In this document: piece by piece, positions 1-64,000 of the stretch
Layout of the letters: every line of letters starts with the position of its first letter
How positions within the stretch are numbered: the stretch's first letter is position 1
Assembly: GCA_910822395.1 (NCBI GenBank)
Contig: OU365335.1
Span: 1,116,001-1,180,000, forward strand
Reading direction: 5' to 3'
Source of the DNA: Pseudoclavibacter triregionum
GTDB taxonomy: Bacteria > Actinomycetota > Actinomycetes > Actinomycetales > Microbacteriaceae
Length of the DNA stretch: 64,000 nucleotides
The notes under the pieces: model-generated
The model's input: the letters and a program-made list of their open reading frames with translations, nothing else
What the model was told of the DNA's origin: nothing
Databases searched by the model: none
Position numbers and translations under genes: made by a program

Positions 1-1
1 T

Positions 2-919
2 GTCCCGCTCACGTGGCTGCTGACCGGCACCCTCGCGCTCTCGACCCCCCTCATCTTCGGATCGATGGCGGGCCTCGTCTCCGAGCGCGTCGGCGTCGTG
101 AACATCGCGATCGAGGGCCAGCTCCTCGCGGGCGCCTTCACCTCGGCGCTCATCGCCTCGATGACCGGCTCGAGCTTCGCGGGCCTGCTCGCCGCGATCC
201 TCGCGGGCATGCTCGTCTCGCTCATCCTCGCCGTGTTCTCGCTGAAGTACTGGGTCGACCAGGTCGTCGTCGGCGTCGTCGTGAACATGCTCGTCTCGGG
301 CCTCACCTCGTTCCTCTACTCGAGCGTCATGGTCCGCGACCCGGGCTTCACGAACTCGCCGGCGAAGTACCCGGTGTGGGAGATCCCGGGCCTCTCGGGC
401 ATCCCGATCATCGGCCCGCTGCTCTTCTCGAACACGCCGATCGTCTACCTCATGCTCCTGCTCGTGCCGCTCCTCACCTTCGCGGTGTTCCGCACGCGCT
501 GGGGCCTGCGGATGCGCGCCGTCGGCGAGCACCCGAAGGCGGCCGACACCGTCGGCATCAACGTGAACCGCACGCGCTTCTGGAACGTGCTGCTCTCGGG
601 CGCGATCGCCGGCGCCGGCGGCTCCTTCTTCACGCTCGGCGCGGTCGGCGCCTTCGGCCACGACATGACCGCCGGCCAGGGCTACATCGCCCTCGCGGCG
701 CTCATCTTCGGCCGCTGGCACCCGGTGTACGCGACGCTCGCGGCGCTGCTCTTCGGCTTCGCGACGAACCTCAAGACGCTCGCGAGCCAGGTCGGCGCGC
801 AGATCCCGTCCGAGTTCATGGCGATGATCCCGTACATCGTGACGATCCTCGCCGTCGCCGGCTTCGTCGGGCAGTCGCGCGGCCCCGCCGCCTCCGGCAA
901 GCCGTACCTCAAGTCGTAG
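2..919 (+). CDS. Nucleoside ABC transporter permease, 5' end missing
   Basis: Integral membrane permease of the BPD_transp_2 family, the type that works with a BmpA lipoprotein to import nucleosides. The reading frame is open from base 2, so the true start lies left of the window; 305 codons are present. The N-terminal fragment reads LTGTLALSTPLIFGSMAGLV followed by SERVGVVNIAIEGQLLAGAF, the conserved opening of the second permease (NupQ/YufQ type). About seven further hydrophobic segments follow, and the cytoplasmic coupling loop is RMRAVGEHPKAADTVGINV. The stop is 8 bases before cytidine deaminase, so transport and salvage genes share an operon. This context supports nucleosides rather than sugars or amino acids as cargo. 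The exact nucleoside range cannot be read from the sequence. Confidence 0.9.
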   Translation, partial: VPLTWLLTGTLALSTPLIFGSMAGLVSERVGVVNIAIEGQLLAGAFTSALIASMTGSSFAGLLAAILAGMLVSLILAVFSLKYWVDQVVVGVVVNMLVSGLTSFLYSSVMVRDPGFTNSPAKYPVWEIPGLSGIPIIGPLLFSNTPIVYLMLLLVPLLTFAVFRTRWGLRMRAVGEHPKAADTVGINVNRTRFWNVLLSGAIAGAGGSFFTLGAVGAFGHDMTAGQGYIALAALIFGRWHPVYATLAALLFGFATNLKTLASQVGAQIPSEFMAMIPYIVTILAVAGFVGQSRGPAASGKPYLKS

Positions 920-927
920 GGGAGCGC

Positions 928-1344
928 ATGACCGAGATCGACGCCGCCGACATCGACTGGGAGGCCCTCCGCGCGGCCGCCCGCGCCGCCATGGCGAAGG
1001 CGTACGTCCCCTACTCGAAGTACCCCGTCGGCGCCGCCGCGCTCGTCGACGACGGCCGGATCGTCTCCGGCTGCAACATCGAGAACGCCTCCTACGGCGT
1101 GACGCTCTGCGCCGAGTGCGCGCTCGCCGCCGAGCTCGTCATGGGCGGCGGCGGGAAGCTCGTCGCCTTCGCCTGCGTGAACGGCGACGGCGACACCCTC
1201 ATGCCGTGCGGCCGCTGCCGCCAGCTGCTCTTCGAGCACTCGGCCGAGGGGATGCTCCTCGACACGGTCTCGGGCATCAGGACGATCGACGAGGTGCTGC
1301 CGGACGCCTTCGGGCCGCGGCAGCTGGAGGAGTACCGCGCATGA
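928..1344 (+). CDS. cdd: Cytidine deaminase
   Basis: Cytoplasmic zinc enzyme deaminating cytidine and deoxycytidine to uridine and deoxyuridine. The protein has 138 residues, the usual length of the short tetrameric class. The first zinc ligand and catalytic glutamate lie in NASYGVTLCAECALAAE and the other two zinc cysteines in PCGRCRQ. The start ATG is preceded by GGGGAGCGC. The gene lies 8 bases after the nucleoside permease and its stop overlaps the start of thymidine phosphorylase (ATGA). This fits a pathway that imports pyrimidine nucleosides, deaminates them and then splits off the base. Confidence 0.96.
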   Translation: MTEIDAADIDWEALRAAARAAMAKAYVPYSKYPVGAAALVDDGRIVSGCNIENASYGVTLCAECALAAELVMGGGGKLVAFACVNGDGDTLMPCGRCRQLLFEHSAEGMLLDTVSGIRTIDEVLPDAFGPRQLEEYRA

Positions 1345-2654
1345 GCGAGCAGACCGCACCCGAGGCATTCGACGTCGTCGATCTCATCCGCGCGAAGCGC
1401 GACCGCGCCCGCGAGCTCACCACCGAGGAGCTCGGCTGGCTCGCCTCCCGCTACGCCTCGGGCGTCGTCGCCGACGAGCAGATGTCGGCCATGGCGATGG
1501 CGATCTTCCTCAACGGCATGTCGCGCCGCGAGATCCGCGACCTCACCCTCGCGATGATCGCGACGGGCGAGCGGATGGACTTCTCCTCGCTCGGCGTCCC
1601 CACCGCCGACAAGCACTCCACGGGCGGCGTCGGCGACAAGATCACGCTCCCGCTCATGCCGCTCGTCGCCTCGTTCGGGGTCGCCGTGCCGCAGCTCTCG
1701 GGCCGCGGCCTCGGCCACACGGGCGGCACGCTCGACAAGCTCGAGTCGATCCCGGGCTGGCGCGCGGAGCTCTCGAACGAGGAGATGCTCGCCGTCATGC
1801 GCGAGGTCGGCGGCGTCGTGTGCGCCGCGGGCTCGGGCCTCGCGCCCGCCGACCGCAAGCTCTACGCCCTCCGCGACGTGACGGGCACGGTCGAGTGCAT
1901 CCCGCTCATCGCCTCGAGCATCATGTCGAAGAAGATCGCCGAGGGCACCGACTCGCTCGTGCTCGACGTGAAGTTCGGCTCGGGCTCGTTCATGGGCGAC
2001 ATCGAGCGCTCGCGCGAGCTCGCCGAGGTCATGGTGCAGCTCGGCGAAGACGCCGGCGTGACGACCTCCGCCCTCCTCACGAACATGCACGTGCCGCTCG
2101 GCCTCGCGATCGGCAACGCGAACGAGGTGCGCGAGTCGGTCGAGGTGCTCGCGGGCGGCGGCCCCGCCGACGTCGTCGAGCTCACGCTCGAGACCGCGCG
2201 CGAGATGCTCCGCCTCGCCGGGCAGCCGGACGCCGACGTCGAGGGCCACCTCGCCGGCGGCAAGGCGATGGACGTGTGGCGCCGCTGGGTGGCCGTGCAG
2301 GGCGGCGACCCGGATGCCGCGCTGCCGCAGCCGAAGGAGTCGCTCGAGGTGCGAGCCGAGCGCGACGGCGTGCTCGTCGAGCAGCTCGCGCTGCCCTTCG
2401 GCGTCGCCGCCTGGCGACTCGGCGCCGGCCGCGCCCGCAAGGAGGACGCCGTCGTCCACGCCGCCGGCATCGACCTCGCGAAGAAGCCCGGCGACGCCGT
2501 TAAGGCGGGGGAGGTCCTGTTCACCCTCCGCGCCGACGACGCCGCCCGCTTCGACCGCGCGCTCGAGGCCCTCGACGGCGCCTACGCCATCGGCGACCCC
2601 GGCGACGAGATCCGCGACGGCGGCCCCCTCATCGCCGACCGCATCGGGGCGTAG
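1341..2654 (+). CDS. deoA: Thymidine phosphorylase
   Basis: Catalyses phosphorolysis of thymidine or deoxyuridine to base plus 2-deoxyribose 1-phosphate. The protein has 437 residues, typical of the DeoA/PdpA family. The glycosyltransferase family signature is visible as SGRGLGHTGGTLDKLESIPG (residues about 115-135), and the phosphate-binding segment as KHSTGGVGDK. The start ATG overlaps the cdd stop by 4 bases, giving translational coupling. It completes the permease-cdd-deoA operon. The gene could also act on uridine (pyrimidine-nucleoside phosphorylase); the sequence alone does not separate the two specificities with certainty. Confidence 0.94.
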   Translation: MSEQTAPEAFDVVDLIRAKRDRARELTTEELGWLASRYASGVVADEQMSAMAMAIFLNGMSRREIRDLTLAMIATGERMDFSSLGVPTADKHSTGGVGDKITLPLMPLVASFGVAVPQLSGRGLGHTGGTLDKLESIPGWRAELSNEEMLAVMREVGGVVCAAGSGLAPADRKLYALRDVTGTVECIPLIASSIMSKKIAEGTDSLVLDVKFGSGSFMGDIERSRELAEVMVQLGEDAGVTTSALLTNMHVPLGLAIGNANEVRESVEVLAGGGPADVVELTLETAREMLRLAGQPDADVEGHLAGGKAMDVWRRWVAVQGGDPDAALPQPKESLEVRAERDGVLVEQLALPFGVAAWRLGAGRARKEDAVVHAAGIDLAKKPGDAVKAGEVLFTLRADDAARFDRALEALDGAYAIGDPGDEIRDGGPLIADRIGA

Positions 2655-2704
2655 GGTTCGCTCCGAGCGGCATCCGCACCCGGGTCGAATTCTCGCAAAC
2701 CGTA

Positions 2705-2710
2705 TATGAT
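2705..2710 (+). promoter_or_regulatory. Probable -10 box TATGAT for the aldehyde dehydrogenase gene
   Basis: TATGAT differs from TATAAT by one base and sits in an AT-richer patch after the deoA stop. The predicted transcript would start near 2717 and give a leader of about 25 bases that carries the GAGGAG ribosome binding site. No convincing -35 box is visible. Confidence 0.45.
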
Positions 2711-2741
2711 CGCGGCAGTTCCGACACGAGGAGATGCACCC

Positions 2742-4265
2742 ATGGCCTACGACTACGCGAAGCCCGAGGGGCTTCCCGAGAAGCTCCAGCTCTTCATCGA
2801 CGGCGAGTGGATGGACGCCTCGGGCGGCCAGACCTTCGACGTCACCGAGCCCGTGAACAACGAGAAGTACTGCGTCGCCGCCTCCGCGCAGCCCGAGGAC
2901 GTCGACAAGGCCGTCGCCGCCGCGAAGAAGGCCTTCGACGAGGGCCCGTGGCCCCGCATGCTCAACCGCGAGCGCTCGCGCATCCTCCACAAGATCGCCG
3001 ACATCGTCGAATCGCGCGACGCCGAGCTCGCCCTCCTCGAGTCGTGGGACTCGGGCCTCCCCATCACGCAGGCGAAGGGCCAGGCCCGCCGCGCCGCCGA
3101 GAACTTCCGCTTCTTCGCGGACCTCATCGTCGCGCAGGTCGACGACTCGTTCCGGGTCCCCGGCCGCCAGATGAACTACGTGAACCGCAAGCCGATCGGC
3201 GTCGCGGGCCTCATCACGCCGTGGAACGTCCCCTTCATGCAGGAGTCGTGGAAGCTCGCCCCGGCCCTCGCCACGGGCAACACGGTGGTCCTCAAGCCGG
3301 CCTCCTACACGCCGCTCTCGGCCGCCCTCTGGCCGGACATCTTCCGCGAGGCGGGCCTCCCGGACGGCGTCTTCAACCTCATCCTCGGCTCGGGCGGCGT
3401 CGCGGGCGACCGCCTCGTGAAGCACCCCGACGTGCCGCTCATCTCGTTCACGGGCGACTCGTCGACCGGCGCCACGCTCTCGACGAACGCCGCGCCGCTG
3501 CTCAAGGGACTCTCGCTCGAGCTCGGCGGCAAGTCGCCGTCGGTCGTCTTCGCCGACGCCGACCTCGACGAGGCGCTCGACGCCACGCTCTTCTCGGTCA
3601 TGTCGCTGAACGGCGAGCGCTGCACCGCCGGCTCGCGCATCCTCGTCGAGCGCTCGATCTACGACGAGTTCCTCGAGCGCTTCGCGGAGCGCGCGAAGAA
3701 CATCGTCGTCGGCCTCCCGAACGACCCGAAGACCGAGGTCGGCGCGCTCGTCCACTCGAAGCACTTCGAGAAGGTCATGTCCTACGTCGAGATCGGCAAG
3801 GAGGAGGGACGCCTCCTCGCCGGCGGCGGCCGCCCGGAGGGCTTCGAGGAGGGCAACTTCGTCGCCCCGACCGTCTTCGCCGACGTGAAGCCGGACGCCC
3901 GCATCTTCCAGGAGGAGATCTTCGGCCCGGTCGTCGCGATCACGCCCTTCGACACCGACGAGGAGGCGCTCCAGCTCGCGAACGACACGAAGTACGGCCT
4001 CGCCTCCTACGTGTGGACGACGAACCTCAAGCGCGCCCACAACTTCGCCCACGGCATCAACGCGGGCATGGTGTGGCTCAACTCGAACAACGTGCGCGAC
4101 CTCCGCACCCCGTTCGGCGGCGTGAAGGCCTCGGGCCTCGGACGCGAGGGCGGCTACCGCTCGGTCGACTTCTACACGACGCAGCAGTCGATCCAGATCA
4201 CGCTCAACGAGGCGCACTCGCCGCGCTTCGGCGCCGGCGCGGACATGCAGGTCACGAACAGATAG
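2742..4265 (+). CDS. NAD(P)-dependent aldehyde dehydrogenase (HpaE/betaine-aldehyde type)
   Basis: Oxidises an aldehyde to the acid with NAD(P)+. The protein has 507 residues, the usual length. Family hallmarks are WNVPF near residue 165, the general-base glutamate in LELGGKSPSVVF and the catalytic cysteine in NGERCTAGSRILV. The GERCTAGSR form resembles 5-carboxymethyl-2-hydroxymuconate semialdehyde dehydrogenases (HpaE), but no other homoprotocatechuate gene is present, so the substrate is open. An in-frame ATG at 2706 overlaps the -10 box; the ATG at 2742 is preferred because GAGGAG lies 8 bases upstream. It follows deoA by 87 bases but has its own promoter and a hairpin after it. A role in disposing of acetaldehyde from deoxyribose breakdown is possible but only inferred from position. 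Confidence 0.85.
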   Translation: MAYDYAKPEGLPEKLQLFIDGEWMDASGGQTFDVTEPVNNEKYCVAASAQPEDVDKAVAAAKKAFDEGPWPRMLNRERSRILHKIADIVESRDAELALLESWDSGLPITQAKGQARRAAENFRFFADLIVAQVDDSFRVPGRQMNYVNRKPIGVAGLITPWNVPFMQESWKLAPALATGNTVVLKPASYTPLSAALWPDIFREAGLPDGVFNLILGSGGVAGDRLVKHPDVPLISFTGDSSTGATLSTNAAPLLKGLSLELGGKSPSVVFADADLDEALDATLFSVMSLNGERCTAGSRILVERSIYDEFLERFAERAKNIVVGLPNDPKTEVGALVHSKHFEKVMSYVEIGKEEGRLLAGGGRPEGFEEGNFVAPTVFADVKPDARIFQEEIFGPVVAITPFDTDEEALQLANDTKYGLASYVWTTNLKRAHNFAHGINAGMVWLNSNNVRDLRTPFGGVKASGLGREGGYRSVDFYTTQQSIQITLNEAHSPRFGAGADMQVTNR

Positions 4266-4287
4266 CCTGCCAGCACCCCGCGAGCAC

Positions 4288-4317
4288 GGAAGGCGCCGGA
4301 GCGATCCGGCGCCTTCC
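4288..4317 (+). terminator. Perfect 13-bp hairpin after the aldehyde dehydrogenase gene
   Basis: GGAAGGCGCCGGA pairs perfectly with TCCGGCGCCTTCC around a GCGA loop, 22 bases after the stop codon. There is no T-tract, as is common in high-GC actinobacteria. Confidence 0.7.
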
Positions 4318-4392
4318 GGCGTTGTGCCACCGGACCAAGCGCGCCGCCGCTCCTCCGTCCATCGGCACATGGTCGGGCGACCCGGCGCCCGA

Positions 4393-4398
4393 TAGGAT
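4393..4398 (+). promoter_or_regulatory. Possible -10 box TAGGAT upstream of add
   Basis: TAGGAT lies between the upstream hairpin and add. It would give a leader of roughly 78 bases. It fits the TANNNT pattern seen elsewhere in the window, but there is no -35 support. Confidence 0.35.
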
Positions 4399-4481
4399 GG
4401 AGGCCTGCCGGAATCTCGGCGCGCGGACCCTGCGACATCCGCGCGTGTCGATGGGATCCGGGACGTTCAAGGGAGAATGCC

Positions 4482-5627
4482 GTGCCGCTGTCGAGCCTTG
4501 CCGCCGACTACTCGCTCGCCGACGGGACCCCGATCCGCGCGCTCCCGAAGGTGTCGCTCCACGACCACCTCGACGGGGCCGTGCGCCCGCAGACGCTCCT
4601 CGAGCTCGGCGACGAGCTGGGCGTCGAGCTGCCGGCCGCGACCGCCCCCGAGCTCGCGGACTGGTTCGTCGAGCAGTCCGACTCGGGATCGCTCGTCGAG
4701 TACCTCACGACCTTCCAGCTCACGACCTCGGTCATGCAGACGCGCCAGGGCCTGCGCCGCGTCGCGCGCGACTACGTGAACGACCTCGTCGCCGACGGCG
4801 TCCTCTACGGCGAGGTGCGCTGGGCGCCCGAGCAGCACCTCCGCCGCGGTCTCTCGCTCGACGAGGCCGTCGAGGCCGTGCAGGAGGGCCTCGAGCAGGG
4901 GCTCGACGACGCGCGGGCCGCGGGCGCGACGATCCGCGTCGGGCAGCTCCTCTGCGCCATGCGCCACCAGGGCGACGGCCGCGACATCGCCGAGCTCGCC
5001 CTCCGCCACCGCCGCCGCGGCGTCGCCGGCTTCGACATCGCGGGCCCGGAGGAGGGCTTCTCGCCCTCGCGCCTCCAGGCCGCCTTCGACCTCCTCATGG
5101 AGGAGTGGATGCCCGTCACCGTGCACGCCGGCGAGGCCGACGGGCTCGAGTCGATCCGCAGCGCCATCCTCGACGCGGGGGCGCTCCGCCTCGGCCACGG
5201 CGTCCGCATCGCCGACGACCTCGAGATCGCGTCGGAGGACGAGTCGGGCACGACCGTCGCCCTCGGCCCGCTCGCGCAGTGGGTGAAGGACCGTCGCATC
5301 CCGCTCGAGCTGTGCCCGACCTCGAACGTGCAGACGGGCGCCTTCGAGGACTGGGGCGAGGACCTCGCCGACCACCCCTTCGACCTGCTCTACCAGCTCG
5401 GCTTCACCGTCACCGTGAACACCGACAACCGCACGCAGTCGGGCACGACGCTCACGAAGGAGCTGTCGCTGCTCGCGGACGCCTTCGACTACGATCTCGA
5501 CGACCTCGAGACCTTCCAGCTCAACGCGGCCGAGGCGGCGTTCCTGCCGGTCGAGGACCGCGAGGAGCTCTCCGACATGATCCAGGACGGCTTCGACGAG
5601 GCCGCGGGCGAAGGCGGCTCCCGATGA
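4482..5627 (+). CDS. add: Adenosine deaminase
   Basis: Zinc metalloenzyme converting adenosine and deoxyadenosine to inosine and deoxyinosine. The protein has 381 residues. Metal and substrate motifs are SLHDHLDGA at the N-terminus, the histidine in TVHAGEADG, RLGHGV, and the C-terminal NTDNRTQSGTTL that supplies the conserved aspartates. The GTG start is chosen because AAGGGAGA lies about 7 bases upstream and the protein then begins at the usual distance from HDHLDG. The stop overlaps the next gene's start (ATGA). Together with purine nucleoside phosphorylase at 7915-8778 it supplies the purine arm of nucleoside salvage. Confidence 0.95.
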   Translation: MPLSSLAADYSLADGTPIRALPKVSLHDHLDGAVRPQTLLELGDELGVELPAATAPELADWFVEQSDSGSLVEYLTTFQLTTSVMQTRQGLRRVARDYVNDLVADGVLYGEVRWAPEQHLRRGLSLDEAVEAVQEGLEQGLDDARAAGATIRVGQLLCAMRHQGDGRDIAELALRHRRRGVAGFDIAGPEEGFSPSRLQAAFDLLMEEWMPVTVHAGEADGLESIRSAILDAGALRLGHGVRIADDLEIASEDESGTTVALGPLAQWVKDRRIPLELCPTSNVQTGAFEDWGEDLADHPFDLLYQLGFTVTVNTDNRTQSGTTLTKELSLLADAFDYDLDDLETFQLNAAEAAFLPVEDREELSDMIQDGFDEAAGEGGSR

Positions 5628-6127
5628 GCGCCGGCAAGCCGACCGTCCTCCGCTTCGACGCGAGCTGCGTCGAGCTCGACGTGCGCGTCGCGACGTGGGA
5701 GGACGCCGTGCTCGAGGCCGGGCGCCTCCTCGCCGCCCACGGCTTCGCGACGGCCGACTACGGCCCGCACATGGTCGACGTCATCGAGCGCTTCGGCCCG
5801 TACGTCGTCATCGCGCCGGGCATCGCGCTCGTGCACGCGCGCCCGGGGCGCGACACGATCGCGAACGGCATGGTCGCGCTCACGCTCGCCGAGCCCGTCC
5901 ACTTCGGCCACGCCCACTACGACCCGGTGCGCCTCGTCATGGGCGTCGCCGTGACGCGCGCCGAGGACCACCTCTCGGTCGTCGCCTCCATCGCGAACGC
6001 GATCGACGGGGGCGGCGTGCTCGAGCGGGCGATGAAGCTGCGGAACCCGCAGGACTTCGTCGACCGCTTCGTCGCGCGCCACGACGACCTCGAGGTCGTC
6101 TCCTCGGAGGCCGAGGCGGCGAGCTAG
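5624..6127 (+). CDS. Orphan PTS EIIA-like protein (fructose/mannitol/ascorbate class)
   Basis: The 167-residue protein looks like a PTS_EIIA type 2 domain, which carries a phosphohistidine in sugar phosphotransferase systems. The likely phosphorylated histidine is in VIAPGIALVHARPG (near residue 70), matching the APGIALPH/R pattern of such domains. No EIIB or EIIC gene is nearby. The start overlaps the add stop (ATGA), so both are co-translated. An unlinked EIIA encoded with adenosine deaminase suggests either a shared EIIA for a PTS elsewhere or a regulatory role in nucleoside metabolism; the latter is speculation. The C-terminal end is acidic and Glu/Ala-rich. Confidence 0.7.
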   Translation: MSAGKPTVLRFDASCVELDVRVATWEDAVLEAGRLLAAHGFATADYGPHMVDVIERFGPYVVIAPGIALVHARPGRDTIANGMVALTLAEPVHFGHAHYDPVRLVMGVAVTRAEDHLSVVASIANAIDGGGVLERAMKLRNPQDFVDRFVARHDDLEVVSSEAEAAS

Positions 6128-6145
6128 CGGAAGCCCGCCCGCCCG

Positions 6146-7918
6146 CTAGCCGGCCAGCTCCGTCAGCGCGTCCGCCATCGCGCTCGCCGCGCTCGCGGCC
6201 GCCGCGCGGGCGGTCGCCCGGCGCTCGCCGGCCGTGCCCTCCTCGCCGACCGCGTCGACGTAGCACTTGATCTTCGGCTCGGTCCCGGAGGGGCGCACCA
6301 TGACGCGCGTCCCGTCGGCGAGGCGCAGCCGGAGGATGTCGGCGGGCGGCTGCCCGCCGATCCCCGTCGCGAGGTCGTCGACCGAGGCGATCGCGACGCC
6401 CGCGAGCTCGGCGAGTCCGCCCTCGGCGAGCGCCGCGCGGAGCGAGGCCATGACGAGTGGGATCTCCGCGACGCGCTCGAAGCGCACGGAGCGCTGCACC
6501 GACTCGAAGCAGCCGAAGGTCTCGGCGAACTCGTCGTCGAGGTCGCGCAGCGTGCGCCCCTTCGCGGCGAGGCCGCAGGCCTGCTCGAGGATCGCGACGG
6601 CCGCCGAGATGCCGTCCTTGTCGTGGACGTCGGCGGGATTCACGAGGTAGCCGAGGGCCTCCTCGTAGCCGAAGACGATGCCGGGCGCGCGGGAGATCCA
6701 CTTGAAGCCCGTCGGCGTCTCGGCGTAGCCGAGGCCGAAGCGCTCCGCGACCTTCGAGAGCGCGGGGGAGGAGACGAGCGAGGTCGCGAGCGTCTGCGAA
6801 GCGGCGTCGCCGGAGGCCGCGGCGAGGGCGGCCGCCCGCCAGCCGAGGAGCTTGCCGAGGTCATTGCCGCCGAGGCGCTCCCAGGCGCCGTCCGCGTTGC
6901 GGAGCGCGACGGCGAGTCGGTCGGCGTCCGGGTCGTGGGCGATGACGAGGTCGGCGTCCTCGCGCTCCGCCGCCGAGAATGCGAGGTCGAGCGCGCCCGG
7001 CTCCTCGGGGTTCGGGAAGTCGACGGTCGGGAAGGTGCCGTCGGGCTCGATCTGCTCCTGCACGAGGATCGGCTCGGGCAGGCCGATCCGCTCGAGCACC
7101 TCCTGGAACGTCTCCCACCCGACGCCGTGCATGGGCGTGTAGACGACCTTGAGGGGGTGCACCTCGCCGAGGAAGACGCGGGCCGTGCGGTCGATGTACG
7201 CGTCGACGATCGACTCGTCGGCGGTCTCGTAGTCCTCCGAGCGGGGCAGCTCGCTCACGCGCTCCTTGTTCGCGACGCGCTCGATGCGGGCCGCGATCTC
7301 CGCGTCGGCCGGCGCGACGATCTGCGAGCCGCCGTCGGCGCCGCCGAGGTAGACCTTGTAGCCGTTGTCCCACTTCGGGTTGTGGGATGCCGTGACCATG
7401 ACGCCCGCGGTCGTCTCGAGGTGCCTCACGGCGAAGGCGACGAGCGGCGTCGGCAGGCGGCGGGGGAGGAGGATCGCCCGGACGCCCGCGCCCGCCATGA
7501 GCTCGGCGGTGTCGCGCGCGTAGACGTCGGAGTTCACGCGCGCGTCGTAGCCGATGACGACGCTCGGCTGCCCGGTGCCCTCGGCCTCGGCTCGGGCGAG
7601 GAGGTACTCGGCGAAGCCGCGCGCGGCCTGGCCGACGAGCACGCGGTTCATCCGGTTCGGGCCCGCGCCCTGGCGGCCGCGGAGGCCTGCGGTGCCGAAG
7701 GCGAGGCGGGCGGCGAAGCGGTCGTCGAGCTCGCGCCAGGCGGCGGCCTCGAGCCCCTCGGTCTCGTCGGTGATGTCGGCGTCGACGGCGGTCGGCTCGC
7801 CCGCGGCCTGGAGGAGCTCGTCGAGCTCGGCGCGCGTGCGCGGGTCCGGGTCCTGCTCGATCCAGGCGATCGCGGCCTGGCGGAGGGCGACCTGGCGCTG
7901 GCGGTTGAGGACGCTCAT
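6146..7918 (-). CDS. Phospho-sugar mutase (PGM2-like; phosphopentomutase or phosphomannomutase)
   Basis: Alpha-D-phosphohexomutase superfamily enzyme of 590 residues with all four domains. The phosphoserine loop is VTASHNPKWDNGYKVY, the metal loop DPDADR, the sugar-binding loop GYEEAL and the phosphate-binding loop RPSGTEPKIK. The long form and the ASHNPKxDNGYKVY phosphoserine segment resemble PGM2-type enzymes, which are known to act as phosphopentomutases. Its start overlaps the stop of purine nucleoside phosphorylase (ATGA), which makes ribose 1-phosphate. I therefore favour a phosphopentomutase role, with phosphomannomutase/phosphoglucomutase activity as the alternative that automatic annotation would give. 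Confidence 0.85.
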   Translation of the reverse strand: MSVLNRQRQVALRQAAIAWIEQDPDPRTRAELDELLQAAGEPTAVDADITDETEGLEAAAWRELDDRFAARLAFGTAGLRGRQGAGPNRMNRVLVGQAARGFAEYLLARAEAEGTGQPSVVIGYDARVNSDVYARDTAELMAGAGVRAILLPRRLPTPLVAFAVRHLETTAGVMVTASHNPKWDNGYKVYLGGADGGSQIVAPADAEIAARIERVANKERVSELPRSEDYETADESIVDAYIDRTARVFLGEVHPLKVVYTPMHGVGWETFQEVLERIGLPEPILVQEQIEPDGTFPTVDFPNPEEPGALDLAFSAAEREDADLVIAHDPDADRLAVALRNADGAWERLGGNDLGKLLGWRAAALAAASGDAASQTLATSLVSSPALSKVAERFGLGYAETPTGFKWISRAPGIVFGYEEALGYLVNPADVHDKDGISAAVAILEQACGLAAKGRTLRDLDDEFAETFGCFESVQRSVRFERVAEIPLVMASLRAALAEGGLAELAGVAIASVDDLATGIGGQPPADILRLRLADGTRVMVRPSGTEPKIKCYVDAVGEEGTAGERRATARAAAASAASAMADALTELAG

Positions 7919-8778
7919 CGGGCCTGCTCCTGCGCCGCGATCTTCTGGACGACCTCCGCGAGGAACTCCGCGAGCTCCTCCTCCGCCTTCCGGCCCTCCT
8001 CGAGGACCTCCTCGTGCGAGAGCGGGACGCCGGTCACGCCGGCCGCCGGGTTCGTGATGAACGAGCAGCCGAGCACCTCCATGCCGCACTGGCGCGCGGC
8101 GATGGCCTCGAGCGCCGTCGACATGCCGACGATGTCGCCGCCGATCGCGCGCGCCATGCGCACCTCGGCCGGCGTCTCGTAGTGCGGGCCGCGGAACTGC
8201 ACGTAGACGCCCTCGGGCATCTCCGGGCGGACCTCGCGCGCGAGCTCGCGCAGGCGCGGCGTGTAGAGGTCGGTGAGGTCGATGAAGGTCGCGCCCTCGA
8301 GGGGCGAGTCGGCGGTGAGGTTGATGTGGTCCGAGATGAGGACGGGCAGGCCCGAGCCCCACTCGGGGCGCACGCCGCCCGCGCCGTTCGTGAGGATCAT
8401 CGTCGTCGCGCCGGCCGCGGCGGCCGTGCGGACGGAGTGGACGACCCGGCGCACGCCGTGGCCCTCGTAGTAGTGGGTGCGCGCGCCGATGACGAGCGCG
8501 TGGCGGCCGTCCGCGACGCGGATGGAGCGGAGCGTGCCGACGTGGCCCTCGAGGGCGGGCTTCGAGAAGCCGGGGACATCCGTCGCGGGGATCGTCGCGA
8601 TCGTCTCGCCCATGCGATCCGCGGCCCTCCCCCAGCCGGAGCCGAGGGTGAGGGCGATCTCGTGGCGCTCGACGCCGGTGCGCTCGGCGATGACGGCGGC
8701 GGCCAGGCGGGCGATCTCGAAGGGGTCCGCGCTCGAGTCCTCGAGCGGGTTCGCGTGCATGGGGGCGAGTTCCGACAT
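7915..8778 (-). CDS. Purine nucleoside phosphorylase, trimeric class
   Basis: Phosphorolysis of inosine and guanosine (and deoxy forms) to base and (deoxy)ribose 1-phosphate. The protein has 287 residues. Motifs of the trimeric family are TLGSGWG near the N-terminus, the phosphate and purine pockets in GARTHYYEGHG and LTNGAGGVRP, GPHYETPAEVRMAR, GMSTALEAIAARQ, and the base-contacting asparagine in SFITNPAAGV. The start codon is set by a TAGCCT -10 box ending 6 bases upstream, indicating a leaderless message; an internal ATG at 8760 is the alternative. It is co-transcribed and coupled with the mutase that follows. Confidence 0.94.
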   Translation of the reverse strand: MSELAPMHANPLEDSSADPFEIARLAAAVIAERTGVERHEIALTLGSGWGRAADRMGETIATIPATDVPGFSKPALEGHVGTLRSIRVADGRHALVIGARTHYYEGHGVRRVVHSVRTAAAAGATTMILTNGAGGVRPEWGSGLPVLISDHINLTADSPLEGATFIDLTDLYTPRLRELAREVRPEMPEGVYVQFRGPHYETPAEVRMARAIGGDIVGMSTALEAIAARQCGMEVLGCSFITNPAAGVTGVPLSHEEVLEEGRKAEEELAEFLAEVVQKIAAQEQAR

Positions 8779-8784
8779 GCGGCC

Positions 8785-8790
8785 AGGCTA
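8785..8790 (-). promoter_or_regulatory. Leaderless -10 box TAGCCT for purine nucleoside phosphorylase
   Basis: TAGCCT on the minus strand is separated from the ATG at 8778 by 6 bases, so transcription would start at or next to the start codon. There is no Shine-Dalgarno sequence. Confidence 0.6.
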
Positions 8791-8857
8791 TCCGCCCGAC
8801 CGGATCCGCGGCGTCGCGCGCTTGGCGCGCCCAGCCGGGCACGGCAGGATGATGGTC

Positions 8858-10315
8858 ATGCCTGAGACCCCCGCGCCCAAGACGCCCCCCAAGCACCGCA
8901 TCGTCGTCATCGGCGGCGGACCCGGCGGCTACGAGGCGGCGCTCGCGGGCGCCCAGCTCGGAGCCCAGGTCACGCTCGTCGAGCGCAAGGGCGTGGGCGG
9001 CTCGGCCGTCCTCACCGATGTCGTCCCCTCGAAGACGCTCATCTCGGCGGCCGAGGTCGCCTCGACGATGCAGAGCGCGGACGAGCTCGGCGTGCAGTTC
9101 TTCGCGCGCGACGATCGCGACCACCCGCTGCGCCCCGAGATCGCGGTGAACCTCCGCGCCCTCAACCAGCGCGTCCAGCGCCTCGCGCAGAAGCAGTCGG
9201 ACGATATGCTCCAGGCGCTCAAGAACGTCGGCGTGCGCATCGCCCAGGGCGACGGCCGCCTCGACGGCGCGAACGCCGTCATCGTGAGCGCGGGCGCGAA
9301 CGGCCCCGACATCGACCGCATCGAGGCCGACACGATCGTCGTCTCGGTGGGCGCGAGCCCGCGCGAGCTCGACTCGGCGAAGCCCGACGGCGAGCGCATC
9401 CTCACCTGGAAGCAGCTCTACTCGCTCGAGGAGATGCCCGAGCACCTCATCGTCGTCGGCTCCGGCGTCACGGGCGCGGAGTTCGCCTCGGCCTACCGCC
9501 TCCTCGGCTGCGAGGTGACGCTCATCTCGAGCCGCGACCGCGTGCTCCCGGGCGAGGACCCGGACGCCGCGGACGTCATCGAGGAGGTCTTCACGCGCAA
9601 CGGCATGAACGTCGTCTCGGGCCAGCGCGCCGAGTCGGTCGTCCGCGACGGCGACGAGGTCGTCGCGACGCTCTCCGACGGCCGCGAGATCCGCGGCTCG
9701 CACTGCCTCATGGCGGTCGGCTCGATTCCGAACACGGAGGGACTCGGCCTCGAGGAGGCGGGCGTGCAGCTCACCGACTCGGGCCACATCGTCGTGAACC
9801 GGATCGCCGGCACGACGGTCCCGAACATCTACGCCGCCGGCGACTGCACGAACTTCTTCCCGCTCGCCTCGGTCGCCTCCGCCCAGGGCCGCGCCGCCGT
9901 CTTCCACGCGATGGGCGACGAGGTGCACCCGATCACGCTCCGCAACGTCGCCTCGAACGTCTTCACGTACCCGGAGATCGCGACGGTCGGCTGGCAGCAG
10001 AAGTCGATCGACGAGGGCAAGCGCGCCGCCCGCGTCGTGAAGTTCAACCTCGCGCACAACCCGCGCGCGAAGATGCAGGAGTTCAAGGACGGCTTCGTGA
10101 AGATCATCGCCGGCCAGGGCCTCGGCACGATCATCGGCGCCGTCGTCGTCGCGCCGCGCGCCTCCGAGCTCATCCTGCCGCTCTCGCTCGCGATCGAGCA
10201 GCGCCTCACGGTCGACGAGTTCGCTCACGCGTGGGCCGCGTACCCCTCGCTCTCGGGCTCGATCGTCGACCTCGCCCGCTCGATGCACGTCTCGCAGGAC
10301 GAGTTCTCGTTCTAG
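8858..10315 (+). CDS. lpdA: NAD(P)H-quinone dehydrogenase-type flavoprotein (LpdA-like)
   Basis: Flavoprotein of the disulfide reductase fold, 485 residues. The FAD site is VVIGGGPGGYEAALA, the NAD(P) site VVGSGVTGAEFAS, and the second FAD contact NIYAAGDCTN; the C-terminal dimerisation domain is complete. The redox CxxxxC pair of dihydrolipoamide dehydrogenase is replaced by GGSAVLTDVVPSKTL, as in mycobacterial LpdA (Rv3303c), which acts as an NAD(P)H:quinone reductase. Three in-frame ATGs lie at 8849, 8852 and 8858; the last has GGCAGGA 8 bases upstream. It is divergent from the phosphorylase operon and convergent with the carboxylase gene 24 bases downstream. Confidence 0.88.
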   Translation: MPETPAPKTPPKHRIVVIGGGPGGYEAALAGAQLGAQVTLVERKGVGGSAVLTDVVPSKTLISAAEVASTMQSADELGVQFFARDDRDHPLRPEIAVNLRALNQRVQRLAQKQSDDMLQALKNVGVRIAQGDGRLDGANAVIVSAGANGPDIDRIEADTIVVSVGASPRELDSAKPDGERILTWKQLYSLEEMPEHLIVVGSGVTGAEFASAYRLLGCEVTLISSRDRVLPGEDPDAADVIEEVFTRNGMNVVSGQRAESVVRDGDEVVATLSDGREIRGSHCLMAVGSIPNTEGLGLEEAGVQLTDSGHIVVNRIAGTTVPNIYAAGDCTNFFPLASVASAQGRAAVFHAMGDEVHPITLRNVASNVFTYPEIATVGWQQKSIDEGKRAARVVKFNLAHNPRAKMQEFKDGFVKIIAGQGLGTIIGAVVVAPRASELILPLSLAIEQRLTVDEFAHAWAAYPSLSGSIVDLARSMHVSQDEFSF

Positions 10316-10339
10316 CGCGGGCGACCTCGCGGGCCGACG

Positions 10340-12139
<1,800 letters not shown>

Positions 12140-12147
12140 AGCCTGCG

Positions 12148-12153
12148 ATTCTA
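12148..12153 (-). promoter_or_regulatory. Leaderless -10 box TAGAAT for the carboxylase alpha gene
   Basis: TAGAAT on the minus strand lies 8 bases before the ATG at 12139. GCAGG in the gap is too close to the start to act as a normal ribosome binding site. Confidence 0.5.
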
Positions 12154-12293
12154 CTGAGCTTCCGAGGCGATCCTTTGGCGCCGATCGACAAAGATCGCGC
12201 GCGGCCGCGGTCGTCCTGCATGCCTTGAGCGATGCTTGCCCTGGGCCCATAAGCCGTTGCCGTTCCGGCCGCGGCCCGCTCCGGGCCTCCGCG

Positions 12294-12299
12294 TAGGCT
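12294..12299 (+). promoter_or_regulatory. Leaderless -10 box TAGGCT for the FAD/Fe-S dehydrogenase
   Basis: TAGGCT is followed by 6 bases (TGATCC) and the ATG at 12306, with no Shine-Dalgarno sequence between. Confidence 0.6.
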
Positions 12300-12305
12300 T
12301 GATCC

Positions 12306-15300
12306 ATGACGCTCCCCGCCGAGATCGACGCACCTGCCGCCCCCGAGGCCGCCCGCCTCGACGCCCTCGCGGAGGAGCTCTCGTCGGCCGGCCTGCACCT
12401 CGAGCGCGACGCGCGGCGCAAGGCGGAGTACGCGTACGACGCGTCCATCTACCGCGTCCCCCCGCTCGGCGTCGTCTACCCGAAGACCGCGCCCGACCTC
12501 GTCGCGATCGCCCGCGCCTGCACCCGCCACGAGGTGCCGATCGTCCCGCGCGCGGGCGGCACGAGCCTCGCCGGCAACTCGATCGGCCCGGGCGTCGTCG
12601 TCGACGTCTCCCGCTACCTCCGCGGCATCGGCGCGCCGGATGAGCAGTCCCGCACGATCCGCGCGGAGGGCGGCGTCATCCTCTCCGTCCTGAAGTCGAC
12701 GGTCGAGCGCGAGACGGAGGGCCGCCTCACCTTCGCGCCGGACCCCTCGAGCTTCACGCGCGTCTGCCTCGCGGGCGCGATCGGCAACGACGCCTGCGGC
12801 AACCATTCGGTGAAGTACGGCCGCATCTCCGACTCGATCGTCTCGATCGAGCTCGTCACCTCGGACGGCGCGCACCTGCTCGCGACCCGCGGCGGCATCA
12901 CGGCGGTCGACCCCAAGGACTCGGCGTCCGTCACGCGCGCCGCGCAGCTCGACCGTGAGCTCCGCGCCCTCGTCGATCGGAACCTCGCCCGCTTCCGCAC
13001 CGGGCTCGAGACGATCCCGCGCCAAGTGTCGGGGTACCACCTCGCGAAGCTCCTGCCCGAGCGGGGCTTCGACGTCGCGAAGGCGCTCGCGGGCTCCGAG
13101 GGCGGCACGGCGCTCATCGTCGCGGCGACGATGGAGCTCGTGCCCCGCGCGAAGGTCGCGGGCCTCACGGTGCTCGGCTATCCGGATCCGGTGACGATGG
13201 CGCGCGACGTGCCGGCCATCCTCGAGCTCGGCCCCTCGGCCGTCGAGGGCATCGACGTCTCGATCGTCGAGGCGATGAAGGTGCGCCGCGGCCCCGCCTC
13301 GGTGAGCGCCATGCCGGAGGGCTCGGCGTTCCTCTGGGTCGAGTTCGAGTGCGAGAGCGAGGAGGAGGCCGTCGCCCGCTCGGAGGAGCTGCTGGCGCGC
13401 CTCCGCCGGCCGGGCGCGGACGGTTCGGCCCCGCGCCTCATCGAGGGCCGCACGGTGAGCGACCCGAACGAGAAGACCGTGCTCTGGCGCATCCGCGAGG
13501 ACGGCGCCGGCCTCGCCTCGCGCCCCCTCGGCGAGCCCGCGGGCTTCGCCGGCTGGGAGGACTCAGCCGTCGCGCCGGAGCGGCTCGGCGACTACCTCCG
13601 CGACCTGCGCGAGCTCATGGACGCGCACGGCTACCGGGGCGCGATGTACGGCCACTTCGGCGCGGGCTGCATGCACATCCGCATCGACTTCGACCTGCGC
13701 ACGAAGGAGGGGATCGCCCGCTTCCGCGCCTTCATGGAGGACGCCGCGCGCCTCGTCGTGCGCCACGGCGGCTCGCTCTCCGGCGAGCACGGCGACGGCC
13801 GCGCCCGCGGCGAGCTGCTCTCGATCATGTACGACGAGGGGATGCTCGCCGCCTTCCGCGAGTTCAAGGCGATCTGGGACCCGAAGGGCCTGCTCAACCC
13901 TGGCGTCGGCGTCGACCCGGATCCCATCGACGCGCACCTCGCGCTCGACGGCGTGCCGAACCGCGAGTGGCGGCCCGCGCTCGACGTGCGGCAGCACGGG
14001 GGCTCGCTGAAGCCCGAGGGCCTCGACGAGTTCATCCACACGGCGCAGGCCTGCGTCGGCGTCGGCCGGTGCCGCACGGTCTCGGGCACCTTCATGTGCC
14101 CGAGCTACCGGGCCACGGGCGACGAGAAGGACTCGACGCGCGGCCGCTCGCGCGTGCTCCAGGAGATGCTCCGCGGCGCGCGCACGGTCGAGGAGGGCTG
14201 GAAGTCGCCCGAGGTGCGCGAGGCGCTCGACCTCTGCCTCTCGTGCAAGGCGTGCGCGAGCGACTGCCCGACCGGCGTCGACATGGCCTCGCTGAAGTCG
14301 GCCTTCCAGAACGAGTACTACAAGGGACGCGTGCGCCCGCGCTCGCACTACACGGTGGGCCGCCTGCCGATGTTCCTGCCGCTCGCCCAGGCCCTCGCGC
14401 CCGTCGCGAACCTCGCGATGACGTCGCCGCTCAAGCACCTCGTCTTCGCGATGTCGGGGGTCACCTCGAAGCGCCCCTTCCCGACCTTCGCGCGCCGCGC
14501 CGCGACGCGGGACGCCATCCGCGCCGCGCGCCTGCGCCGCCACGGCGACCGCGCCGCCGCCGCGACGGATGCCGTGCTCTTCCTCGACTCGTTCACGAAG
14601 GCGTTCCGCCCCGAGCTCATCGAGCCCGCCTCGCGCGTGCTCGGCGACATGGGCCAGACGGCGAGCTGCGAGGCAGAGGAGTGCTGCGGCCTCACGTGGA
14701 TCTCGACCGGCCAGCTCGACGGCGCGAAGCGGCGCATGCGCTCGCTCGTCGAGAAGCTCGACGACGGCACGGAGCGCCCGATCGTCATGCTCGAGCCGAG
14801 CTGCGCGGCCGCCGTGAAGCACGACGCCCCGAAGCTCCTGCCTGACGACCCGGCCGCCGCCCGCGTCGCCTCGCGCGTGCGCAGCTTCGCGGACTACGCC
14901 CGCGAGCGGCTCGCCGGCGGATGGCGTCCCACCGCCCGCGCGCCCGCCGAGGTCGCCCTCCAGCCGCACTGCCACGAGTACTCGGCGTTCGGCCACGCGA
15001 CCCAGCGCCAGGTCTACGAGGCCTGGGGCGCGGAGACGATCACGCAGTCGACGTCCTGCTGCGGCCTCGCCGGCAACTTCGGCATCGAGGCCGAGCACTA
15101 CGACACGTCGATGAAGGTCGCCGAGCACTCGATGGGGCGGATGCTCTCGCAGGCCTCCCCGTGCGCCTCGGTCGCGACCGACGGGTTCTCGTGCGTGACG
15201 CAGCTCGCGCACCTCGACGCCGAGCGGAAGGGCCAGCACCTCGTGCAGCTCATGGACCCGGAGCGCGCGAAGGAGGCCGGCGGGGCGTCTGCTTCACTGG

Positions 15301-15308
15301 AGACATGA
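12306..15308 (+). CDS. FAD-binding and iron-sulfur 2-hydroxyacid dehydrogenase (YdiJ/GlcD-GlcF type)
   Basis: Single-chain fusion of 1000 residues that combines what are separate subunits in glycolate or D-lactate oxidases. The N-terminal FAD_binding_4 domain shows [20 protein letters not shown], and the FAD_oxidase_C domain covers about 200-550 ([10 protein letters not shown]). Ferredoxin-like cysteines follow in [18 protein letters not shown] and [14 protein letters not shown]. Two CCG domains occur near the end ([21 protein letters not shown]). It is likely a peripheral membrane enzyme passing electrons to quinone. Substrate candidates are D-lactate, glycolate or D-2-hydroxyglutarate; the YdiJ-like length favours the last. 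Its stop overlaps the RNase H gene start. Confidence 0.88.
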
Positions 15309-16345
15309 CGATCACCGCCGCCGCGGACGGCTCTTCGCTCGGCAACCCCGGCCCGATGGGCTGGTGCTGGTACGTCGATGCGCGGCGCTGGGGCGCGGGC
15401 GGGGCGAAGTCCGGCACGAACAACATCGGCGAGCTGCTCGCCGTGGCGGAGCTGCTCGACGCGACGGCGCGCGCCGGCCTCGCCGCGGAGCCGCTGCGCG
15501 TGCTCTGCGACTCGCAGTACGTCATCAACTCCGTGACGAAGTGGATGCCGGGCTGGAAGCGCAAGGGCTGGCGGAAGGCCGACGGCAAGCCGGTCATGAA
15601 CCGCGAGCTGCTCGAGCGCATCGACCGGGCGCTCGAGGGCCGCGAGGTGCGCTTCGAATGGGTGAAGGGGCATGCGGGGCATCCCGAGAACGAAGCCGCC
15701 GACGAGCGCGCCCGCGCCGTCGCGGAGGCGTACCAGCACGGGCGGACGCCGGACGAGGGCCCCGGATTCGGCGCGAGCGAGCACGCCGACGGCGGCCCCG
15801 TCGCGGACCTCCCCGTCGCGACGCTCACCGACGACGAGCGCGAGGAGGACGGCTTCGCCGAGCTCGGCGGGATGCCGTCGGGCGATGCCGACGTCGAGGG
15901 ATCGGACGGGGCCGCCCCGAACGCGGTCGAGGCGGACACGGACCTCGACGACGGCGCCCTCTTCGGCCACGACTTCGGGCTCGAGGAGAGCGAGGACGCC
16001 TCGGCGATCGTGCTCCGCCTCGAGCGAGAGCTGCTCACCGACGCGTGCCGGGGGAGGCGGTCCCGCCTCGAGGAGCTCCTCCACGAGGACTTCGCGCTCG
16101 TGACCGCCGCAGGCTCGGTCGTCGATCGCGCGACGGCGCTCGCGGGGATCCGCCCCGAGCCCGGCCTCGCCGCCCGCGAGCACGAGGTCGAGCACGTCGC
16201 GCCGAACGTCGCGCTCGTCCGCTTCATCGAGACGGATCCCGAGGGCCGCGACTCCCGCCGCGCCTCGCTCTGGGTCTACGAGCGCCTCGCGCAGAACGAG
16301 CGGGCCTGGCAGCTCCGGCACCACCAGATCACGCCGATCGCCTGA
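15305..16345 (+). CDS. RNase HI fused to a C-terminal NTF2/DUF4440-like domain
   Basis: The N-terminal 150 residues form a complete type I RNase H, which cuts RNA in RNA-DNA hybrids. The four acidic catalytic residues are visible: Asp8 in AADGSSLGNPG, Glu43 in NNIGELLA, Asp69 in LCDSQYV and Asp133 in NEAADERA, with HAGH before the last. After an acidic linker (about 150-235) comes a domain of about 110 residues (LEELLHEDFALVTAAGSV ... SLWVYERL) that looks like an NTF2/SnoaL/DUF4440 fold. The function of the added domain is unknown. The start overlaps the preceding dehydrogenase stop (ATGA), and the stop abuts the HNH gene end with no gap. Confidence 0.82.
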   Translation: MTITAAADGSSLGNPGPMGWCWYVDARRWGAGGAKSGTNNIGELLAVAELLDATARAGLAAEPLRVLCDSQYVINSVTKWMPGWKRKGWRKADGKPVMNRELLERIDRALEGREVRFEWVKGHAGHPENEAADERARAVAEAYQHGRTPDEGPGFGASEHADGGPVADLPVATLTDDEREEDGFAELGGMPSGDADVEGSDGAAPNAVEADTDLDDGALFGHDFGLEESEDASAIVLRLERELLTDACRGRRSRLEELLHEDFALVTAAGSVVDRATALAGIRPEPGLAAREHEVEHVAPNVALVRFIETDPEGRDSRRASLWVYERLAQNERAWQLRHHQITPIA

Positions 16346-17935
16346 CTAGAACGGCGGCGGATCCTCAACGTCCGGATCCGGGCTCGGCGGCTCGGGCTCC
16401 GGCGGCTCGCCCGGCGGCCCGAACTCGACGATCACCTCGCGCCGACCCGGGCGGTCGATCTTCTCGACGCCGGAGGGCGAGGTCCAGACGAGCTCGCCGT
16501 CCTCGCGCTGGCGGACGGTCCATCCGCGCCAGTGCTTGAGCGTGTGATGCCATCGGCAGAGGTGGGCGAGGTTACCGGGGGCGGTGGCGCCGCCCTTCGC
16601 GGCGTCGTGCGTGTGGTCGAGGTCGCAGCGCTCGGCGGGCCGGACGCAGCCTGGGAAGCGGCAGGTCTCGTCGCGGACGGCGAGCGCCCGCCGCATCGCG
16701 TCGCTCGGCCGGTAGCGGTCGATCGCGATCGGGAGCGCGGTGACCGGGTCGGTGAGGATCCGCTCGAGCGTGGGCTGTTCGGCGGCCAGGCGCCGCCCGA
16801 GCGACAGGGGCACCGGCCCGACGCCCGCGAGCTCGGCCGGCTCGCGCGAGGTGCCGAGCAGGGCCAGCGCCGGCACCGTGATGGAGATGCGCGCATCGAC
16901 GCGCGCCCGCCCGCCATCGGGCCGGCGCACCTCGGCGGCCGGGTCGGCCTGGAGCAGGAGCTCGGCGAGGACGTCCGAGCGCGCCTGGTCGAGACCCCGC
17001 CGGGGCGTGGGCAGGGGGGAGCGGGCAGGCGCCTGCGGCTCGGCGGCGGCCACGTCCTCGAGGAGGCCCTCGAGCGCCGGGTCGTCGAGCGCGGGGGAGT
17101 CGAGCGGGTCGTCGGAACTCGCAGGCCCGCGGACATCGTCCGCGCTCGCAGACCCGCGGACATCGCTCGCGCTCGGGTCTGCGGCGGCGGCGTCCGACGT
17201 CGAGGCGCGCCCGCGCCGAGCGCGCGCCTCCTCCTCGGCCGCGAGCGCGTCGAGCGCGATCTGCGTCGCGCGGTCGAGGATCGCGCGGGCCTGCCACTCC
17301 CGCATGACGATCGTGAGCGCGGCGAGCCCGTCGCCGAGCGGCTCGACGTGGACGCGGCGCAGGGCCAGCGCCTCCCGCGCGCGCTCCTCGAGGCCGAGCT
17401 CGCGCGCCTGCTCCGCGAGCCGCCGCAGGATGGGCACGAGCTCGCCCGGGGTGCGCTGCTCGGCATGCCAGAGGGCCTCCGCCTCGTAGATGGCCCGGCG
17501 GGCGCCGTCCTCGATCGGGGCGCCCCAGCGGTCGATGAGCTCGGCGCGGGCGGCGTCGATCGCGCCGGCCTCCCAGCGTGACTGCACGACCGGGAAGCGC
17601 TCGACGATCGAGTGCGCGCGCTCGAGCCGCGACATGGCCGAGCGGCACGAGCAGCCGAGCGCGAGCCCCGCCTCGGCGGCGAGCGAGCGCAGCTCGAGCT
17701 CGCGCGTCTTGTCGGGGAGGCCCTCGGTGGCCTCGAGCGTGCGCGCATAGGCCTCCGCGAGCGCGCGCGAGCGGCGGGCCTCGGCGCGGCGCACGATGCG
17801 CTCCTCGACCTCGGCGGCCGCAAGGGGCGCGAGGTCGCCTGCATCGCCGGCCAGGGGAGCGGAGGCGGCGGACGCGGGCGCGCCGGACGGCGCGGACATC
17901 GTCATCCGCTCGTCTGCCGACTGCGTGCGCTGCAT
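16346..17935 (-). CDS. DUF222/13E12-family HNH endonuclease-like protein
   Basis: The 529-residue protein has a helical DUF222 region (about 30-330) and a C-terminal HNH motif: CRFPGCVRPAERCDLDHTH followed by HLCRWHHTLKHW, with metal-binding cysteines and histidines intact. Such proteins are multicopy in actinobacteria (13E12 repeat family in mycobacteria). The DNA substrate is unknown. The ATG has an excellent ribosome binding site, GGAGGAGG. The promoter carries a LexA-type palindrome next to the -10 box, so DNA-damage induction is likely. The linker contains a 27-bp in-frame tandem duplication (DVRGSASAD/DVRGPASSD). The C-terminus is Pro/Glu-rich. Confidence 0.9.
   Translation of the reverse strand: MQRTQSADERMTMSAPSGAPASAASAPLAGDAGDLAPLAAAEVEERIVRRAEARRSRALAEAYARTLEATEGLPDKTRELELRSLAAEAGLALGCSCRSAMSRLERAHSIVERFPVVQSRWEAGAIDAARAELIDRWGAPIEDGARRAIYEAEALWHAEQRTPGELVPILRRLAEQARELGLEERAREALALRRVHVEPLGDGLAALTIVMREWQARAILDRATQIALDALAAEEEARARRGRASTSDAAAADPSASDVRGSASADDVRGPASSDDPLDSPALDDPALEGLLEDVAAAEPQAPARSPLPTPRRGLDQARSDVLAELLLQADPAAEVRRPDGGRARVDARISITVPALALLGTSREPAELAGVGPVPLSLGRRLAAEQPTLERILTDPVTALPIAIDRYRPSDAMRRALAVRDETCRFPGCVRPAERCDLDHTHDAAKGGATAPGNLAHLCRWHHTLKHWRGWTVRQREDGELVWTSPSGVEKIDRPGRREVIVEFGPPGEPPEPEPPSPDPDVEDPPPF
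17118..17171 (+). repeat. 27-bp tandem duplication inside the HNH gene linker
   Basis: Two adjacent 27-base units starting CTCGCAGGCCCGCGG and CTCGCAGACCCGCGG, differing at a few positions. The unit is a multiple of three and duplicates nine residues of the low-complexity linker without breaking the frame. Confidence 0.8.
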
Positions 17936-17975
17936 CTCGCCTCCTCCGCTTGCGTTCTCGGTGGGTGATGGTGCT

Positions 17976-17981
17976 ACTCTA
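17976..17981 (-). promoter_or_regulatory. -10 box TAGAGT of the HNH gene
   Basis: On the minus strand TAGAGT directly follows the LexA-type palindrome and gives a leader of about 35 bases containing GGAGGAGG. Repressor bound at the palindrome would cover this box. Confidence 0.55.
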
Positions 17982-17997
17982 TCGCACAGATGTTCGA
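17982..17997 (-). promoter_or_regulatory. LexA-type SOS box upstream of the HNH gene
   Basis: The minus strand reads TCGAACATCTGTGCGA. This matches the actinobacterial/mycobacterial LexA consensus TCGAAC-N4-GTTCGA at 11 of 12 fixed positions. It lies immediately upstream of the -10 box, a classic repressor position. Some mycobacterial 13E12 genes are known LexA targets, which supports the call. Confidence 0.6.
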
Positions 17998-18048
17998 GTT
18001 TTGCTGGGAGGGGGCTGGGAGTGGCGCGGGCGGATGCGGTTCCTGGGG

Positions 18049-18092
18049 CGGTGGTTTCGAGACGTCGCCTCGCGGCGACCTCTCAACCATCG
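18049..18092. repeat. REP-like palindrome, copy A
   Basis: Begins CGGTGGTTTCGAGAC, has a GTCGCC/GGCGAC inner stem around TCGC, and ends CTCTCAACCATCG. The outer arms GGTGGTT and AACCATC pair with one weak position. It shares its arms with the copies at 36750, 49851, 60121 and 60180. It lies between the divergent HNH and TetR genes. Confidence 0.65.
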
Positions 18093-18104
18093 AGTGTCGG
18101 AAAC

Positions 18105-18120
18105 TCGAATGAACGTTCGA
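18105..18120. promoter_or_regulatory. Second LexA-type palindrome upstream of the TetR gene
   Basis: TCGAATGAACGTTCGA matches TCGAAC-N4-GTTCGA with one mismatch. It is also part of a larger near-palindrome (18110-18128, TGAACG ... CGTTCA). It lies 45 bases upstream of the TetR -10 box and about 125 bases from the HNH -10 box, so which gene it serves is unclear. Confidence 0.45.
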
Positions 18121-18147
18121 ACCGTTCACGTGAAAACACTGTTGCGA

Positions 18148-18170
18148 AGTGAGTGCTCACTCACTAGGCT
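18148..18170 (+). promoter_or_regulatory. TetR operator overlapping a leaderless -10 box
   Basis: AGTGAGTGCTCACT is a perfect 6+6 palindrome around TG, typical of TetR-family operators. It is followed at once by TAGGCT (18165-18170) and, after 8 bases, by the GTG start of the regulator gene. Self-repression and control of the downstream exporter genes is the likely use. Confidence 0.6.
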
Positions 18171-18178
18171 CGTCACAC

Positions 18179-18742
18179 GTGAGCCCTCCCCGCCTCGCGC
18201 CCGACGAACGCCGCGCCCAGATCCTGGGCGCCGTCGTCCCCGCGATCCTCGAGCACGGCGCCGCCGTCACCTCGCGGCAGCTCGCGGCCGCCGCCGGCGT
18301 CGCCGAGGGCACGATCTTCCGCGTCTTCGGCGACAAGGAGTCCCTCCTCCGCGCCGTCGCCGCGAACGAGGCCTGCCACGCGTACAGCCTCGACGGCCTC
18401 GAGCCCGACGCCGGGCGCGATCTGGCCGCCACCGTCGAGCTCGTCCTCGACCGCATCGTCGAGCGCGTGGGCGCCTTCATGCGCGTCGCCTTCGCCCTCG
18501 GCCCCGTCGCCCGCGACGAGAACGTCCGCGCGAACGAGGCGTACGGCGGATTCATCGTCGGCATCGCCCGCCTCCTCGAGCCGCACCGCGCCGAGCTGCG
18601 CACCGACCCCATCCCCGCCGCCACGATCATCTCGACCGTGGCCATCGCGGCGAGCTCCGACTGGGCGCAGCCCGTCCAGCCCCTCCCGCCCCTGGCCGCC
18701 CTCGACGTCCTCCTCCACGGCATCACCGCGAAGCCGGCCTGA
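18179..18742 (+). CDS. TetR/AcrR-family transcriptional regulator
   Basis: The 187-residue protein starts VSPPRLAPDERRAQILGAVV and carries the TetR helix-turn-helix at about 20-55 (VTSRQLAAAAGVAEGTIFRV), followed by FGDKESLLRAVA. The ligand domain is unremarkable. A further in-frame GTG at 18149 exists, but it lies inside the operator; GTG 18179 sits 8 bases after TAGGCT and gives the normal N-terminus. The ABC exporter genes follow 108 bases downstream on the same strand, so it probably senses an exported compound and represses them. The ligand is unknown. Confidence 0.9.
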   Translation: MSPPRLAPDERRAQILGAVVPAILEHGAAVTSRQLAAAAGVAEGTIFRVFGDKESLLRAVAANEACHAYSLDGLEPDAGRDLAATVELVLDRIVERVGAFMRVAFALGPVARDENVRANEAYGGFIVGIARLLEPHRAELRTDPIPAATIISTVAIAASSDWAQPVQPLPPLAALDVLLHGITAKPA

Positions 18743-18850
18743 CGCCCCGGCCCCGGCCTCCGCCTGCCCCTCCGGCCCCACGTTCCCCACCTGCCTTCCC
18801 CGCATCCGCCTTCCCCACCTCCCTCGATCCCGAGAGAAGAGATCCGCACC

Positions 18851-20584
18851 GTGCTGTCCAAGCTCCTCTGGCGATATCTGGCCCCCAAGTGGCCGCTCGT
18901 CGTCGGCGTCCTCGTCTTCCAGCTGCTCCAGGCCCTCGCCTCGCTGTACCTGCCGAGCCTCAACGCCGACATCATCAACAACGGCGTCGCCAAGGGCGAC
19001 ACCGGCTACATCTGGTCGACCGGCTCGTGGATGCTCCTCGTGAGCCTCGGCCAGATCGTCGCCTCGATCATCGCCACCTGGTTCGCCGGCAAGGCCGCCA
19101 TGGGCATGGGCCGCGACCTGCGCCGCGACATCTTCGGCCACGTCGCCGACTTCTCCGAGCGCGAGCTCTCGAAGTTCGGCGCGGGCTCCCTCATCACCCG
19201 CTCGACGAACGACGTCCAGCAGGTGCAGATGCTCGCCATGATGGGCGCGACGATGCTCGTCTCGGCCCCGATGCTCGCGATCGGCGGCATCATCATGGCC
19301 CTCCGCCAGGACATCGGCCTGAGCTGGATCATCGCGGTCGCGGTGCCGGTCCTCCTCGTCGCGATGCTCCTCATCGTGGCCCGCATGGTGCCCCTGTTCC
19401 GCATGTACCAGGACAAGATCGACGGCGTGAACCGCGTGCTGCGCGAGCAGCTCACCGGCATCCGCGTCGTGCGCGCCTTCGTCCGCGAGGACATCGAGAC
19501 CGAGCGCTTCCGCGAGAAGAACGCCGACCTCACGCAGGTCGGCAAGAAGGTCGGCGACCTCTTCGTGCTGCTCTTCCCCGTCGCGATGCTCATCCTCGAG
19601 GCGACGACGATCGCCGTCATCTGGTTCGGCGGCATCGAGGTCGACAGCGGCGCCGTCCAGATCGGCACGATCTTCGCCTACATGATGTACGTGATGCAGA
19701 TCCTCGTGGGCGTCGTCATGGCGTCGTTCATGACGGTGATGATCCCGCGCGCCGCCGTGTGCGCCGAGCGCATCGGCGAGGTCCTCGACACCGACTCCTC
19801 GCTCGCGTGGAGCGCGACTCCGCTCACCGGCCAGACCTCGCCGGGCTCGATCGAGCTCGAGGGCGTCGGCTTCACCTACCCCGGCGCCGAGGCGCCCGTC
19901 CTCCAGGGCATCACCTTCCGCGCCGATCCGGGCGAGACGGTGGCGATCATCGGCTCCACCGGCTCCGGCAAGACGACGCTCATCGGCCTCGTGCCGCGCC
20001 TGTTCGACGCGACCGAGGGCTCGGTGAAGGTCGGCGGCATCGAGGTGCGGGACGCCGACTCCTCCGAGCTCTGGAAGGGCATCGGCCTCGTGCCGCAGCG
20101 CCCCTTCCTCTTCTCCGGCACGATCGCCTCGAACCTCCGCTTCGGCAAGGAGGACGCGACGGACGACGAGCTCTGGCGCGCCCTCGAGATCGCTCAGGCG
20201 GCGGACTTCGTCCGCGACAAGCCCCTCCAGCTCGAGGAGCCCATCTCGCAGGGCGGCACGAACGTGTCCGGCGGCCAGCGCCAGCGCCTCGCGATCGCCC
20301 GCGCGATCGTGCACCAGCCGCGCATCCTCATCTTCGACGACTCGTTCTCGGCGCTCGACGTCACGACCGACGCGAAGCTCCGCCAGGCGCTCTGGCGCGA
20401 GCTGCCCGACGTCACGAAGCTTGTCGTCGCCCAGCGCGTGTCGACGATCACCGACGCCGACCGCATCGTCGTCCTCGACGGCGGCCGGATGGTCGGGATC
20501 GGCACGCACGAGCAGCTCCTCGAGGGCTGCGAGACGTATCGCGAGATCGTCGAGTCCCAGCTCGGGGCGGAGGCGACGGCATGA
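18851..20584 (+). CDS. ABC exporter half-transporter, degenerate subunit of a heterodimer
   Basis: A 577-residue type IV exporter half with an N-terminal six-helix membrane domain (about 1-310) and a C-terminal ATPase. Walker A is GSTGSGKTT and the signature VSGGQRQRLAIARA is intact. The Walker B end is ILIFDDSFSALD (Asp replaces the catalytic Glu) and the H-loop is VVAQRVST (Gln replaces His). This is the pattern of the inactive-site subunit in heterodimers such as TM287/288 and BmrCD. The GTG start follows GAGAAGAGA. The stop overlaps the partner gene start (ATGA). It is probably a drug, lipid or peptide exporter controlled by the upstream TetR. Confidence 0.92.
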   Translation: MLSKLLWRYLAPKWPLVVGVLVFQLLQALASLYLPSLNADIINNGVAKGDTGYIWSTGSWMLLVSLGQIVASIIATWFAGKAAMGMGRDLRRDIFGHVADFSERELSKFGAGSLITRSTNDVQQVQMLAMMGATMLVSAPMLAIGGIIMALRQDIGLSWIIAVAVPVLLVAMLLIVARMVPLFRMYQDKIDGVNRVLREQLTGIRVVRAFVREDIETERFREKNADLTQVGKKVGDLFVLLFPVAMLILEATTIAVIWFGGIEVDSGAVQIGTIFAYMMYVMQILVGVVMASFMTVMIPRAAVCAERIGEVLDTDSSLAWSATPLTGQTSPGSIELEGVGFTYPGAEAPVLQGITFRADPGETVAIIGSTGSGKTTLIGLVPRLFDATEGSVKVGGIEVRDADSSELWKGIGLVPQRPFLFSGTIASNLRFGKEDATDDELWRALEIAQAADFVRDKPLQLEEPISQGGTNVSGGQRQRLAIARAIVHQPRILIFDDSFSALDVTTDAKLRQALWRELPDVTKLVVAQRVSTITDADRIVVLDGGRMVGIGTHEQLLEGCETYREIVESQLGAEATA

Positions 20585-22821
20585 GCCCTGACGACCGCGG
20601 CGACCGCATCCCCTCCGACCAGATCAGCCCCCGCTCCGAGGACGGCGACTTCCCCATGACCCACACCGCACCGGGCGAGACGCCCGAGCAGCAGCACCGC
20701 GGGCGCCACGGCGGCGAGCTCGAACCCGCCGTCTCCGCGCCACCCGCCTCCTCCGGCGAGCCGGCCCCGCTCACGCTCGACGACGGCGACGAGGTCCCCG
20801 CCGACGAGTCCGTCACCCCCGACGAGGAGCACGGCGTCGAGGACGAGGCCACCGCGAACGCCCGCATCCAGGCGGGCGGCCAGGCCGGCGGAAAGGCGAA
20901 GAACTTCGGCCCCTCGTTCAAGCGCCTCCTGGGCCTGCTCGCCCCCTACAAGCGGTCCTTCGCCTTCGTCTCGGTGCTCGGCGCGATCTCGGTGCTCCTC
21001 ACCGTCATCGCCCCGAAGGTGCTCGGCGAGGCGACGAACGTCCTCTTCGAGGGCGTCATCTCGAAGCAGCTCCCCGCCGGCGTCACGCAGGAGATGGTCG
21101 TCGAGGGCATGCGCGCCCAGGGCCAGGAGGACCTCGCGAACATGGTCTCTGCCATGACGCTGCGTCCCGGCGAGGGCGTCGACTTCGAGCGCCTCGGCCA
21201 GATCCTCCTCATCGTGCTCGCCCTCTACGTGGTCGGCGGCATCCTGAGCTGGATCCAGGGCTACGTCGTGAACCTCATCATGGTGAAGGCGATGTACCGC
21301 CTCCGCGAGGACGTCGAGGCCAAGGTGAACCGCCTCCCGCTGAGCTACTTCGATCGCGTCCAGCGCGGCGACGTGCTCTCGCGCGTCACGAACGACATCG
21401 ACAACATCACCCAGACGCTCCAGCAGTCGCTTTCCGGCGCGCTCACCTCGATCCTCACGGTCGTCGGCGTCGTCGTCATGATGTTCTCGATCTCGTGGGA
21501 GCTCGCGCTCGTCGCGCTCATCTCCGTGCCGCTCACGGGCGTGCTCATGGGCGTCATCGGCCCCCGCTCGCAGAAGCAGTTCCAGCAGCAGTGGAAGCAG
21601 ACCGGCAAGCTCAACGCCCGCGTCGAGGAGTCGTTCTCGGGCCATGCGCTCGTGCGCGTCTTCGGCCGCGACGAGGATGCCCGCCGCGCGTTCGCCGAGG
21701 AGAACGAGGCCGTCTACCAGGCGAGCTTCAAGGCCCAGTTCCTCAGCGGCATCATGATGCCCGCGATGATGTTCATCGGGAACCTCTCCTACGTCGCGAT
21801 CGCCGTCATCGGCGGCCTCAAGGTCGCCTCGGGCTCGACGTCGCTCGGCGACGTGCAGGCGTTCATCCAGTACTCGCGCCAGTTCTCGCAGCCGCTCGCG
21901 CAGCTCGGCGGGATGGCGGCCGCCGTGCAGTCCGGCACCGCCTCGGCCGAGCGCGTCTTCGAGATCCTCGACGCGGAGGAGCAGACGCCCGACGCGGCCG
22001 ACGCCCCGAAGCCCGTCGGGGGCCGCGGCACGATCGAGTTCGAGCACGTCGCGTTCTCCTACGACCCCGAGAAGCCGCTCATCCGCGACCTCTCCTTCCG
22101 CGTGGAGCCCGGCCAGACCGTCGCGATCGTCGGCCCGACCGGCGCCGGCAAGACGACGCTCGTGAACCTGCTCATGCGCTTCTACGAGCTCGACGGCGGA
22201 CGGATCCTCCTCGACGGCCAGGACATCGCCGAGCTCACCCGCCATGACGTGCGCGAGCGCACCGGCATGGTGCTCCAGGACCCATGGCTCTTCCAGGGCA
22301 CGATCCTCGAGAACATCCGCTACGGACGCCAGGACGCGACCGACGAGGAGGTCCTCGCCGCCGCGAAGGCCTGCTACGTCGACCGCTTCGCGCACTCGCT
22401 GCCCGAGGGCTACGACACGATCCTCGACGAGGACGCGACGAACGTCTCGGCCGGCGAGCGCCAGCTCGTGACGATCGCGCGCGCCTTCGTGTCCGACCCG
22501 GCCGTGCTCATCCTCGACGAGGCCACGAGCTCCGTCGACACTCGCACGGAGCTGCTCCTCCAGCAGGCCATGGCGGCGCTCCGCGAGGGGCGCACGAGCT
22601 TCGTCATCGCGCACCGCCTCTCGACGATCCGCGACGCCGACCTCATCCTCGTCATGGAGCACGGCGACATCGTCGAGCAGGGCGACCACGACACCCTCCT
22701 CGCGAAGGGCGGCGCGTACGCGAAGCTCTACGCCTCGCAGTTCGAGGGCGCCCACGAGGTCGAGGAGGCGCCCGTCACGAGCGCCATCCCCGTGCCCGCG
22801 GGCGGCGGCATGGGCATGTAG
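20581..22821 (+). CDS. ABC exporter half-transporter, catalytic subunit of a heterodimer
   Basis: A 746-residue partner with a cytoplasmic N-terminal extension of about 100 residues rich in Asp, Glu, Pro and Gly, then six membrane helices with an unusually long insertion after helix 1 (about 155-200), and an ATPase domain. Walker A is GPTGAGKTT, Walker B LILDEATSSVD with the catalytic Glu, and the H-loop VIAHRLST. The signature is altered to VSAGERQLVTIARA. With the first subunit this gives one competent and one degenerate ATP site. An ATG at 20656 is an alternative start, but the ATGA overlap supports 20581. The C-terminus is Gly/Pro-rich. Confidence 0.92.
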   Translation: MSPDDRGDRIPSDQISPRSEDGDFPMTHTAPGETPEQQHRGRHGGELEPAVSAPPASSGEPAPLTLDDGDEVPADESVTPDEEHGVEDEATANARIQAGGQAGGKAKNFGPSFKRLLGLLAPYKRSFAFVSVLGAISVLLTVIAPKVLGEATNVLFEGVISKQLPAGVTQEMVVEGMRAQGQEDLANMVSAMTLRPGEGVDFERLGQILLIVLALYVVGGILSWIQGYVVNLIMVKAMYRLREDVEAKVNRLPLSYFDRVQRGDVLSRVTNDIDNITQTLQQSLSGALTSILTVVGVVVMMFSISWELALVALISVPLTGVLMGVIGPRSQKQFQQQWKQTGKLNARVEESFSGHALVRVFGRDEDARRAFAEENEAVYQASFKAQFLSGIMMPAMMFIGNLSYVAIAVIGGLKVASGSTSLGDVQAFIQYSRQFSQPLAQLGGMAAAVQSGTASAERVFEILDAEEQTPDAADAPKPVGGRGTIEFEHVAFSYDPEKPLIRDLSFRVEPGQTVAIVGPTGAGKTTLVNLLMRFYELDGGRILLDGQDIAELTRHDVRERTGMVLQDPWLFQGTILENIRYGRQDATDEEVLAAAKACYVDRFAHSLPEGYDTILDEDATNVSAGERQLVTIARAFVSDPAVLILDEATSSVDTRTELLLQQAMAALREGRTSFVIAHRLSTIRDADLILVMEHGDIVEQGDHDTLLAKGGAYAKLYASQFEGAHEVEEAPVTSAIPVPAGGGMGM

Positions 22822-22838
22822 CCCGAGCCCTCGCCGAA

Positions 22839-22886
22839 CGCGAGACGGCCCCGCTCCCGGATCATCCGGGGCGGGGCCGTCTCGCG
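22839..22886 (+). terminator. Perfect 16-bp hairpin ending the exporter operon
   Basis: CGCGAGACGGCCCCGC pairs with GCGGGGCCGTCTCGCG, and the loop itself can form CCCGG/CCGGG. It starts 17 bases after the stop codon. No T-tract follows. Confidence 0.75.
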
Positions 22887-22954
22887 TCCGCAGGCGACGC
22901 CGACGGTGGCGACCTGTCAGCCCGCCGCCGGCGTCGACGGCGACGCCGCGCGCG

Positions 22955-23626
22955 CTACCGCCAGAGCTCGTGCCACTCGAGCCCGAGCGCGCGCACCTGG
23001 CGGCGCAGGGTCGGGAGCGAGAGGCCGACGACCGTCGACGGATCGCCCTCGATCCGGTCGATGTAGGGGCCGCCGAGCGAGTCGATCGTGAAGGCGCCCG
23101 CCACCTCGAGCGGCTCGCCGGAGGCGATGTAGGCCTCGATCTCGTCGTCGTCGAGGTCGTCGGCGAACGTGACCCGGGCCGAGGCGACCTCTCCGATCTC
23201 GAGCACCTCGCCGGCAGGAAGCTCGGCGCCGCGGCGGCGGTCGGCGAGGAACTGCCCCGACCAGAGCACGCCCGTCCGTCCGCGCTGCGCGTGCCAGCGC
23301 TCGCGGGCGACGTCCGGCTCATGCGGCTTGCCGAGCACGCGCCCGTCGAGCTCGAACATCGAGTCGCCGCCGAGCACGAGGCCGTCGAGCGCCTCGCCCG
23401 TCTCCGGATCGAGCGCGCCGTCGGCGACGGCGAGGCACTTCGCGCGCGCGAGCACCGCGACGACCTCCTGCGGCGGGAGGGCGCCGACGCCGACCCCGCG
23501 CTCGGCGGCGTGCTCGGCGAGCACCGCGTCCTCGTCGACGGAGGAGGGGATGACGACGGGATCCACGCCCGCGGCCTTGAGCAGCGCGAGGCGAGCGGGC
23601 GAGGTCGAGGCGAGATAGAGCCGCAT
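22955..23626 (-). CDS. Maf-type nucleotide pyrophosphatase
   Basis: Hydrolyses non-canonical or modified nucleoside triphosphates. The protein has 223 residues and starts MRLYLASTSPARLALLKAAG, the canonical Maf opening with the phosphate-binding loop. Conserved Maf segments are VVIPSSVDED, the aspartate in LVLGGDSMFELDG and the C-terminal DRIEGDPSTVVGLSL. It is somewhat longer than many Maf proteins because of an insertion near residues 120-150. The leaderless -10 box TACCCT lies 7 bases before the ATG. The gene stands alone between a terminator and a divergent methyltransferase gene. Confidence 0.92.
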   Translation of the reverse strand: MRLYLASTSPARLALLKAAGVDPVVIPSSVDEDAVLAEHAAERGVGVGALPPQEVVAVLARAKCLAVADGALDPETGEALDGLVLGGDSMFELDGRVLGKPHEPDVARERWHAQRGRTGVLWSGQFLADRRRGAELPAGEVLEIGEVASARVTFADDLDDDEIEAYIASGEPLEVAGAFTIDSLGGPYIDRIEGDPSTVVGLSLPTLRRQVRALGLEWHELWR

Positions 23627-23633
23627 GGCGCCG

Positions 23634-23639
23634 AGGGTA
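23634..23639 (-). promoter_or_regulatory. Leaderless -10 box TACCCT for the Maf gene
   Basis: TACCCT on the minus strand is 7 bases before the ATG at 23626. No ribosome binding site is present. Confidence 0.55.
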
Positions 23640-23659
23640 GCGGGCGTCTGCGGTGGGCC

Positions 23660-23781
23660 GCCGAGCGGCAGCGGCCGAGCGCCGGGTGGTGCCGAACGGC
23701 AGCGGGCGAGCGCCGCATGACGCCGAAGGCAGCGGGAGAGCGCGGCACGGCCCAGACGGCGGCGGGCCGGCGCCGGGTGGC
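23660..23781. repeat. Four degenerate 31-bp tandem repeats between Maf and the methyltransferase gene
   Basis: Units begin at 23660, 23691, 23722 and 23753. The first three share the pattern GCCGA-CGGCAGCGG followed by GAGCGC and a variable tail; the fourth is 29 bases and more diverged. The block fills most of the region between two divergent leaderless promoters. It does not look coding on either strand. Confidence 0.65.
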
Positions 23782-23824
23782 GCCGCGAGGGCGGCGGCCA
23801 CGGCATCCGCCATGGACCGCCCAA

Positions 23825-23830
23825 TAGGCT
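23825..23830 (+). promoter_or_regulatory. Leaderless -10 box TAGGCT for the RNA methyltransferase
   Basis: TAGGCT is followed by GGCCGC and the ATG at 23837 (6-base gap). Confidence 0.6.
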
Positions 23831-23836
23831 GGCCGC

Positions 23837-25090
23837 ATGGCTGAGGTCGGCGAGGTGCTCGAGATCGAGATCGGCGACGTCGCCCACGGCGGCGTCTTCG
23901 TGGCGCGCCACGAGGGGCAGACGATCTTCGTCCCGGACGTCGCGCCAGGGGAGCGGGCCGAGATCCGCATCACCGAGTCGAAGCGCCGCTTCGCGCGCGC
24001 GGAGGCCCTCCGCATCCTCGAGCCGAGCCCCGAGCGCCGCGAGCACATCTGGCTCGAGGCGTCCATCGAGCGCGACCCCGCCGATCGCGTCGGCGGCGCC
24101 GAGCTCGGACACCTCGCCCTCCCGTTCCAGCGCGAGCTCAAGCGCCGCGTCCTCGTCGACGCGATGGCCCGCTTCGGCGGCCTCGCCGCGGGCCCCGCCG
24201 CCGAGGCCGAGGTCGAGCCGGCCCCCGGCGACGACGAGGCGGACGGCCTGCGCTGGCGCACCCGTGCGACCCTCCACGTCGACCGCCACGGGAACGTCGG
24301 CCCCTACGCCGCGCGCTCGCGGCGCATCATCCCCGTCCGCACCCTCCCGCTCGTCGTGCCCGACCTCGAGGAGCTCGCCCCGCTCGAGGGCGTCGAGGAG
24401 GGCGAGCCCGGCAGCATCGAGCTCACCGCCCCCGCGGAGCTCGACGCCCGCAGGCGCTTCGTGCCCGCCGACCGCCGCGCCCGCCGCCGCGAGCCGGCGC
24501 TGCTCACCGAGGTCGTGGCAGATCGCCGCTTCCTCGTCGACGAGGACGGCTTCTGGCAGGTGCACCGGATGGCCGCGACGACGCTCTTCGAGGCCGTCCG
24601 CGACGCCGCCCGCACCGCGGCCCTCCGACCCGACGCCCCGAACCTCGACCTCTACGGCGGCGTCGGCCTCCTCGCCGCCGCCCTCGGCGAGGCCATCGGC
24701 CCGGACGCCCGCGTCGAGACCGTCGAGGCCTTCGACCGCGCGACCGAGCGCGCCGCCGAGAACCTCCGCGAGTGGGCCGGGGCCACCGCCGTCACCGCGC
24801 GCGTCGACGCCTACCTCGACCGCCGACTCCGCGAGGAGGGCCCGGGCGCGCTCGAGGGCGCGACCGTCGTGCTCGACCCGCCGCGCGCCGGCGCGGGCCG
24901 CGAGGTCGTCGAGGCGCTCGACGCCCTCGAGCCGGCGCGGCTCGTCTACGTGGCCTGCGATCCCGTCGCGCTGGCGCGCGACGCCGGGCTGCTGCGCGAG
25001 CGCGGCTGGGAGCTCGAGATGCTCCGCGCCTTCGACCTCTTCCCCCACACGCACCACGTCGAGGCGCTCGCGCGGTTCCGCCGGGCATAG
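23837..25090 (+). CDS. TRAM-domain SAM-dependent RNA m5U methyltransferase (TrmA/RlmD family)
   Basis: Predicted to methylate uridine C5 in rRNA or tRNA. The 417-residue protein begins with a TRAM domain (about 1-60: GEVLEIEIGDVAHGGVFVAR). The SAM-binding core is near 265 (NLDLYGGVGLLAAALGEA). The catalytic motifs are LDPPRAGAGREVV and VYVACDPVALARD with the nucleophilic cysteine, and the C-terminal motif is FPHTHHVEALARF. The four cysteines that bind [4Fe-4S] in RlmD-type enzymes are absent: the corresponding stretch reads ERDPADRVGGAELGHLAL. The precise RNA site is not predictable. Transcription appears leaderless. Confidence 0.9.
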   Translation: MAEVGEVLEIEIGDVAHGGVFVARHEGQTIFVPDVAPGERAEIRITESKRRFARAEALRILEPSPERREHIWLEASIERDPADRVGGAELGHLALPFQRELKRRVLVDAMARFGGLAAGPAAEAEVEPAPGDDEADGLRWRTRATLHVDRHGNVGPYAARSRRIIPVRTLPLVVPDLEELAPLEGVEEGEPGSIELTAPAELDARRRFVPADRRARRREPALLTEVVADRRFLVDEDGFWQVHRMAATTLFEAVRDAARTAALRPDAPNLDLYGGVGLLAAALGEAIGPDARVETVEAFDRATERAAENLREWAGATAVTARVDAYLDRRLREEGPGALEGATVVLDPPRAGAGREVVEALDALEPARLVYVACDPVALARDAGLLRERGWELEMLRAFDLFPHTHHVEALARFRRA

Positions 25091-25120
25091 CCTCGGGCCC
25101 ACCGCCAGGACGCTCCGCGC

Positions 25121-25483
25121 CTAGAGCCGTCCGAAGTCCGTGCGGAAGGGATCGCCGGCGCCGCCGCGGAGCATGCGCTGCGAGCGCTCCCAGCGCGAGG
25201 CCGGACGCATGAGGTCGCGCGGGCGGTCGGCCGTCGAGCCGGAGTCGAGGATGCCGCGGAGCACGGCCACGATCGCGGCGAGCTCCTCGTCGCTCGGGTT
25301 CCCCGAGACGACGCGGCCGGAGGACGGCGTCCGCTCGGCCTCCGAGGGCACGACGATGTCCGCGCCCGAGGCGCTGCCGGCCGAGCCGCCGTCACCGGCC
25401 TGCGCCGCGTCGGCCGCAGCCCCGCCGGCCGCAGCCCCGCCGGCCTGCGCCTCGGCCCCCGCCCCGTCGATGACCTCGATCAC
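25121..25483 (-). CDS. Acyl-CoA carboxylase epsilon subunit
   Basis: Small actinobacterial subunit that stabilises the alpha-beta carboxylase complex. The 120-residue protein has a variable Ala/Gly-rich N-terminal half and the conserved epsilon core: [19 protein letters not shown], then [13 protein letters not shown] close to the C-terminus. The GTG start overlaps the beta-subunit stop (GTGA), so production is coupled. The diagnosis rests on this core and on the position directly after the beta gene. Confidence 0.88.
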
Positions 25484-27096
25484 AGCGGGATGTTCCCGTG
25501 CTTCTTCGGCGGCAGCGAGGCGCGCTTTGTGCGGAGCGAGCGCAGCGCCTTCGTGATCACGACGCGCGTCGCGGCCGGCTCGATGACCGAGTCGAGCTCG
25601 CCGCGCTCGGCCGCGAGGAACGGCGAGGCGACGTTGTACGTGTACTCGTCGGCGAGCTTCGTGCGGACCGCGGCGACGTCCTCGCCCGCCTCCTCCGCGC
25701 GCTTGATCTCGCCGCGGTAGAGGATGTTCACGGCGCCCTGGCCGCCCATGACCGCGATCTCGGCCGTCGGCCAGGCGAAGTTGAGGTCGGCGCCGAGCTG
25801 CTTCGAGCCCATGACGATGTACGCGCCGCCGTAGGCCTTGCGCAGGATGCACGTCACGAGCGGCACCGTCGCCTCGGCGTACGCGTAGAGGAGCTTCGCG
25901 CCGCGGCGGATGACGCCCGACCACTCCTGGTCCGTGCCCGGCAGGTAGCCCGGCACGTCGACGAGCGTGAGGATCGGGATCGAGAAGGAGTCGCAGAAGC
26001 GCACGAAGCGCGCGGCCTTCTCGCCCGCCTCGATGTTCAGGGTGCCCGCCATCTGGCTCGGCTGGTTCGCGATGATGCCGACCGGGTTGCCCTCGATGCG
26101 CGCGAAGCCGACCACGATGTTCGGCGCGTAGAGCGGCTGCACCTCGAGGAACTCGCCGTCGTCGACGATCGTGCCGATGACCTCCTGCACGTCGTACGGC
26201 CGGTTCGGCGAGTCCGGGATGATCCGGTTGAGGGTGCGGTCCTGGTCGGTGATCTCGAGCTCGGCCTCCGCGTCGTAGCGCGGCGGGTCGGCGAGGTTGT
26301 TGTCGGGCAGGTAGGAGAGGAGGGCGCGCGCGTAGTCGAGCGCGTCGTCCTCGTCGGCCGCGAGGTAGTGCGAGACGCCCGAGGTGCGGTTGTGGGCGAG
26401 CGCGCCGCCGAGCTCCTCGAAGCCGACCTCCTCGCCCGTGACCGTCTTGATGACGTCCGGGCCGGTGACGAACATGTGGCTCGTCTTGTCGACCATGATG
26501 ACGAAGTCGGTGAGCGCGGGGGAGTACACGGCGCCGCCGGCGGCCGGGCCCATGACGATCGAGATCTGCGGGATGACGCCCGAGGCGGCCGTGTTCCGGC
26601 GGAAGATCTCGCCGTACTTGCCGAGCGCGACGACGCCCTCCTGGATGCGCGCGCCGCCCGAGTCGAGGATGCCGACGATCGGGCATCCGACCTTGATGGC
26701 GTGGTCCATGATCTTGATGATCTTCTCGCCCGCGACCTCGCCGAGCGAGCCGCCGAAGGTCGTGAAGTCCTGCGAGTAGACGGCGACCTGGCGGCCGTGG
26801 ATCGTGCCGACGCCGGTGACGACCGCGTCGCCGTAGGGGCGCTTCGCGTCCATGCCGAAGGCGGTCGTGCGGTGGCGCACGTACTCGTCGAGCTCGACGA
26901 AGGATCCCGGGTCGAGCAGCCCCTCGATGCGCTCGCGCGCCGTCTGCTTCCCCTTCTTGTGCTGCATCTCCTGCGAGACCCGCTCGGCGTCGACGACGGC
27001 CTCGCGGTGGCGGGCTCGGAGGTCGTCGACCTTGGCGGCGGTCGTGGAGGGGGCGTCGGGGCGGCGGGGCTCGCCGGCGGAGTCAGGCGCGTTCAT
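25480..27096 (-). CDS. Acyl-CoA carboxylase beta subunit (AccD5/PccB type)
   Basis: Carboxyltransferase that moves CO2 from biotin to acetyl-, propionyl- or longer acyl-CoA. The 538-residue protein has both halves of the crotonase-like fold. The acyl-CoA binding loop is [13 protein letters not shown] and the biotin side includes [30 protein letters not shown] and [20 protein letters not shown]. It is the partner of the alpha subunit at 10340-12139 and is followed by the epsilon gene. The TAGCAT box 7 bases upstream fits a leaderless start. Acyl chain preference cannot be set from sequence by eye. Confidence 0.95.
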
Positions 27097-27103
27097 CGGC
27101 CCA

Positions 27104-27109
27104 ATGCTA
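27104..27109 (-). promoter_or_regulatory. Leaderless -10 box TAGCAT for the carboxylase beta gene
   Basis: TAGCAT on the minus strand, 7 bases before the ATG at 27096. Confidence 0.55.
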
Positions 27110-27175
27110 CAAGCAGATCGGCGAATCGATGGAGGACTGCTCCGAAGAGCCCGGCTCGCCCCGAGGGCCCGCCGA

Positions 27176-27181
27176 TAGGCT
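27176..27181 (+). promoter_or_regulatory. Probable -10 box TAGGCT upstream of the membrane protein-birA operon
   Basis: TAGGCT with a predicted leader of about 65 bases to the ATG at 27254. It is divergent from the carboxylase beta promoter, which lies about 70 bases away. Confidence 0.45.
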
Positions 27182-27253
27182 GGACGCGACGTCGACGACG
27201 GCCCGGGCCACCTGCCGCGCCGCGCGACGGAGGCCGAGGATCGGGGGGATCGC

Positions 27254-28012
27254 ATGGCGGACGCCGCGGGCCCCCTCCCGCCCGGATACCGGAGCAGCCC
27301 GAAGTCGCCCTTCGGCGAGCTCGCGCCCGAGGACGAGCCGGCCGCCCGCCGCGCCGTCGGCTCGAGCCTTCCCGTCGTCGACCGCGCGCGGATGCCCGGC
27401 GCCGAGGGCTCGTCGGGCCAGGACGCTCCCGCCACGGCATCCGCCGAGCCCGTGCCCGACGCCGCCGCGCTCGCCGAGCACGCCATCGGCACGCACCGCT
27501 GGTCGGCGCCCGAGCCCGCGGAGGGCGAGGAGCCCGGTGCCGCCGAGCCCGCGGCCGCAGCCGGCCCCGGCGCCCAGGCCGCCCGCCGCCAGGTGCGCGG
27601 CCGCCGCCTCCCGCAGCTCGTCCGCGACGGCGACGGCTACATGCTCCCGGCGCTCGCGGGCCGCTACCGCCTCGACGACGCGCTCTTCCAGGAGGCCGTC
27701 CCCGGCGAGCCCGTCCTCACCTTCCAGCCGCCCTCGGCCCCGCCGCGCGTCGATTCCCCGCCCGGCGCCTGCTTCGGCCTCCGCGCGACCGTGCTCGTCG
27801 GCATCGCGGTCATCCTCGTGCTCGCCGCGGCCCCCGCGCCGATCATGCGCCCCTTCGGCTTCCTCTTCGCGATCCCGCCCCTGCTCGCCGCGATCGTCGT
27901 CGCGACGATCGGCCTCGTCCGCCGCCAGAAGACGGCCGCCGGGGGCGCGCTCGCGCTCGCGCTGCTCGCCCTCGCCGTCGACGTCGTCCTCATCATCCAG
28001 ACGGTCGCATGA
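27254..28012 (+). CDS. Hypothetical membrane protein with long disordered N-terminus
   Basis: Not recognised. The 252-residue protein has about 170 residues of Ala, Pro and Glu-rich, probably cytoplasmic sequence. It includes a short basic stretch ([16 protein letters not shown]) and a [17 protein letters not shown] segment. Three hydrophobic helices follow at the C-terminus (about 178-198, 200-220 and 230-250). Its stop overlaps the birA start (ATGA), so it is made together with biotin ligase, next to the carboxylase genes. Position alone would allow a link with biotin or lipid synthesis, but nothing in the sequence shows it. Confidence 0.75.
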
Positions 28013-28815
28013 TCGGCGCCGCGACCCCGCGCATCGAGCGCCGCGAGGAGCTCGGCTCGACCCACGACGCCCTCCGCGAGGCGTGGCGCGCCTCCGAGGG
28101 GCGCCTGCCGAGCGGCACGGGCATCGCGACCTTCTCGCAGACCTCGGGCCGCGGCCGCCACGGCCGCGCCTGGATCGCCCCGCCCGGGAAGACCCTCGCC
28201 CTCTCCGTGCTCGTCGTCGCCGAAGACGCCGCCGAGGACGCGCGCGGCTTCGGCTGGCTCACGCTCGCCGCGGGCCTCGCCGTCCGCGACGTCCTCGCCC
28301 CGCTGCTCCCGGCCGGCGCGGACCTCTCGATGAAGTGGCCGAACGACGTGCTCGTCGACGGCCGCAAGATCTCGGGCATCCTCGGCGAGCTGCTCGACCC
28401 CCGCCCGGGCAGCCTCGCCGCCTCGATCGGGATCGGCCTCAACCTCACGCTCGGCGAGGACGAGCTCCCCGTGCCGCACGCGACCTCGCTCGCGATCGCG
28501 GGCGTCGAGGTCGACGACGCGCTCCGGGATCGCCTGCCCGAGGCGATCGCCGCCCGCCTGCTCGCCCGCGCCGCGGCCCTCGAGGAGGCCCGCTGGGACG
28601 CGGAGGCCTCCGGCCTGCGCGCCGAGCTCGAGCGCTCCTGCTCCACCGTCGGCCAGCAGGTGCGGGCGACCCTCCCCGGCGGCGACGCGATCGTCGGCCG
28701 GGCCGTGGGCATCGACGGCGGCGGACGCCTCCTCATCGAGCGCGCGGATCGTCCCGGCGCGGAGCCCTACGCACTCGCGGCGGGCGACGTCGAGCGCGTT
28801 CGGCCGACGGAGTAG
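28009..28815 (+). CDS. birA: Biotin-[acetyl-CoA-carboxylase] ligase
   Basis: Attaches biotin to the AMKM lysine of the carboxylase alpha subunit through biotinyl-AMP. The 268-residue protein has the catalytic glycine-rich loop TSGRGRHGRAW, then KWPNDVLVDGRKISGILGE with the catalytic lysine, and the C-terminal SH3-like domain. The DNA-binding N-terminal domain of E. coli BirA is missing, so this is a monofunctional ligase that does not repress biotin genes. The start overlaps the preceding membrane protein stop. The location beside the beta and epsilon carboxylase genes fits its job. Confidence 0.94.
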   Translation: MIGAATPRIERREELGSTHDALREAWRASEGRLPSGTGIATFSQTSGRGRHGRAWIAPPGKTLALSVLVVAEDAAEDARGFGWLTLAAGLAVRDVLAPLLPAGADLSMKWPNDVLVDGRKISGILGELLDPRPGSLAASIGIGLNLTLGEDELPVPHATSLAIAGVEVDDALRDRLPEAIAARLLARAAALEEARWDAEASGLRAELERSCSTVGQQVRATLPGGDAIVGRAVGIDGGGRLLIERADRPGAEPYALAAGDVERVRPTE

Positions 28816-28827
28816 CTCGCTCGCGCC

Positions 28828-29529
28828 CTAGCGCGTCCGCGCGTCCTCGGCGGCGGCCTCCTCGGCCTCGACTCGCTCGGCCTCGGCCTGCGCGGCCTCC
28901 GCCGTCTCGCGGTTCGCGCGCGAGCCGGCGCGCGTCGGCGAGTAGACCCAGAAGCGGTAGCACGCGAAGCGGAAGATCGCGCCGAGGCCGATGCCGACGA
29001 CGTTCGCGATGTTGAGGGGGAGCGGCCCCGTGAGGCCGAGCACGGTGCTCGTGAACCAGATCGGCAGCAGGCCGATGAGGAGGCCGACGAGGCTCACGCC
29101 GAAGAACTCGACGCCCTCCTTCGCCTGGTCGGTGCGGCGATCGTGGCGGAACGCCCAGAGGCGGTTGCCGATCCAGTTCGTCGTGATCGCGACGAGCGTC
29201 GCGACGGCCTTCGCCCACAGCTCGCCGCCCGAGACGGCGTTCGGGTCGAGCACGGTGAACATGAGGCCGTTGAAGACGGCCGTCTCGACGAGGAAGCCGA
29301 CGCCGCCGACGAGCGCGAAGCGGACGAGCGGGCCCGCGAGCCCGGAGAGGCGGCGCAGCAGCGGGACGCGCTCGACCTCGGCGACCGCCTCCTCGGCGGC
29401 GACGAAGCCGACGAGGTCGACGGGCCCCGTCTCGGGTTCCCGCTCGTCGCGGATCCGGGCGTCGGGGGCGGAGTGTTCGGTGGGCACGCGGAGTCGGCTC
29501 TCGGTCGTTCGGCGCGGCCGGGCCGGCAT
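28828..29529 (-). CDS. GtrA-family membrane protein
   Basis: A 233-residue protein with a charged cytoplasmic N-terminus of about 75 residues, four membrane helices (about 80-190) and a Glu/Ala-rich tail. GtrA features are RFALVGGVGFLVETAVFNGL, NWIGNRLWAFRH and FACYRFWVY near the end of helix 4. The family is thought to help translocate lipid-linked sugars for cell-surface polysaccharide decoration. It lies well before the glycopolymer locus but may serve it. The start is uncertain: ATG 29529 is used, and a GTG at 29487 is also possible. Confidence 0.82.
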   Translation of the reverse strand: MPARPRRTTESRLRVPTEHSAPDARIRDEREPETGPVDLVGFVAAEEAVAEVERVPLLRRLSGLAGPLVRFALVGGVGFLVETAVFNGLMFTVLDPNAVSGGELWAKAVATLVAITTNWIGNRLWAFRHDRRTDQAKEGVEFFGVSLVGLLIGLLPIWFTSTVLGLTGPLPLNIANVVGIGLGAIFRFACYRFWVYSPTRAGSRANRETAEAAQAEAERVEAEEAAAEDARTR

Positions 29530-29579
29530 CCGAGTCGAGGATGGCGCTGAGCGTCGTTCACCGCGCGGTGGATTCGACC

Positions 29580-29585
29580 AGTGTA
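29580..29585 (-). promoter_or_regulatory. Possible -10 box TACACT for the GtrA gene
   Basis: TACACT on the minus strand would give a leader of about 45 bases before ATG 29529. The 265-base gap between gtrA and purK otherwise shows no clear signal except the purK ribosome binding site (GGGAAGAGGG). Confidence 0.35.
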
Positions 29586-29794
29586 ACCCGGGGCGCATCG
29601 GAATCGCCCGAGACTGAATCGATCTGTGACCTGCGGCCGGCTCGAGCTGCGACCCGCGGCCGCCGCCGCGTGCCCGAGCCTGCGAGAATCGGAAGCCGGG
29701 CCCGCATCGCGGCCGCCCGCCCCGCGCGAGCGGGGACCGCGCTCGAGGGAACTCGTGCTCGAGGGGACTCGAAGGACAGGGAAGAGGGAATCGC

Positions 29795-30934
29795 ATGTCG
29801 CAGATCGTCGGCGTCATCGGCGGAGGCCAGCTCGCGAGGATGATGATCCCTCCCGCCGTCGAGCTGGGGCTGGAGATCCGCGTCCTCGGCGAGGCCGAGG
29901 GCTCGAGCGCCCGCCCCGCCGTCACGCAGGTGGGCGACTACCGCGACGCCGAGACCGTCCTCGACTTCGCGAAGGACGTCGACGTCATCACCTTCGACCA
30001 CGAGCATGTCCCGCAGGACGTCCTCCGCGCCCTCGTCGACGCCGGCGTCGCCGTGCACCCCGGCCCCGACGCGCTCCGCTACGCCCAGGACAAGCTCGAG
30101 ATGCGACGCCGCCTCGCCGAGCTCGGCGCGCCCATGCCCGAGTGGGCCGCCTGCTCGAGCGTCGAGGAGATCGACGCCTTCCTCGCCGAGCACGGCGGGG
30201 AGGCCATCGCGAAGACGCCCCGCGGCGGCTACGACGGCAAGGGCGTGCGGGTCGTGCGCTCCGGCGCCGAGGCCGCCGACTGGCTCGCGTCGTTCGAGGC
30301 GATCCTCCTCGAGGAGAAGGTCGGCTTCCGCCGCGAGCTCGCCCAGCTCGTCGCTCGGCGGCCGAGCGGCGAGACGAGCTTCTGGCCCGTCGTCGAGACC
30401 GTGCAGCGCGACGGCGTGTGCGCCGAGGTCATCGCGCCCGCCCCGCTCACGGACGGCGCCGCCGTGCGCACCCGCGAGGTCGCGGTCGAGATCGCCGAGC
30501 TCATCGCGAGCGGCCTCGGCGTCACGGGCGTCCTCGCCGTCGAGCTCTTCGAGACGACCGACGAGCGCCTCCTCGTGAACGAGCTCGCCATGCGCCCCCA
30601 CAACTCCGGCCACTGGACGATCGACGGCTCCGCGACGAGCCAGTTCGAGCAGCACCTCCGCGCCGTGCTCGACCTGCCGCTCGGCGATCCGTCGATCCGC
30701 CAGCCCTGGTCGGTCATGATCAACCTCCTCGGCGGGCCGCAGGGCGAGGACATCACCGACCGCTTCCCGCTCGCCTGGTCGAAGCACCCCGGGGCGAAGC
30801 TCCACACCTACGGGAAGTCCGCGCGCCCCGGCCGCAAGGTCGGCCACGTCACCGTCTCGGGCCAGGACCTCGACGAGGTCGCGTACCGGGCGCGGGCCGC
30901 GGCGGCCTGCTTCGACGACGCGCCCGGTGAGTAG
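29795..30934 (+). CDS. purK: N5-carboxyaminoimidazole ribonucleotide synthase
   Basis: ATP-grasp enzyme of purine synthesis that converts AIR plus bicarbonate to N5-CAIR. The 379-residue protein has the N-terminal GVIGGGQLARMM loop, ATP-grasp segments AKTPRGGYDGKGVRVV and EEKVGFRRELAQLVAR, and the metal/substrate motif LLVNELAMRPHNSGHWTI. The start has a good ribosome binding site, GGGAAGAGGG. Its pathway partner purE is 3.1 kb downstream rather than adjacent; the hydrolase-lipoprotein island sits between them. Confidence 0.95.
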   Translation: MSQIVGVIGGGQLARMMIPPAVELGLEIRVLGEAEGSSARPAVTQVGDYRDAETVLDFAKDVDVITFDHEHVPQDVLRALVDAGVAVHPGPDALRYAQDKLEMRRRLAELGAPMPEWAACSSVEEIDAFLAEHGGEAIAKTPRGGYDGKGVRVVRSGAEAADWLASFEAILLEEKVGFRRELAQLVARRPSGETSFWPVVETVQRDGVCAEVIAPAPLTDGAAVRTREVAVEIAELIASGLGVTGVLAVELFETTDERLLVNELAMRPHNSGHWTIDGSATSQFEQHLRAVLDLPLGDPSIRQPWSVMINLLGGPQGEDITDRFPLAWSKHPGAKLHTYGKSARPGRKVGHVTVSGQDLDEVAYRARAAAACFDDAPGE

Positions 30935-31062
30935 GCGGGGGCGCCTCGTCGATCCCGGCGAGGTGCCCGGTGCGGCGTGCTCGCGTGACGCGCCAGGGAG
31001 CGCCGAGCGCGCCCCCACCGGCCGTGACTGCTTCCCGCCCGCGCGAGTTCTCTTCGCTGCGC

Positions 31063-31068
31063 TACCCT
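31063..31068 (+). promoter_or_regulatory. Probable -10 box TACCCT of the DUF1023 hydrolase gene
   Basis: TACCCT with a predicted leader of about 25-30 bases that carries AAGGGAGA just before the TTG start at 31098. Confidence 0.45.
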
Positions 31069-31097
31069 GCCGTCGTCGCGGTCGAAGGGAGATCGAG

Positions 31098-32618
31098 TTG
31101 CCGCAGGGCATGCTCGGAGCGGATACGGATGCGCTGCGCGCGCTCGACCAGCGGGCCCAGGCGCTCGGCGTCCTCGTGCGCCACCTCGGGGATGCCGTGA
31201 GGGCCGAAGCGGAGTCCGTCGCGTGGTCCGGCCACGATGCCGAGCGCTTCCGGGCGAAGGCGGAGGAGATCTCGCATGCGACGCTGTGTCTGAGCCAGCG
31301 GCTGGGCAGGCTCGGGGCCGTGCTCGCGAACCAGGCTGCCGCGCAGGACATCGCGAGCTCGTCGCGGGAGGGGCGGAAGGCCGCCGGCGAGTCGCCTGGC
31401 GGCGATGGGTTCTCGAAGGCGGCGCCCGAGCTGCCGCTCGGCCCGGGGGTGCAGGCGGGACTCGGAGGCGCGGGAGGAGACGAGCCCGCCGAGGGGGAGA
31501 TCACCTCGGCCGACTATCCGGGCCTGTTTCCCGACGAGAAGCCGCTGGCCGAGTTGCGGCCTCGGCGTGAGGCCGAGCCGGTGCTCGACTCCCTCCTCGC
31601 TCTCGATGACCCCGCCGAGGTCGCCCGAGCCTGGGACGAGCTCGCGGCGAGCGACCCGGCCATGGCGGAGACGCTCGTCGACCTGTTCCATGAGGAGGTC
31701 GGCAACCTCGAAGGCGTGCCCTACTCCGTTCGCGACACCGCGAATCGGCTCACGCTCAGGGACTACCTCGACAGCCGAATGCACGCGAGAGGCGACGAGT
31801 ACCTCGCCGCCGTGGCCATCGCCGATGAGCTCGCGGAGGGGCGCGCCCATCCGACGCAGCTCGTGACGCTGGAGCCGATCCACGACAATGCCCCAGGCCC
31901 GCTCGCGGCCGCCATCTCCTACGGGGATCTCGATACCGCGAGCAACGCGACGTTCCTCGTGCCGGGGATGCGCAGCGACGCGGGTGCGGACGTGTTGACG
32001 AGCCAGGGTGACGCCGCCTCTAACCTCCTAGAGAGATTGGCCACGAGCGGGCAGACTCCTGAGGACTCTGCCGTCGTGTCGTGGGTCGGCTACGACACGC
32101 CCGAGCTCGCTGAAGAGCCCTTCCTCGACCGCGCGAACGACGGCGCGCTCCGGCTGGGGGAGGCGCTCGAGGGCTACTCCGGCCGGAACGCGCCGTCCGA
32201 GCACACGCTCAACGTGGTCGCGTTCTCCTACGGCACGACGACGACCGGCCAGGCGCTCTTCACCGGCGGCGACACCTACGGCGTCGACAACGTCGTGCTG
32301 CTGGGCTCGGCCGGGCTGAGCGACGAGGCGCGGGGCTTCCGCGACGACGCGGCCGACGCCCCCGATGTGTTCGTCACGGACGCCGCGCGCGATGAGCTCA
32401 ACAATGTGGGACAGGCCTGGTGGACGGGCTCGCAGCACCAGCACGACCCCAGGAGCTACCCCTGGGCGACGTCGTTCGGGTCGGACGGCGTCGAGGGCGA
32501 TCCGACGAGGCTCGGCGTGGCGGATCACACGCTCGGGCGGCCGGATGCGGTCGGGTATCTCTCGAAGAACAGCGAGAGTCTGGGGTTCGTGGCGCAGGCG
32601 CTGACGGATGGAGTCTGA
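31098..32618 (+). CDS. WXG-motif plus DUF1023 alpha/beta-hydrolase
   Basis: The 506-residue protein starts at TTG with AAGGGAGA 5 bases upstream (ATG 31110 is the alternative). The N-terminal 85 residues form a helical bundle with a WSG motif (AVRAEAESVAWSGHDAERFR), like WXG100-type domains of type VII-secreted proteins. A linker rich in Ala, Glu and Gly follows. The C-terminal DUF1023 hydrolase has TFLVPGMRSDAG, SWVGYDTPE and the nucleophile serine in VVAFSYGTTTTG. No signal peptide is visible. The stop overlaps the first lipoprotein gene (TGATG). Codon choice is less biased than in neighbours (more CTG and GAT). It may be a secreted effector or enzyme with lipoprotein partners; its activity is unknown. 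Confidence 0.78.
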   Translation: MPQGMLGADTDALRALDQRAQALGVLVRHLGDAVRAEAESVAWSGHDAERFRAKAEEISHATLCLSQRLGRLGAVLANQAAAQDIASSSREGRKAAGESPGGDGFSKAAPELPLGPGVQAGLGGAGGDEPAEGEITSADYPGLFPDEKPLAELRPRREAEPVLDSLLALDDPAEVARAWDELAASDPAMAETLVDLFHEEVGNLEGVPYSVRDTANRLTLRDYLDSRMHARGDEYLAAVAIADELAEGRAHPTQLVTLEPIHDNAPGPLAAAISYGDLDTASNATFLVPGMRSDAGADVLTSQGDAASNLLERLATSGQTPEDSAVVSWVGYDTPELAEEPFLDRANDGALRLGEALEGYSGRNAPSEHTLNVVAFSYGTTTTGQALFTGGDTYGVDNVVLLGSAGLSDEARGFRDDAADAPDVFVTDAARDELNNVGQAWWTGSQHQHDPRSYPWATSFGSDGVEGDPTRLGVADHTLGRPDAVGYLSKNSESLGFVAQALTDGV

Positions 32619-33244
32619 TGCGAGGTCGTCGGCGGGCGGTGGCGGGCGTGTGGCTGGCGCTGTGCGCGCTGGTCGGGTGCGTGCTGGTCGGGTGCGAGGA
32701 GGAGAGGGCGGGCATGGAGGCGTCGGATGAGGAGTACGACCGGGCGGTGGCGTTCTTCGAGTCGTATCTGGGCGAGGTCGATGAGGTGCAGCTGGCGATC
32801 TCGGACGAGGCGTGGTGGTTCATCGACTACGGCAACCGGCCTCAGTCGTGCGAGCACGGCCCGGGCGCCGGCTTCGGGACCACTCGGGGAACGCCGTTCG
32901 AGGGCGGCGGGGTGCCGACGGATGTCGAGGAGGTGCGGGCTCGGCTTGCTGCGTCGGGGTTCGAGGTCGGGGAGGTGAGCGCGCGGATCCCGAACGAGCT
33001 GTCGTTCCTCGTGACGGGGGAACTCGGCAGGTGGCGGGTCGTCTTGTTCGAGGGCCGCCGATGGGCCGTGACCGGCTCGAGCTTCTGCGTGGATGTCGAT
33101 CGCAAGGCGGTGCGGCGGGCGATGAATCTGGCCGGCTTCGACTACCTCTCGAACCAGGAGCTGTGGCTGCGGCCGGGCGAGCGGCTGCCGATCGGTCGCG
33201 GGCAGACGCCCGCGCCGATGCCGACCGAGCGGCCTGCCCCGTAG
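32618..33244 (+). CDS. Lipoprotein, first copy of tandem pair
   Basis: Not recognised by family. The 208-residue protein has a basic start, a hydrophobic segment and two overlapping lipoboxes (ALVGC at Cys21 and VLVGC at Cys26), so it should be anchored outside the membrane. The mature part contains SDEAWWFIDYGNRP, cysteines near 78 and 157 that could pair, and a Pro-rich tail. The start overlaps the hydrolase stop by one base (TGATG), so production is coupled. The second copy differs at 10 residues, four of them clustered at 88-94. An immunity or partner role for the upstream hydrolase is inferred from this arrangement only. Confidence 0.8.
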   Translation: MRGRRRAVAGVWLALCALVGCVLVGCEEERAGMEASDEEYDRAVAFFESYLGEVDEVQLAISDEAWWFIDYGNRPQSCEHGPGAGFGTTRGTPFEGGGVPTDVEEVRARLAASGFEVGEVSARIPNELSFLVTGELGRWRVVLFEGRRWAVTGSSFCVDVDRKAVRRAMNLAGFDYLSNQELWLRPGERLPIGRGQTPAPMPTERPAP

Positions 33245-33297
33245 AGGGGGTCGAGGGGAGGGGGCCCGTCGAGAAGGGCGGGGCCCGTCAGGGGACG

Positions 33298-33345
33298 GCG
33301 AGAGTCTGGCCTTCGTGGTGCAGGCGCTGACGGATGGAGTCTGAT
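33298..33345 (+). pseudogene. Remnant of the DUF1023 gene 3' end
   Basis: GAGAGTCTGG ... GTCTGA encodes ESLAFVVQALTDGV and a stop, nearly identical to the hydrolase C-terminus ESLGFVAQALTDGV. No upstream hydrolase sequence precedes it; the region 33245-33297 is GC-rich filler. The duplicated junction TGATG into the second lipoprotein gene is preserved. Confidence 0.85.
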
Positions 33346-33970
33346 GCGGGGTCGTCGGCGGGCGGTGGCGGGCGTGTGGCTGGCGCTGTGCGCGCTGGTC
33401 GGGTGCGTGCTGGTCGGGTGCGAGGAGGAGAGGGCGGGCATGGAGGCGTCGGATGAGGAGTACGACCGGGCGGTGGCGTTCTTCGAGTCGTATCTGGGCG
33501 AGGTCGATGAGGTGGAGCTGGCGATCTCGGATGAGGCGTGGTGGTTCAACGACTACGGCAACCGGCCTCGGTCGTGCGAGCACGGCCCGGGCGCCGGCTT
33601 CGGGATAGACCGCCGTACGCCGATGGAGGGCGGCGGGGTGCCGACGGATGTCGAGGAGGTGCGGGCTCGGCTTGCTGCGTCGGGGTTCGAGGTCGGGGAG
33701 GTGAGCGCGCGGATCCCGAACGAGCTGTCGTTCCTCGTGACGGGGGAACTCGGCAGGTGGCGGGTCGTCTTGTTCGAGGGCCGCCGATGGTTCGTGACCG
33801 GCTCGAGCTTCTGCGTGGATGTCGATCCCAAGGCGGTGCGGCGGTCGATGAATCTGGCCGGCTTCGACTACCTCTCGAACCAGGAGCTGTGGCTGCGGCC
33901 GGGCGAGCGGCTGCCGATCGGTCGCGGGCAGACGCCCGCGCCCATGCCGACCGAGCGGCCCGCGCCGTAG
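33344..33970 (+). CDS. Lipoprotein, second copy of tandem pair
   Basis: A 208-residue paralogue of the preceding gene with an identical first 57 residues, including both lipoboxes. Compared codon by codon, 10 codons change an amino acid and 6 are silent. The changes are Q58E, I69N, Q77R, T88I, T89D, G91R, F94M, A150F, R162P and A168S. The reading frame is intact, which argues that the copy is used. Because the upstream hydrolase is only a 15-codon remnant here, it has lost its original translational coupling and must rely on read-through transcription or an unseen promoter. The function is unknown. Confidence 0.78.
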   Translation: MRGRRRAVAGVWLALCALVGCVLVGCEEERAGMEASDEEYDRAVAFFESYLGEVDEVELAISDEAWWFNDYGNRPRSCEHGPGAGFGIDRRTPMEGGGVPTDVEEVRARLAASGFEVGEVSARIPNELSFLVTGELGRWRVVLFEGRRWFVTGSSFCVDVDPKAVRRSMNLAGFDYLSNQELWLRPGERLPIGRGQTPAPMPTERPAP

Positions 33971-34072
33971 GGCGGGCTGAGCGGAGGGGGAGACTCGGCT
34001 GGGCCGCGCCGGACGCGCGAGGACGCTCCCGCCGGAGCGGGGCGGCCACCGGCGCGGGGCCGGCGCTTTGCG

Positions 34073-34078
34073 TACCCT
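34073..34078 (+). promoter_or_regulatory. Leaderless -10 box TACCCT for purE
   Basis: TACCCT is followed by GGAGCCC and the ATG at 34086 (7-base gap). It decides the start against an in-frame ATG at 34068 that would lie upstream of the transcript. Confidence 0.6.
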
Positions 34079-34085
34079 GGAGCCC

Positions 34086-34658
34086 ATGACGGTCCCTCCC
34101 CCCACACCCCCCTCCGGCCACGAGGACTCCGCTACCGGCCCGTCCGCTCCGCCCGACGGAGCTCCGCTCGTCGGCCTCATCATGGGCTCCGACTCCGACT
34201 GGCGCGTCATGCACGAGGCGCACGACGTGCTCGTCGAGCTCGGCATCCCGGTCGAGGTCGAGGTCGTCTCCGCGCACCGGACGCCCGAGAAGATGGTCCG
34301 CTACGGCCGCGAGGCCGCCGGCCGGGGCCTCCGCGTCATCATCGCGGGCGCGGGCGGCGCCGCCCACCTGCCGGGCATGACCGCCTCGCTCACGACCCTC
34401 CCCGTCATCGGCGTGCCCGTGCCGCTCGCGACGCTCGACGGCATGGACTCGCTCCTCTCGATCGTGCAGATGCCGGGCGGCATCCCCGTCGCGACGGTCT
34501 CGATCGGCGGCGCGAAGAACGCGGGCCTCCTCGCCGCGCGCATCATCGGCGCGGGCGATCCGGCCGTCGCCGCGAAGCTCGCCGACTACGCCGCCTCGCT
34601 CGAGGCGATGGTGGCCGAGAAGAGCGAGGCGCTCAAGGCGCGCATCGCGGACGCCTGA
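34086..34658 (+). CDS. purE: N5-carboxyaminoimidazole ribonucleotide mutase
   Basis: Converts N5-CAIR to CAIR in purine synthesis, the step after PurK. The 190-residue protein has a Pro-rich N-terminal extension of about 25 residues and then the typical core: [28 protein letters not shown] with the catalytic histidine, and [16 protein letters not shown]. The start is fixed by the leaderless promoter. The stop overlaps the LCP gene start (TGATG). Confidence 0.95.
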
Positions 34659-36103
34659 TGTCGAGCGCCGCCGCGTCGCCGACGCTGCCCTTGCGGAACC
34701 CCGACGCGGGCGACCGCGAGATGATGACGCGCCGCGCCTGGTGGCTCGTCGTCGCGAACTTCCTCATCCCGGGCGCGGGCTCGACGCTCGGCGGCAACCG
34801 CCGCCTCGGCCGCTTCATGCTCGGCTTCTGGCTCGTCAACCTCGCGCTCGTCGTGGTCCTCGCCGTGCTCGCCCTCACCCTGCGCGGTCCCCTCCTCTTC
34901 GCGCTCTCGACGCAGCTCGGGCTCACGATCGCCGCGATCTACCTCTTCGTCGTCGGCGTGCTCTGGGCGATCTCTGGGCTCGACACGCTCCGCCTCACGC
35001 GGATGATCCGGGTCGACCCGCTCGCGCGCGGGCTCATCTCGATGATCGCGATCGTCTGCATGGCCGTGCCGCTCCTCTTCGCCGGCTGGGCCGCGGGGCT
35101 CGCGAACCAGGCGAAGTCGCTTGTCGGCCAGCTCTTCGGGGGACCCGCCGCGGGCGTCGCGTTGCCGGCCGACGGCCGCTACAACGTGCTCGTCCTCGGC
35201 GGCGACACCGGCCCCGACCGCGACGGCACGCGCCCCGACTCGATCTCGGTCATGAGCTTCGACGCGCTGAGCGGCCGGCTCCTCACCGTCGGCGTGCCCC
35301 GCAACATGGAGTCCTTCACCTTCGCCGACGGGCCCATGCGCGAGCTCTACCCCGACGGCTACGAGGACTGCGAGGTCGACGTCTGCTACCTCAACTCCGT
35401 CTACACGGAGGTCTCGCTCAAGGACGCGGAGCTCTACCCGGACGCGGAGGAGCGCGGCTCCAACGCCGGCATCGAGGCGACGAAGGACGCCGTCGAGTCG
35501 ATCACGGGCCTGCCGATCCACTACTACGTCATGATCGACATGCAGGGCTTCGCCGACCTCGTCGACGCGCTCGGCGGCGTCGACATCGACGTGAAGGAGC
35601 GTGTGGGCCTCGGCATCAACGACGACGGATCGCCCGGCTGGGAGCCTCCGTCGACCTTCATCGAGCCCGGCTACCAGCACATGGACGGCGAGATCGCCCT
35701 CTGGTACGCCCGCTCGCGCTACGAGACGACCGACTTCGCGCGCATGGAGCGCCAGCGGCAGCTGCAGGAGGCGATCCTCGCGAAGTTCACGCCGCAGAAC
35801 CTCTTGAGCCGGCTCGGGCCGGTGAGCGACGCGATCGCGAAGGTCGTCTCGACTGACATCCCAGAGGGGATGGCCGGGATCTTCGCCGACCTCGCCCTGA
35901 AGTCGCGCGGCGGCAACTCCGTGCGGCTCGACCTCGTGCCGCCGCTCATCGACATCGAGGCGCCCGACATGGACGTCACGCGCGAGGCCGTGCAGCAGGC
36001 CCTGAAGACCGACCCCCACGCGACGGCGACGTCCTCGCCGACGGCGCTCGGGGTCGGGTACCAGCAGGAGGCGGCTCGCGATCCGAAGGAGCTCGCGGCG
36101 TAG
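34658..36103 (+). CDS. LytR-CpsA-Psr (LCP) family glycopolymer ligase
   Basis: LCP enzymes transfer lipid-linked glycopolymers to peptidoglycan outside the membrane. The 481-residue protein has four hydrophobic segments in the first 170 residues, then the LCP domain: YNVLVLGGDTGPDRDGTRPD with the conserved Asp/Arg residues, LTVGVPRNM, and ALWYARSRYETTDFARMERQ. Extra N-terminal helices compared with the usual single one are common in actinobacterial members. It is coupled to purE by a TGATG overlap. The substrate is likely the rhamnose-containing polymer encoded from 38 kb on, which is an inference. Confidence 0.9.
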   Translation: MSSAAASPTLPLRNPDAGDREMMTRRAWWLVVANFLIPGAGSTLGGNRRLGRFMLGFWLVNLALVVVLAVLALTLRGPLLFALSTQLGLTIAAIYLFVVGVLWAISGLDTLRLTRMIRVDPLARGLISMIAIVCMAVPLLFAGWAAGLANQAKSLVGQLFGGPAAGVALPADGRYNVLVLGGDTGPDRDGTRPDSISVMSFDALSGRLLTVGVPRNMESFTFADGPMRELYPDGYEDCEVDVCYLNSVYTEVSLKDAELYPDAEERGSNAGIEATKDAVESITGLPIHYYVMIDMQGFADLVDALGGVDIDVKERVGLGINDDGSPGWEPPSTFIEPGYQHMDGEIALWYARSRYETTDFARMERQRQLQEAILAKFTPQNLLSRLGPVSDAIAKVVSTDIPEGMAGIFADLALKSRGGNSVRLDLVPPLIDIEAPDMDVTREAVQQALKTDPHATATSSPTALGVGYQQEAARDPKELAA

Positions 36104-36140
36104 GGAGCGCCCGGGCGTGCGCCGGTTGCGCGGACCGCGG

Positions 36141-36728
36141 CTACGGCAGCTTCGCGATGAGGAGCAGGCCCGCGCCGCTCGGGGCATCGGCCCAATCGAC
36201 GTGCGCGTCGGCCTCGACGAGCTCGCGGAAGGGCGCGACCTGATCGGCGTGCGAGCGGACGTTGTCGACGACGAGGAGGCCGCCCGGCTCGAGGACGCGG
36301 ATGAGGTCCTCCCAGTAGCCTGGGTAGGCGGGGCGCTCGGCGTCGAGGAACACGAGGCCGTAGGCGGCGTCCGGCTCCTCGGCGAGGACCGCGCCCGCGT
36401 CGCCGACGACGAGCTCGACGACGTCCGCCAGCCCGCAGGCGGCGAGGTGCTCGCCGGCCGCGGCGCTGCGCTCGGCCTCGAGCTCGACCGTGCGGAGACG
36501 GCCGCCCGTGCGGCGGAGGGCGTCGGCGAGCCAGATCGTCGAGACGCCGTTCGAGGTGCCGAGCTCGAGGGCGCGCTTCGGGGCGCGGATCGTCGCGAGG
36601 AGGGCGAGCAGGCGCGCGGAGTCGTCCTCGAGGTTGCGGAGGCGGTCGAGGCGGTCGGCGAGCGAGGCGTCGTGCTCGCGGCCCTCCTCGCCGAGGGCGA
36701 GCGCGTAGGCGCGGGGTTCGGCGGTCAT
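36141..36728 (-). CDS. Class I SAM-dependent O-methyltransferase
   Basis: A 195-residue member of the Methyltransf_3/caffeoyl-CoA O-methyltransferase-like group. Motif I is RALELGTSNGVSTIWLADAL, the metal-site aspartate lies in YGLVFLDAERPAYPGYW and the second site in GGLLVVDNVRSHADQV. In mycobacteria comparable small enzymes methylate catechol-like or unknown substrates. The substrate here is unknown. It has its own leaderless promoter (TACCCT, 6-base gap) and is convergent with the LCP gene. Confidence 0.87.
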   Translation of the reverse strand: MTAEPRAYALALGEEGREHDASLADRLDRLRNLEDDSARLLALLATIRAPKRALELGTSNGVSTIWLADALRRTGGRLRTVELEAERSAAAGEHLAACGLADVVELVVGDAGAVLAEEPDAAYGLVFLDAERPAYPGYWEDLIRVLEPGGLLVVDNVRSHADQVAPFRELVEADAHVDWADAPSGAGLLLIAKLP

Positions 36729-36734
36729 GCGGTC

Positions 36735-36740
36735 AGGGTA
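36735..36740 (-). promoter_or_regulatory. Leaderless -10 box TACCCT for the O-methyltransferase
   Basis: TACCCT on the minus strand, 6 bases before ATG 36728, without a ribosome binding site. Confidence 0.6.
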
Positions 36741-36749
36741 TCGACGGCA

Positions 36750-36790
36750 GGTGGTTGAGGAGGCGCCGCAGGCGCCGTCTCGAAGCCACC
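36750..36790. repeat. REP-like palindrome, copy B
   Basis: Reads GGTGGTTGAGGAGGCGCC, then GCA, then GGCGCCGTCTCGAAGCCACC. Inner stem GGCGCC/GGCGCC; outer arms GGTGGTT and AAGCCACC. It is in inverse orientation to copy A and lies between the O-methyltransferase promoter and the AAA ATPase end. Confidence 0.7.
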
Positions 36791-36806
36791 GGGGGAGACG
36801 GCGCGC

Positions 36807-38060
36807 TCAGGCCTCGAGGGCGAGGGCGGAGGCTCGCTCGTCGAGGACGGCGAGGGGGACGAGGTCCAGCTCGGCCTCGGCCGCGGCGTCCTCGTAGACC
36901 TCGCGGACGAAGGGCGCGAGCATCGGCATCGTCATGGCGACCCGCCCCTGCCGCGGCGCGTAGATGTGGCTGCCGAGGATGAGCGCCTCCCGCACTCGCG
37001 TGAGCGAGGACGGCTCCCGCCCGAGCACCTCCGCGACCTCCCGGCTCGTCGCCTGGCCGCCGAGCGCCGAGAGCGCCGCGAGGTACTCGCGCTGGCGATC
37101 CGGCAGGCGATCCCACGCGGGCCCGAGGGTCGAGACCGCGACGTCCTGGGCGAACTCGCGCCCGCCGTCCTCCGCGTCGTCGAGGCCGATGATGGGCCCC
37201 TCCGCGACCTGCCAGATCGTGTCGGCGAGCAGCTGCACGTGCGCGGGGTAGCCGTGCGTGAGGCGGATGACGTACTCGATCGCCTCCGGCTCCCACGACA
37301 CCCCGAGCGGCGTCGCCGGCTCGATGAGCGCCTGCGCCGTCTCGGTGTCGGCGAGCGCGGCCGGGATCGGCCGGATCGTGAAGAGGCGCTCAGGGTGCGT
37401 GACCCCGGAGGCGATGAGCGCGTCCCGCGTCGCGAGGAGGCCCGTCGCGGCAAAGAGGAGCGGCGCATCCGGGTAGTCGACGTTGACGCGGCCGAGGGTC
37501 GCGGCGAGGCCCGCGAGGTCGTCGGGGGAGGCGACCTGCAGCTCGTCGACCGTGAGGAGCACGCCGCCGCGGCCGCGCTCGTCGCGGATGGCCCGGGCGA
37601 GGTCCCCGAGGGCGCGGGCGAGGTCCATCGGCGTCGCCGCCGGCTCCGTGTTGTGGACGTTCACCTGCGTGCGCCGCGAGACGTTCACGCCGAAGCCGAG
37701 CGCCTGGACGCCGACGCCGCCGAGCTGCTTCGCGGCGCGCTGGAACGCCGTCTCGCCGCCCTCGGCCCGGCGTCCGATCTCGCCCACCGCGTACTCGACG
37801 AGCGAGGTGCCGCCGCGGGAGGCCTGGAGGTCGATCGACTCGTAGCCGGCGAGGCGCGCCTCGTCGACGAAGCGGGAGAGGAGGACGGTCTTCCCGACGC
37901 CGCGGGGCCCGACGAGGATCGTGTCGCGGGCGCGCGTCCGGCCGCGCGAGCGCACCTCGTTGAGCGTGACCTGCCAGCGTGCGATCTCCTCATCGCGGCC
38001 GACGAGCGCGGGCGGCATGTGCCCCGCGCCGGGGGCGTACGGCGAGTGCTCCATGCGCAT
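36807..38060 (-). CDS. AAA ATPase with C-terminal winged-helix-like region (Orc1/Cdc6-like)
   Basis: The 417-residue protein has Walker A VGPRGVGKTVLLSRF (about 50-64), Walker B GVLLTVDELQ and a sensor region LLFAATGL. A C-terminal part reads LSALGGQATSREVAEVLGRE and resembles a winged helix. The layout resembles Orc1/Cdc6-like or AAA_16 proteins found as lone genes in actinobacteria, whose function is unsettled. It has no membrane segment. Two ATGs lie 6 bases apart; the first is used. An imperfect 20-bp palindrome just upstream could be its operator. It could be a DNA-binding regulator or a remnant of a defence system; neither can be shown here. Confidence 0.8.
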   Translation of the reverse strand: MRMEHSPYAPGAGHMPPALVGRDEEIARWQVTLNEVRSRGRTRARDTILVGPRGVGKTVLLSRFVDEARLAGYESIDLQASRGGTSLVEYAVGEIGRRAEGGETAFQRAAKQLGGVGVQALGFGVNVSRRTQVNVHNTEPAATPMDLARALGDLARAIRDERGRGGVLLTVDELQVASPDDLAGLAATLGRVNVDYPDAPLLFAATGLLATRDALIASGVTHPERLFTIRPIPAALADTETAQALIEPATPLGVSWEPEAIEYVIRLTHGYPAHVQLLADTIWQVAEGPIIGLDDAEDGGREFAQDVAVSTLGPAWDRLPDRQREYLAALSALGGQATSREVAEVLGREPSSLTRVREALILGSHIYAPRQGRVAMTMPMLAPFVREVYEDAAAEAELDLVPLAVLDERASALALEA

Positions 38061-38067
38061 AGCGTGA

Positions 38068-38087
38068 CATAGAACCCTGGGTCTATG
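38068..38087 (-). promoter_or_regulatory. Imperfect palindrome upstream of the AAA ATPase gene
   Basis: CATAGAACCCTGGGTCTATG has 6-base outer arms that pair perfectly (CATAGA/TCTATG) and a partly matched centre. It starts 8 bases before the ATG, where a leaderless -10 box would be expected, so it may be an autoregulatory operator. No good TANNNT box is separable from it. Confidence 0.4.
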
Positions 38088-38148
38088 CACCCATATCCGC
38101 TCATCGGGCCCTCGACCCCAGTTTGGGGCGAGCGCGAGCGCCGCGCGG

Positions 38149-39297
38149 CTAGAGGTCGGCGTGGAGCGCCCACACCTGCTCGGCGCTGTAGCCCCAGTGG
38201 TAGACGCCCTGGCGGTCGCGGCCGGCGATGCGCAGGCGCCGCTCGACGTCGCGATCCGAGAGCACGCGCGCGATCGCCCAGGCGAGGCGCTCGTGGAAGC
38301 CCGCGAGGTCGCCGCGCTCGACGACGAGCGTCGCGTCCATGCCGACCTCGACGAGCGCGGGCACGTCCGAGTGGATGACGGGCGTGCCGAACTTGAAGGC
38401 CTCGACGATCGGCGTCCCGAAGCCGGCCGCGAGGCTCGGCACGAGGAGGGCCGAGGCGCGCTGGAGCGCGACCGCGAGCTGGGTGTCCGGGATGACGCCG
38501 AGGTGCCGCACGCGCTCGGGCGGGCATCCGGTGGAGGCGATGAGCTCCTCGACGCGCTGCCCGCGCAGCTCGGGCGAGCCGATGATGACGAGCTTGAGCC
38601 CCCGCAGCTCCGGCCGGGCGATCGCGCGGAGGGCGTGCTCGAGGCCGTGGCGCGGCTCGAGCGAGGCCATCGTCACGACGTAGAACTCGGGGAGGCCGAG
38701 CTCCTCGGCGATCCGGTCGGCGTCCTCGTCGTCGTCCGGCAGGCGGATCGTCTTCGACGAGGCCGAGCCGATGACCCGCAGCCGGTCGCCGAAGTCGACG
38801 TGCTCGAGGAGCTGGTCGGCCACGGCGTTCGTCGGCGTGACGACGCCCGATGCGAAGCGGTGGGCGCGCTTGAGGAGCGCCGTCTTGAGCTTGAGCTCGG
38901 CGGGGTCGACGAGGTCGGGGTCGGTGAGGAAGGCGAGGTCCTCGATCGTCACGACCGTCTGGTCGATGCCGTAGCTCAGCGAGATGTCGCGCATGGGCGC
39001 GAAGAGCGAGAAGGCGTGGAGGAAGCCGCCGCCGACGGCGCCGGTGTGCAGGCCCTTCGGCCATCCCCTCTCGAAGGCGTCGAGGCGCTTCGAGGCGATC
39101 GCGCAGTCGGCGAGGCCGGGCACCTCGGCGCAGACGCTCGCCTCCTCCTCGGGCCCCACCTTCGGCAGGATGCCCGCGACCTCGGTGCCGTGCGGCTTGC
39201 GCCGCACGATCTCCCGGGCCAGGCTCACCGCCGCGCGGCGCGTGCCCGTGGGCCGGCCGTCGAGGAGGGGGTCGAGGAGGAGCCGGAGGGTCGTCAT
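38149..39297 (-). CDS. GT-B glycosyltransferase, family 1/4 type
   Basis: The 382-residue cytoplasmic enzyme has a Rossmann-like C-terminal half with YVVTMASLEPRHGLEHAL and the donor-binding segment LLVPSLAAGFGTPIVEAF followed by KFGTPVIHSD (EX7E-like). It resembles mannosyl/rhamnosyl transferases that use nucleotide sugars. It begins 7 bases after the rmlD stop, so it is the last gene of the rmlB-rmlD operon and probably uses dTDP-L-rhamnose. Acceptor and linkage are unknown. Confidence 0.87.
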   Translation of the reverse strand: MTTLRLLLDPLLDGRPTGTRRAAVSLAREIVRRKPHGTEVAGILPKVGPEEEASVCAEVPGLADCAIASKRLDAFERGWPKGLHTGAVGGGFLHAFSLFAPMRDISLSYGIDQTVVTIEDLAFLTDPDLVDPAELKLKTALLKRAHRFASGVVTPTNAVADQLLEHVDFGDRLRVIGSASSKTIRLPDDDEDADRIAEELGLPEFYVVTMASLEPRHGLEHALRAIARPELRGLKLVIIGSPELRGQRVEELIASTGCPPERVRHLGVIPDTQLAVALQRASALLVPSLAAGFGTPIVEAFKFGTPVIHSDVPALVEVGMDATLVVERGDLAGFHERLAWAIARVLSDRDVERRLRIAGRDRQGVYHWGYSAEQVWALHADL

Positions 39298-39304
39298 GCC
39301 GGGG

Positions 39305-40213
39305 CTAGGCCTCCGGCTGCTCGTCGAGGAGGCCGTTCGCGACGGCCTCGGCGAAGGCCTCGCGCCAGTCGCGCATCTCGGGGATGCCGGCGGCCGTCCA
39401 CGCGTCGTGCCCGAGCACCGAGTAGGCGGGGCGCGCGGCGGGGCGTGGGAAGGACGCCGAGTCGGTCGGCTTCACGTGGTCGCGCGGGTAGCCGGCGGCC
39501 TCGAAGACCTCCTGCGCGAACTCGAACCAGGTGGCCTGGCCGGAGTTCGTGCCGTGGTAGATGCCGGCGGGCGCGCCCGCGTCGAGCAGCTTCACCGTCT
39601 GCGCGGCGAGGTCGGCCGTCGAGGTGGGCTGGCCGAGCTGGTCGTCGACGACCGAGATCTCCGGCTTCGACGCGGCGAGCTTCGCCATCGTCTTCGCGAA
39701 GTTCGGGCCGCCGTTGCCGTAGAGCCACGCGGTGCGGATGATGTAGCTCCGCTCGCCGTTGCCCGCCGTGATCGCCTTCTCGCCCTCGGCCTTCGAGGCG
39801 CCGTAGACGTTGATCGGGTCGTACGGGCCGTCCTCGGGGTACGGCGAGGTCGCGTCGCCCTTGAAGACGTAGTCGGTCGAGTAGTGGACGAGCGTCGCGC
39901 CCGCCTCGGCGCAGGCCTCGGCGAGGACGGCCGGGCCCTCGGCGTTGACGCGGTAGGCGCCCGCCTCGTCGGACTCGGCGCCGTCGACGTTCGTGTACGC
40001 GGCGCAGTTGATGACGACGTCCGCGCCCTCGATCGCCGTCCGGACGGCGTCCGCGTCGGTGATGTCGAGCTCCTTGCGGGAGAGGGCGACGACGTCGCGG
40101 CCCGCGAGGGCCTTCACGACATCCTGCCCGAGCATGCCCGCGGCGCCGACGACGACGTAGCGCTTCGCGCCCGGCTCCTTCACGGCCGGAAGGCTCATCG
40201 CGGCGTCGCTCAC
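39305..40213 (-). CDS. rfbD: dTDP-4-dehydrorhamnose reductase
   Basis: Last step of dTDP-L-rhamnose synthesis (RmlD). The 302-residue SDR has VVVGAAGMLGQDVV, the cosubstrate region NCAAYTNVDGAESD, the active-site tyrosine-lysine pair in NVYGASKAEGE, and RTAWLYGNGGPNF. The GTG start overlaps the rmlB stop (GTGA); an ATG at 40198 is the alternative. It is part of the rmlB-rmlD-glycosyltransferase operon. Confidence 0.94.
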   Translation of the reverse strand: MSDAAMSLPAVKEPGAKRYVVVGAAGMLGQDVVKALAGRDVVALSRKELDITDADAVRTAIEGADVVINCAAYTNVDGAESDEAGAYRVNAEGPAVLAEACAEAGATLVHYSTDYVFKGDATSPYPEDGPYDPINVYGASKAEGEKAITAGNGERSYIIRTAWLYGNGGPNFAKTMAKLAASKPEISVVDDQLGQPTSTADLAAQTVKLLDAGAPAGIYHGTNSGQATWFEFAQEVFEAAGYPRDHVKPTDSASFPRPAARPAYSVLGHDAWTAAGIPEMRDWREAFAEAVANGLLDEQPEA

Positions 40214-41196
40214 TGGAGGGCCGCCCGCTCCTTGAGGGGCTCCCACCAGGCGCGGTTGTCGCGGTACCACTGCACGACGTCGGCGAGGCCCTGCTCGAAC
40301 GGCACCTGCGGCTCGTAGCCGAGCTCGTCCTGGATCTTCGTGATGTCGACGCAGTAGCGGAGGTCGTGGCCCTTGCGGTCCTCGACGTGGTCGACGTACG
40401 ACCAGTCCTTGCCCATGAGCTCGAGGAGCTTCTTCGTGATCTCGACGTTCGTGAGCTGGGTGCCGCCGCCGATGTTGTAGACCTCGCCGGCGCGGCCCTT
40501 GGCGTAGACCATGGCGATGCCGCGGCAGTGGTCGTCGACGTGGAGCCAGTCGCGGACGTTCTCGCCCGTGCCGTAGAGCGGGACGTGCTTGTCGTCCATG
40601 AGGTTCGTGACGAAGAGCGGGATGAGCTTCTCGGGGAAGTGGTACGGCCCGTAGTTGTTCGAGCAGCGCGTGATCGAGAGGTTCATGCCGTGCGTGCGGA
40701 AGTAGCTGCGCGCGATGAGGTCCGAGCCGGCCTTCGAGGCGGCGTAGGGGGAGTTCGGCTCGAGGGGCCACTCCTCGGTCCACTCGCCCTCCTCGATCGA
40801 GCCGTAGACCTCGTCGGTGGAGACGTGGACGAAGCGGTCGATGCCGTGGCGGAGGCACGCGTCGAGGAGCTTCTGGGTGCCGAGCACGTTCGTCTCGACG
40901 AAGATCGAGGCGTCGCGCACCGAGCGGTCGACGTGCGACTCGGCGGCGAAGTGGACGACGCCGTCGACCTGGGGGATCCATTCGTCAAGCACCTTGTCGT
41001 CACGGATGTCGCCGTGGACGAAGGTGTAGCGCTCCGAGTCCTTCACGGGGGCGAGGTTCTCGAGGTTGCCCGAGTAGGTGAGCGCGTCGAGGACGACGAC
41101 CTCGGCGCCCTCGAGGCCCGGGTACGCGTCGTCGAGGGTGCGGCGGACGAAGTTCGAGCCGATGAATCCGGCTCCGCCCGTGACGAGGATCTTCAT
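40210..41196 (-). CDS. rfbB: dTDP-glucose 4,6-dehydratase
   Basis: Second step of dTDP-L-rhamnose synthesis (RmlB). The 328-residue extended SDR has VTGGAGFIGSNFVRRTL, HFAAESHVDRSV, STDEVYG with the catalytic Asp/Glu pair next to the active site, PYAASKAGSD with Tyr and Lys, and SNNYGPYHFPEKLIPL. The ribosome binding site is AAGGA, 9 bases before the ATG. It is the first gene of the operon running toward 38 kb. Confidence 0.96.
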   Translation of the reverse strand: MKILVTGGAGFIGSNFVRRTLDDAYPGLEGAEVVVLDALTYSGNLENLAPVKDSERYTFVHGDIRDDKVLDEWIPQVDGVVHFAAESHVDRSVRDASIFVETNVLGTQKLLDACLRHGIDRFVHVSTDEVYGSIEEGEWTEEWPLEPNSPYAASKAGSDLIARSYFRTHGMNLSITRCSNNYGPYHFPEKLIPLFVTNLMDDKHVPLYGTGENVRDWLHVDDHCRGIAMVYAKGRAGEVYNIGGGTQLTNVEITKKLLELMGKDWSYVDHVEDRKGHDLRYCVDITKIQDELGYEPQVPFEQGLADVVQWYRDNRAWWEPLKERAALQ

Positions 41197-41261
41197 TGGA
41201 GACGTCCTTGCTGGTCTGCGGTCATGGCGCACGGTGGCGGGCCGCGCGGCGCGGTCAGGCA

Positions 41262-41267
41262 ATTCTA
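41262..41267 (-). promoter_or_regulatory. -10 box TAGAAT for the rfbB operon
   Basis: TAGAAT on the minus strand gives a leader of about 60 bases ending in AAGGACGTCTCCA before the ATG. Confidence 0.45.
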
Positions 41268-41321
41268 CCGGGGCGGATGGCCGGGGGTCGTGAGCGTGCG
41301 CGGGCGCGGGGCCGGTCGCCG

Positions 41322-42287
41322 CTACCAGAGCCCGCTCGTCATGAGCGCGGCGAGGACGACCCGGTCGCGGGGCCGGCGGCGGAAGGCGTCGGCGCGGCGG
41401 GCGAGGCGCGCGAGGTTCGTCGGCGTCGGGTTCGAGAGGAGCTCGTGCGCCCACTGCAGGCGCGGGAGCTCCGAGGGTGCGGCGACGTGGATGCAGCTCT
41501 CGACGACGATCCCGACGAGCTTGCGGTGCCAGCGAGTGGCCGCGAGCTGCAGGCGCTTCGCGGCGGCGCCGATCGTGCCGTTCGCGCCGATCGCGTTCGC
41601 ACCGTGCTGGCGGTACTCGAGACTCGGCGTCGAGTCGACGATCCAGCGCAGCCCGGCCGCACGGCAGAGGGCGTAGACGAGGAGGTCGTGGCTCCAGGCG
41701 TCCCTCGCGGGGGAGTCCGGGTTCTCGAGCTGGCCGATGACGAGGCGCGCGAGGCGCGGCGTCAGCAGCATCGAGCAGCCGGGGCCGGGCGTCTCGAAGC
41801 AGTAGTCGAGGAGGCGCTGCGGGTGGTCCTTGCGGATGAGCCGGCGCGCGCCGGTCTCGTCGAAGGCCCAGACGTTCGAGGAGACGCCGTCGGCGCCGCG
41901 CTCGGCGAGGAGGCGCGCGTGGCGGGCGAGCTTGCCGGGGAGCCAGCGGTCGTCCTGGTCGGCGAAGGCGACGTGCTCGTCGTCCTCGAGCGGCGCCTCC
42001 GTGAGGAGCCGGTAGAAGTTCGCCGAGGGGGAGCCGTAGCGGCCGGGCGGGAGGAGCTCGATGCGCGGATCGTCGGCGGCGCGGGCCTCCAGGAGCGCCA
42101 TCGTGCCGTCGGTCGAGGCGTCGTCCGAGACGATGAGGCGCAGCCGGACGCCCTCCTGCGAGAGGATCGTGTCGAGCTGCTCCTCGAGGTAGCGCTCGCC
42201 GTCGTGGGTCGCGAGGAGGACGGCGACCTTCGGGAGGCCGTCCGGCTGGACCTGGCTGTCGGCCTCGATCGGGCTGTCGGCGCGCAT
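41322..42287 (-). CDS. GT2-family glycosyltransferase (rhamnosyltransferase-like)
   Basis: The 321-residue GT-A enzyme has AVLLATHDGERYLEEQLDTI, SDDASTDGT and ADQDDRWLPGKL (DXD-like metal site), then DYCFETPGPGCSMLLTP. It resembles rhamnosyltransferases of O-antigen clusters and is a close relative of the protein encoded at 46856-48022. No membrane segment is predicted. The leaderless promoter faces that of rfbC. It probably adds rhamnose or a related sugar to the lipid-linked polymer. Confidence 0.9.
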   Translation of the reverse strand: MRADSPIEADSQVQPDGLPKVAVLLATHDGERYLEEQLDTILSQEGVRLRLIVSDDASTDGTMALLEARAADDPRIELLPPGRYGSPSANFYRLLTEAPLEDDEHVAFADQDDRWLPGKLARHARLLAERGADGVSSNVWAFDETGARRLIRKDHPQRLLDYCFETPGPGCSMLLTPRLARLVIGQLENPDSPARDAWSHDLLVYALCRAAGLRWIVDSTPSLEYRQHGANAIGANGTIGAAAKRLQLAATRWHRKLVGIVVESCIHVAAPSELPRLQWAHELLSNPTPTNLARLARRADAFRRRPRDRVVLAALMTSGLW

Positions 42288-42293
42288 GGCGCC

Positions 42294-42299
42294 AGGCTA
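42294..42299 (-). promoter_or_regulatory. Leaderless -10 box TAGCCT for the GT2 gene
   Basis: TAGCCT on the minus strand, 6 bases before ATG 42287. Confidence 0.6.
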
Positions 42300-42364
42300 G
42301 CCGGGGCCGCCGGGGCGTCCGCCGAGGCTCGGCCCGTCGCCCCGGGCGCGTCGCCTCGCCTGCG

Positions 42365-42370
42365 TAGACT
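42365..42370 (+). promoter_or_regulatory. Leaderless -10 box TAGACT for rfbC
   Basis: TAGACT followed by CCGCCCC and the ATG at 42378 (7-base gap). It is divergent from the GT2 promoter 66 bases away. Confidence 0.6.
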
Positions 42371-42377
42371 CCGCCCC

Positions 42378-43007
42378 ATGGAGATTCGCGAACTCAAGAT
42401 CCCCGGATCCTTCGAGATCACGCCCCGCCAGTTCGGCGACGACCGCGGCGTGTTCCTCGAGTGGTACCGCTTCGACAAGCTCGAGGAGGCCCTCGGCCAC
42501 CCGCTCGAGCTCAAGCAGGCGAACACCTCGGTCTCGAAGAAGGGCGTCGTGCGCGGCATCCACTTCGCGGACGTCCCGCCGAGCCAGGCGAAGTACGTCA
42601 CCTGCACGCGCGGCGCCGTCATCGACTACGTCATCGACATCCGCGTCGGCTCGCCGACCTTCGGCCAGTGGGACAAGGTCGTGCTCGACACCGAGGACCG
42701 CCGCGCCATCTACATCTCGGAGGGCCTCGGCCACTGCTTCGTCGCGCTCGAGGACGACTCGACCGTCTCGTACCTCTGCTCGGAGACCTTCAACGCCCCG
42801 CGCGAGCACGGCATCAATCCGCTCTGCAAGCAGGTCGCCCTCGAGTTCCCATTCCCCGAGGAGGAGCTCCTCCTCTCGCCGAAGGACACCGACGCCCCCG
42901 GCCTCGAGGCCGCGAAGGAGCAGGGCCTGCTCCCGACGTTCGACCTCTGCGAGACCTACTACGCCGAGCTCCGCTCGAAGGCGCAGGCCGCGAAGGTCGG
43001 TGCCTAG
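42378..43007 (+). CDS. rfbC: dTDP-4-dehydrorhamnose 3,5-epimerase
   Basis: Third enzyme of dTDP-L-rhamnose synthesis (RmlC). The 209-residue cupin has FGDDRGVFLEWYRFD, the histidine/arginine site in VVRGIHFADVPPSQAKYVTC, and ISEGLGHCFVALEDDSTVSYLC. It is followed 3 bases later by rfbA. The start is supported by the leaderless box. Confidence 0.95.
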   Translation: MEIRELKIPGSFEITPRQFGDDRGVFLEWYRFDKLEEALGHPLELKQANTSVSKKGVVRGIHFADVPPSQAKYVTCTRGAVIDYVIDIRVGSPTFGQWDKVVLDTEDRRAIYISEGLGHCFVALEDDSTVSYLCSETFNAPREHGINPLCKQVALEFPFPEEELLLSPKDTDAPGLEAAKEQGLLPTFDLCETYYAELRSKAQAAKVGA

Positions 43008-43010
43008 GCC

Positions 43011-43901
43011 ATGAAGGGCATCATCCTCGCCGGCGGCTCCGGCACGCGGCTCTGGCCGATCACCAAGGGCATCTCGAAGCAGCTCATGCCCATCTACGAC
43101 AAGCCGATGATCTACTACCCGCTGTCGACGCTCATGATGGCGGACATCCGCGAGGTGCTCGTCATCACGACGCCCGAGTACAACTCGCAGTTCAAGGCGC
43201 TCCTCGGCGACGGCTCGCACCTCGGCATGGACATCCAGTACGCCGTGCAGCCCTCGCCGGACGGCCTCGCGCAGGCGTTCATCATCGGCGAGGAGTTCAT
43301 CGGCGACGACTCGTGCGCGCTCGTCCTCGGCGACAACATCTTCCACGGCTCGGGCCTCGGCTCGGCGCTGCGCGCCCACGGCGAGATCGACGGCGGCCTC
43401 ATCTTCGCCTACCCCGTCTCGAACCCGGAGGCGTACGGCGTCGTCGAGTTCGACCAGGACATGAAGGCGATCTCCATCGAGGAGAAGCCCGCCAAGCCGA
43501 AGTCGAACTACGCGGTGCCGGGCCTCTACTTCTACGACCACGACGTGGTCGAGATCGCGAAGAGCGTCACTCCCTCCGCGCGCGGCGAGCTCGAGATCTC
43601 GAGCGTGAACTCCGCGTACCTCGAGGCCGGGAAGCTCCAGGTGCACGTGCTCGACCGCGGCACCGCCTGGCTCGACACCGGGACCTTCGAGTCGATGATG
43701 CAGGCCTCCGAGTACGTCAAGGTCATCGAGGACCGCCAGGGCTACAAGATCGGCTGCATCGAGGAGATCGCCTGGCGCGCCGGCTGGATCTCCGACCAGG
43801 AGTTCGCGAACCTCGCGACGCCCCTCGAGAAGTCGGGCTACGGACGCCACATGAAGCGCGTCCTCGCCGAGCGCCGGCAGCAGCCCTTCGGGCAGCGCTA
43901 G
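43011..43901 (+). CDS. rfbA: Glucose-1-phosphate thymidylyltransferase
   Basis: First enzyme of dTDP-L-rhamnose synthesis (RmlA). The 296-residue protein has the nucleotidyltransferase signature [20 protein letters not shown] with [24 protein letters not shown] and the product-binding [11 protein letters not shown]. The gene follows rfbC by 3 bases and is closed by a hairpin. The four rhamnose genes are thus split into two divergent units around a GT2 gene. Confidence 0.97.
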
Positions 43902-43918
43902 CGCCGCACCGCCTCGAT

Positions 43919-43953
43919 ACGACGGCCGTCCCCGCACCGGGGGCGGCCGTCGT
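43919..43953 (+). terminator. GC hairpin after rfbA
   Basis: ACGACGGCCG pairs with CGGCCGTCGT, with an inner CCCC/GGGG pairing. It starts 18 bases after the stop. Confidence 0.7.
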
Positions 43954-44034
43954 CGTGATGGCGCCGGGCGCCCGGCGCGGGCGCCGTGTCGGGCCCGCCG
44001 CGAGCGGTGTTCATTTCTGAGTGGATTCTGTGTG

Positions 44035-44040
44035 TATCCT
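44035..44040 (+). promoter_or_regulatory. Possible -10 box TATCCT of the secreted SGNH protein gene
   Basis: TATCCT within an unusually AT-rich stretch, with a predicted leader of about 60 bases ending in TGGAG before the GTG start. Confidence 0.4.
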
Positions 44041-44104
44041 TCGGGCGAGATTCGATCAGATCTCCTGGTTCGCCCCGTGAATCCCATCCTCCTGGAGCTC
44101 TCCC

Positions 44105-46708
44105 GTGCCGAGTCGTCCTTTCGCGGCTCGTCCGCGCCGCCGTGCCCGCGCCGCCGACGTGCCGACCATCCGAACCCTCGCCCGCCCCGCCGCAGGCAGC
44201 CGTGCCGCTGCGGCCCGCCGCCGCGTCGGCCTCGTCCTCGCGGCGGCCCTGCTCGCCGGGCTCGCGCTGCCCGTCCTCCCGGCCGCCGAGGCCGAGACGG
44301 CGCACGCGGCGATCGCCGCTCCCGCGGTGCCGGCCACGCCGAGCCCCGACGCCTCCGCGACGCCGAGCCCGGCCCCGACCCCGGCCCCGACCGCGTCCCC
44401 GGCCGACGCGGGCCAGTCGGCGACCCAGCCGCCCGCGGCCTCGCAGCCCGCCGCGACGCCGGCGCCGACGGCCACCCCGACGCCGAGCGAGACCCCGTCG
44501 AGCTCCCCGATGTCCGCGCCGGCCCAGGCCTTCGCGGCGCCCGCGGGCTCGGGCGGGCTCCTGCCGGCCGCGCCGTACGACCCGAGCACGATCTCGTGCT
44601 GGGGCGACTCCCTGAGCTACCACATCTGCGATCCGGCGTACGGACAGAGCGGGCAGTCGCACCTGCAGCGCTCCTTCGGCTACGGCCCCACGGTCGTGAA
44701 CCACGCCATCGGCTCGCAGACCTCGACCGAGATCGCCACGCGCATGGGCGCGTACACGCTCACGGCGAGCTTCCCCGGCAACGTCATCCCCGGCTCGGGC
44801 TCGGTCCGCATCACGGTCGGGAACGTCCCCGGCGCCTTCAAGATCTTCTATCCGTGGGTGCAGATCGGCGGCGTCGTCGGCAAGCTCGAGCGCTCCCGCT
44901 CGCTCGTCGGCGAATGGACGTTCACCCGGTCCCAGGCCGGCCCCGCCGTCGCCGTCGCGCCCGGGACGCCCATCCAGATGATGGAGTCGGCGGACCGCGG
45001 GCAGGCCTCGATCATCTGGGTCGGGCGCAACAACGTCGACAGCCCGGAGCAGGTCATCCAGGACGTCGCCCGCATGGTCGCCTTGCACACCGAGGCCTCG
45101 AGCGCGCCGTACTGGGTCGTGAGCGTCACCCCCGCCTCGTATGAGACGCCGGGGACCTCGGGCGCCGCGAACATCGCCCGCATCAACGCCGCGCTCGCCT
45201 CGACCTACGGCGCGCACTACGTGCCGCTCGACGACTACCTCCGCGAGCGCGGCATGCAGGACCGCGGCCTCGCGATGACCGCGGCCGACCGTGCTGCGGC
45301 CGACCGCGGCACGCTGCCGCCGAGCATCCTCGACGCCGACGGCCTCCACTTCAACACGAACGGCCGCATCATCATCGCCGACTACCTCGCGAGCATCGTG
45401 CGGCACCCGGACGACGTCTCCCTCCGGAACTTCGACCCGCAGGGCGACTTCTCGACCGTCCTGGACGCGAACGGCGTCATGCAGGTCGTCGGCTGGGGCT
45501 TCGACAAGGCCGACCTCGGGGCCGCGCTGCCCATCCGCGTGACCGTCGACGGCCATGCGTTCGCCGACGCGACCGCCGACCGGCCCTCGGAGTACCTCTA
45601 CCGCTTCGGCGTGCCCGGCCAGCACGCGTTCTGGACGGCGGGCCGCCTCTCGCCCGGCGCCCACGAGGTGTGCGTGACGGTCGGCAACCTCCGCGCCGGA
45701 GCCGACCTGCGCCTCCCGTGCCGCACCGTGCAGGTGGCCTCGTCCGCTCCGCGCCTCGACCCGCAGGGCGCGTTCACGGTCATCGCCGACGACATCGCCG
45801 GGACGATCACCGTCGTCGGATGGGCCTTCGACCACTCGAACCTCTACGCGCAGATCCCCGTCGAGGTCTCGATCGACGGGCGCGGCCAGGGCCGACTCAC
45901 CGCCTCGATGCCCACCGACTACCTCCGGCAGTACGGTGTGCCGGGCGGCCACGGCTTCGTCGGCGGCTACGCGCCGGGCGCCGGCTCGCACCGGGTCTGC
46001 GTCACGGCGATCGACCAGGCGCCCGGCATCAGCACGAACCTCGGCTGCCAGGAGGTGAGGCTCAACCCCGTGAACTGGAACCCGGAGGGCCACGCGGCCA
46101 TCTCGATGGGGTCCGACGGGCGCATCTCGGTGAGCGGCTACGCCTTCGACCGCTCGGCCCTCGCCGCGCCCCTGCAGATCGCCGTCTTCCAGAACGGCGC
46201 GCTCACGACGATGTTCACCGGGAACGCGGCGCAGCCGTCGCTCGCGCCGTACGGCATCCCCGGCCCGCACGGCATCGCGCAGACGGTCTCGCCGCTCGAG
46301 CACGCCGGCCCGTCGAGCTTCTGCGTGCTCGCGGTGAACCAGGGCCGCGGCGAGAGCACGTGGCTCGGATGCTGGGACATCGACACCCGCGCGCTCTCGC
46401 CGCAGGCCGCGATCTCGGCCGAGCCCAACCAGGGCGGCGGCATCCGCGTGGACGGCTGGGCCTACGACGCCTCGGTGCCGCTCAACCCCGTCGGCTACAC
46501 GGTCGCCGTCGACGGCCGGTGGGCGTACGCCGGTCGGGCGGACGGCCCGCGCCGAGAGCTCGCCACCTTCTTCGGATGGCCGGGGGACCACGGCTTCTCG
46601 ATCGACCTGCCCTCGCCCGGGCCGGGCGCTCACACCGTGTGCGTGACGTTCTGGAACGAGGGCCGCAGCGCCGCCGAGACGACGCGCTGCACGACGGTCA
46701 CGACCTAG
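44105..46708 (+). CDS. Secreted SGNH-hydrolase-like protein with four GW-x-FD repeats
   Basis: The 867-residue protein has a signal peptide with a long basic n-region (hydrophobic core VGLVLAAALLAGLALPVLPA). A Pro/Thr/Ser-rich linker (about 70-140) leads to an SGNH-like domain (about 155-440) with SCWGDSLSYHIC, an unusual third block IWVGRNNV instead of GxND, and a DxxH-type DGLHFNTNGR. Four repeats of about 100 residues follow, each with VVGWGFD-like and YGVPGQHAF-like motifs and a conserved C...C pair. Such repeats occur in secreted actinobacterial wall proteins. It is probably wall-associated and may de-esterify or bind the glycopolymer. The substrate is unknown. GTG start with GGAG upstream. 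Confidence 0.8.
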   Translation: MPSRPFAARPRRRARAADVPTIRTLARPAAGSRAAAARRRVGLVLAAALLAGLALPVLPAAEAETAHAAIAAPAVPATPSPDASATPSPAPTPAPTASPADAGQSATQPPAASQPAATPAPTATPTPSETPSSSPMSAPAQAFAAPAGSGGLLPAAPYDPSTISCWGDSLSYHICDPAYGQSGQSHLQRSFGYGPTVVNHAIGSQTSTEIATRMGAYTLTASFPGNVIPGSGSVRITVGNVPGAFKIFYPWVQIGGVVGKLERSRSLVGEWTFTRSQAGPAVAVAPGTPIQMMESADRGQASIIWVGRNNVDSPEQVIQDVARMVALHTEASSAPYWVVSVTPASYETPGTSGAANIARINAALASTYGAHYVPLDDYLRERGMQDRGLAMTAADRAAADRGTLPPSILDADGLHFNTNGRIIIADYLASIVRHPDDVSLRNFDPQGDFSTVLDANGVMQVVGWGFDKADLGAALPIRVTVDGHAFADATADRPSEYLYRFGVPGQHAFWTAGRLSPGAHEVCVTVGNLRAGADLRLPCRTVQVASSAPRLDPQGAFTVIADDIAGTITVVGWAFDHSNLYAQIPVEVSIDGRGQGRLTASMPTDYLRQYGVPGGHGFVGGYAPGAGSHRVCVTAIDQAPGISTNLGCQEVRLNPVNWNPEGHAAISMGSDGRISVSGYAFDRSALAAPLQIAVFQNGALTTMFTGNAAQPSLAPYGIPGPHGIAQTVSPLEHAGPSSFCVLAVNQGRGESTWLGCWDIDTRALSPQAAISAEPNQGGGIRVDGWAYDASVPLNPVGYTVAVDGRWAYAGRADGPRRELATFFGWPGDHGFSIDLPSPGPGAHTVCVTFWNEGRSAAETTRCTTVTT

Positions 46709-46719
46709 CCGGACCACCC

Positions 46720-46773
46720 TCCGCGCGCGGGAACGCGCCTCGGCCACGGCCGGGGCGCGTTCCCGCGCGCGGA
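46720..46773. terminator. Perfect 20-bp hairpin between convergent genes
   Basis: TCCGCGCGCGGGAACGCGCC pairs perfectly with the segment ending at 46773; the loop holds a second small hairpin (CGGCC/GGCCG). It lies 12 bases after the SGNH gene stop and 83 bases from the convergent GT2 stop, so it can serve both directions. Confidence 0.75.
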
Positions 46774-46855
46774 CGGCGTTCGGCGCGAAGGCCACGAAGC
46801 GGCGGGGAAGGGCGCCGCCGGGAAGGGCGCCGCTGGGAGCGCCGGTCCCGACCCG

Positions 46856-48022
46856 CTACTCGGCCAGGTGCTCGGGCTTCGCGTCGAGGCGCTCGCCGCG
46901 GAGCGGCCCCTGCACGATCCCGATCGCGGCCGTGTCGGTGCGGTCGGCCTGCGACTGGAAGAGGTCGCGGACGATGTCGATCGCGCCGCGCGAGTAGGTG
47001 CGGTAGCGGCGCTTGAGGCCCCAGCGGAGCACCGTCGGCCAGCGGCGCATGCGCGAGGCGGGCAGCGTGAGGCGGGCGCGCTCGTGCGAGACCTTGCGTC
47101 CGATGAGCGCGCGCTGCTCGCCCGTCGCCCCGAGCGCCGCGGCCCGGTCGAGGAGGGCCTCGGCGCGCGCAACGCGGTTCGCCTGGGCGCGGTAGCCCTT
47201 CGAGGTGGCGCGCTCGACCTTCTGGCGGAGCGTGAGGCGGCCGCGGCCGATGAGGTTGCCGCCGTGGAGGCGGTAGTCGATGAGCGGCTCGCGGACGACG
47301 GCGATGCGGCCGGCGATCGCGGCGGCGACGGCGAGCCACTCGTCGTGGATCCACGGCGCGGGCGCGAGGCCGGCGCGGCGGGCGAGCTCCGGGCGGAGCA
47401 TGACCGTCGCGCCCGTCACGATGTTGCGGCGGATGAGCTCGGTGAGCGGCTCGGGGGAGGAGTAGTCCTGCCACTCGCGCTCGGAGATCTCGAGCGTGCC
47501 GAAGATCGTGCCGCCGAGCGGCTGGCCGAGGTCGTCGATGACGCGGGCGTCGGAGTGGACGAGCTCGAGGTCGGGTCGCTCGCGGAAGACGGAGAGGAGG
47601 CGCTCGATCTTCCGCACGTGCCAGCGGTCGTCCTGGTCGGCGAGCGCGGCGAACTCGGTGCGCACGCGGTTGATCGCGAAGTGGAAGTTCGCGGCGACGC
47701 GGAGCGGCTGCGGGCGCGAGTAGATCCGGTAGGGGAGGCCAGAGTCCTCGAGGATCGAGTGCGCGATCTGGAGCGTGCGATCGCGCGAGGCGTCGTCGGA
47801 GATGACGACCTCGGCGACGGGCGAGGTCTGGTCGAGGATCGACTGGAGCTGGTCCGCCAGGAAGCGCTCGCCGTTGTGCGTGCAGACGACGGCGGTGACG
47901 GCGAGGGGCGGCGGCGATCCGGCCTGCTCGCCCTCGTCCCAGGGGGCGGGTCGGGACGCCACGAGGCGGGTGCCGGCCATGCGGTCCGCGGGGCCGAGAC
48001 GCTTGGGCGCGCTCCTCGCCAC
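46856..48022 (-). CDS. GT2-family glycosyltransferase (rhamnosyltransferase-like), second copy
   Basis: The 388-residue GT-A enzyme has AVVCTHNGERFLADQLQSIL, SDDASRDRT, the metal-binding ADQDDRWHVRKI and WIHDEWLAVAAA. Arg/Lys-rich amphipathic helices at the C-terminal end may bind the membrane. It is clearly related to the GT2 at 41322-42287. The GTG at 48022 is chosen because AGGAGG lies 6 bases upstream; ATG 47980 is the alternative. It is divergent from the RgpF-like gene and likely acts on the same polymer. Confidence 0.88.
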   Translation of the reverse strand: MARSAPKRLGPADRMAGTRLVASRPAPWDEGEQAGSPPPLAVTAVVCTHNGERFLADQLQSILDQTSPVAEVVISDDASRDRTLQIAHSILEDSGLPYRIYSRPQPLRVAANFHFAINRVRTEFAALADQDDRWHVRKIERLLSVFRERPDLELVHSDARVIDDLGQPLGGTIFGTLEISEREWQDYSSPEPLTELIRRNIVTGATVMLRPELARRAGLAPAPWIHDEWLAVAAAIAGRIAVVREPLIDYRLHGGNLIGRGRLTLRQKVERATSKGYRAQANRVARAEALLDRAAALGATGEQRALIGRKVSHERARLTLPASRMRRWPTVLRWGLKRRYRTYSRGAIDIVRDLFQSQADRTDTAAIGIVQGPLRGERLDAKPEHLAE

Positions 48023-48062
48023 CTCGCACCTCCTCGCCTCGGGTCCGTGTTCTCGCTGCTGG

Positions 48063-48068
48063 TAGCCT
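48063..48068 (+). promoter_or_regulatory. Possible -10 box TAGCCT upstream of the RgpF-like gene
   Basis: TAGCCT with a predicted leader of about 65 bases that carries GGGGAG before the GTG start. Confidence 0.4.
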
Positions 48069-48139
48069 GCCACGAAATTCCGACGCGACGGTGCGCGCGG
48101 CCGAGCGCCGCCCGCCGCCGCGCGACCCGGGGAGCCGCC

Positions 48140-49837
48140 GTGGATCGTTCCGTCGTCCTCTTCGCCTACGACCCCGACGGGCGCCTCGATCGGGGCGCCC
48201 GCCGCCTCGTCGAGGCCGTCCGGCCGCACGCCGCCCGGCTGCTGCTCGTGTCGAACGGATCGCTCGAGGACGAGTCGCGCGCCTGGGCCGCCGATCGGGT
48301 CGACGCGCTCCTCGAGCGGCCGAACGAGGGCTTCGACGTCGCCGCCTACCGGGCCGGGATCGAGACGCTCGGCGAGCGCGCGCTCGAGCACGGCGAGCTG
48401 CTCCTCCTCAACTGCACCTGCTTCGGGCCCATCGGGGAGGACCCTGCGCATGGCCTCGACGCGGTCTTCGCGGCCTCGGACGCCCTCGACGCGGGCATCT
48501 GGGGGCTCACGGAGCATCCCGCCATCTCGCCGGATCCCTTCCTCCACCGCGGCGTGCTCCCCGCGCACCTCCAGAGCCACTGGATCGGCGTGCGCCGCGA
48601 GGTGCTCGCGAGCGGGGCGTGGCGCGAGTACTGGGACTCGATGCCGGAGATCCGCTCGTATGAGGACTCGATCCGCCACCACGAGACGCGCTTCACGGCG
48701 TGGTTCCGGTCTCGGGGCGTGAAGGTCGCGGCCCTCTACCCGCTGCCGCACGGGGGGCGGAACGGCGCCGACGCGAACCCCTCGATGGCGCGCCCGCTCG
48801 AACTGCTCGACGCCGGATGCCCGATGGTGAAGCGCCGCCTCGCCTGGCACGACCCGCTCGAGCTCGACCACCGTGGCGTCGCGGCGGCCGAGGCGCTCGA
48901 GCGCGCGGTCGCGGGCGGGATCCCGATGACGGAGCTCCTCGACGGCGTGCGCGACGCCTCGCCGCGAGCCGTGGCGGCGAACCTCGGATGCCAGGCGGTG
49001 GCGCGAGAGGCGGCGGCGGGGGAGCGGCCGGCGGCGCGCGCCGCGAGCCTCGCGGAGGCGGGGACGCTCGCGGCGGGGATGCCCGATGACGAGGTCATCC
49101 TCGTGGGCGCGGAGACGGCGCCGTCGCCTCGCGCGGAGCGGGAGCTCGGGACGCTCGGCGCCGAGGCGCTCGCGCGGGCCCTCGCGGACGCGCCCTGGGC
49201 GGCGCTCGCGATCCTGCCGCCGGACGACCTCGGCGCGGACGTCCGCGGCGCGGGGGAGGGCGCGCACCTGCGCGAGCAGGCGCTCGCCGACGCGCTCGGG
49301 CTCGGGCCGCGCTCGGCGGCCGGACGGCGGATCGCGCCGCTCGACGCCGTGAACCCGCTCGACCCCGCGGGCGGGCCCTTGGCCATCCGGGCCGGCCTCG
49401 CCCGGCGCCTCGCGGCCCTCGCGGCGGAGACCGGCGCGGGCGGCGCCGGGTCCATCCGCGCCGCGACGCGCTCGGGCGACGGGGCCGCCGACTCTGCGGC
49501 GGCCGGCGGACCGGTGTCGGCCGGCGGCTCTGAGCGGGACGCCGTCATCGAGCTCGCGCTCGGCGCGCTCGCGCCCTCCCTCGCGCTCGCCGAGGGCGCG
49601 GCGACGCTCGAGGTCGCGACGGCGCAGGCCTGGGCGCGGCGCGCGAGCCGGGCCGGCATCCGGGAGGCGACGCTGCGGGCGACGTTGCCCGCGGGCGTGC
49701 GCGAGCCCTTCGCCGTCGCGCGGGCGCGGGCCGGGGGGCCGCTCTCGCCGGCGGCCGCGGCGCGGATCGTCCGCGCCCGGGCGCCCCGGCTCGTGGAGGC
49801 GGCGCGGGCGGTGCTGGCCGCGGTGCGACGGCGGTAG
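48140..49837 (+). CDS. RgpF-type rhamnan synthesis protein
   Basis: The 565-residue protein has the RgpF (PF05045) core in its N-terminal 300 residues: LLLVSNGSLEDESRAWAADR, GFDVAAYRAGIETLGE, GLTEHP, HLQSHWIGVRREVL and SYEDSIRHHETRFTAWF. The C-terminal half is Ala-rich and diverged, and lacks the VKIHGKKS segment seen in the larger RgpF protein downstream. RgpF proteins extend rhamnose polymers of streptococcal and other cell walls. The GTG start follows GGGGAG. It is followed by a small membrane protein and the GT2-RgpF fusion on the same strand. Confidence 0.85.
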   Translation: MDRSVVLFAYDPDGRLDRGARRLVEAVRPHAARLLLVSNGSLEDESRAWAADRVDALLERPNEGFDVAAYRAGIETLGERALEHGELLLLNCTCFGPIGEDPAHGLDAVFAASDALDAGIWGLTEHPAISPDPFLHRGVLPAHLQSHWIGVRREVLASGAWREYWDSMPEIRSYEDSIRHHETRFTAWFRSRGVKVAALYPLPHGGRNGADANPSMARPLELLDAGCPMVKRRLAWHDPLELDHRGVAAAEALERAVAGGIPMTELLDGVRDASPRAVAANLGCQAVAREAAAGERPAARAASLAEAGTLAAGMPDDEVILVGAETAPSPRAERELGTLGAEALARALADAPWAALAILPPDDLGADVRGAGEGAHLREQALADALGLGPRSAAGRRIAPLDAVNPLDPAGGPLAIRAGLARRLAALAAETGAGGAGSIRAATRSGDGAADSAAAGGPVSAGGSERDAVIELALGALAPSLALAEGAATLEVATAQAWARRASRAGIREATLRATLPAGVREPFAVARARAGGPLSPAAAARIVRARAPRLVEAARAVLAAVRRR

Positions 49838-49850
49838 GCGGCCTGTCCTC

Positions 49851-49880
49851 CGGCGGCTTCGAGACGGCCTCGACCACCTG
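49851..49880. repeat. REP-like palindrome, degenerate copy C
   Basis: CGGCGGCTTCGAGACGGC followed by CTCGACCACCTG keeps the TTCGAGAC core and the CGACCACC arm of the REP-like element, but the inner stem is almost gone. Confidence 0.4.
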
Positions 49881-49926
49881 CAGGCGGGAACCCGCGCGCC
49901 AGGCAGGGGATCGCGGGCGGGCGCGG

Positions 49927-49932
49927 GTAGCG
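49927..49932 (+). promoter_or_regulatory. Possible -10 box TAGCGT upstream of the small membrane protein gene
   Basis: TAGCGT with a predicted leader of about 40 bases ending in GACGGAGGCCACG before the ATG. Confidence 0.35.
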
Positions 49933-49978
49933 TCGGAGCGATCGACGCGGCACCCGGCCGCGGGAGACGGAGGCCACG

Positions 49979-50656
49979 ATGCGCGACGCCGGCGACGACA
50001 TCCGCGACGAGGACATCCCCCTCGACGCCCTCGCCGACCGCGAGCTCGAGCGCGAGGAGAGCGCCGAGCGCCGCGGCCTCGGCAAGGGCCTCGCCATCGG
50101 CGCGGTCGCCGTCGCGCTTCTCGGCCTCGCCCTCTGGTGGCTCTTCGCGATGGGCCCCATGCGCTCGCAGGCCCCCGTCGCCGACAACACGGCCCCCGTG
50201 ACGACCCTCCCGGACGACGGCACGGCCGCCCCGAGCCTCGACCCGACGGCGTCCGTCAACCCCACCGACGCCCCCGTCCAGAACCCGAGCGCCTCCGCGA
50301 GCGCGAGCGAGGCCCCCGCCGCGGCCGACCCCGGCGCGACGACCCAGGGCCAGCCCACCGGCGACGTCGTCGTCGCGCTCACCCGCTGGAACTGGATCGC
50401 CCCGCAGCAGATGATCTCCGTCGCCGGCTACCTCCCGCAGGTCGTCGAGGAGGGCGGCACCTGCACGCTCGTCGCCCGCAGCGGCGCGACCGAGCTGCGC
50501 AACAGCGGCGCCGCGACCCCGGACGCCCACCAGACCGCCTGCGTCGTGAACCTCACGAGCCCGGCCCTCACGCCCGGGCAGTGGACGATCCGCATGGAGT
50601 ACACGGGGCCGAGCGGCTCGGGCGCCTCGCCGGAGGCGGTCGTCGCCGTGCAGTAG
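49979..50656 (+). CDS. Hypothetical single-pass membrane protein with extracellular beta domain
   Basis: Not recognised. The 225-residue protein has an acidic cytoplasmic N-terminus of about 35 residues, one membrane helix (about 36-58) and a Ser/Thr/Pro/Ala linker (to about 120). A C-terminal domain of about 100 residues with a single cysteine pair (GGTCTLVAR and QTACVVNL) looks Ig-like and beta-rich. A strong GGAGG lies before the ATG. It sits between two RgpF genes. A role as an accessory or scaffold factor for rhamnan assembly at the membrane would fit the context but has no direct support. Confidence 0.75.
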   Translation: MRDAGDDIRDEDIPLDALADRELEREESAERRGLGKGLAIGAVAVALLGLALWWLFAMGPMRSQAPVADNTAPVTTLPDDGTAAPSLDPTASVNPTDAPVQNPSASASASEAPAAADPGATTQGQPTGDVVVALTRWNWIAPQQMISVAGYLPQVVEEGGTCTLVARSGATELRNSGAATPDAHQTACVVNLTSPALTPGQWTIRMEYTGPSGSGASPEAVVAVQ

Positions 50657-50704
50657 CGGCCGCCGTCGGGCCGCGCCGTCCAGTAGCCCGTCCGCCGCGC
50701 CGAG

Positions 50705-50710
50705 TACGCT
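50705..50710 (+). promoter_or_regulatory. Possible -10 box TACGCT upstream of the GT2-RgpF fusion gene
   Basis: TACGCT with a predicted leader of about 60 bases that ends in CGAGGAGCCCC before ATG 50778. Confidence 0.4.
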
Positions 50711-50777
50711 CGGAGCCCGGCCCTCCGGCGCGCGCTCGCGCCCGCCCGGCCTCGACCCCGAACACCCGAGGAGCCCC

Positions 50778-53700
50778 ATGTCGCCCCGCGTGACCGTCGC
50801 CATCCGCACGAAGAACCGCCCGCTCCTGCTCGCGCGGGCCCTGGACTCGGTGCGCGGCCAGACGATGACCGACCTCGAGCTCGTCGTCGTGAACGACGCG
50901 GGCGAACTCGCCCCCGTCGAGCGGCTCATGAAGGAGCGCCTCGATGGCGCGCCCTTCGCCGTGCGCCTCATCGACAACCCGGTCTCCGCCGGACGCGAGG
51001 CGGCGATGAACCTCGGCTTCCAGGGCTCGAGCGCCGACTACCTCGTCCTCCACGACGACGACGACGCGTGGGCGCCCGAGTTCCTCGAGCGGACCGTCGC
51101 CTACCTCGACTCGCACCCGGACGACGGCGCCGTCGCGACCCGCACGGCGGTCGTCTTCGAGCGCCTCGAGGGGGAGCGGGTCGTCGAGGAGTCGCGCGAG
51201 ATCCTCGCCTCCGACCGCAGCCACGTCCTCCTCTCCGACATCGCGCACGCGAACTTCGTGCCGCCGATCTCGCTCCTCTTCCGCCGCGACGTCTACGAGG
51301 AGATCGGGCCCTTCGACGGCCGCCTGCCCGTCCTCGCCGACTGGGAGTTCACGCTCCGCCTCCTCGCCCTCAAGCCCATCGGCTTCCTGGACGGCGAGCC
51401 CCTCGCCTTCTGGCACCAGCGCAAGGCCGCGACCGGCGACCACGGCAACTCGGTCTTCGTCGCCGCCGACGACCACTCGCAGTACGCGAGCCTCATCCGC
51501 GACGAGAAGCTCCGCGAGAGCGCCGGCCAGCACGGCCAGCTCGGCATGCTCCTCTACCTCACCGAGGAGTTCCGCCGCCTCGAGGAGTCGCTCCTCCACG
51601 CCGAGCTCGTCGAAGGCCACGAGACCCGCCAGGCGACGGCCGCCTTCCGCCTCGACCAAGCGAAGGCGCTCGACGCGGTGCGCGTGCAGCTCGAGACCGC
51701 GATCGGACGCCTCGAGGGGCGCCAGATCGAGACGCAGATCGCCCTCGCGCGCATCGAGCAGATCGTCCGCGCCGGCGGCCCGCTCCAGCGCGAGCTCGCC
51801 GACCGCGGCCGCGAGCTCAGCGCCCGCGTCCGCCCGCTCGCGAGCTCGGCGGCCTCCACCGCGAAGGCGACCGCGACCGGCGCCGCGAAGGGCGCCGCGG
51901 GCCTCCTTGCCGGCGGCGCGCGCGCCCTCGCCGGCCTCGCGAAGCGCCGCCGCGGCGCGCAGTCCGCCGTCGACGCCGCCCCGCTCGCCGCGACCCGCCC
52001 GCAGGCGACCGCGCCGGCCGCGACGATCCCCGCGGCCGTCTCGCAGCCCGCCCCCGCCGGCGTGCCCGACGCCGGCACGCCCGTCGCCGAGCACGGCGGC
52101 GCCATCGAGCCGGCCGCCGTCACCGCGGCCATCCCCGTCGTCGACGGCTCGATCGCCCGCGACGTCGTGCGCGCCGCGGCGCCCGAGACCGTCCGCACCC
52201 CGCGCGGCGACGCGCGCTTCCCGGACGGCGGCCGCCGCGCGATCATCTACATGTTCTTCGACCCGCAGGGCCAGGTCGACGACTACGTCCTCGTGAAGCT
52301 CGAGGCGCTGCGCGAGCACGCCGAGCGCATCTTCGTCGTCTCGAACGGCCCCATCACCGAGGAGGGCCGCGCCCGCCTCGAGTCCGTCGCGGACGACGTG
52401 TGGGAGCGCGAGAACGTCGGCTTCGACGTCTGGGCCTACAAGGAGGCCCAGGAGCGGATCGGCTGGGAGGAGCTCGCGGGCTTCGACGAGCTCATCCTCA
52501 TGAACTACACCTTCTTCGGCCCGATCTACCCCTTCTCGGAGGTCTTCGACCGCGTCGGCCCGCAGGACGTCGACTTCTGGGGCCTCACCGAGCACGGCGA
52601 GGTCCACGAGCACGAGGTCGGCCCCGACAATGCGATGCCGCCGCACATCCAGTCGCACTGGATCGCCGTGCGCGGCCCGATGCTCCGCTCGCCCGAGTAC
52701 CGCGCGTACTGGGACGAGATGCCGATGATCACCTCGTACCACGACTCGATCCAGCGCCACGAGGCCCGCTTCACGAAGCACTTCGCCGACCGCGGCTTCA
52801 GCCACCTCGTCGCGTTCCCCGAGTCGGACTACCCCTCGCGCCACCCGATCTTCGACGACATCGTCCTCATGCTCGACGACCGCCTCCCCATCGTGAAGCG
52901 GCGCCTCTTCTTCCACGACCCGCTCTACCTCGAGCGGAACGTCATCATCGGCCGCGACGTGCTCGCGCGCCTCGAGGCGGCGGGCTACCCGCTCGAGCTC
53001 GTGTGGGCGAACCTCGTCCGCTCCTCGAAGCCGCGCTCGCTCGCGACGAACATGAACCTCCTGGAGGTGCTCCCGCACGAGGAGCTCCCGGTCGAGTCGG
53101 GCCGCCGCCTCGACCGCGACCGGATGCCGTCGATCGCGGTGCTCATGCACCTCTACTACGACGACCTCCTCGACGAGATGCTCGACCGCGTCGACCTCGT
53201 CCCGGGCCGCCCCCGCCTCGTCATCACGACGAGCGACGAGGAGCGCGCCGGCCGCATCCGCGCGGGCCTCGAGCGCCGCGGCTGGGAGGATGCCGACGTG
53301 CGCGTCGTCGCCTCGAACCGCGGCCGCGACATCTCCGCCTTCTACCTCGGCTGCGAGGACGTGCTCCGCGACGAGTCCATCGACCTCGTCGTGAAGATCC
53401 ACGGCAAGAAGTCGGTGCAGGACGGCTACAACGCCGGCCAGTGGTTCAAGCGCCACCTCCTCGACAACCTCCTCCCCTCGGAGGGCTACGCCGCGAACCT
53501 CATCGCGCAGTTCCAGCGCGACCGGACGCTCGGCATCGTCATGCCGCCGGTCGTGAACATGGGCTACCCGACGCTCGGCCACGCCTGGTTCTCGAACCGC
53601 CAGCCGGCCATGGAGCTCGCGAAGCGCCTCGGCGTCACCGTGCCGCTCGACGACTCGACCCCGCTCGCGCCGCTCGGCAGCATGTTCGTCGCCCGCCGCG

Positions 53701-54107
53701 ACGCGCTCATGGGCATCGTCGAGGCCGGATTCCAGTGGTCCGACTTCCCGGAGGAGGGCGGCTACAAGGACGGCACGCTCGCGCACGTCCTCGAGCGCTT
53801 CGTCACCTACGCGGCGGCCCAGCGCGGCTACCGCGTCGGCGAGGTCATGTCGCCCGAGATGGCCAGCATCAACTACGGCTTCCTCGAGTACCGCCTCCAG
53901 TCGCTCACGGCGATCCTGCCCGGCGCGACGACCGAGGAAGCGATCGCGCACGTGCTCGCCCCGGGCCTCGGCTCGGTCGCCCTCACGGGCATGCAGTGGC
54001 TGAGCCGCCGCGTGCCCCGCGCGAGCTGGCTCGTCTGGCCGGCCTACCACTTCGCCGTGCGCACGGGGAAGGCGGCGCGGAGCGCCGTCCGCGCGATGAA
54101 GGGCTAG
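50778..54107 (+). CDS. GT2-RgpF fusion glycosyltransferase
   Basis: The 1109-residue protein joins three parts. Residues 1-220 form a GT2 domain (VTVAIRTKNRPLLLARALDS, VVVNDAG, metal site LHDDDDAW at 92-98, ADWEFTLRLL). Residues about 270-480 are a charged helical region followed by an Ala/Pro-rich linker. Residues about 485-1075 are a complete RgpF module (VVSNGPITEEGRARLE, NVGFDVWAYKEAQERIG, GLTEHGE, HIQSHWIAVRGP, SYHDSIQRHEARFTKHF, VVKIHGKKSVQDG). It probably carries out two sugar transfers in building a rhamnose-rich wall polymer. The C-terminus is basic. A hairpin follows the gene. Confidence 0.9.
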   Translation: MSPRVTVAIRTKNRPLLLARALDSVRGQTMTDLELVVVNDAGELAPVERLMKERLDGAPFAVRLIDNPVSAGREAAMNLGFQGSSADYLVLHDDDDAWAPEFLERTVAYLDSHPDDGAVATRTAVVFERLEGERVVEESREILASDRSHVLLSDIAHANFVPPISLLFRRDVYEEIGPFDGRLPVLADWEFTLRLLALKPIGFLDGEPLAFWHQRKAATGDHGNSVFVAADDHSQYASLIRDEKLRESAGQHGQLGMLLYLTEEFRRLEESLLHAELVEGHETRQATAAFRLDQAKALDAVRVQLETAIGRLEGRQIETQIALARIEQIVRAGGPLQRELADRGRELSARVRPLASSAASTAKATATGAAKGAAGLLAGGARALAGLAKRRRGAQSAVDAAPLAATRPQATAPAATIPAAVSQPAPAGVPDAGTPVAEHGGAIEPAAVTAAIPVVDGSIARDVVRAAAPETVRTPRGDARFPDGGRRAIIYMFFDPQGQVDDYVLVKLEALREHAERIFVVSNGPITEEGRARLESVADDVWERENVGFDVWAYKEAQERIGWEELAGFDELILMNYTFFGPIYPFSEVFDRVGPQDVDFWGLTEHGEVHEHEVGPDNAMPPHIQSHWIAVRGPMLRSPEYRAYWDEMPMITSYHDSIQRHEARFTKHFADRGFSHLVAFPESDYPSRHPIFDDIVLMLDDRLPIVKRRLFFHDPLYLERNVIIGRDVLARLEAAGYPLELVWANLVRSSKPRSLATNMNLLEVLPHEELPVESGRRLDRDRMPSIAVLMHLYYDDLLDEMLDRVDLVPGRPRLVITTSDEERAGRIRAGLERRGWEDADVRVVASNRGRDISAFYLGCEDVLRDESIDLVVKIHGKKSVQDGYNAGQWFKRHLLDNLLPSEGYAANLIAQFQRDRTLGIVMPPVVNMGYPTLGHAWFSNRQPAMELAKRLGVTVPLDDSTPLAPLGSMFVARRDALMGIVEAGFQWSDFPEEGGYKDGTLAHVLERFVTYAAAQRGYRVGEVMSPEMASINYGFLEYRLQSLTAILPGATTEEAIAHVLAPGLGSVALTGMQWLSRRVPRASWLVWPAYHFAVRTGKAARSAVRAMKG

Positions 54108-54123
54108 CGGCCCGGGATCCCCG

Positions 54124-54165
54124 CCCGCAGCCGCGCTCACCTCACCCGCAGCCGCGCTCACCTCA
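54124..54165. repeat. Perfect 21-bp tandem direct repeat (two copies)
   Basis: CCCGCAGCCGCGCTCACCTC plus A occurs twice without gap (54124-54144 and 54145-54165), between the fusion gene stop and its terminator. Confidence 0.85.
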
Positions 54166-54203
54166 GCTTCGCCCCGGATGGCCTGCCCTCCGGGGCGAAG
54201 CTG
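54164..54203 (+). terminator. Perfect 15-bp hairpin after the GT2-RgpF gene
   Basis: CAGCTTCGCCCCGGA pairs with TCCGGGGCGAAGCTG around a 10-base loop. Confidence 0.75.
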
Positions 54204-54213
54204 TGAATCGGCC

Positions 54214-54219
54214 TACTAT
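54214..54219 (+). promoter_or_regulatory. Probable -10 box TACTAT of the acetylation operon
   Basis: TACTAT directly after the terminator, with a predicted leader of about 50 bases that ends in AAGGCGGAGC before ATG 54276. Confidence 0.5.
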
Positions 54220-54275
54220 GGGGGATCGCCGCGGCCCGGCCGCCGGCGACCCTGACGACCGATCGAAGGCGGAGC

Positions 54276-55508
54276 ATGCCCCTCACCCTCGCGCAGGCAT
54301 TCGACCCGCGGTCGAACTCCATCGGCTTCCTCCGCTGGCTCATGGCGTTCGCGGTGATCTTCTCCCACGCGGGTCCCCTGGCGGGCTTCTACGGCGGCCA
54401 GGACCTCGGCGTCCAGCTCTCCGACGAGCAGTCCATCGGCGGCGTCGCCGTGGCCGGGTTCTTCTTCTTCTCGGGCTTCCTCATCACGAAGTCGCGCCAG
54501 GGCAAGTCGACGATCTTCCGCTACTTCTGGCGCCGCGTGCTCCGCATCTTCCCGGCGTTCTGGCTCGCGCTGCTCACGACGAGCTACATCCTCGCCCCCA
54601 TCGCGTGGCGCAAGGAGAAGGGCACCTGGGACGGCTTCTGGACGAGCACCCACGAGTCGCCCTTCACCTACTTCTGGAACAACATGTTCCTCGAGCTGGG
54701 CCAGCGCAACATCGCCGGGCTCGGCGGCGGCCTCCCGCTCGCCGAGCACGGCGCCCGCGACTGGAACGGCTCGGCCTGGACGCTCGAGTACGAGTTCAAG
54801 GCGTACATCATCGTCGGCCTGCTCGGCCTGTTCGGCGCCCTCGCGAACCGCTGGATCGCCGGCCTCGTCGCCGTCTCGTTCATCCTCGTGAACGCCCTTC
54901 AGTGGGGCGGGGCGATGGACGTCTCGCACATCTACCAGCTGTTCGGGAACCCCTACAACTCGATGTTCTTCGCGCCGTTCTCCTTCGGCATGCTCTTCGC
55001 GCTCTTCGGCGAGCTCATCCCCATCGACGACCGGCTCGCGCTCTTCGGGGTCGTGCTCGCCTGCCTCACCTACGCGAATGGCGGCTGGAACATCTGGGGC
55101 CAGTACGCCTTCCTCTACGTGCTCATGTGGATCGCCATCCGCGCCCCGCTGCAGCACTGGGAGAAGTACGGCGACCTCTCGTACGGCATCTACATCTACG
55201 CGTGGCCGATCATGACCTTCGCGGCCTTCTTCGGCCTGCAGGACGCCGGATGGCTCGTCTACCACCTCGTCATCGTCATCGCCGTCCACATCGTCGCGTT
55301 CTTCAGCTGGCACCTCATCGAGAAGCCCGCGATGAGCCTCAAGAACTGGACGCCGAAGCCGCTCGCGAAGCTCATCGAGGCGGGGACGCCGGCGGTGGAC
55401 GCCGTGAAGCGGCGCCTCGTCGACCCGCGCTACTCGTCGAGCAACTTCGCCAAGCGCATCCGCGCCGAGCAGGCCGCGCAGGCGGCGACGCAGGAGGTCT
55501 CCGCATGA
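54276..55508 (+). CDS. Acyltransferase-3 family membrane O-acyltransferase
   Basis: The 410-residue protein has about ten membrane helices. The family histidine is in AVIFSHAGPLAG near the N-terminus, and FFFFSGFLITKS and FWRRVLRIFPAFW carry the conserved residues of loop 1-2. The C-terminal 60 residues are soluble and basic. Such proteins move acyl groups, usually acetyl, across the membrane for O-acylation of polysaccharides. It lacks the fused SGNH domain of OatA-type proteins. The next gene, coupled by ATGA, supplies an AlgX/AlgJ-like exported domain instead. Confidence 0.9.
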   Translation: MPLTLAQAFDPRSNSIGFLRWLMAFAVIFSHAGPLAGFYGGQDLGVQLSDEQSIGGVAVAGFFFFSGFLITKSRQGKSTIFRYFWRRVLRIFPAFWLALLTTSYILAPIAWRKEKGTWDGFWTSTHESPFTYFWNNMFLELGQRNIAGLGGGLPLAEHGARDWNGSAWTLEYEFKAYIIVGLLGLFGALANRWIAGLVAVSFILVNALQWGGAMDVSHIYQLFGNPYNSMFFAPFSFGMLFALFGELIPIDDRLALFGVVLACLTYANGGWNIWGQYAFLYVLMWIAIRAPLQHWEKYGDLSYGIYIYAWPIMTFAAFFGLQDAGWLVYHLVIVIAVHIVAFFSWHLIEKPAMSLKNWTPKPLAKLIEAGTPAVDAVKRRLVDPRYSSSNFAKRIRAEQAAQAATQEVSA

Positions 55509-56824
55509 CGACGCCGACGCAGCCCTCGACGCCCGAGCAGCCCGTGACGCCCTCGACGCCGTCCCCGCACGAGCTCCACGGCGCGACCGCGACGGCCCCC
55601 GCGCCCGGCGCCCCCGCCGACACGGGCCTGCGCGAGGCGCCCGGCGAGATCAAGGTCGCCGGCCCCCTCCAGCGCGCCTGGGAGCGCTTCCGCCTCGTGC
55701 CGCTGCTCCTCCTCGTCGCCGCCGTCATCGCCGCCGCGATCGCGGGCGGCGTGACGAAGGCCGAGCTCGAGGCCCGCGCCTCCCTGCCCCCGGCGACCGC
55801 CGGCGCCGCCGCGCCCGGCACCGCCTGCGCGCCCGCCGCCGAGCCGATCCCGGCCGAGCAGCCCTGGCAGGGCGAGCTCGCCGCCGCGAGCGAGGCCGCC
55901 TTCCAGCAGGGCGTCGCCGAGTCGACCCCCGCCGGCCACCCCGAGATCGTCGAGGGCAAGAACGGCTGGGTCTTCTGGGGCGACTACCAGTGGCAGAACC
56001 TCTCGCAGGGCCTCGGCCGCCGTGTGCTCTCGACGGGCGAGATGGACCTCTGGTACCAGCACTACAAGGAGATCGAGGAGAAGCTCGCGGCGCAGGGCAT
56101 CCCGTTCACCATCCTCATCGCGCCCGCGAAGTGGGACGTCTACCGCGAGCAGCTCCCGGCCTGGGCCGCGGACATCTCCGGCTCGACGAGCTTCGACTAC
56201 CTCCGCGCCGCGCACCCCGACCTCCCGATCATCGACGTGCGCCAGGCGGTCGTCGACGCGAAGGCGACGGCGCCGACCTACGAGCCGCAGAACTCGCACT
56301 GGACGCCGTACGGCGGCTACGCCGCGTGGACCCAGGCGGCGAGCTGCCTCGCCTCGGCGGGCGGCGAGCTCGCGGGCATCCATGCCCCGGCCATCACGGG
56401 CGTCGAGACGATCCAGGGCTCGAACGAGTTCTCGCCCTACGGGGTCGCCGACGGCCCCGCCGCCCTCACGACGCCCGTCTGGGCCGAGACGCCCGGCGCG
56501 ATGACGATCAAGGACGCGACCGGCCAGACGCGCACCGTCACGACCGCGTACGGCACCGACATGCTCGAGTTGCCGGCCACGACGACGACCGCGAACGCGC
56601 AGTCGCAGGCCACGGCGCTCGTCCTCCGCGACTCGTACGGCAACGCGCTCGCCCCGGGCTGGCAGTCGGCCTTCGCGACGACGATCCAGATCCCGCACGG
56701 CATCGGCTCGTCGACGCCGGCCGACATCCTCGGCGCGACGGCCGCCGCGAAGCCGGACGTCGTCATCCTCGAGATGACCGAGCGCTACCTCCACTTCGTC
56801 CCGGGCCAGCCCGCGACGCACTAG
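55505..56824 (+). CDS. AlgX/AlgJ-like SGNH O-acetyltransferase domain protein
   Basis: The 439-residue protein has a Pro/Thr-rich cytoplasmic N-terminus, one membrane helix (about 63-82) and an extracellular SGNH-like domain. AlgX-type hallmarks are IVEGKNGWVFWGDYQW, the histidine in QNSHWTPYGGYAAW and the serine in LVLRDSYGNALAP. In alginate systems AlgX/AlgJ transfer acetyl groups to the exported polymer. Here the partner membrane acyltransferase is encoded just upstream with a 4-base overlap. Together they probably O-acetylate the wall glycopolymer; the acyl group is inferred. Confidence 0.83.
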   Translation: MTTPTQPSTPEQPVTPSTPSPHELHGATATAPAPGAPADTGLREAPGEIKVAGPLQRAWERFRLVPLLLLVAAVIAAAIAGGVTKAELEARASLPPATAGAAAPGTACAPAAEPIPAEQPWQGELAAASEAAFQQGVAESTPAGHPEIVEGKNGWVFWGDYQWQNLSQGLGRRVLSTGEMDLWYQHYKEIEEKLAAQGIPFTILIAPAKWDVYREQLPAWAADISGSTSFDYLRAAHPDLPIIDVRQAVVDAKATAPTYEPQNSHWTPYGGYAAWTQAASCLASAGGELAGIHAPAITGVETIQGSNEFSPYGVADGPAALTTPVWAETPGAMTIKDATGQTRTVTTAYGTDMLELPATTTTANAQSQATALVLRDSYGNALAPGWQSAFATTIQIPHGIGSSTPADILGATAAAKPDVVILEMTERYLHFVPGQPATH

Positions 56825-56856
56825 CCCGCCTCCCAGGCCGTCCGGCCCCGCCGAAG

Positions 56857-56862
56857 TAGCCT
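56857..56862 (+). promoter_or_regulatory. Possible -10 box TAGCCT of the epimerase-exporter operon
   Basis: TAGCCT with a predicted leader of about 70 bases containing GAGAGGGA before ATG 56941. Confidence 0.45.
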
Positions 56863-56940
56863 GGGGACACCGATCCGCGCCGCCCCCGACCGGGCTCCGG
56901 CGCGCTCCGGGCCGACCACCACGAGAGGGAACACCGCGAT

Positions 56941-57999
56941 ATGACCACCACCTGCCTCGTCACCGGCGGCGCCGGCTTCATCGGCTGCGCCATCTCCGGC
57001 CCCCTCGCCGACGCCTTCGACCGCGTCGTCGCGGTCGACTCGCTCCACCCGCAGATCCACCCGAGCGACCAGCGCCCCGACGCCCTCGACGAGCGCGTCG
57101 AGTTCGTGAAGGGCGACGTCCGCGACGCCGAGATGTGGGACGCCCTCCTCAAGGACGTCACCCCGACCCACGTCGTCCACCTCGCCGCCGAGACGGGCAC
57201 CGGCCAGTCGCTCACCGAGGCGACCCGCCACGCGACCGCGAACGTCGTCGGCACGACCGAGATGCTCGACGCCTTCGTGCGCTCGGGCACGCTCCCCGAG
57301 AAGATCGTCCTCACCTCGAGCCGCGCCGTCTACGGCGAGGGCAAGTGGGTCGACGCCGACGGCAACGAGACGTACCCGGGCCAGCGCTCGGCCGCCATGC
57401 TCGAGCGCGGCGAGTGGGACTTCCCGGGCCTCACCGCGACGCCCTTCGTCTCCTCGAAGGTGAAGCCGACCCCGACGAGCGTCTACGGCTCGACGAAGCT
57501 CGCGCAGGAGCACATCCTCACCTCGTGGTGCCTCGCCATGAACGTGACCCCGGTGCTCTACCGCCTCCAGAACGTCTACGGCCCCGGCCAGTCGCTCATC
57601 AACCCCTACACGGGCATCGTCTCCTTCTTCGCGCAGACCGCGAAGCGCGGCGAGACCATCCCCGTGTACGAGGATGGCCAGATCATCCGCGACTTCGTCT
57701 TCATCGACGACGTCGCCGACGCGATCGTGAAGGGCACGCTCAACTCGGGCGCCAACCAGCACGCGTACGACATCGGCTCGGGCGAGGGGACGTCGATCCT
57801 CCGCCTCGCCGAGCTCATCGCCGAGCACTACGGCGCCCCGAAGCCCGAGATCAACGGCAAGTTCCGCAACGGCGACGTCCGCCACGCCTCCTGCGAGATC
57901 GACGAGGCGAAGGCCGCGCTCGGCTGGGAGCCGATGGTCTCGGTCGACGAGGGCGTCGTGCGCCTGTGCCAGTGGATCGACGAGGAGGTCGGGCGATAG
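56941..57999 (+). CDS. NAD-dependent epimerase, probable dTDP-L-rhamnose 4-epimerase
   Basis: The 352-residue extended SDR has LVTGGAGFIGCAISGPLADA, VHLAAETGTGQSLTE, the Tyr/Lys catalytic pair in SVYGSTKLAQEHIL, and RLQNVYGPGQSLINPYTGIV. The segment VVAVDSLHPQIHP after the first helix is like that of dTDP-L-rhamnose 4-epimerases (WbiB/Tal type), which make dTDP-6-deoxy-L-talose, rather than UDP-galactose epimerases. The rhamnose pathway at 39-44 kb would supply its substrate, and 6-deoxytalose is known in cell walls of this actinobacterial group. It is followed by the exporter permease gene. Confidence 0.75.
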   Translation: MTTTCLVTGGAGFIGCAISGPLADAFDRVVAVDSLHPQIHPSDQRPDALDERVEFVKGDVRDAEMWDALLKDVTPTHVVHLAAETGTGQSLTEATRHATANVVGTTEMLDAFVRSGTLPEKIVLTSSRAVYGEGKWVDADGNETYPGQRSAAMLERGEWDFPGLTATPFVSSKVKPTPTSVYGSTKLAQEHILTSWCLAMNVTPVLYRLQNVYGPGQSLINPYTGIVSFFAQTAKRGETIPVYEDGQIIRDFVFIDDVADAIVKGTLNSGANQHAYDIGSGEGTSILRLAELIAEHYGAPKPEINGKFRNGDVRHASCEIDEAKAALGWEPMVSVDEGVVRLCQWIDEEVGR

Positions 58000-58886
58000 C
58001 CGGCGACGCCGCGGCGATCCCGGAGGGCGCCGGCGCGAGCTCGCGCTTCGCCCGCCGCCCCACCCTCGGGCTCGCCTGGAACCTCACCCTCCGCGAGATC
58101 CGCTCGCAGTACAACCGCACCGCCCTCGGGCGGGTGTGGTCGCTGCTCAACCCGCTCGCGACGATCGCGATCTTCGCGATCATCTTCGGCCTGCTCTTCA
58201 GGGCCGAGCCGCACGTCGGCACGAACTCGGGCCTGCACAGCTACGCCCTCTGGGTCGCCTGCGGCATCATCCCGTGGACCTTCATCTCCGGCGGGATCAT
58301 GAAGGGCATGAGCTCCCTGCTCGCGAACGCGGGGCTGCTCACGAAGGTGTGGTTCCCGCGCTGGGTGCTCCCCGGCTCCTCGGTCGCGTCCGCGACGGCG
58401 ACCTTCCTCACCGAGCTCGGCGTGCTCGCGATCATCATGGCGCTCTTCGGGGGCTGGAAGGTCCTGCTCTACCTCCCGGTGCTGCTCGTGCTCGTGCTCA
58501 TCACGGCCGCGTTCGTGCTCGGGCTGAGCCTGCTCCTCTCGGTCTCGCTCGTGTACTTCCGCGACCTCGAGCACCTCTGGGCCGTCTTCAACCAGGTCTG
58601 GTTCTACGGCTCCGGCGTCGTCTTCGCGAGCGAGCTCGTCGTCGAGGCGCAGAAGCAGCTCGACGCCGACGGCATCACGCTCTTCGGCATGCGCCTGCCG
58701 CTCGTCGAGATCTTCAACCTCAACCCCGCCCACCAGTTCCTCGAGGCGTACCGCGCGGTGCTCTACGACTTCGCGCTGCCCGGCTGGGACGTGTGGCTCC
58801 AGATCATCCTCTGGTCGATCGGCTCGCTGGCCGTCGGCTGGCTGGCCTTCCGCCGCCTCAGCGGGCGCATCGTCGAGGAGCTCTAG
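57972..58886 (+). CDS. ABC-2 polysaccharide export permease (Wzm/TagG type)
   Basis: The protein, about 304 residues if started at GTG 57972, has six membrane helices and the ABC-2 features LGLAWNLTLREIRSQYNRTALGRVW and IFNLNPAHQFLEAYRAVL. It forms the channel that flips a lipid-linked glycan out of the cell with the following ATPase. The start is unusual. No ATG, GTG or TTG occurs in frame between the preceding gene's stop and the first helix. The nearest GTGs (57966, 57972) lie inside that gene without a ribosome binding site, while GAGGAGG at 57982 points to an ATA at 57996 that overlaps the stop as ATAG. Confidence 0.88.
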   Translation: MDRRGGRAIAGDAAAIPEGAGASSRFARRPTLGLAWNLTLREIRSQYNRTALGRVWSLLNPLATIAIFAIIFGLLFRAEPHVGTNSGLHSYALWVACGIIPWTFISGGIMKGMSSLLANAGLLTKVWFPRWVLPGSSVASATATFLTELGVLAIIMALFGGWKVLLYLPVLLVLVLITAAFVLGLSLLLSVSLVYFRDLEHLWAVFNQVWFYGSGVVFASELVVEAQKQLDADGITLFGMRLPLVEIFNLNPAHQFLEAYRAVLYDFALPGWDVWLQIILWSIGSLAVGWLAFRRLSGRIVEEL

Positions 58887-58888
58887 CG

Positions 58889-60106
58889 ATGACCCAGACC
58901 GCCATCGAGGTCGACCGCGTCTCGAAGACCTTCCGCGTCTACCACGACCGCAACTCCACGCTGAAGGCGACCGTGCTCTCGGGCCGCCGCGCGCGCTACG
59001 AGGAGTTCTGGGCGCTGCGCGACGTCTCGCTCGAGATCCCCGAGGGCAAGACCTTCGGCCTGCTCGGCAACAACGGCTCCGGCAAGTCGACGCTCCTCAA
59101 ATGCATCGCGCGCATCCTCGAGCCGAACCACGGGAAGATCACCCACCGTGGACGCCTCGCGGCGATGCTCGAGGTCGGCTCGGGCTTCCACCCGGAGCTC
59201 TCGGGCCGCGAGAACGTCTACCTCAACGGCTCGATCCTCGGCATGTCGAAGGAGGAGATCGACCGCAAGCTCGAGTCGATCATCGACTTCTCCGGCGTCG
59301 GGGAGTTCATCGACCAGCCCGTGAAGAACTACTCCTCCGGCATGTACGTGCGCCTCGGCTTCGCCGTGTCGATCCACGTCGAGCCGGACATCCTCCTCGT
59401 GGACGAGGTGCTCGCCGTCGGCGACCTCCAGTTCCAGGAGAAGTGCATGGAGAAGTTCGCCGAGTTCAAGCGCGCCGGCCGCACGGTCGTCGTCGTCTCG
59501 CACGGCCTCGAGCAGATGCGCACCTTCTGCGACGAGGCGGCCTGGCTCTCGCACGGCCAGCTGCAGGACGTCGGCGTCGCGCGCGACATCATCGACTCGT
59601 ACTCGAACCTCGAGCACGGGGCGACCGAGGACGCCGTCTCCGGCACGCGCTTCGGCACGGGGGAGGCGGTCATCACGAAGATCGAGCTCCTCGACCGCGG
59701 CGGGCAGGACGTCCGCCACGTGCGCACCGGCGACCAGCTCACGATGCGCCTCCACTACAAGGCGGAGACGCGCGTCGAGCGGCCCGTGTTCGGCGCCTCG
59801 ATCGACTCGGTCGACGGCCCCTTCATGTGGGGCCACCACGGCCTCGACGACGGCTTCGTGCCGGAGGTGCTCGAGCCGGGGGAGGGGAGCCTCGACATCA
59901 CGATCCCCGCGATCACCTTCCGGCCGGGCACCTTCCAGGTGTCGGCGTCGATCCAGGACTTCACGTGCACGACGATGCTCGGCGCGTGGCAGCGGGCCGT
60001 GACCTTCACGGTCGGCCCCGGCACGCCCTTCGAGTCGGGCGGGCTCGTGACGCTCGGGTCGCGCTTCGGGAACCTCTCGCCGGCGGGGAAGCTCGCGCAG
60101 CTGTAG
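58889..60106 (+). CDS. ABC-2 polysaccharide export ATPase (Wzt type, with carbohydrate-binding domain)
   Basis: The 405-residue protein has an ATPase domain (1-240) with Walker A GLLGNNGSGKSTLLK, signature NYSSGMYVRLGFAVS, Walker B ILLVDEVLAVGD and VVVVSHGLEQM. A C-terminal domain of about 150 residues (GTRFGTGEAVITKIELLDR ... LGAWQRAVTF) matches the Wzt C-terminal beta-sandwich that recognises the polymer's terminal modification. This fits a chain-length controlled export mechanism for a modified glycan. It starts 2 bases after the permease stop. Confidence 0.93.
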   Translation: MTQTAIEVDRVSKTFRVYHDRNSTLKATVLSGRRARYEEFWALRDVSLEIPEGKTFGLLGNNGSGKSTLLKCIARILEPNHGKITHRGRLAAMLEVGSGFHPELSGRENVYLNGSILGMSKEEIDRKLESIIDFSGVGEFIDQPVKNYSSGMYVRLGFAVSIHVEPDILLVDEVLAVGDLQFQEKCMEKFAEFKRAGRTVVVVSHGLEQMRTFCDEAAWLSHGQLQDVGVARDIIDSYSNLEHGATEDAVSGTRFGTGEAVITKIELLDRGGQDVRHVRTGDQLTMRLHYKAETRVERPVFGASIDSVDGPFMWGHHGLDDGFVPEVLEPGEGSLDITIPAITFRPGTFQVSASIQDFTCTTMLGAWQRAVTFTVGPGTPFESGGLVTLGSRFGNLSPAGKLAQL

Positions 60107-60119
60107 GTCGTCCGGGGGG

Positions 60120-60221
60120 GCGGTGGTTTCGAGACGCGGGCCGCGCCCGCTCCTCAACCACCTGAGGGGCAGGGAGCGCAGGTGGTTGAGGGGGCCCGAA
60201 GGCGCCGTCTTGAAACCACCG
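60120..60221. repeat. Inverted pair of REP-like palindromes, copies D1 and D2
   Basis: D1 (60121-60162) reads CGGTGGTTTCGAGACGCG ... GCTCCTCAACCACC. D2 (60180-60220) reads AGGTGGTTGAGGGG ... GTCTTGAAACCACC, the reverse complement orientation. Each can fold alone, and the pair can form one large stem. Confidence 0.78.
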
Positions 60222-60333
60222 GAAGCGCCGAACGTCCATCCGGAAGCGAATGACAAGCGTGTAATTAGCACGGGATCGGTGATTTCGCGAGATTTCTCAC
60301 TTCGGCGTGTCGCGCCGGATCATCCGACTCGCG

Positions 60334-60373
60334 AGGCCCCGACATCCGCATCAGCATGCGGATGTCGGGGCCT
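60334..60373 (+). terminator. Perfect 18-bp hairpin followed by TTT
   Basis: AGGCCCCGACATCCGCAT pairs perfectly with ATGCGGATGTCGGGGCCT around CAGC, followed by TTCG. It is the strongest terminator in the window but lies 228 bases after the nearest upstream stop codon. Confidence 0.8.
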
Positions 60374-60518
60374 TTCGCTGTGTCTTGTGTGACGAATGTG
60401 ACGAACGTGCTTCGTGATCTTGCTGTGGCCTTTGGTGCGGATGCTCTGCATACTTGGACATCGCTGGGCCTCTCTCGAGAGGTCCGCGGCCCGCCTGCCC
60501 CCGACCGTAGGGACCCCC

Positions 60519-63194
60519 ATGCTCCGCCGTCTCATCGCCCTGTGCTCGATCGCCGCGACCGCGGCGGCCGGGCTCATCGCCGTCCAGACGCTCGACCCGA
60601 ACGCCTCCCCGCAGGCGCAGGCGGCGAGCGCGTCCGACTTCAACCCGGGCAACCTCATCTCGGACGAGCTCTTCTACGACGGCTCGGCGATGACCGCCGC
60701 GGAGGTCCAGGACTTCCTCGCGTCGAAGGTCGCGCCCTCGGAGGGCACGAGCAACGCGCTCGTGAACTACACGCAGGCGACGCCCTCGATGCCGGCGACG
60801 TCCTACTGCGACGCCTACGTCGGCGCCCCCGGCGGCGAGTCGGCGGCCTCGATCATCGCGAAGGTCGGCGAGGCCTGCCACATCTCGCAGAAGGCGCTCC
60901 TCGTGCTGCTCGAGAAGGAGCAGTCGCTCGTGAGCGACTCGTACCCGAGCTCGCGCCAGCTCTCGGCGGCGACCGGCTTCGGCTGCCCCGACACCGCGCC
61001 CTGCGACTCGAGCTACGGCGGGTTCTTCTACCAGGTCTACAACGCGGGCCGCCAGTTCCAGAACTACAAGGCGAACCCGTACAACTACAACCACATCCCG
61101 TTCCAGACGAACAACATCCTCTACAACCCGGATTTCGGCTGCGGCTCCTCGCCCGTCTACATCGAGAACTACGCGACGGCGGGCCTCTACAACTACACGC
61201 CCTACCAGCCGAACGCGGCCGCCCTGCGCAACCTCTACGGCGAGGGCGACGGATGCTCAGCCTACGGCAACCGCAACTTCTGGCGCATGTACACCGACTG
61301 GTTCGGCGACGCGCACACCGCCCCCGTGAAGGAGCTTCCGGCGCTCGTGCAGGCCGAGGGCTCGGATGCCGTCTTCCTGCTCGCCGAGGGCAAGCGGTAC
61401 TACGTGCCCGCCGCCATGGCCGAGCACCTCGCGCCGCTCTTCCCGATCGAGACGATCTCGCAGCAGCACCTCGACTGGACCCCGTGGGGGCCATGGGTCT
61501 CGCACCTGGTCGTGAACCCCGAGGGGGAGCCGAGCTTCCTCGTCGACGGCAGCCAGTACCCGACCGACTGCGCGATGGCGGCCGAGTTCGGCCTGGCCTG
61601 CGACGGCGCCGCGACGATGCTCGATCGCGACCTCGCGAAGTTCGAGTCGCCCGGCCACCTCACGTCGTTCATCACGACGCCGAAGGGCCTCACGTTCCTC
61701 GTCCAGGGCGGCGTGAAGCGCGAGGTGCCGAGCCTCGAGCAGCTCACGGCCATGGGCTACTACACGGAGACGAGCGAGTTCCCCGACGGCGCCCTCGACT
61801 ACCTGCCGACGGGGGAGCCCGTTGCCGGCTGGGGCGTCATCACCTCGGACGTCGACAAGAACGCGCGCGCCTTCCTCGACGGCACGACGAGCCACCCGCT
61901 CTCGGCCACCGTCTCCGGCTTCTCGTACCTCACGCCCTCCGCCACGATGACGGGCACGAGCATCGCGAAGTACCAGCAGGGCGCCACGATCACGGGCCTC
62001 GTCACGACCGGCGCGAAGACCTACCTCGTCACCGACAAGGGCCTCGCCCAGGTCGACGCGGCCGCCTACGGCTCGACCCCGGCCGCGAAGGTCTCCGACT
62101 CGCTCGTCGCGGACCTCCCGCAGCTGCCGGCCATCTCGGGCGCGCACCTCATCCAGGCGCTCGGCTCGAACCAGGTCGCGCTCGTCGAGAACGGCGCCCG
62201 GACGATGTACCCGAGCGCCCAGGCCGCGCAGGACGCCGCCAAGGCGAAGGGCCTCTCGACCGCCATCTCGGTGACGACGGCCGACCTCGTGGGCTCGATC
62301 CCGGTCGCCCCGGAGTCGACCCCGACGCCGACCGCGACGCCGACGACGGCCGCGCCGACGATGGACGCCCCGACGACGACGGCCCCGGCCGCGACGACGC
62401 CGGCGACCACGGCTCCGGCCACGACGGCTCCCGACACGACGGCTCCTGTCTCCACGGCCCCGGCGACCACGGCTCCCGCCACCACGGCCCCGGCCGAGAC
62501 CGCGACGCCTACGGCCACGCCGACCGCCGAGCCGATCCAGCCGCTCTCGAACGGCCAGATCATCGCCGACGCGAACCGCACCGGCATCTGGCTCGTGAAC
62601 GGCGACCGCCTCCTCCAGATCGCCACCCCGGCGGTCGCGGCGGGCCTCGGCCTCGACGTCTCCGCGCCGACGACGGCGAATCAGGCGACGCTCGCGTCGT
62701 ACGTGGGTCGCTTCGACGCCCTCTACACGCCGTCCGTCACCTGCGGCGGGGCCGCCTACCTCGGCCTCGGCGGCGAGCTCGTGCCGTACGCCTCGGAGGA
62801 GCTCCGCGCGGCCTACGGCCTCCAGGCCCCGGCGCTCGACCCGACGGTCTGCGCGACGCTGCAGGTCTCCGCGACCCGCACGATCGACACGGCCGAGGTC
62901 GTCGGCCCGAACGGCGAGCGCTACACGGCCGCGGCCGGCGTGCTCACCCCCGTGACGGCGACCGCCGAGCCCACGGCCACGGCGAGCGCCACGGCCGAGG
63001 CCACGGCGACCGCGACGGCCGAGCCGACCGCGGCGGAGTCGGCCGAGCCGACCGCCACGGCCACGGAGTCGGCGACGCCGACGGTGACGGCCACCGCCTC
63101 GGCCAGCCCGAGCGCGACCCCGGCCGCGAAGCCGGTCGAGCTTCCCGCCTCGATCATCTCGATCATGCCGAAGGCCAAGGCTCTCCACGCCTAG
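60519..63194 (+). CDS. Large secreted protein with actinobacterial wall-type N-terminal domain and LVxxG repeats
   Basis: The 891-residue protein starts with a signal peptide (MLRRLIALCSIAATAAAGLI), cleaved near AQAA. Residues about 38-280 form a domain common in actinobacterial secreted proteins: FNPGNLISDELFYDG, LLVLLEKEQSLV, CSAYGNRNFWRMYTDWFG, with several paired cysteines. Six or more short repeats follow with the form LL-EG-KRYYVP, such as FLLAEGKRYYVPAAMAEHL, FLVQGGVKREVPSLEQL and WLVNGDRLLQIATP. A Thr/Ala/Pro linker (about 595-670) separates repeats, and the C-terminus is a second Thr/Ala-rich stretch. ATG 60519 is chosen over upstream ATGs because it begins the signal peptide after TAGGGA. 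It may be a wall-binding protein of the glycopolymer locus; no enzymatic motif is recognised. Confidence 0.82.
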   Translation: MLRRLIALCSIAATAAAGLIAVQTLDPNASPQAQAASASDFNPGNLISDELFYDGSAMTAAEVQDFLASKVAPSEGTSNALVNYTQATPSMPATSYCDAYVGAPGGESAASIIAKVGEACHISQKALLVLLEKEQSLVSDSYPSSRQLSAATGFGCPDTAPCDSSYGGFFYQVYNAGRQFQNYKANPYNYNHIPFQTNNILYNPDFGCGSSPVYIENYATAGLYNYTPYQPNAAALRNLYGEGDGCSAYGNRNFWRMYTDWFGDAHTAPVKELPALVQAEGSDAVFLLAEGKRYYVPAAMAEHLAPLFPIETISQQHLDWTPWGPWVSHLVVNPEGEPSFLVDGSQYPTDCAMAAEFGLACDGAATMLDRDLAKFESPGHLTSFITTPKGLTFLVQGGVKREVPSLEQLTAMGYYTETSEFPDGALDYLPTGEPVAGWGVITSDVDKNARAFLDGTTSHPLSATVSGFSYLTPSATMTGTSIAKYQQGATITGLVTTGAKTYLVTDKGLAQVDAAAYGSTPAAKVSDSLVADLPQLPAISGAHLIQALGSNQVALVENGARTMYPSAQAAQDAAKAKGLSTAISVTTADLVGSIPVAPESTPTPTATPTTAAPTMDAPTTTAPAATTPATTAPATTAPDTTAPVSTAPATTAPATTAPAETATPTATPTAEPIQPLSNGQIIADANRTGIWLVNGDRLLQIATPAVAAGLGLDVSAPTTANQATLASYVGRFDALYTPSVTCGGAAYLGLGGELVPYASEELRAAYGLQAPALDPTVCATLQVSATRTIDTAEVVGPNGERYTAAAGVLTPVTATAEPTATASATAEATATATAEPTAAESAEPTATATESATPTVTATASASPSATPAAKPVELPASIISIMPKAKALHA

Positions 63195-63348
63195 GAGGAG
63201 CGCGCGCGCCCCTCGCGTGACCGGGTGGGCGCCGGCCGGGTCCGACCGGCTCCCGTGCCAGCCCCCTCGCGCGTCCCCCCCCTCGGCGTGGTGGAATGGC
63301 GCCGAAGGGCGGCGCTGCCCGCCCGAGTCGTCGATCGAAGGGGGCGCC

Positions 63349-63866
63349 ATGACACCTCGCCGCAGTTGGCCGGCTCGCGGGAGACCGCGCGTGGGCCGTC
63401 GTCGCGTCGCCGCGCCGCTCGCCGCCGCCGCGGCGGTCGTCCTGCCCTCTCCGGCTGCGCCGACGGCGCTCCGCCTGACCGCACCGGCGAGCTCGCCTCC
63501 CAGCTCGAGGAGCGCGCCGGCGGCGGCACCTCGGTCTCGCCGCCGCTCGCCGAGGTCGCGGGCGCCCCGGGCGGCTCCGCGCTCGTCATCGTCTGCCCCT
63601 ATGCGACGCAGGAGGCCGTCGACGAAGCGGTTCGCGCCGTGAGCCCCGAGGCGCGGCCGCCGCGCCTCGCGACCGACTCCGACGGTGAGGCGCACTGGCT
63701 GTGGGTCGCCGCAGGCGGCGACGCGACGGCTTGGCGTGTCGAGCGGACGACCGACGCCTGCGGTGCCGGGGGCCATCCGACCGTCACCTACGCCGCCGGC
63801 TCGACGCTCGAGCTCGCGGCCTCGGACGGCCGCTGGACGATCGCGGCGCCGACGCCGGCCGGATAG
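63349..63866 (+). pseudogene. Frameshifted lipoprotein gene
   Basis: ATG 63349 has GAAGGGGG upstream and opens a signal peptide (RRRVAAPLAAAAAVV), but this frame then leaves the coding pattern. The lipobox ALSGC and the mature part (GELASQLEERAGGGTSV ... RWTIAAPTPAG) continue in the next frame to the stop at 63866. One missing base at about 63442-63443 (CCTGCCC where CCTCGCCC would restore VVLALSGCADG) explains it. The repaired protein would have about 172 residues. It may be a real pseudogene or a sequencing error; the product family is not recognised. Confidence 0.7.
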
Positions 63867-63880
63867 CGGCGCCCGCGACC

Positions 63881-63917
63881 ACGGCGCCGCTCCTCTACGC
63901 TTGAGGAGCGGCGCCGT
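63881..63917 (+). terminator. Perfect 15-bp hairpin near the right end
   Basis: ACGGCGCCGCTCCTC pairs with GAGGAGCGGCGCCGT around TACGCTT, starting 14 bases after the lipoprotein stop. The loop contains a TANNNT match (TACGCT), so a promoter for the next gene cannot be excluded. Confidence 0.7.
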
Positions 63918-63950
63918 CGGCGCCTCGGAGCGGAAGGATGCGCAGCGCAG

Positions 63951-64000
63951 ATGGCCAAGGCGAGCGACTCGGCGGACGGCTCCACGACGGCCGAGGTCGC
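63951..64000 (+). CDS. Start of an unidentified gene, cut by the window end
   Basis: ATG 63951 opens MAKASDSADGSTTAEV with the codon bias of real genes in this window. A nearby ATG at 63938 gives a frame full of rare codons and is less likely. GGAAGGA lies 13 bases upstream, somewhat far. Too short to identify. Confidence 0.45.
   Translation, partial: MAKASDSADGSTTAEV

What the first reader, a model, noticed from the sequence alone, without database searches (positions are those of the whole stretch)
31098..33990. WXG-motif/DUF1023 hydrolase coupled to a tandemly duplicated, diverging lipoprotein: candidate effector-partner system
The hydrolase has an N-terminal helical bundle with a WSG motif and no signal peptide, as in type VII-secreted proteins, followed by a DUF1023 alpha/beta-hydrolase with serine nucleophile (FSYGT). 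Its stop overlaps a lipoprotein gene, and that gene is duplicated in tandem (726-bp period). The copies differ at 10 residues, four within residues 88-94, while the first 57 residues are identical. Duplicated downstream partners with local divergence are typical of immunity or receptor genes. The block also uses more CTG and GAT than neighbours, and it separates purK from purE. I know of no described system of this exact layout; the functional reading is inference.
Basis: partly seen in the sequence, partly recalled or inferred. Interest (0 to 1): 0.75.

Follow-up and report, generated by a model that had tools for sequence, protein, structure and literature searches.

The report
Secreted-hydrolase toxin with twin guard lipoproteins
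An actinobacterium carries a probable export-tagged, lipase-like enzyme whose gene runs straight into two near-identical membrane-anchored lipoprotein genes; the same pairing recurs in many related bacteria, which suggests an antibacterial enzyme kept in check by its guard proteins.

Summary
The observation checks out in every detail: a WXG-hairpin/PF06259 (DUF1023) hydrolase whose stop overlaps a lipoprotein start, a 726-bp tandem copy differing at 10 residues, deviant codon usage, purK split from purE. The reading is supported and generalises. The N-terminal domain is shared by nine longer genes of this genome (two with an internal stop) with different C-termini (Ntox44, DUF6973, others), and occurs in the same 3 of 10 genomes of the genus that hold one T7SS-type ATPase. 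Hydrolase plus lipoprotein recurs in relatives (56 of the 80 best named loci; 21 with repeated lipoproteins); the two co-diverge (r 0.87), and 34 of 35 lipoproteins link into one family without a Pfam or NCBIfam model. Closest known: TslA-TilA and TelC-TipC, T7SS toxins with surface-anchored immunity proteins in several copies. In a probably mycobacterial genus, 44 of 50 clusters of the LppA lipoproteins (PF16708, function unknown) sit just behind a PF06259 hydrolase, so LppA may be the same kind of immunity protein. Against: LppA is not related to the window family by sequence above noise, and the fold match is weak; many PF06259 hydrolases lack a lipoprotein. Secretion, toxicity, substrate, binding and protection are inferred. 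New variant of a known kind.

The parts
31098..32618 (+). effector-like hydrolase gene (506 aa from TTG 31098; alternative start ATG 31110)
   Evidence: PF06259 E 9.7e-19; start by homology to paralogues
31098..31385 (+). N-terminal WXG hairpin domain (residues 1-96), inferred export signal
   Evidence: alignment A1, invariant W43, G45, D47, A48; same domain in other genes of this genome and two others of the genus; helix-turn-helix in the AF2 model
31905..32408 (+). alpha/beta-hydrolase (Abhydrolase_8/DUF1023) domain, residues 270-437
   Evidence: model matches esterases and lipases in the PDB, best E 4e-7
32226..32228 (+). putative nucleophile S377 (FSYGT)
   Evidence: invariant in A3 and A6, checked
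32391..32393 (+). putative catalytic acid D432
   Evidence: nearly invariant in A6; role inferred
32526..32528 (+). putative catalytic H477
   Evidence: invariant in A6; role inferred
32616..32620 (+). TGATG stop/start overlap of hydrolase and lipoprotein 1
   Evidence: sequence; short overlaps recur in relatives
32618..33244 (+). lipoprotein 1 (208 aa; lipobox Cys21 or Cys26; conserved W66/67, G114, C157, and C78 in one alignment)
33295..33343 (+). start of the repeat unit: scrap of the hydrolase 3' end in front of lipoprotein 2
33344..33970 (+). lipoprotein 2 (208 aa, 95% identical to lipoprotein 1)
29795..30934 (+). purK, left flank of the insertion
34182..34658 (+). purE, right flank (close behind purK in the 9 other genomes of the genus)

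Best explanation
The block is an effector-immunity cassette of this genome's type VII secretion system. The WXG hairpin (inferred) guides the hydrolase out through the T7SS. The alpha/beta-hydrolase domain (serine esterase/lipase fold; S377, D432, H477) then attacks an acyl ester at or outside the membrane of a neighbouring cell, most likely a lipid (inferred). The lipoprotein, coupled to it by the overlapping stop and start, is lipid-anchored on the outer face of the producer's membrane, where it binds and blocks the enzyme (inferred). The second copy is a duplicated immunity gene that is diverging, either as spare dosage or to match rivals' hydrolase variants (inferred). Shown here: domains, overlap, duplication, insertion, WXG family, co-occurrence with a T7SS-type ATPase, recurrence and co-divergence of the pair. 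Not shown: secretion, toxicity, substrate, binding, protection.
For: (a) N-terminal domain: 11 matches in this genome (the window's own included); two are small WXG100 genes at the T7SS-type locus, nine are longer genes, two of them with an internal stop, with different C-termini: Ntox44, DUF6973 (both above the Pfam cut-off), a weak nuclease match and others. (b) The domain family is in 3 of 10 genomes of the genus, the same three that hold a full-length copy (72-100% identical) of the 1487-aa FHA-FtsK ATPase. That ATPase matches EssC TIGR03928 at E 1e-164 but below that model's cut-off; three WXG100-type genes follow it, one above the cut-off. (c) The hydrolase has a match in 82 of 150 family genomes. 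Of 99 places examined, 35 have a lipoprotein-like ORF starting -70..+250 from the stop and 23 start within -20..+5, against 6 and 2 of 151 other genes of the fetched loci (Fisher 1e-8 for 23/99 against 2/151). In the 80 named loci: 56 and 35, and 21 with two or more tblastn pieces of at least 30% identity; the two sets overlap in part. (d) From the lipoprotein side: 72 strong hits in 49 clusters of 34 genomes, 15 with several hits; 44 of 49 have a PF06259-like hydrolase just upstream on the same strand. (e) The window lipoproteins belong to that family: 24-27 bits with a profile of 35 others against a best shuffle of 7.6 in 2000. (f) Co-divergence of the pair: Mantel r 0.87 over 54 loci, 0 of 2000 permutations. 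(g) Among ten homologues or the window protein scanned, one carries PF21725 'putative T7SS secretion signal' above the cut-off (E 4.6e-15); below cut-off, one WXG100 (E 1.5e-4) and one further PF21725. (h) The Ntox44-type WXG gene of this genome also overlaps a lipoprotein gene, and so, by eye, does its like in G136.
Against: No experiment and no complex model. 64 of 99 family places and 24 of 80 named loci have no lipoprotein by my detector (which missed at least two, L148 and L165). A second PF06259 gene of this genome (L002) shows none. Test (d) is partly circular: 20 of the 22 profile rows come from hydrolase-linked lipoproteins of the same genomes; among ten loci reached only from the lipoprotein side (L285-L294), seven have the hydrolase (one weak, E 1.7e-6) and L287, L292, L294 do not. 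dN/dS between the copies is 0.5. Other genomes of the genus hold more distant FtsK/EssC-like ATPases, up to 33% over a long stretch in G150, yet no such WXG family. The Mantel test does not remove shared descent. The window protein itself hits only PF06259 in Pfam and nothing in NCBIfam; its WXG assignment rests on paralogues, motif and a mid-confidence model. Seven of the ten proteins show no T7SS domain.
Confidence: 0.68

Rival explanations
1. Housekeeping envelope enzyme: an exported esterase works on the cell's own lipids or on nutrients, and the lipoprotein is a membrane-bound chaperone or activator (foldase-like).
For: PF06259 genes without any lipoprotein are widespread. Eleven family loci have a lipoprotein of the family at +22..+92 rather than overlapping, three of them with a gatC-like gene behind (L021, L118, L132). 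A surface lipoprotein next to a lipase is also compatible with a foldase.
Against: At purK-purE in one of ten genomes of the genus; arrays of up to six lipoprotein domains and local divergence of copies are unusual for foldases (recalled); the N-terminus is shared with toxin-like proteins.
Confidence: 0.17
2. The hydrolase acts on eukaryotic hosts or grazers, and the lipoproteins are surface antigens or receptors carried along with it.
For: LppA-type lipoproteins have been discussed as possible antigens (PMC4770551, passages), and TilA-type ones were linked to host-cell invasion and immune stimulation before their immunity role was shown (PMC10730906 section 9).
Against: The pair occurs in Microbacterium, Curtobacterium, Leifsonia and other genera; tight coupling with co-divergence is what an immunity pair needs and a host antigen does not.
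Confidence: 0.06
3. The second lipoprotein is a recent duplicate with no separate role; only lipoprotein 1 matters. (This leaves the effector-immunity reading intact.)
For: 95% identity, dN/dS 0.5, repeat unit carries a scrap of the hydrolase gene; in TelC-TipC only the toxin-adjacent TipC of the ones tested inhibits or binds (PMC6193138 passages).
Against: Tandem copies, mostly 43-93% identical, are kept at 10 or more of the 35 family loci with a lipoprotein (flanks of 1.5-2.3 kb for most, so a lower bound); four changes sit in one 7-codon stretch.
Confidence: 0.4

Closest known systems
TslA-TilA (S. aureus T7SSb lipase toxin and DUF576 immunity lipoprotein; PMC10730906: abstract, sections 6 and 9 read)
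   Same: T7SS-linked lipase, adjacent lipoprotein inhibitor, lipoprotein paralogues in tandem and in variable number
   Different: [quoted passage not shown] DUF576 lipoprotein encoded before the toxin gene; Bacillota
TelC-TipC (Streptococcus intermedius; PMC6193138: section 8 and passages read)
   Same: T7SS toxin acting outside the cytoplasm, surface-anchored immunity protein, several paralogues of it in the operon
   Different: lipid II phosphatase; TipC has a transmembrane anchor, not a lipobox
LppA family, PF16708 (solved structure 2v7s)
   Same: lipoprotein just downstream of a PF06259 hydrolase in 44 of 50 clusters, 7 clusters with 2-3 copies; 2v7s has the best TM-scores of the 50 rows shown for the window lipoprotein model (rank 8 by E)
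   Different: no sequence relation above noise (10.9 bits against a best shuffle of 10.7; hhalign probability 37%); fold match weak (E 0.11, TM 0.33/0.39, rmsd 9.8); function unknown
Polymorphic toxin systems (PMC3482391, one passage read)
   Same: shared N-terminal trafficking domain, variable C-termini, partner gene downstream
   Different: the word DUF1023 does not occur in the held text (300,000 of 357,715 characters); Imm65 is named there as the only immunity lipoprotein of that collection

Membership tests
T7SS effector with N-terminal WXG-type domain | helical hairpin with W-x-G at the turn, no signal peptide | tested here: met
   (predicted model, pLDDT about 70 there; signal peptide judged by eye)
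T7SS effector with N-terminal WXG-type domain | match of the window protein to a WXG100/LXG/T7SS-signal model | tested here: not met
   only PF06259 in Pfam, nothing in NCBIfam; a homologue matches PF21725 above cut-off
T7SS effector with N-terminal WXG-type domain | T7SS (EccC/EssC-type ATPase plus WXG100) in the genome | tested here: met
   (ATPase below the NCBIfam cut-offs; one of three WXG100 genes above it)
T7SS effector with N-terminal WXG-type domain | ATPase-dependent secretion | not testable with these tools
   needs a secretion assay
Polymorphic toxin family | common N-terminus joined to different C-terminal domains with their own partner genes | tested here: met
PF06259 serine hydrolase | domain score above cut-off and conserved Ser, Asp, His | tested here: met
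Immunity protein of this hydrolase family | encoded next to the toxin in relatives, co-diverging, outside the cytoplasm | tested here: met
   location from the lipobox only
Immunity protein of this hydrolase family | binds and neutralises the toxin | not testable with these tools
   no two-chain modelling offered
LppA family (PF16708) | match to the Pfam model | tested here: not met
   no hit for the window lipoproteins or the 48 members of A5
LppA family (PF16708) | same fold | tested here: inconclusive
   2v7s TM 0.39, E 0.11
TslA family | C-terminal LXG-like targeting domain | tested here: not met
   the helical hairpin is N-terminal
T7SSd-type apparatus (PMC11217815: abstract, section 9 read) | WXG100, FHA-ATPase, kinase TsdD, TsdH, large Ig-like TsdI | tested here: inconclusive
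   FHA-FtsK ATPase, WXG100 genes and a large protein beside MoxR-, DUF58- and transglutaminase-like genes (the last three and the large protein named by eye); kinase and TsdH not looked for

The most novel reading that the evidence does not exclude
PF06259 hydrolases paired with lipoproteins are a phylum-wide class of type VII-secreted lipase effectors, and their overlapping, often tandem lipoproteins, including the LppA family of mycobacteria, are the cognate surface immunity proteins. The reported recombination and positive selection of lppA/lppB would then reflect immunity diversification rather than host immunity.
Probability: 0.42. Interest if true: 0.82.

Novelty: new variant of a known kind. 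Interest (0 to 1): 0.66.

Why it matters
It proposes a function for two uncharacterised families at once: DUF1023/PF06259 hydrolases with WXG-type N-termini as T7SS effectors, and a widespread, unnamed lipoprotein family as their immunity proteins. The linkage of PF16708 (LppA) with PF06259 makes an open question, what LppA-type lipoproteins do and why lppA/lppB are reported as selection and recombination hotspots, directly testable. It would also extend lipase-plus-lipoprotein antagonism from Bacillota T7SSb to Actinomycetota.

Tried and rejected
Lipoprotein as a Pfam or NCBIfam family: no hit for the window copies; six relatives scanned at E up to 5 and 47 more at E up to 1 gave only scattered sub-threshold matches. 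Direct search with the window lipoproteins alone: 1 of 150 family genomes (itself), and in 396 genomes of the order itself plus one weak match (E 2.6e-5) that lies in a glyoxalase-like gene; only the neighbourhood-derived profile revealed the family. Profile against PDB chains: best E 0.0056 (RcsF, profile positions 11-105), no LppA among the 25 rows. Fold search of the lipoprotein: no match at E 0.001 or better. Window-family profile on six of the seven lipoproteins found beside hydrolases elsewhere in the phylum: L319 clear (32 bits), L330 16 bits, four at noise. In the phylum sample 39 of 246 genomes have PF06259; of 23 loci inspected (L310-L332; the weak L333-L338 were left out, and L327 was probably read in the wrong frame) 7 have a lipoprotein-like ORF. 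First pass over the hydrolase loci ignored strand and was replaced. The all-against-all clustering included signal peptides; one search repeated the test on mature parts. Rows dropped before counting: the window genome, the G136 N-terminal matches and seven second fragments of one gene, hits weaker than 1e-7 or confined to the signal peptide. Control genes were chosen for strong coding bias and can include other WXG loci; the hydrolases were not so chosen.

Literature (listings and the passages named): 'DUF1023' with 'type VII secretion' gave 0 papers; 'DUF1023' 4 papers, none on this by listing and one passage; Abhydrolase_8/PF06259/T7SS_signal 6 papers, 4 listed, none on secretion by title; searches listed no paper that, by title, abstract start or the passages read, joins these hydrolases or LppA to an effector-immunity role. 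The library lacks most subscription papers, and most listed papers were not opened.

Full report
What is there. The block 31098-33970 lies between purK and purE. The first gene codes for a 506-aa protein with the Pfam domain Abhydrolase_8/DUF1023 (PF06259, E 1e-18). Its stop codon shares one base with the start of a 208-aa lipoprotein gene, which is repeated 726 bp further on. The repeat starts in the last 50 nt of the hydrolase gene, which points to a duplication in place. The copies differ by 22 nucleotides, 16 codons and 10 residues; four of the ten lie in residues 88-94.

The N-terminus is an export-type domain. Aligned with eight proteins from this genome and G136, residues 1-96 share G7-A8, L13-R14, W43-x-G45-x-D47-A48 and Q79-A80-x-x-Q83. 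The profile finds 11 places in this genome, 19 in G136 and 9 in G151, and none at E 0.001 in the other seven genomes of the genus. In this genome two of the 11 are small WXG100 genes; nine are longer genes (the window's included), two with an internal stop. The C-terminal parts differ: Ntox44 and DUF6973 above the Pfam cut-offs, a weak nuclease match, and another alpha/beta hydrolase by motif; in G136 a calpain domain. That is the build of a polymorphic toxin family. AlphaFold2 (34 sequences, mean pLDDT 81; about 70 in this part) draws residues 5-44 and 48-95 as a hairpin with W43-S-G45 at the turn, then a disordered linker, then the hydrolase.

The secretion system. At about 1.322-1.339 Mb of the genome lie a large protein, MoxR-like and DUF58-like genes (named by eye), a 1487-aa FHA-FtsK protein (EssC model E 1e-164, below its cut-off) and three WXG100-type genes, one above the cut-off. 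A full-length copy of the ATPase (72-78% identity) is present in G136 and G151; the other seven genomes have only more distant ones, the longest 33% identical in G150. The three genomes with the close ATPase are the three with the WXG domain family.

The hydrolase-lipoprotein pair recurs. With the hydrolase as query, 82 of 150 family genomes match. Of 99 places examined, 35 have a lipoprotein-like ORF starting -70..+250 from the stop, and 23 within -20..+5, against 6 and 2 of 151 control genes. At 10 of the 35 the lipoprotein is present in 2-3 tandem copies, 43-93% identical apart from one third copy, cut by the end of the locus, at 40%. This set overlaps the first in part. Of the 24 without, 18 have a signal-peptide-like start or a gatC-like motif downstream. 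From the other side, a profile of the lipoproteins found 72 strong hits in 49 clusters, and 44 of 49 have a PF06259-like hydrolase immediately upstream. Most of the profile rows came from such pairs, so the fairer figure is that of ten loci reached only from the lipoprotein: seven with the hydrolase, one of them weak, three without. One cluster holds six copies, pairs of which share one open frame. Hydrolase and lipoprotein distances correlate (r 0.87, 54 loci, 0 of 2000 permutations); shared descent contributes to this.

The lipoproteins are largely one family: 34 of 35 and the window copy link at E below 1e-3 with signal peptides included. On mature parts the window copies score 24-27 bits with a profile of the 35 against 7.6 for the best of 2000 shuffles. 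A tryptophan, a glycine and C157 are conserved in both alignments, C78 in one. No Pfam or NCBIfam model covers them. The AlphaFold2 model (48 sequences, pLDDT 74) is a helix plus a mixed sheet.

Link to LppA. No PDB structure matches that model well; the best TM-scores of the 50 rows shown are those of 2v7s, LppA of the tuberculosis bacillus (rank 8, E 0.11, TM 0.33/0.39). Independently, at L310 a PF06259 hydrolase overlaps a lipoprotein that matches the LppA Pfam model at 2e-58. In 78 genomes of that genus (unnamed; Mycobacterium is my inference), 60 LppA matches form 50 clusters in 36 genomes; 44 clusters have a PF06259 match ending less than 900 bp upstream on the same strand, and 7 clusters hold 2-3 copies. 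PF06259 is in 76 of the 78 genomes, LppA in 36, so many PF06259 genes there have no LppA. By sequence the window family and L310's lipoprotein cannot be told from noise. PMC4770551 (passages) reports recombination and selection in lppA/lppB and says their role should be investigated. From recall only: in the tuberculosis bacillus lppA and lppB are neighbours of such a hydrolase gene.

Mechanism. The simplest account is a T7SS-exported esterase or lipase that acts outside the cytoplasm, with an immunity lipoprotein at the outer face of the producer's membrane; a lipid anchor is where a lipase inhibitor would be useful. TslA-TilA shows the same logic experimentally: phospholipase, tightly binding lipoprotein inhibitor, variable tandem lipoproteins earlier linked to host-cell invasion (PMC10730906 sections 6 and 9). 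TelC-TipC shows several surface immunity paralogues of which the adjacent one inhibits (PMC6193138 section 8 and passages). The lipocone paper states that the immunity proteins it describes for that other toxin class are all membrane or lipoproteins (PMC12419801 passage). A foldase or activator role remains the main rival. Secretion, toxicity, substrate, binding and protection are all untested.

Noticed in passing
L049 1-16907 (about 1322000-1339000 of the genome): T7SS-type locus with FHA-FtsK ATPase, three WXG100-type genes, MoxR-, DUF58- and transglutaminase-like genes (last three by eye); resembles T7SSd only in part.
   Followed up: partly
L035 4952-6422: WXG/DUF6973 gene of this genome with an internal stop in its N-terminal domain while the overlapping lipoprotein gene downstream is open: looks like a leftover immunity gene.
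   Followed up: no
L037 5120-8695: WXG protein with a weak nuclease match followed by two tandem genes that by eye are paralogues of each other and have no Pfam or NCBIfam hit: a second case of doubled partner genes.
   Followed up: no
L085 and L090; L294 and L295: Another alpha/beta-hydrolase type by motif: with WXG N-terminus and a non-lipoprotein partner in the genus, and near lipoproteins of the window family in other genera.
   Followed up: no
L285 5448-8327: Array of six lipoprotein domains behind one hydrolase, pairs of them in one open frame.
   Followed up: partly
L021, L118, L297: PF06259 gene, then a related lipoprotein at a short distance, then a gatC-like gene; possible housekeeping ancestor of the cassette.
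   Followed up: partly
G614, G800, G807; G591, G772: Weaker PF06259 matches, in the first three several per frame, inside open frames of 4,000-21,000 aa; unexplained (perhaps large synthetases).
   Followed up: no
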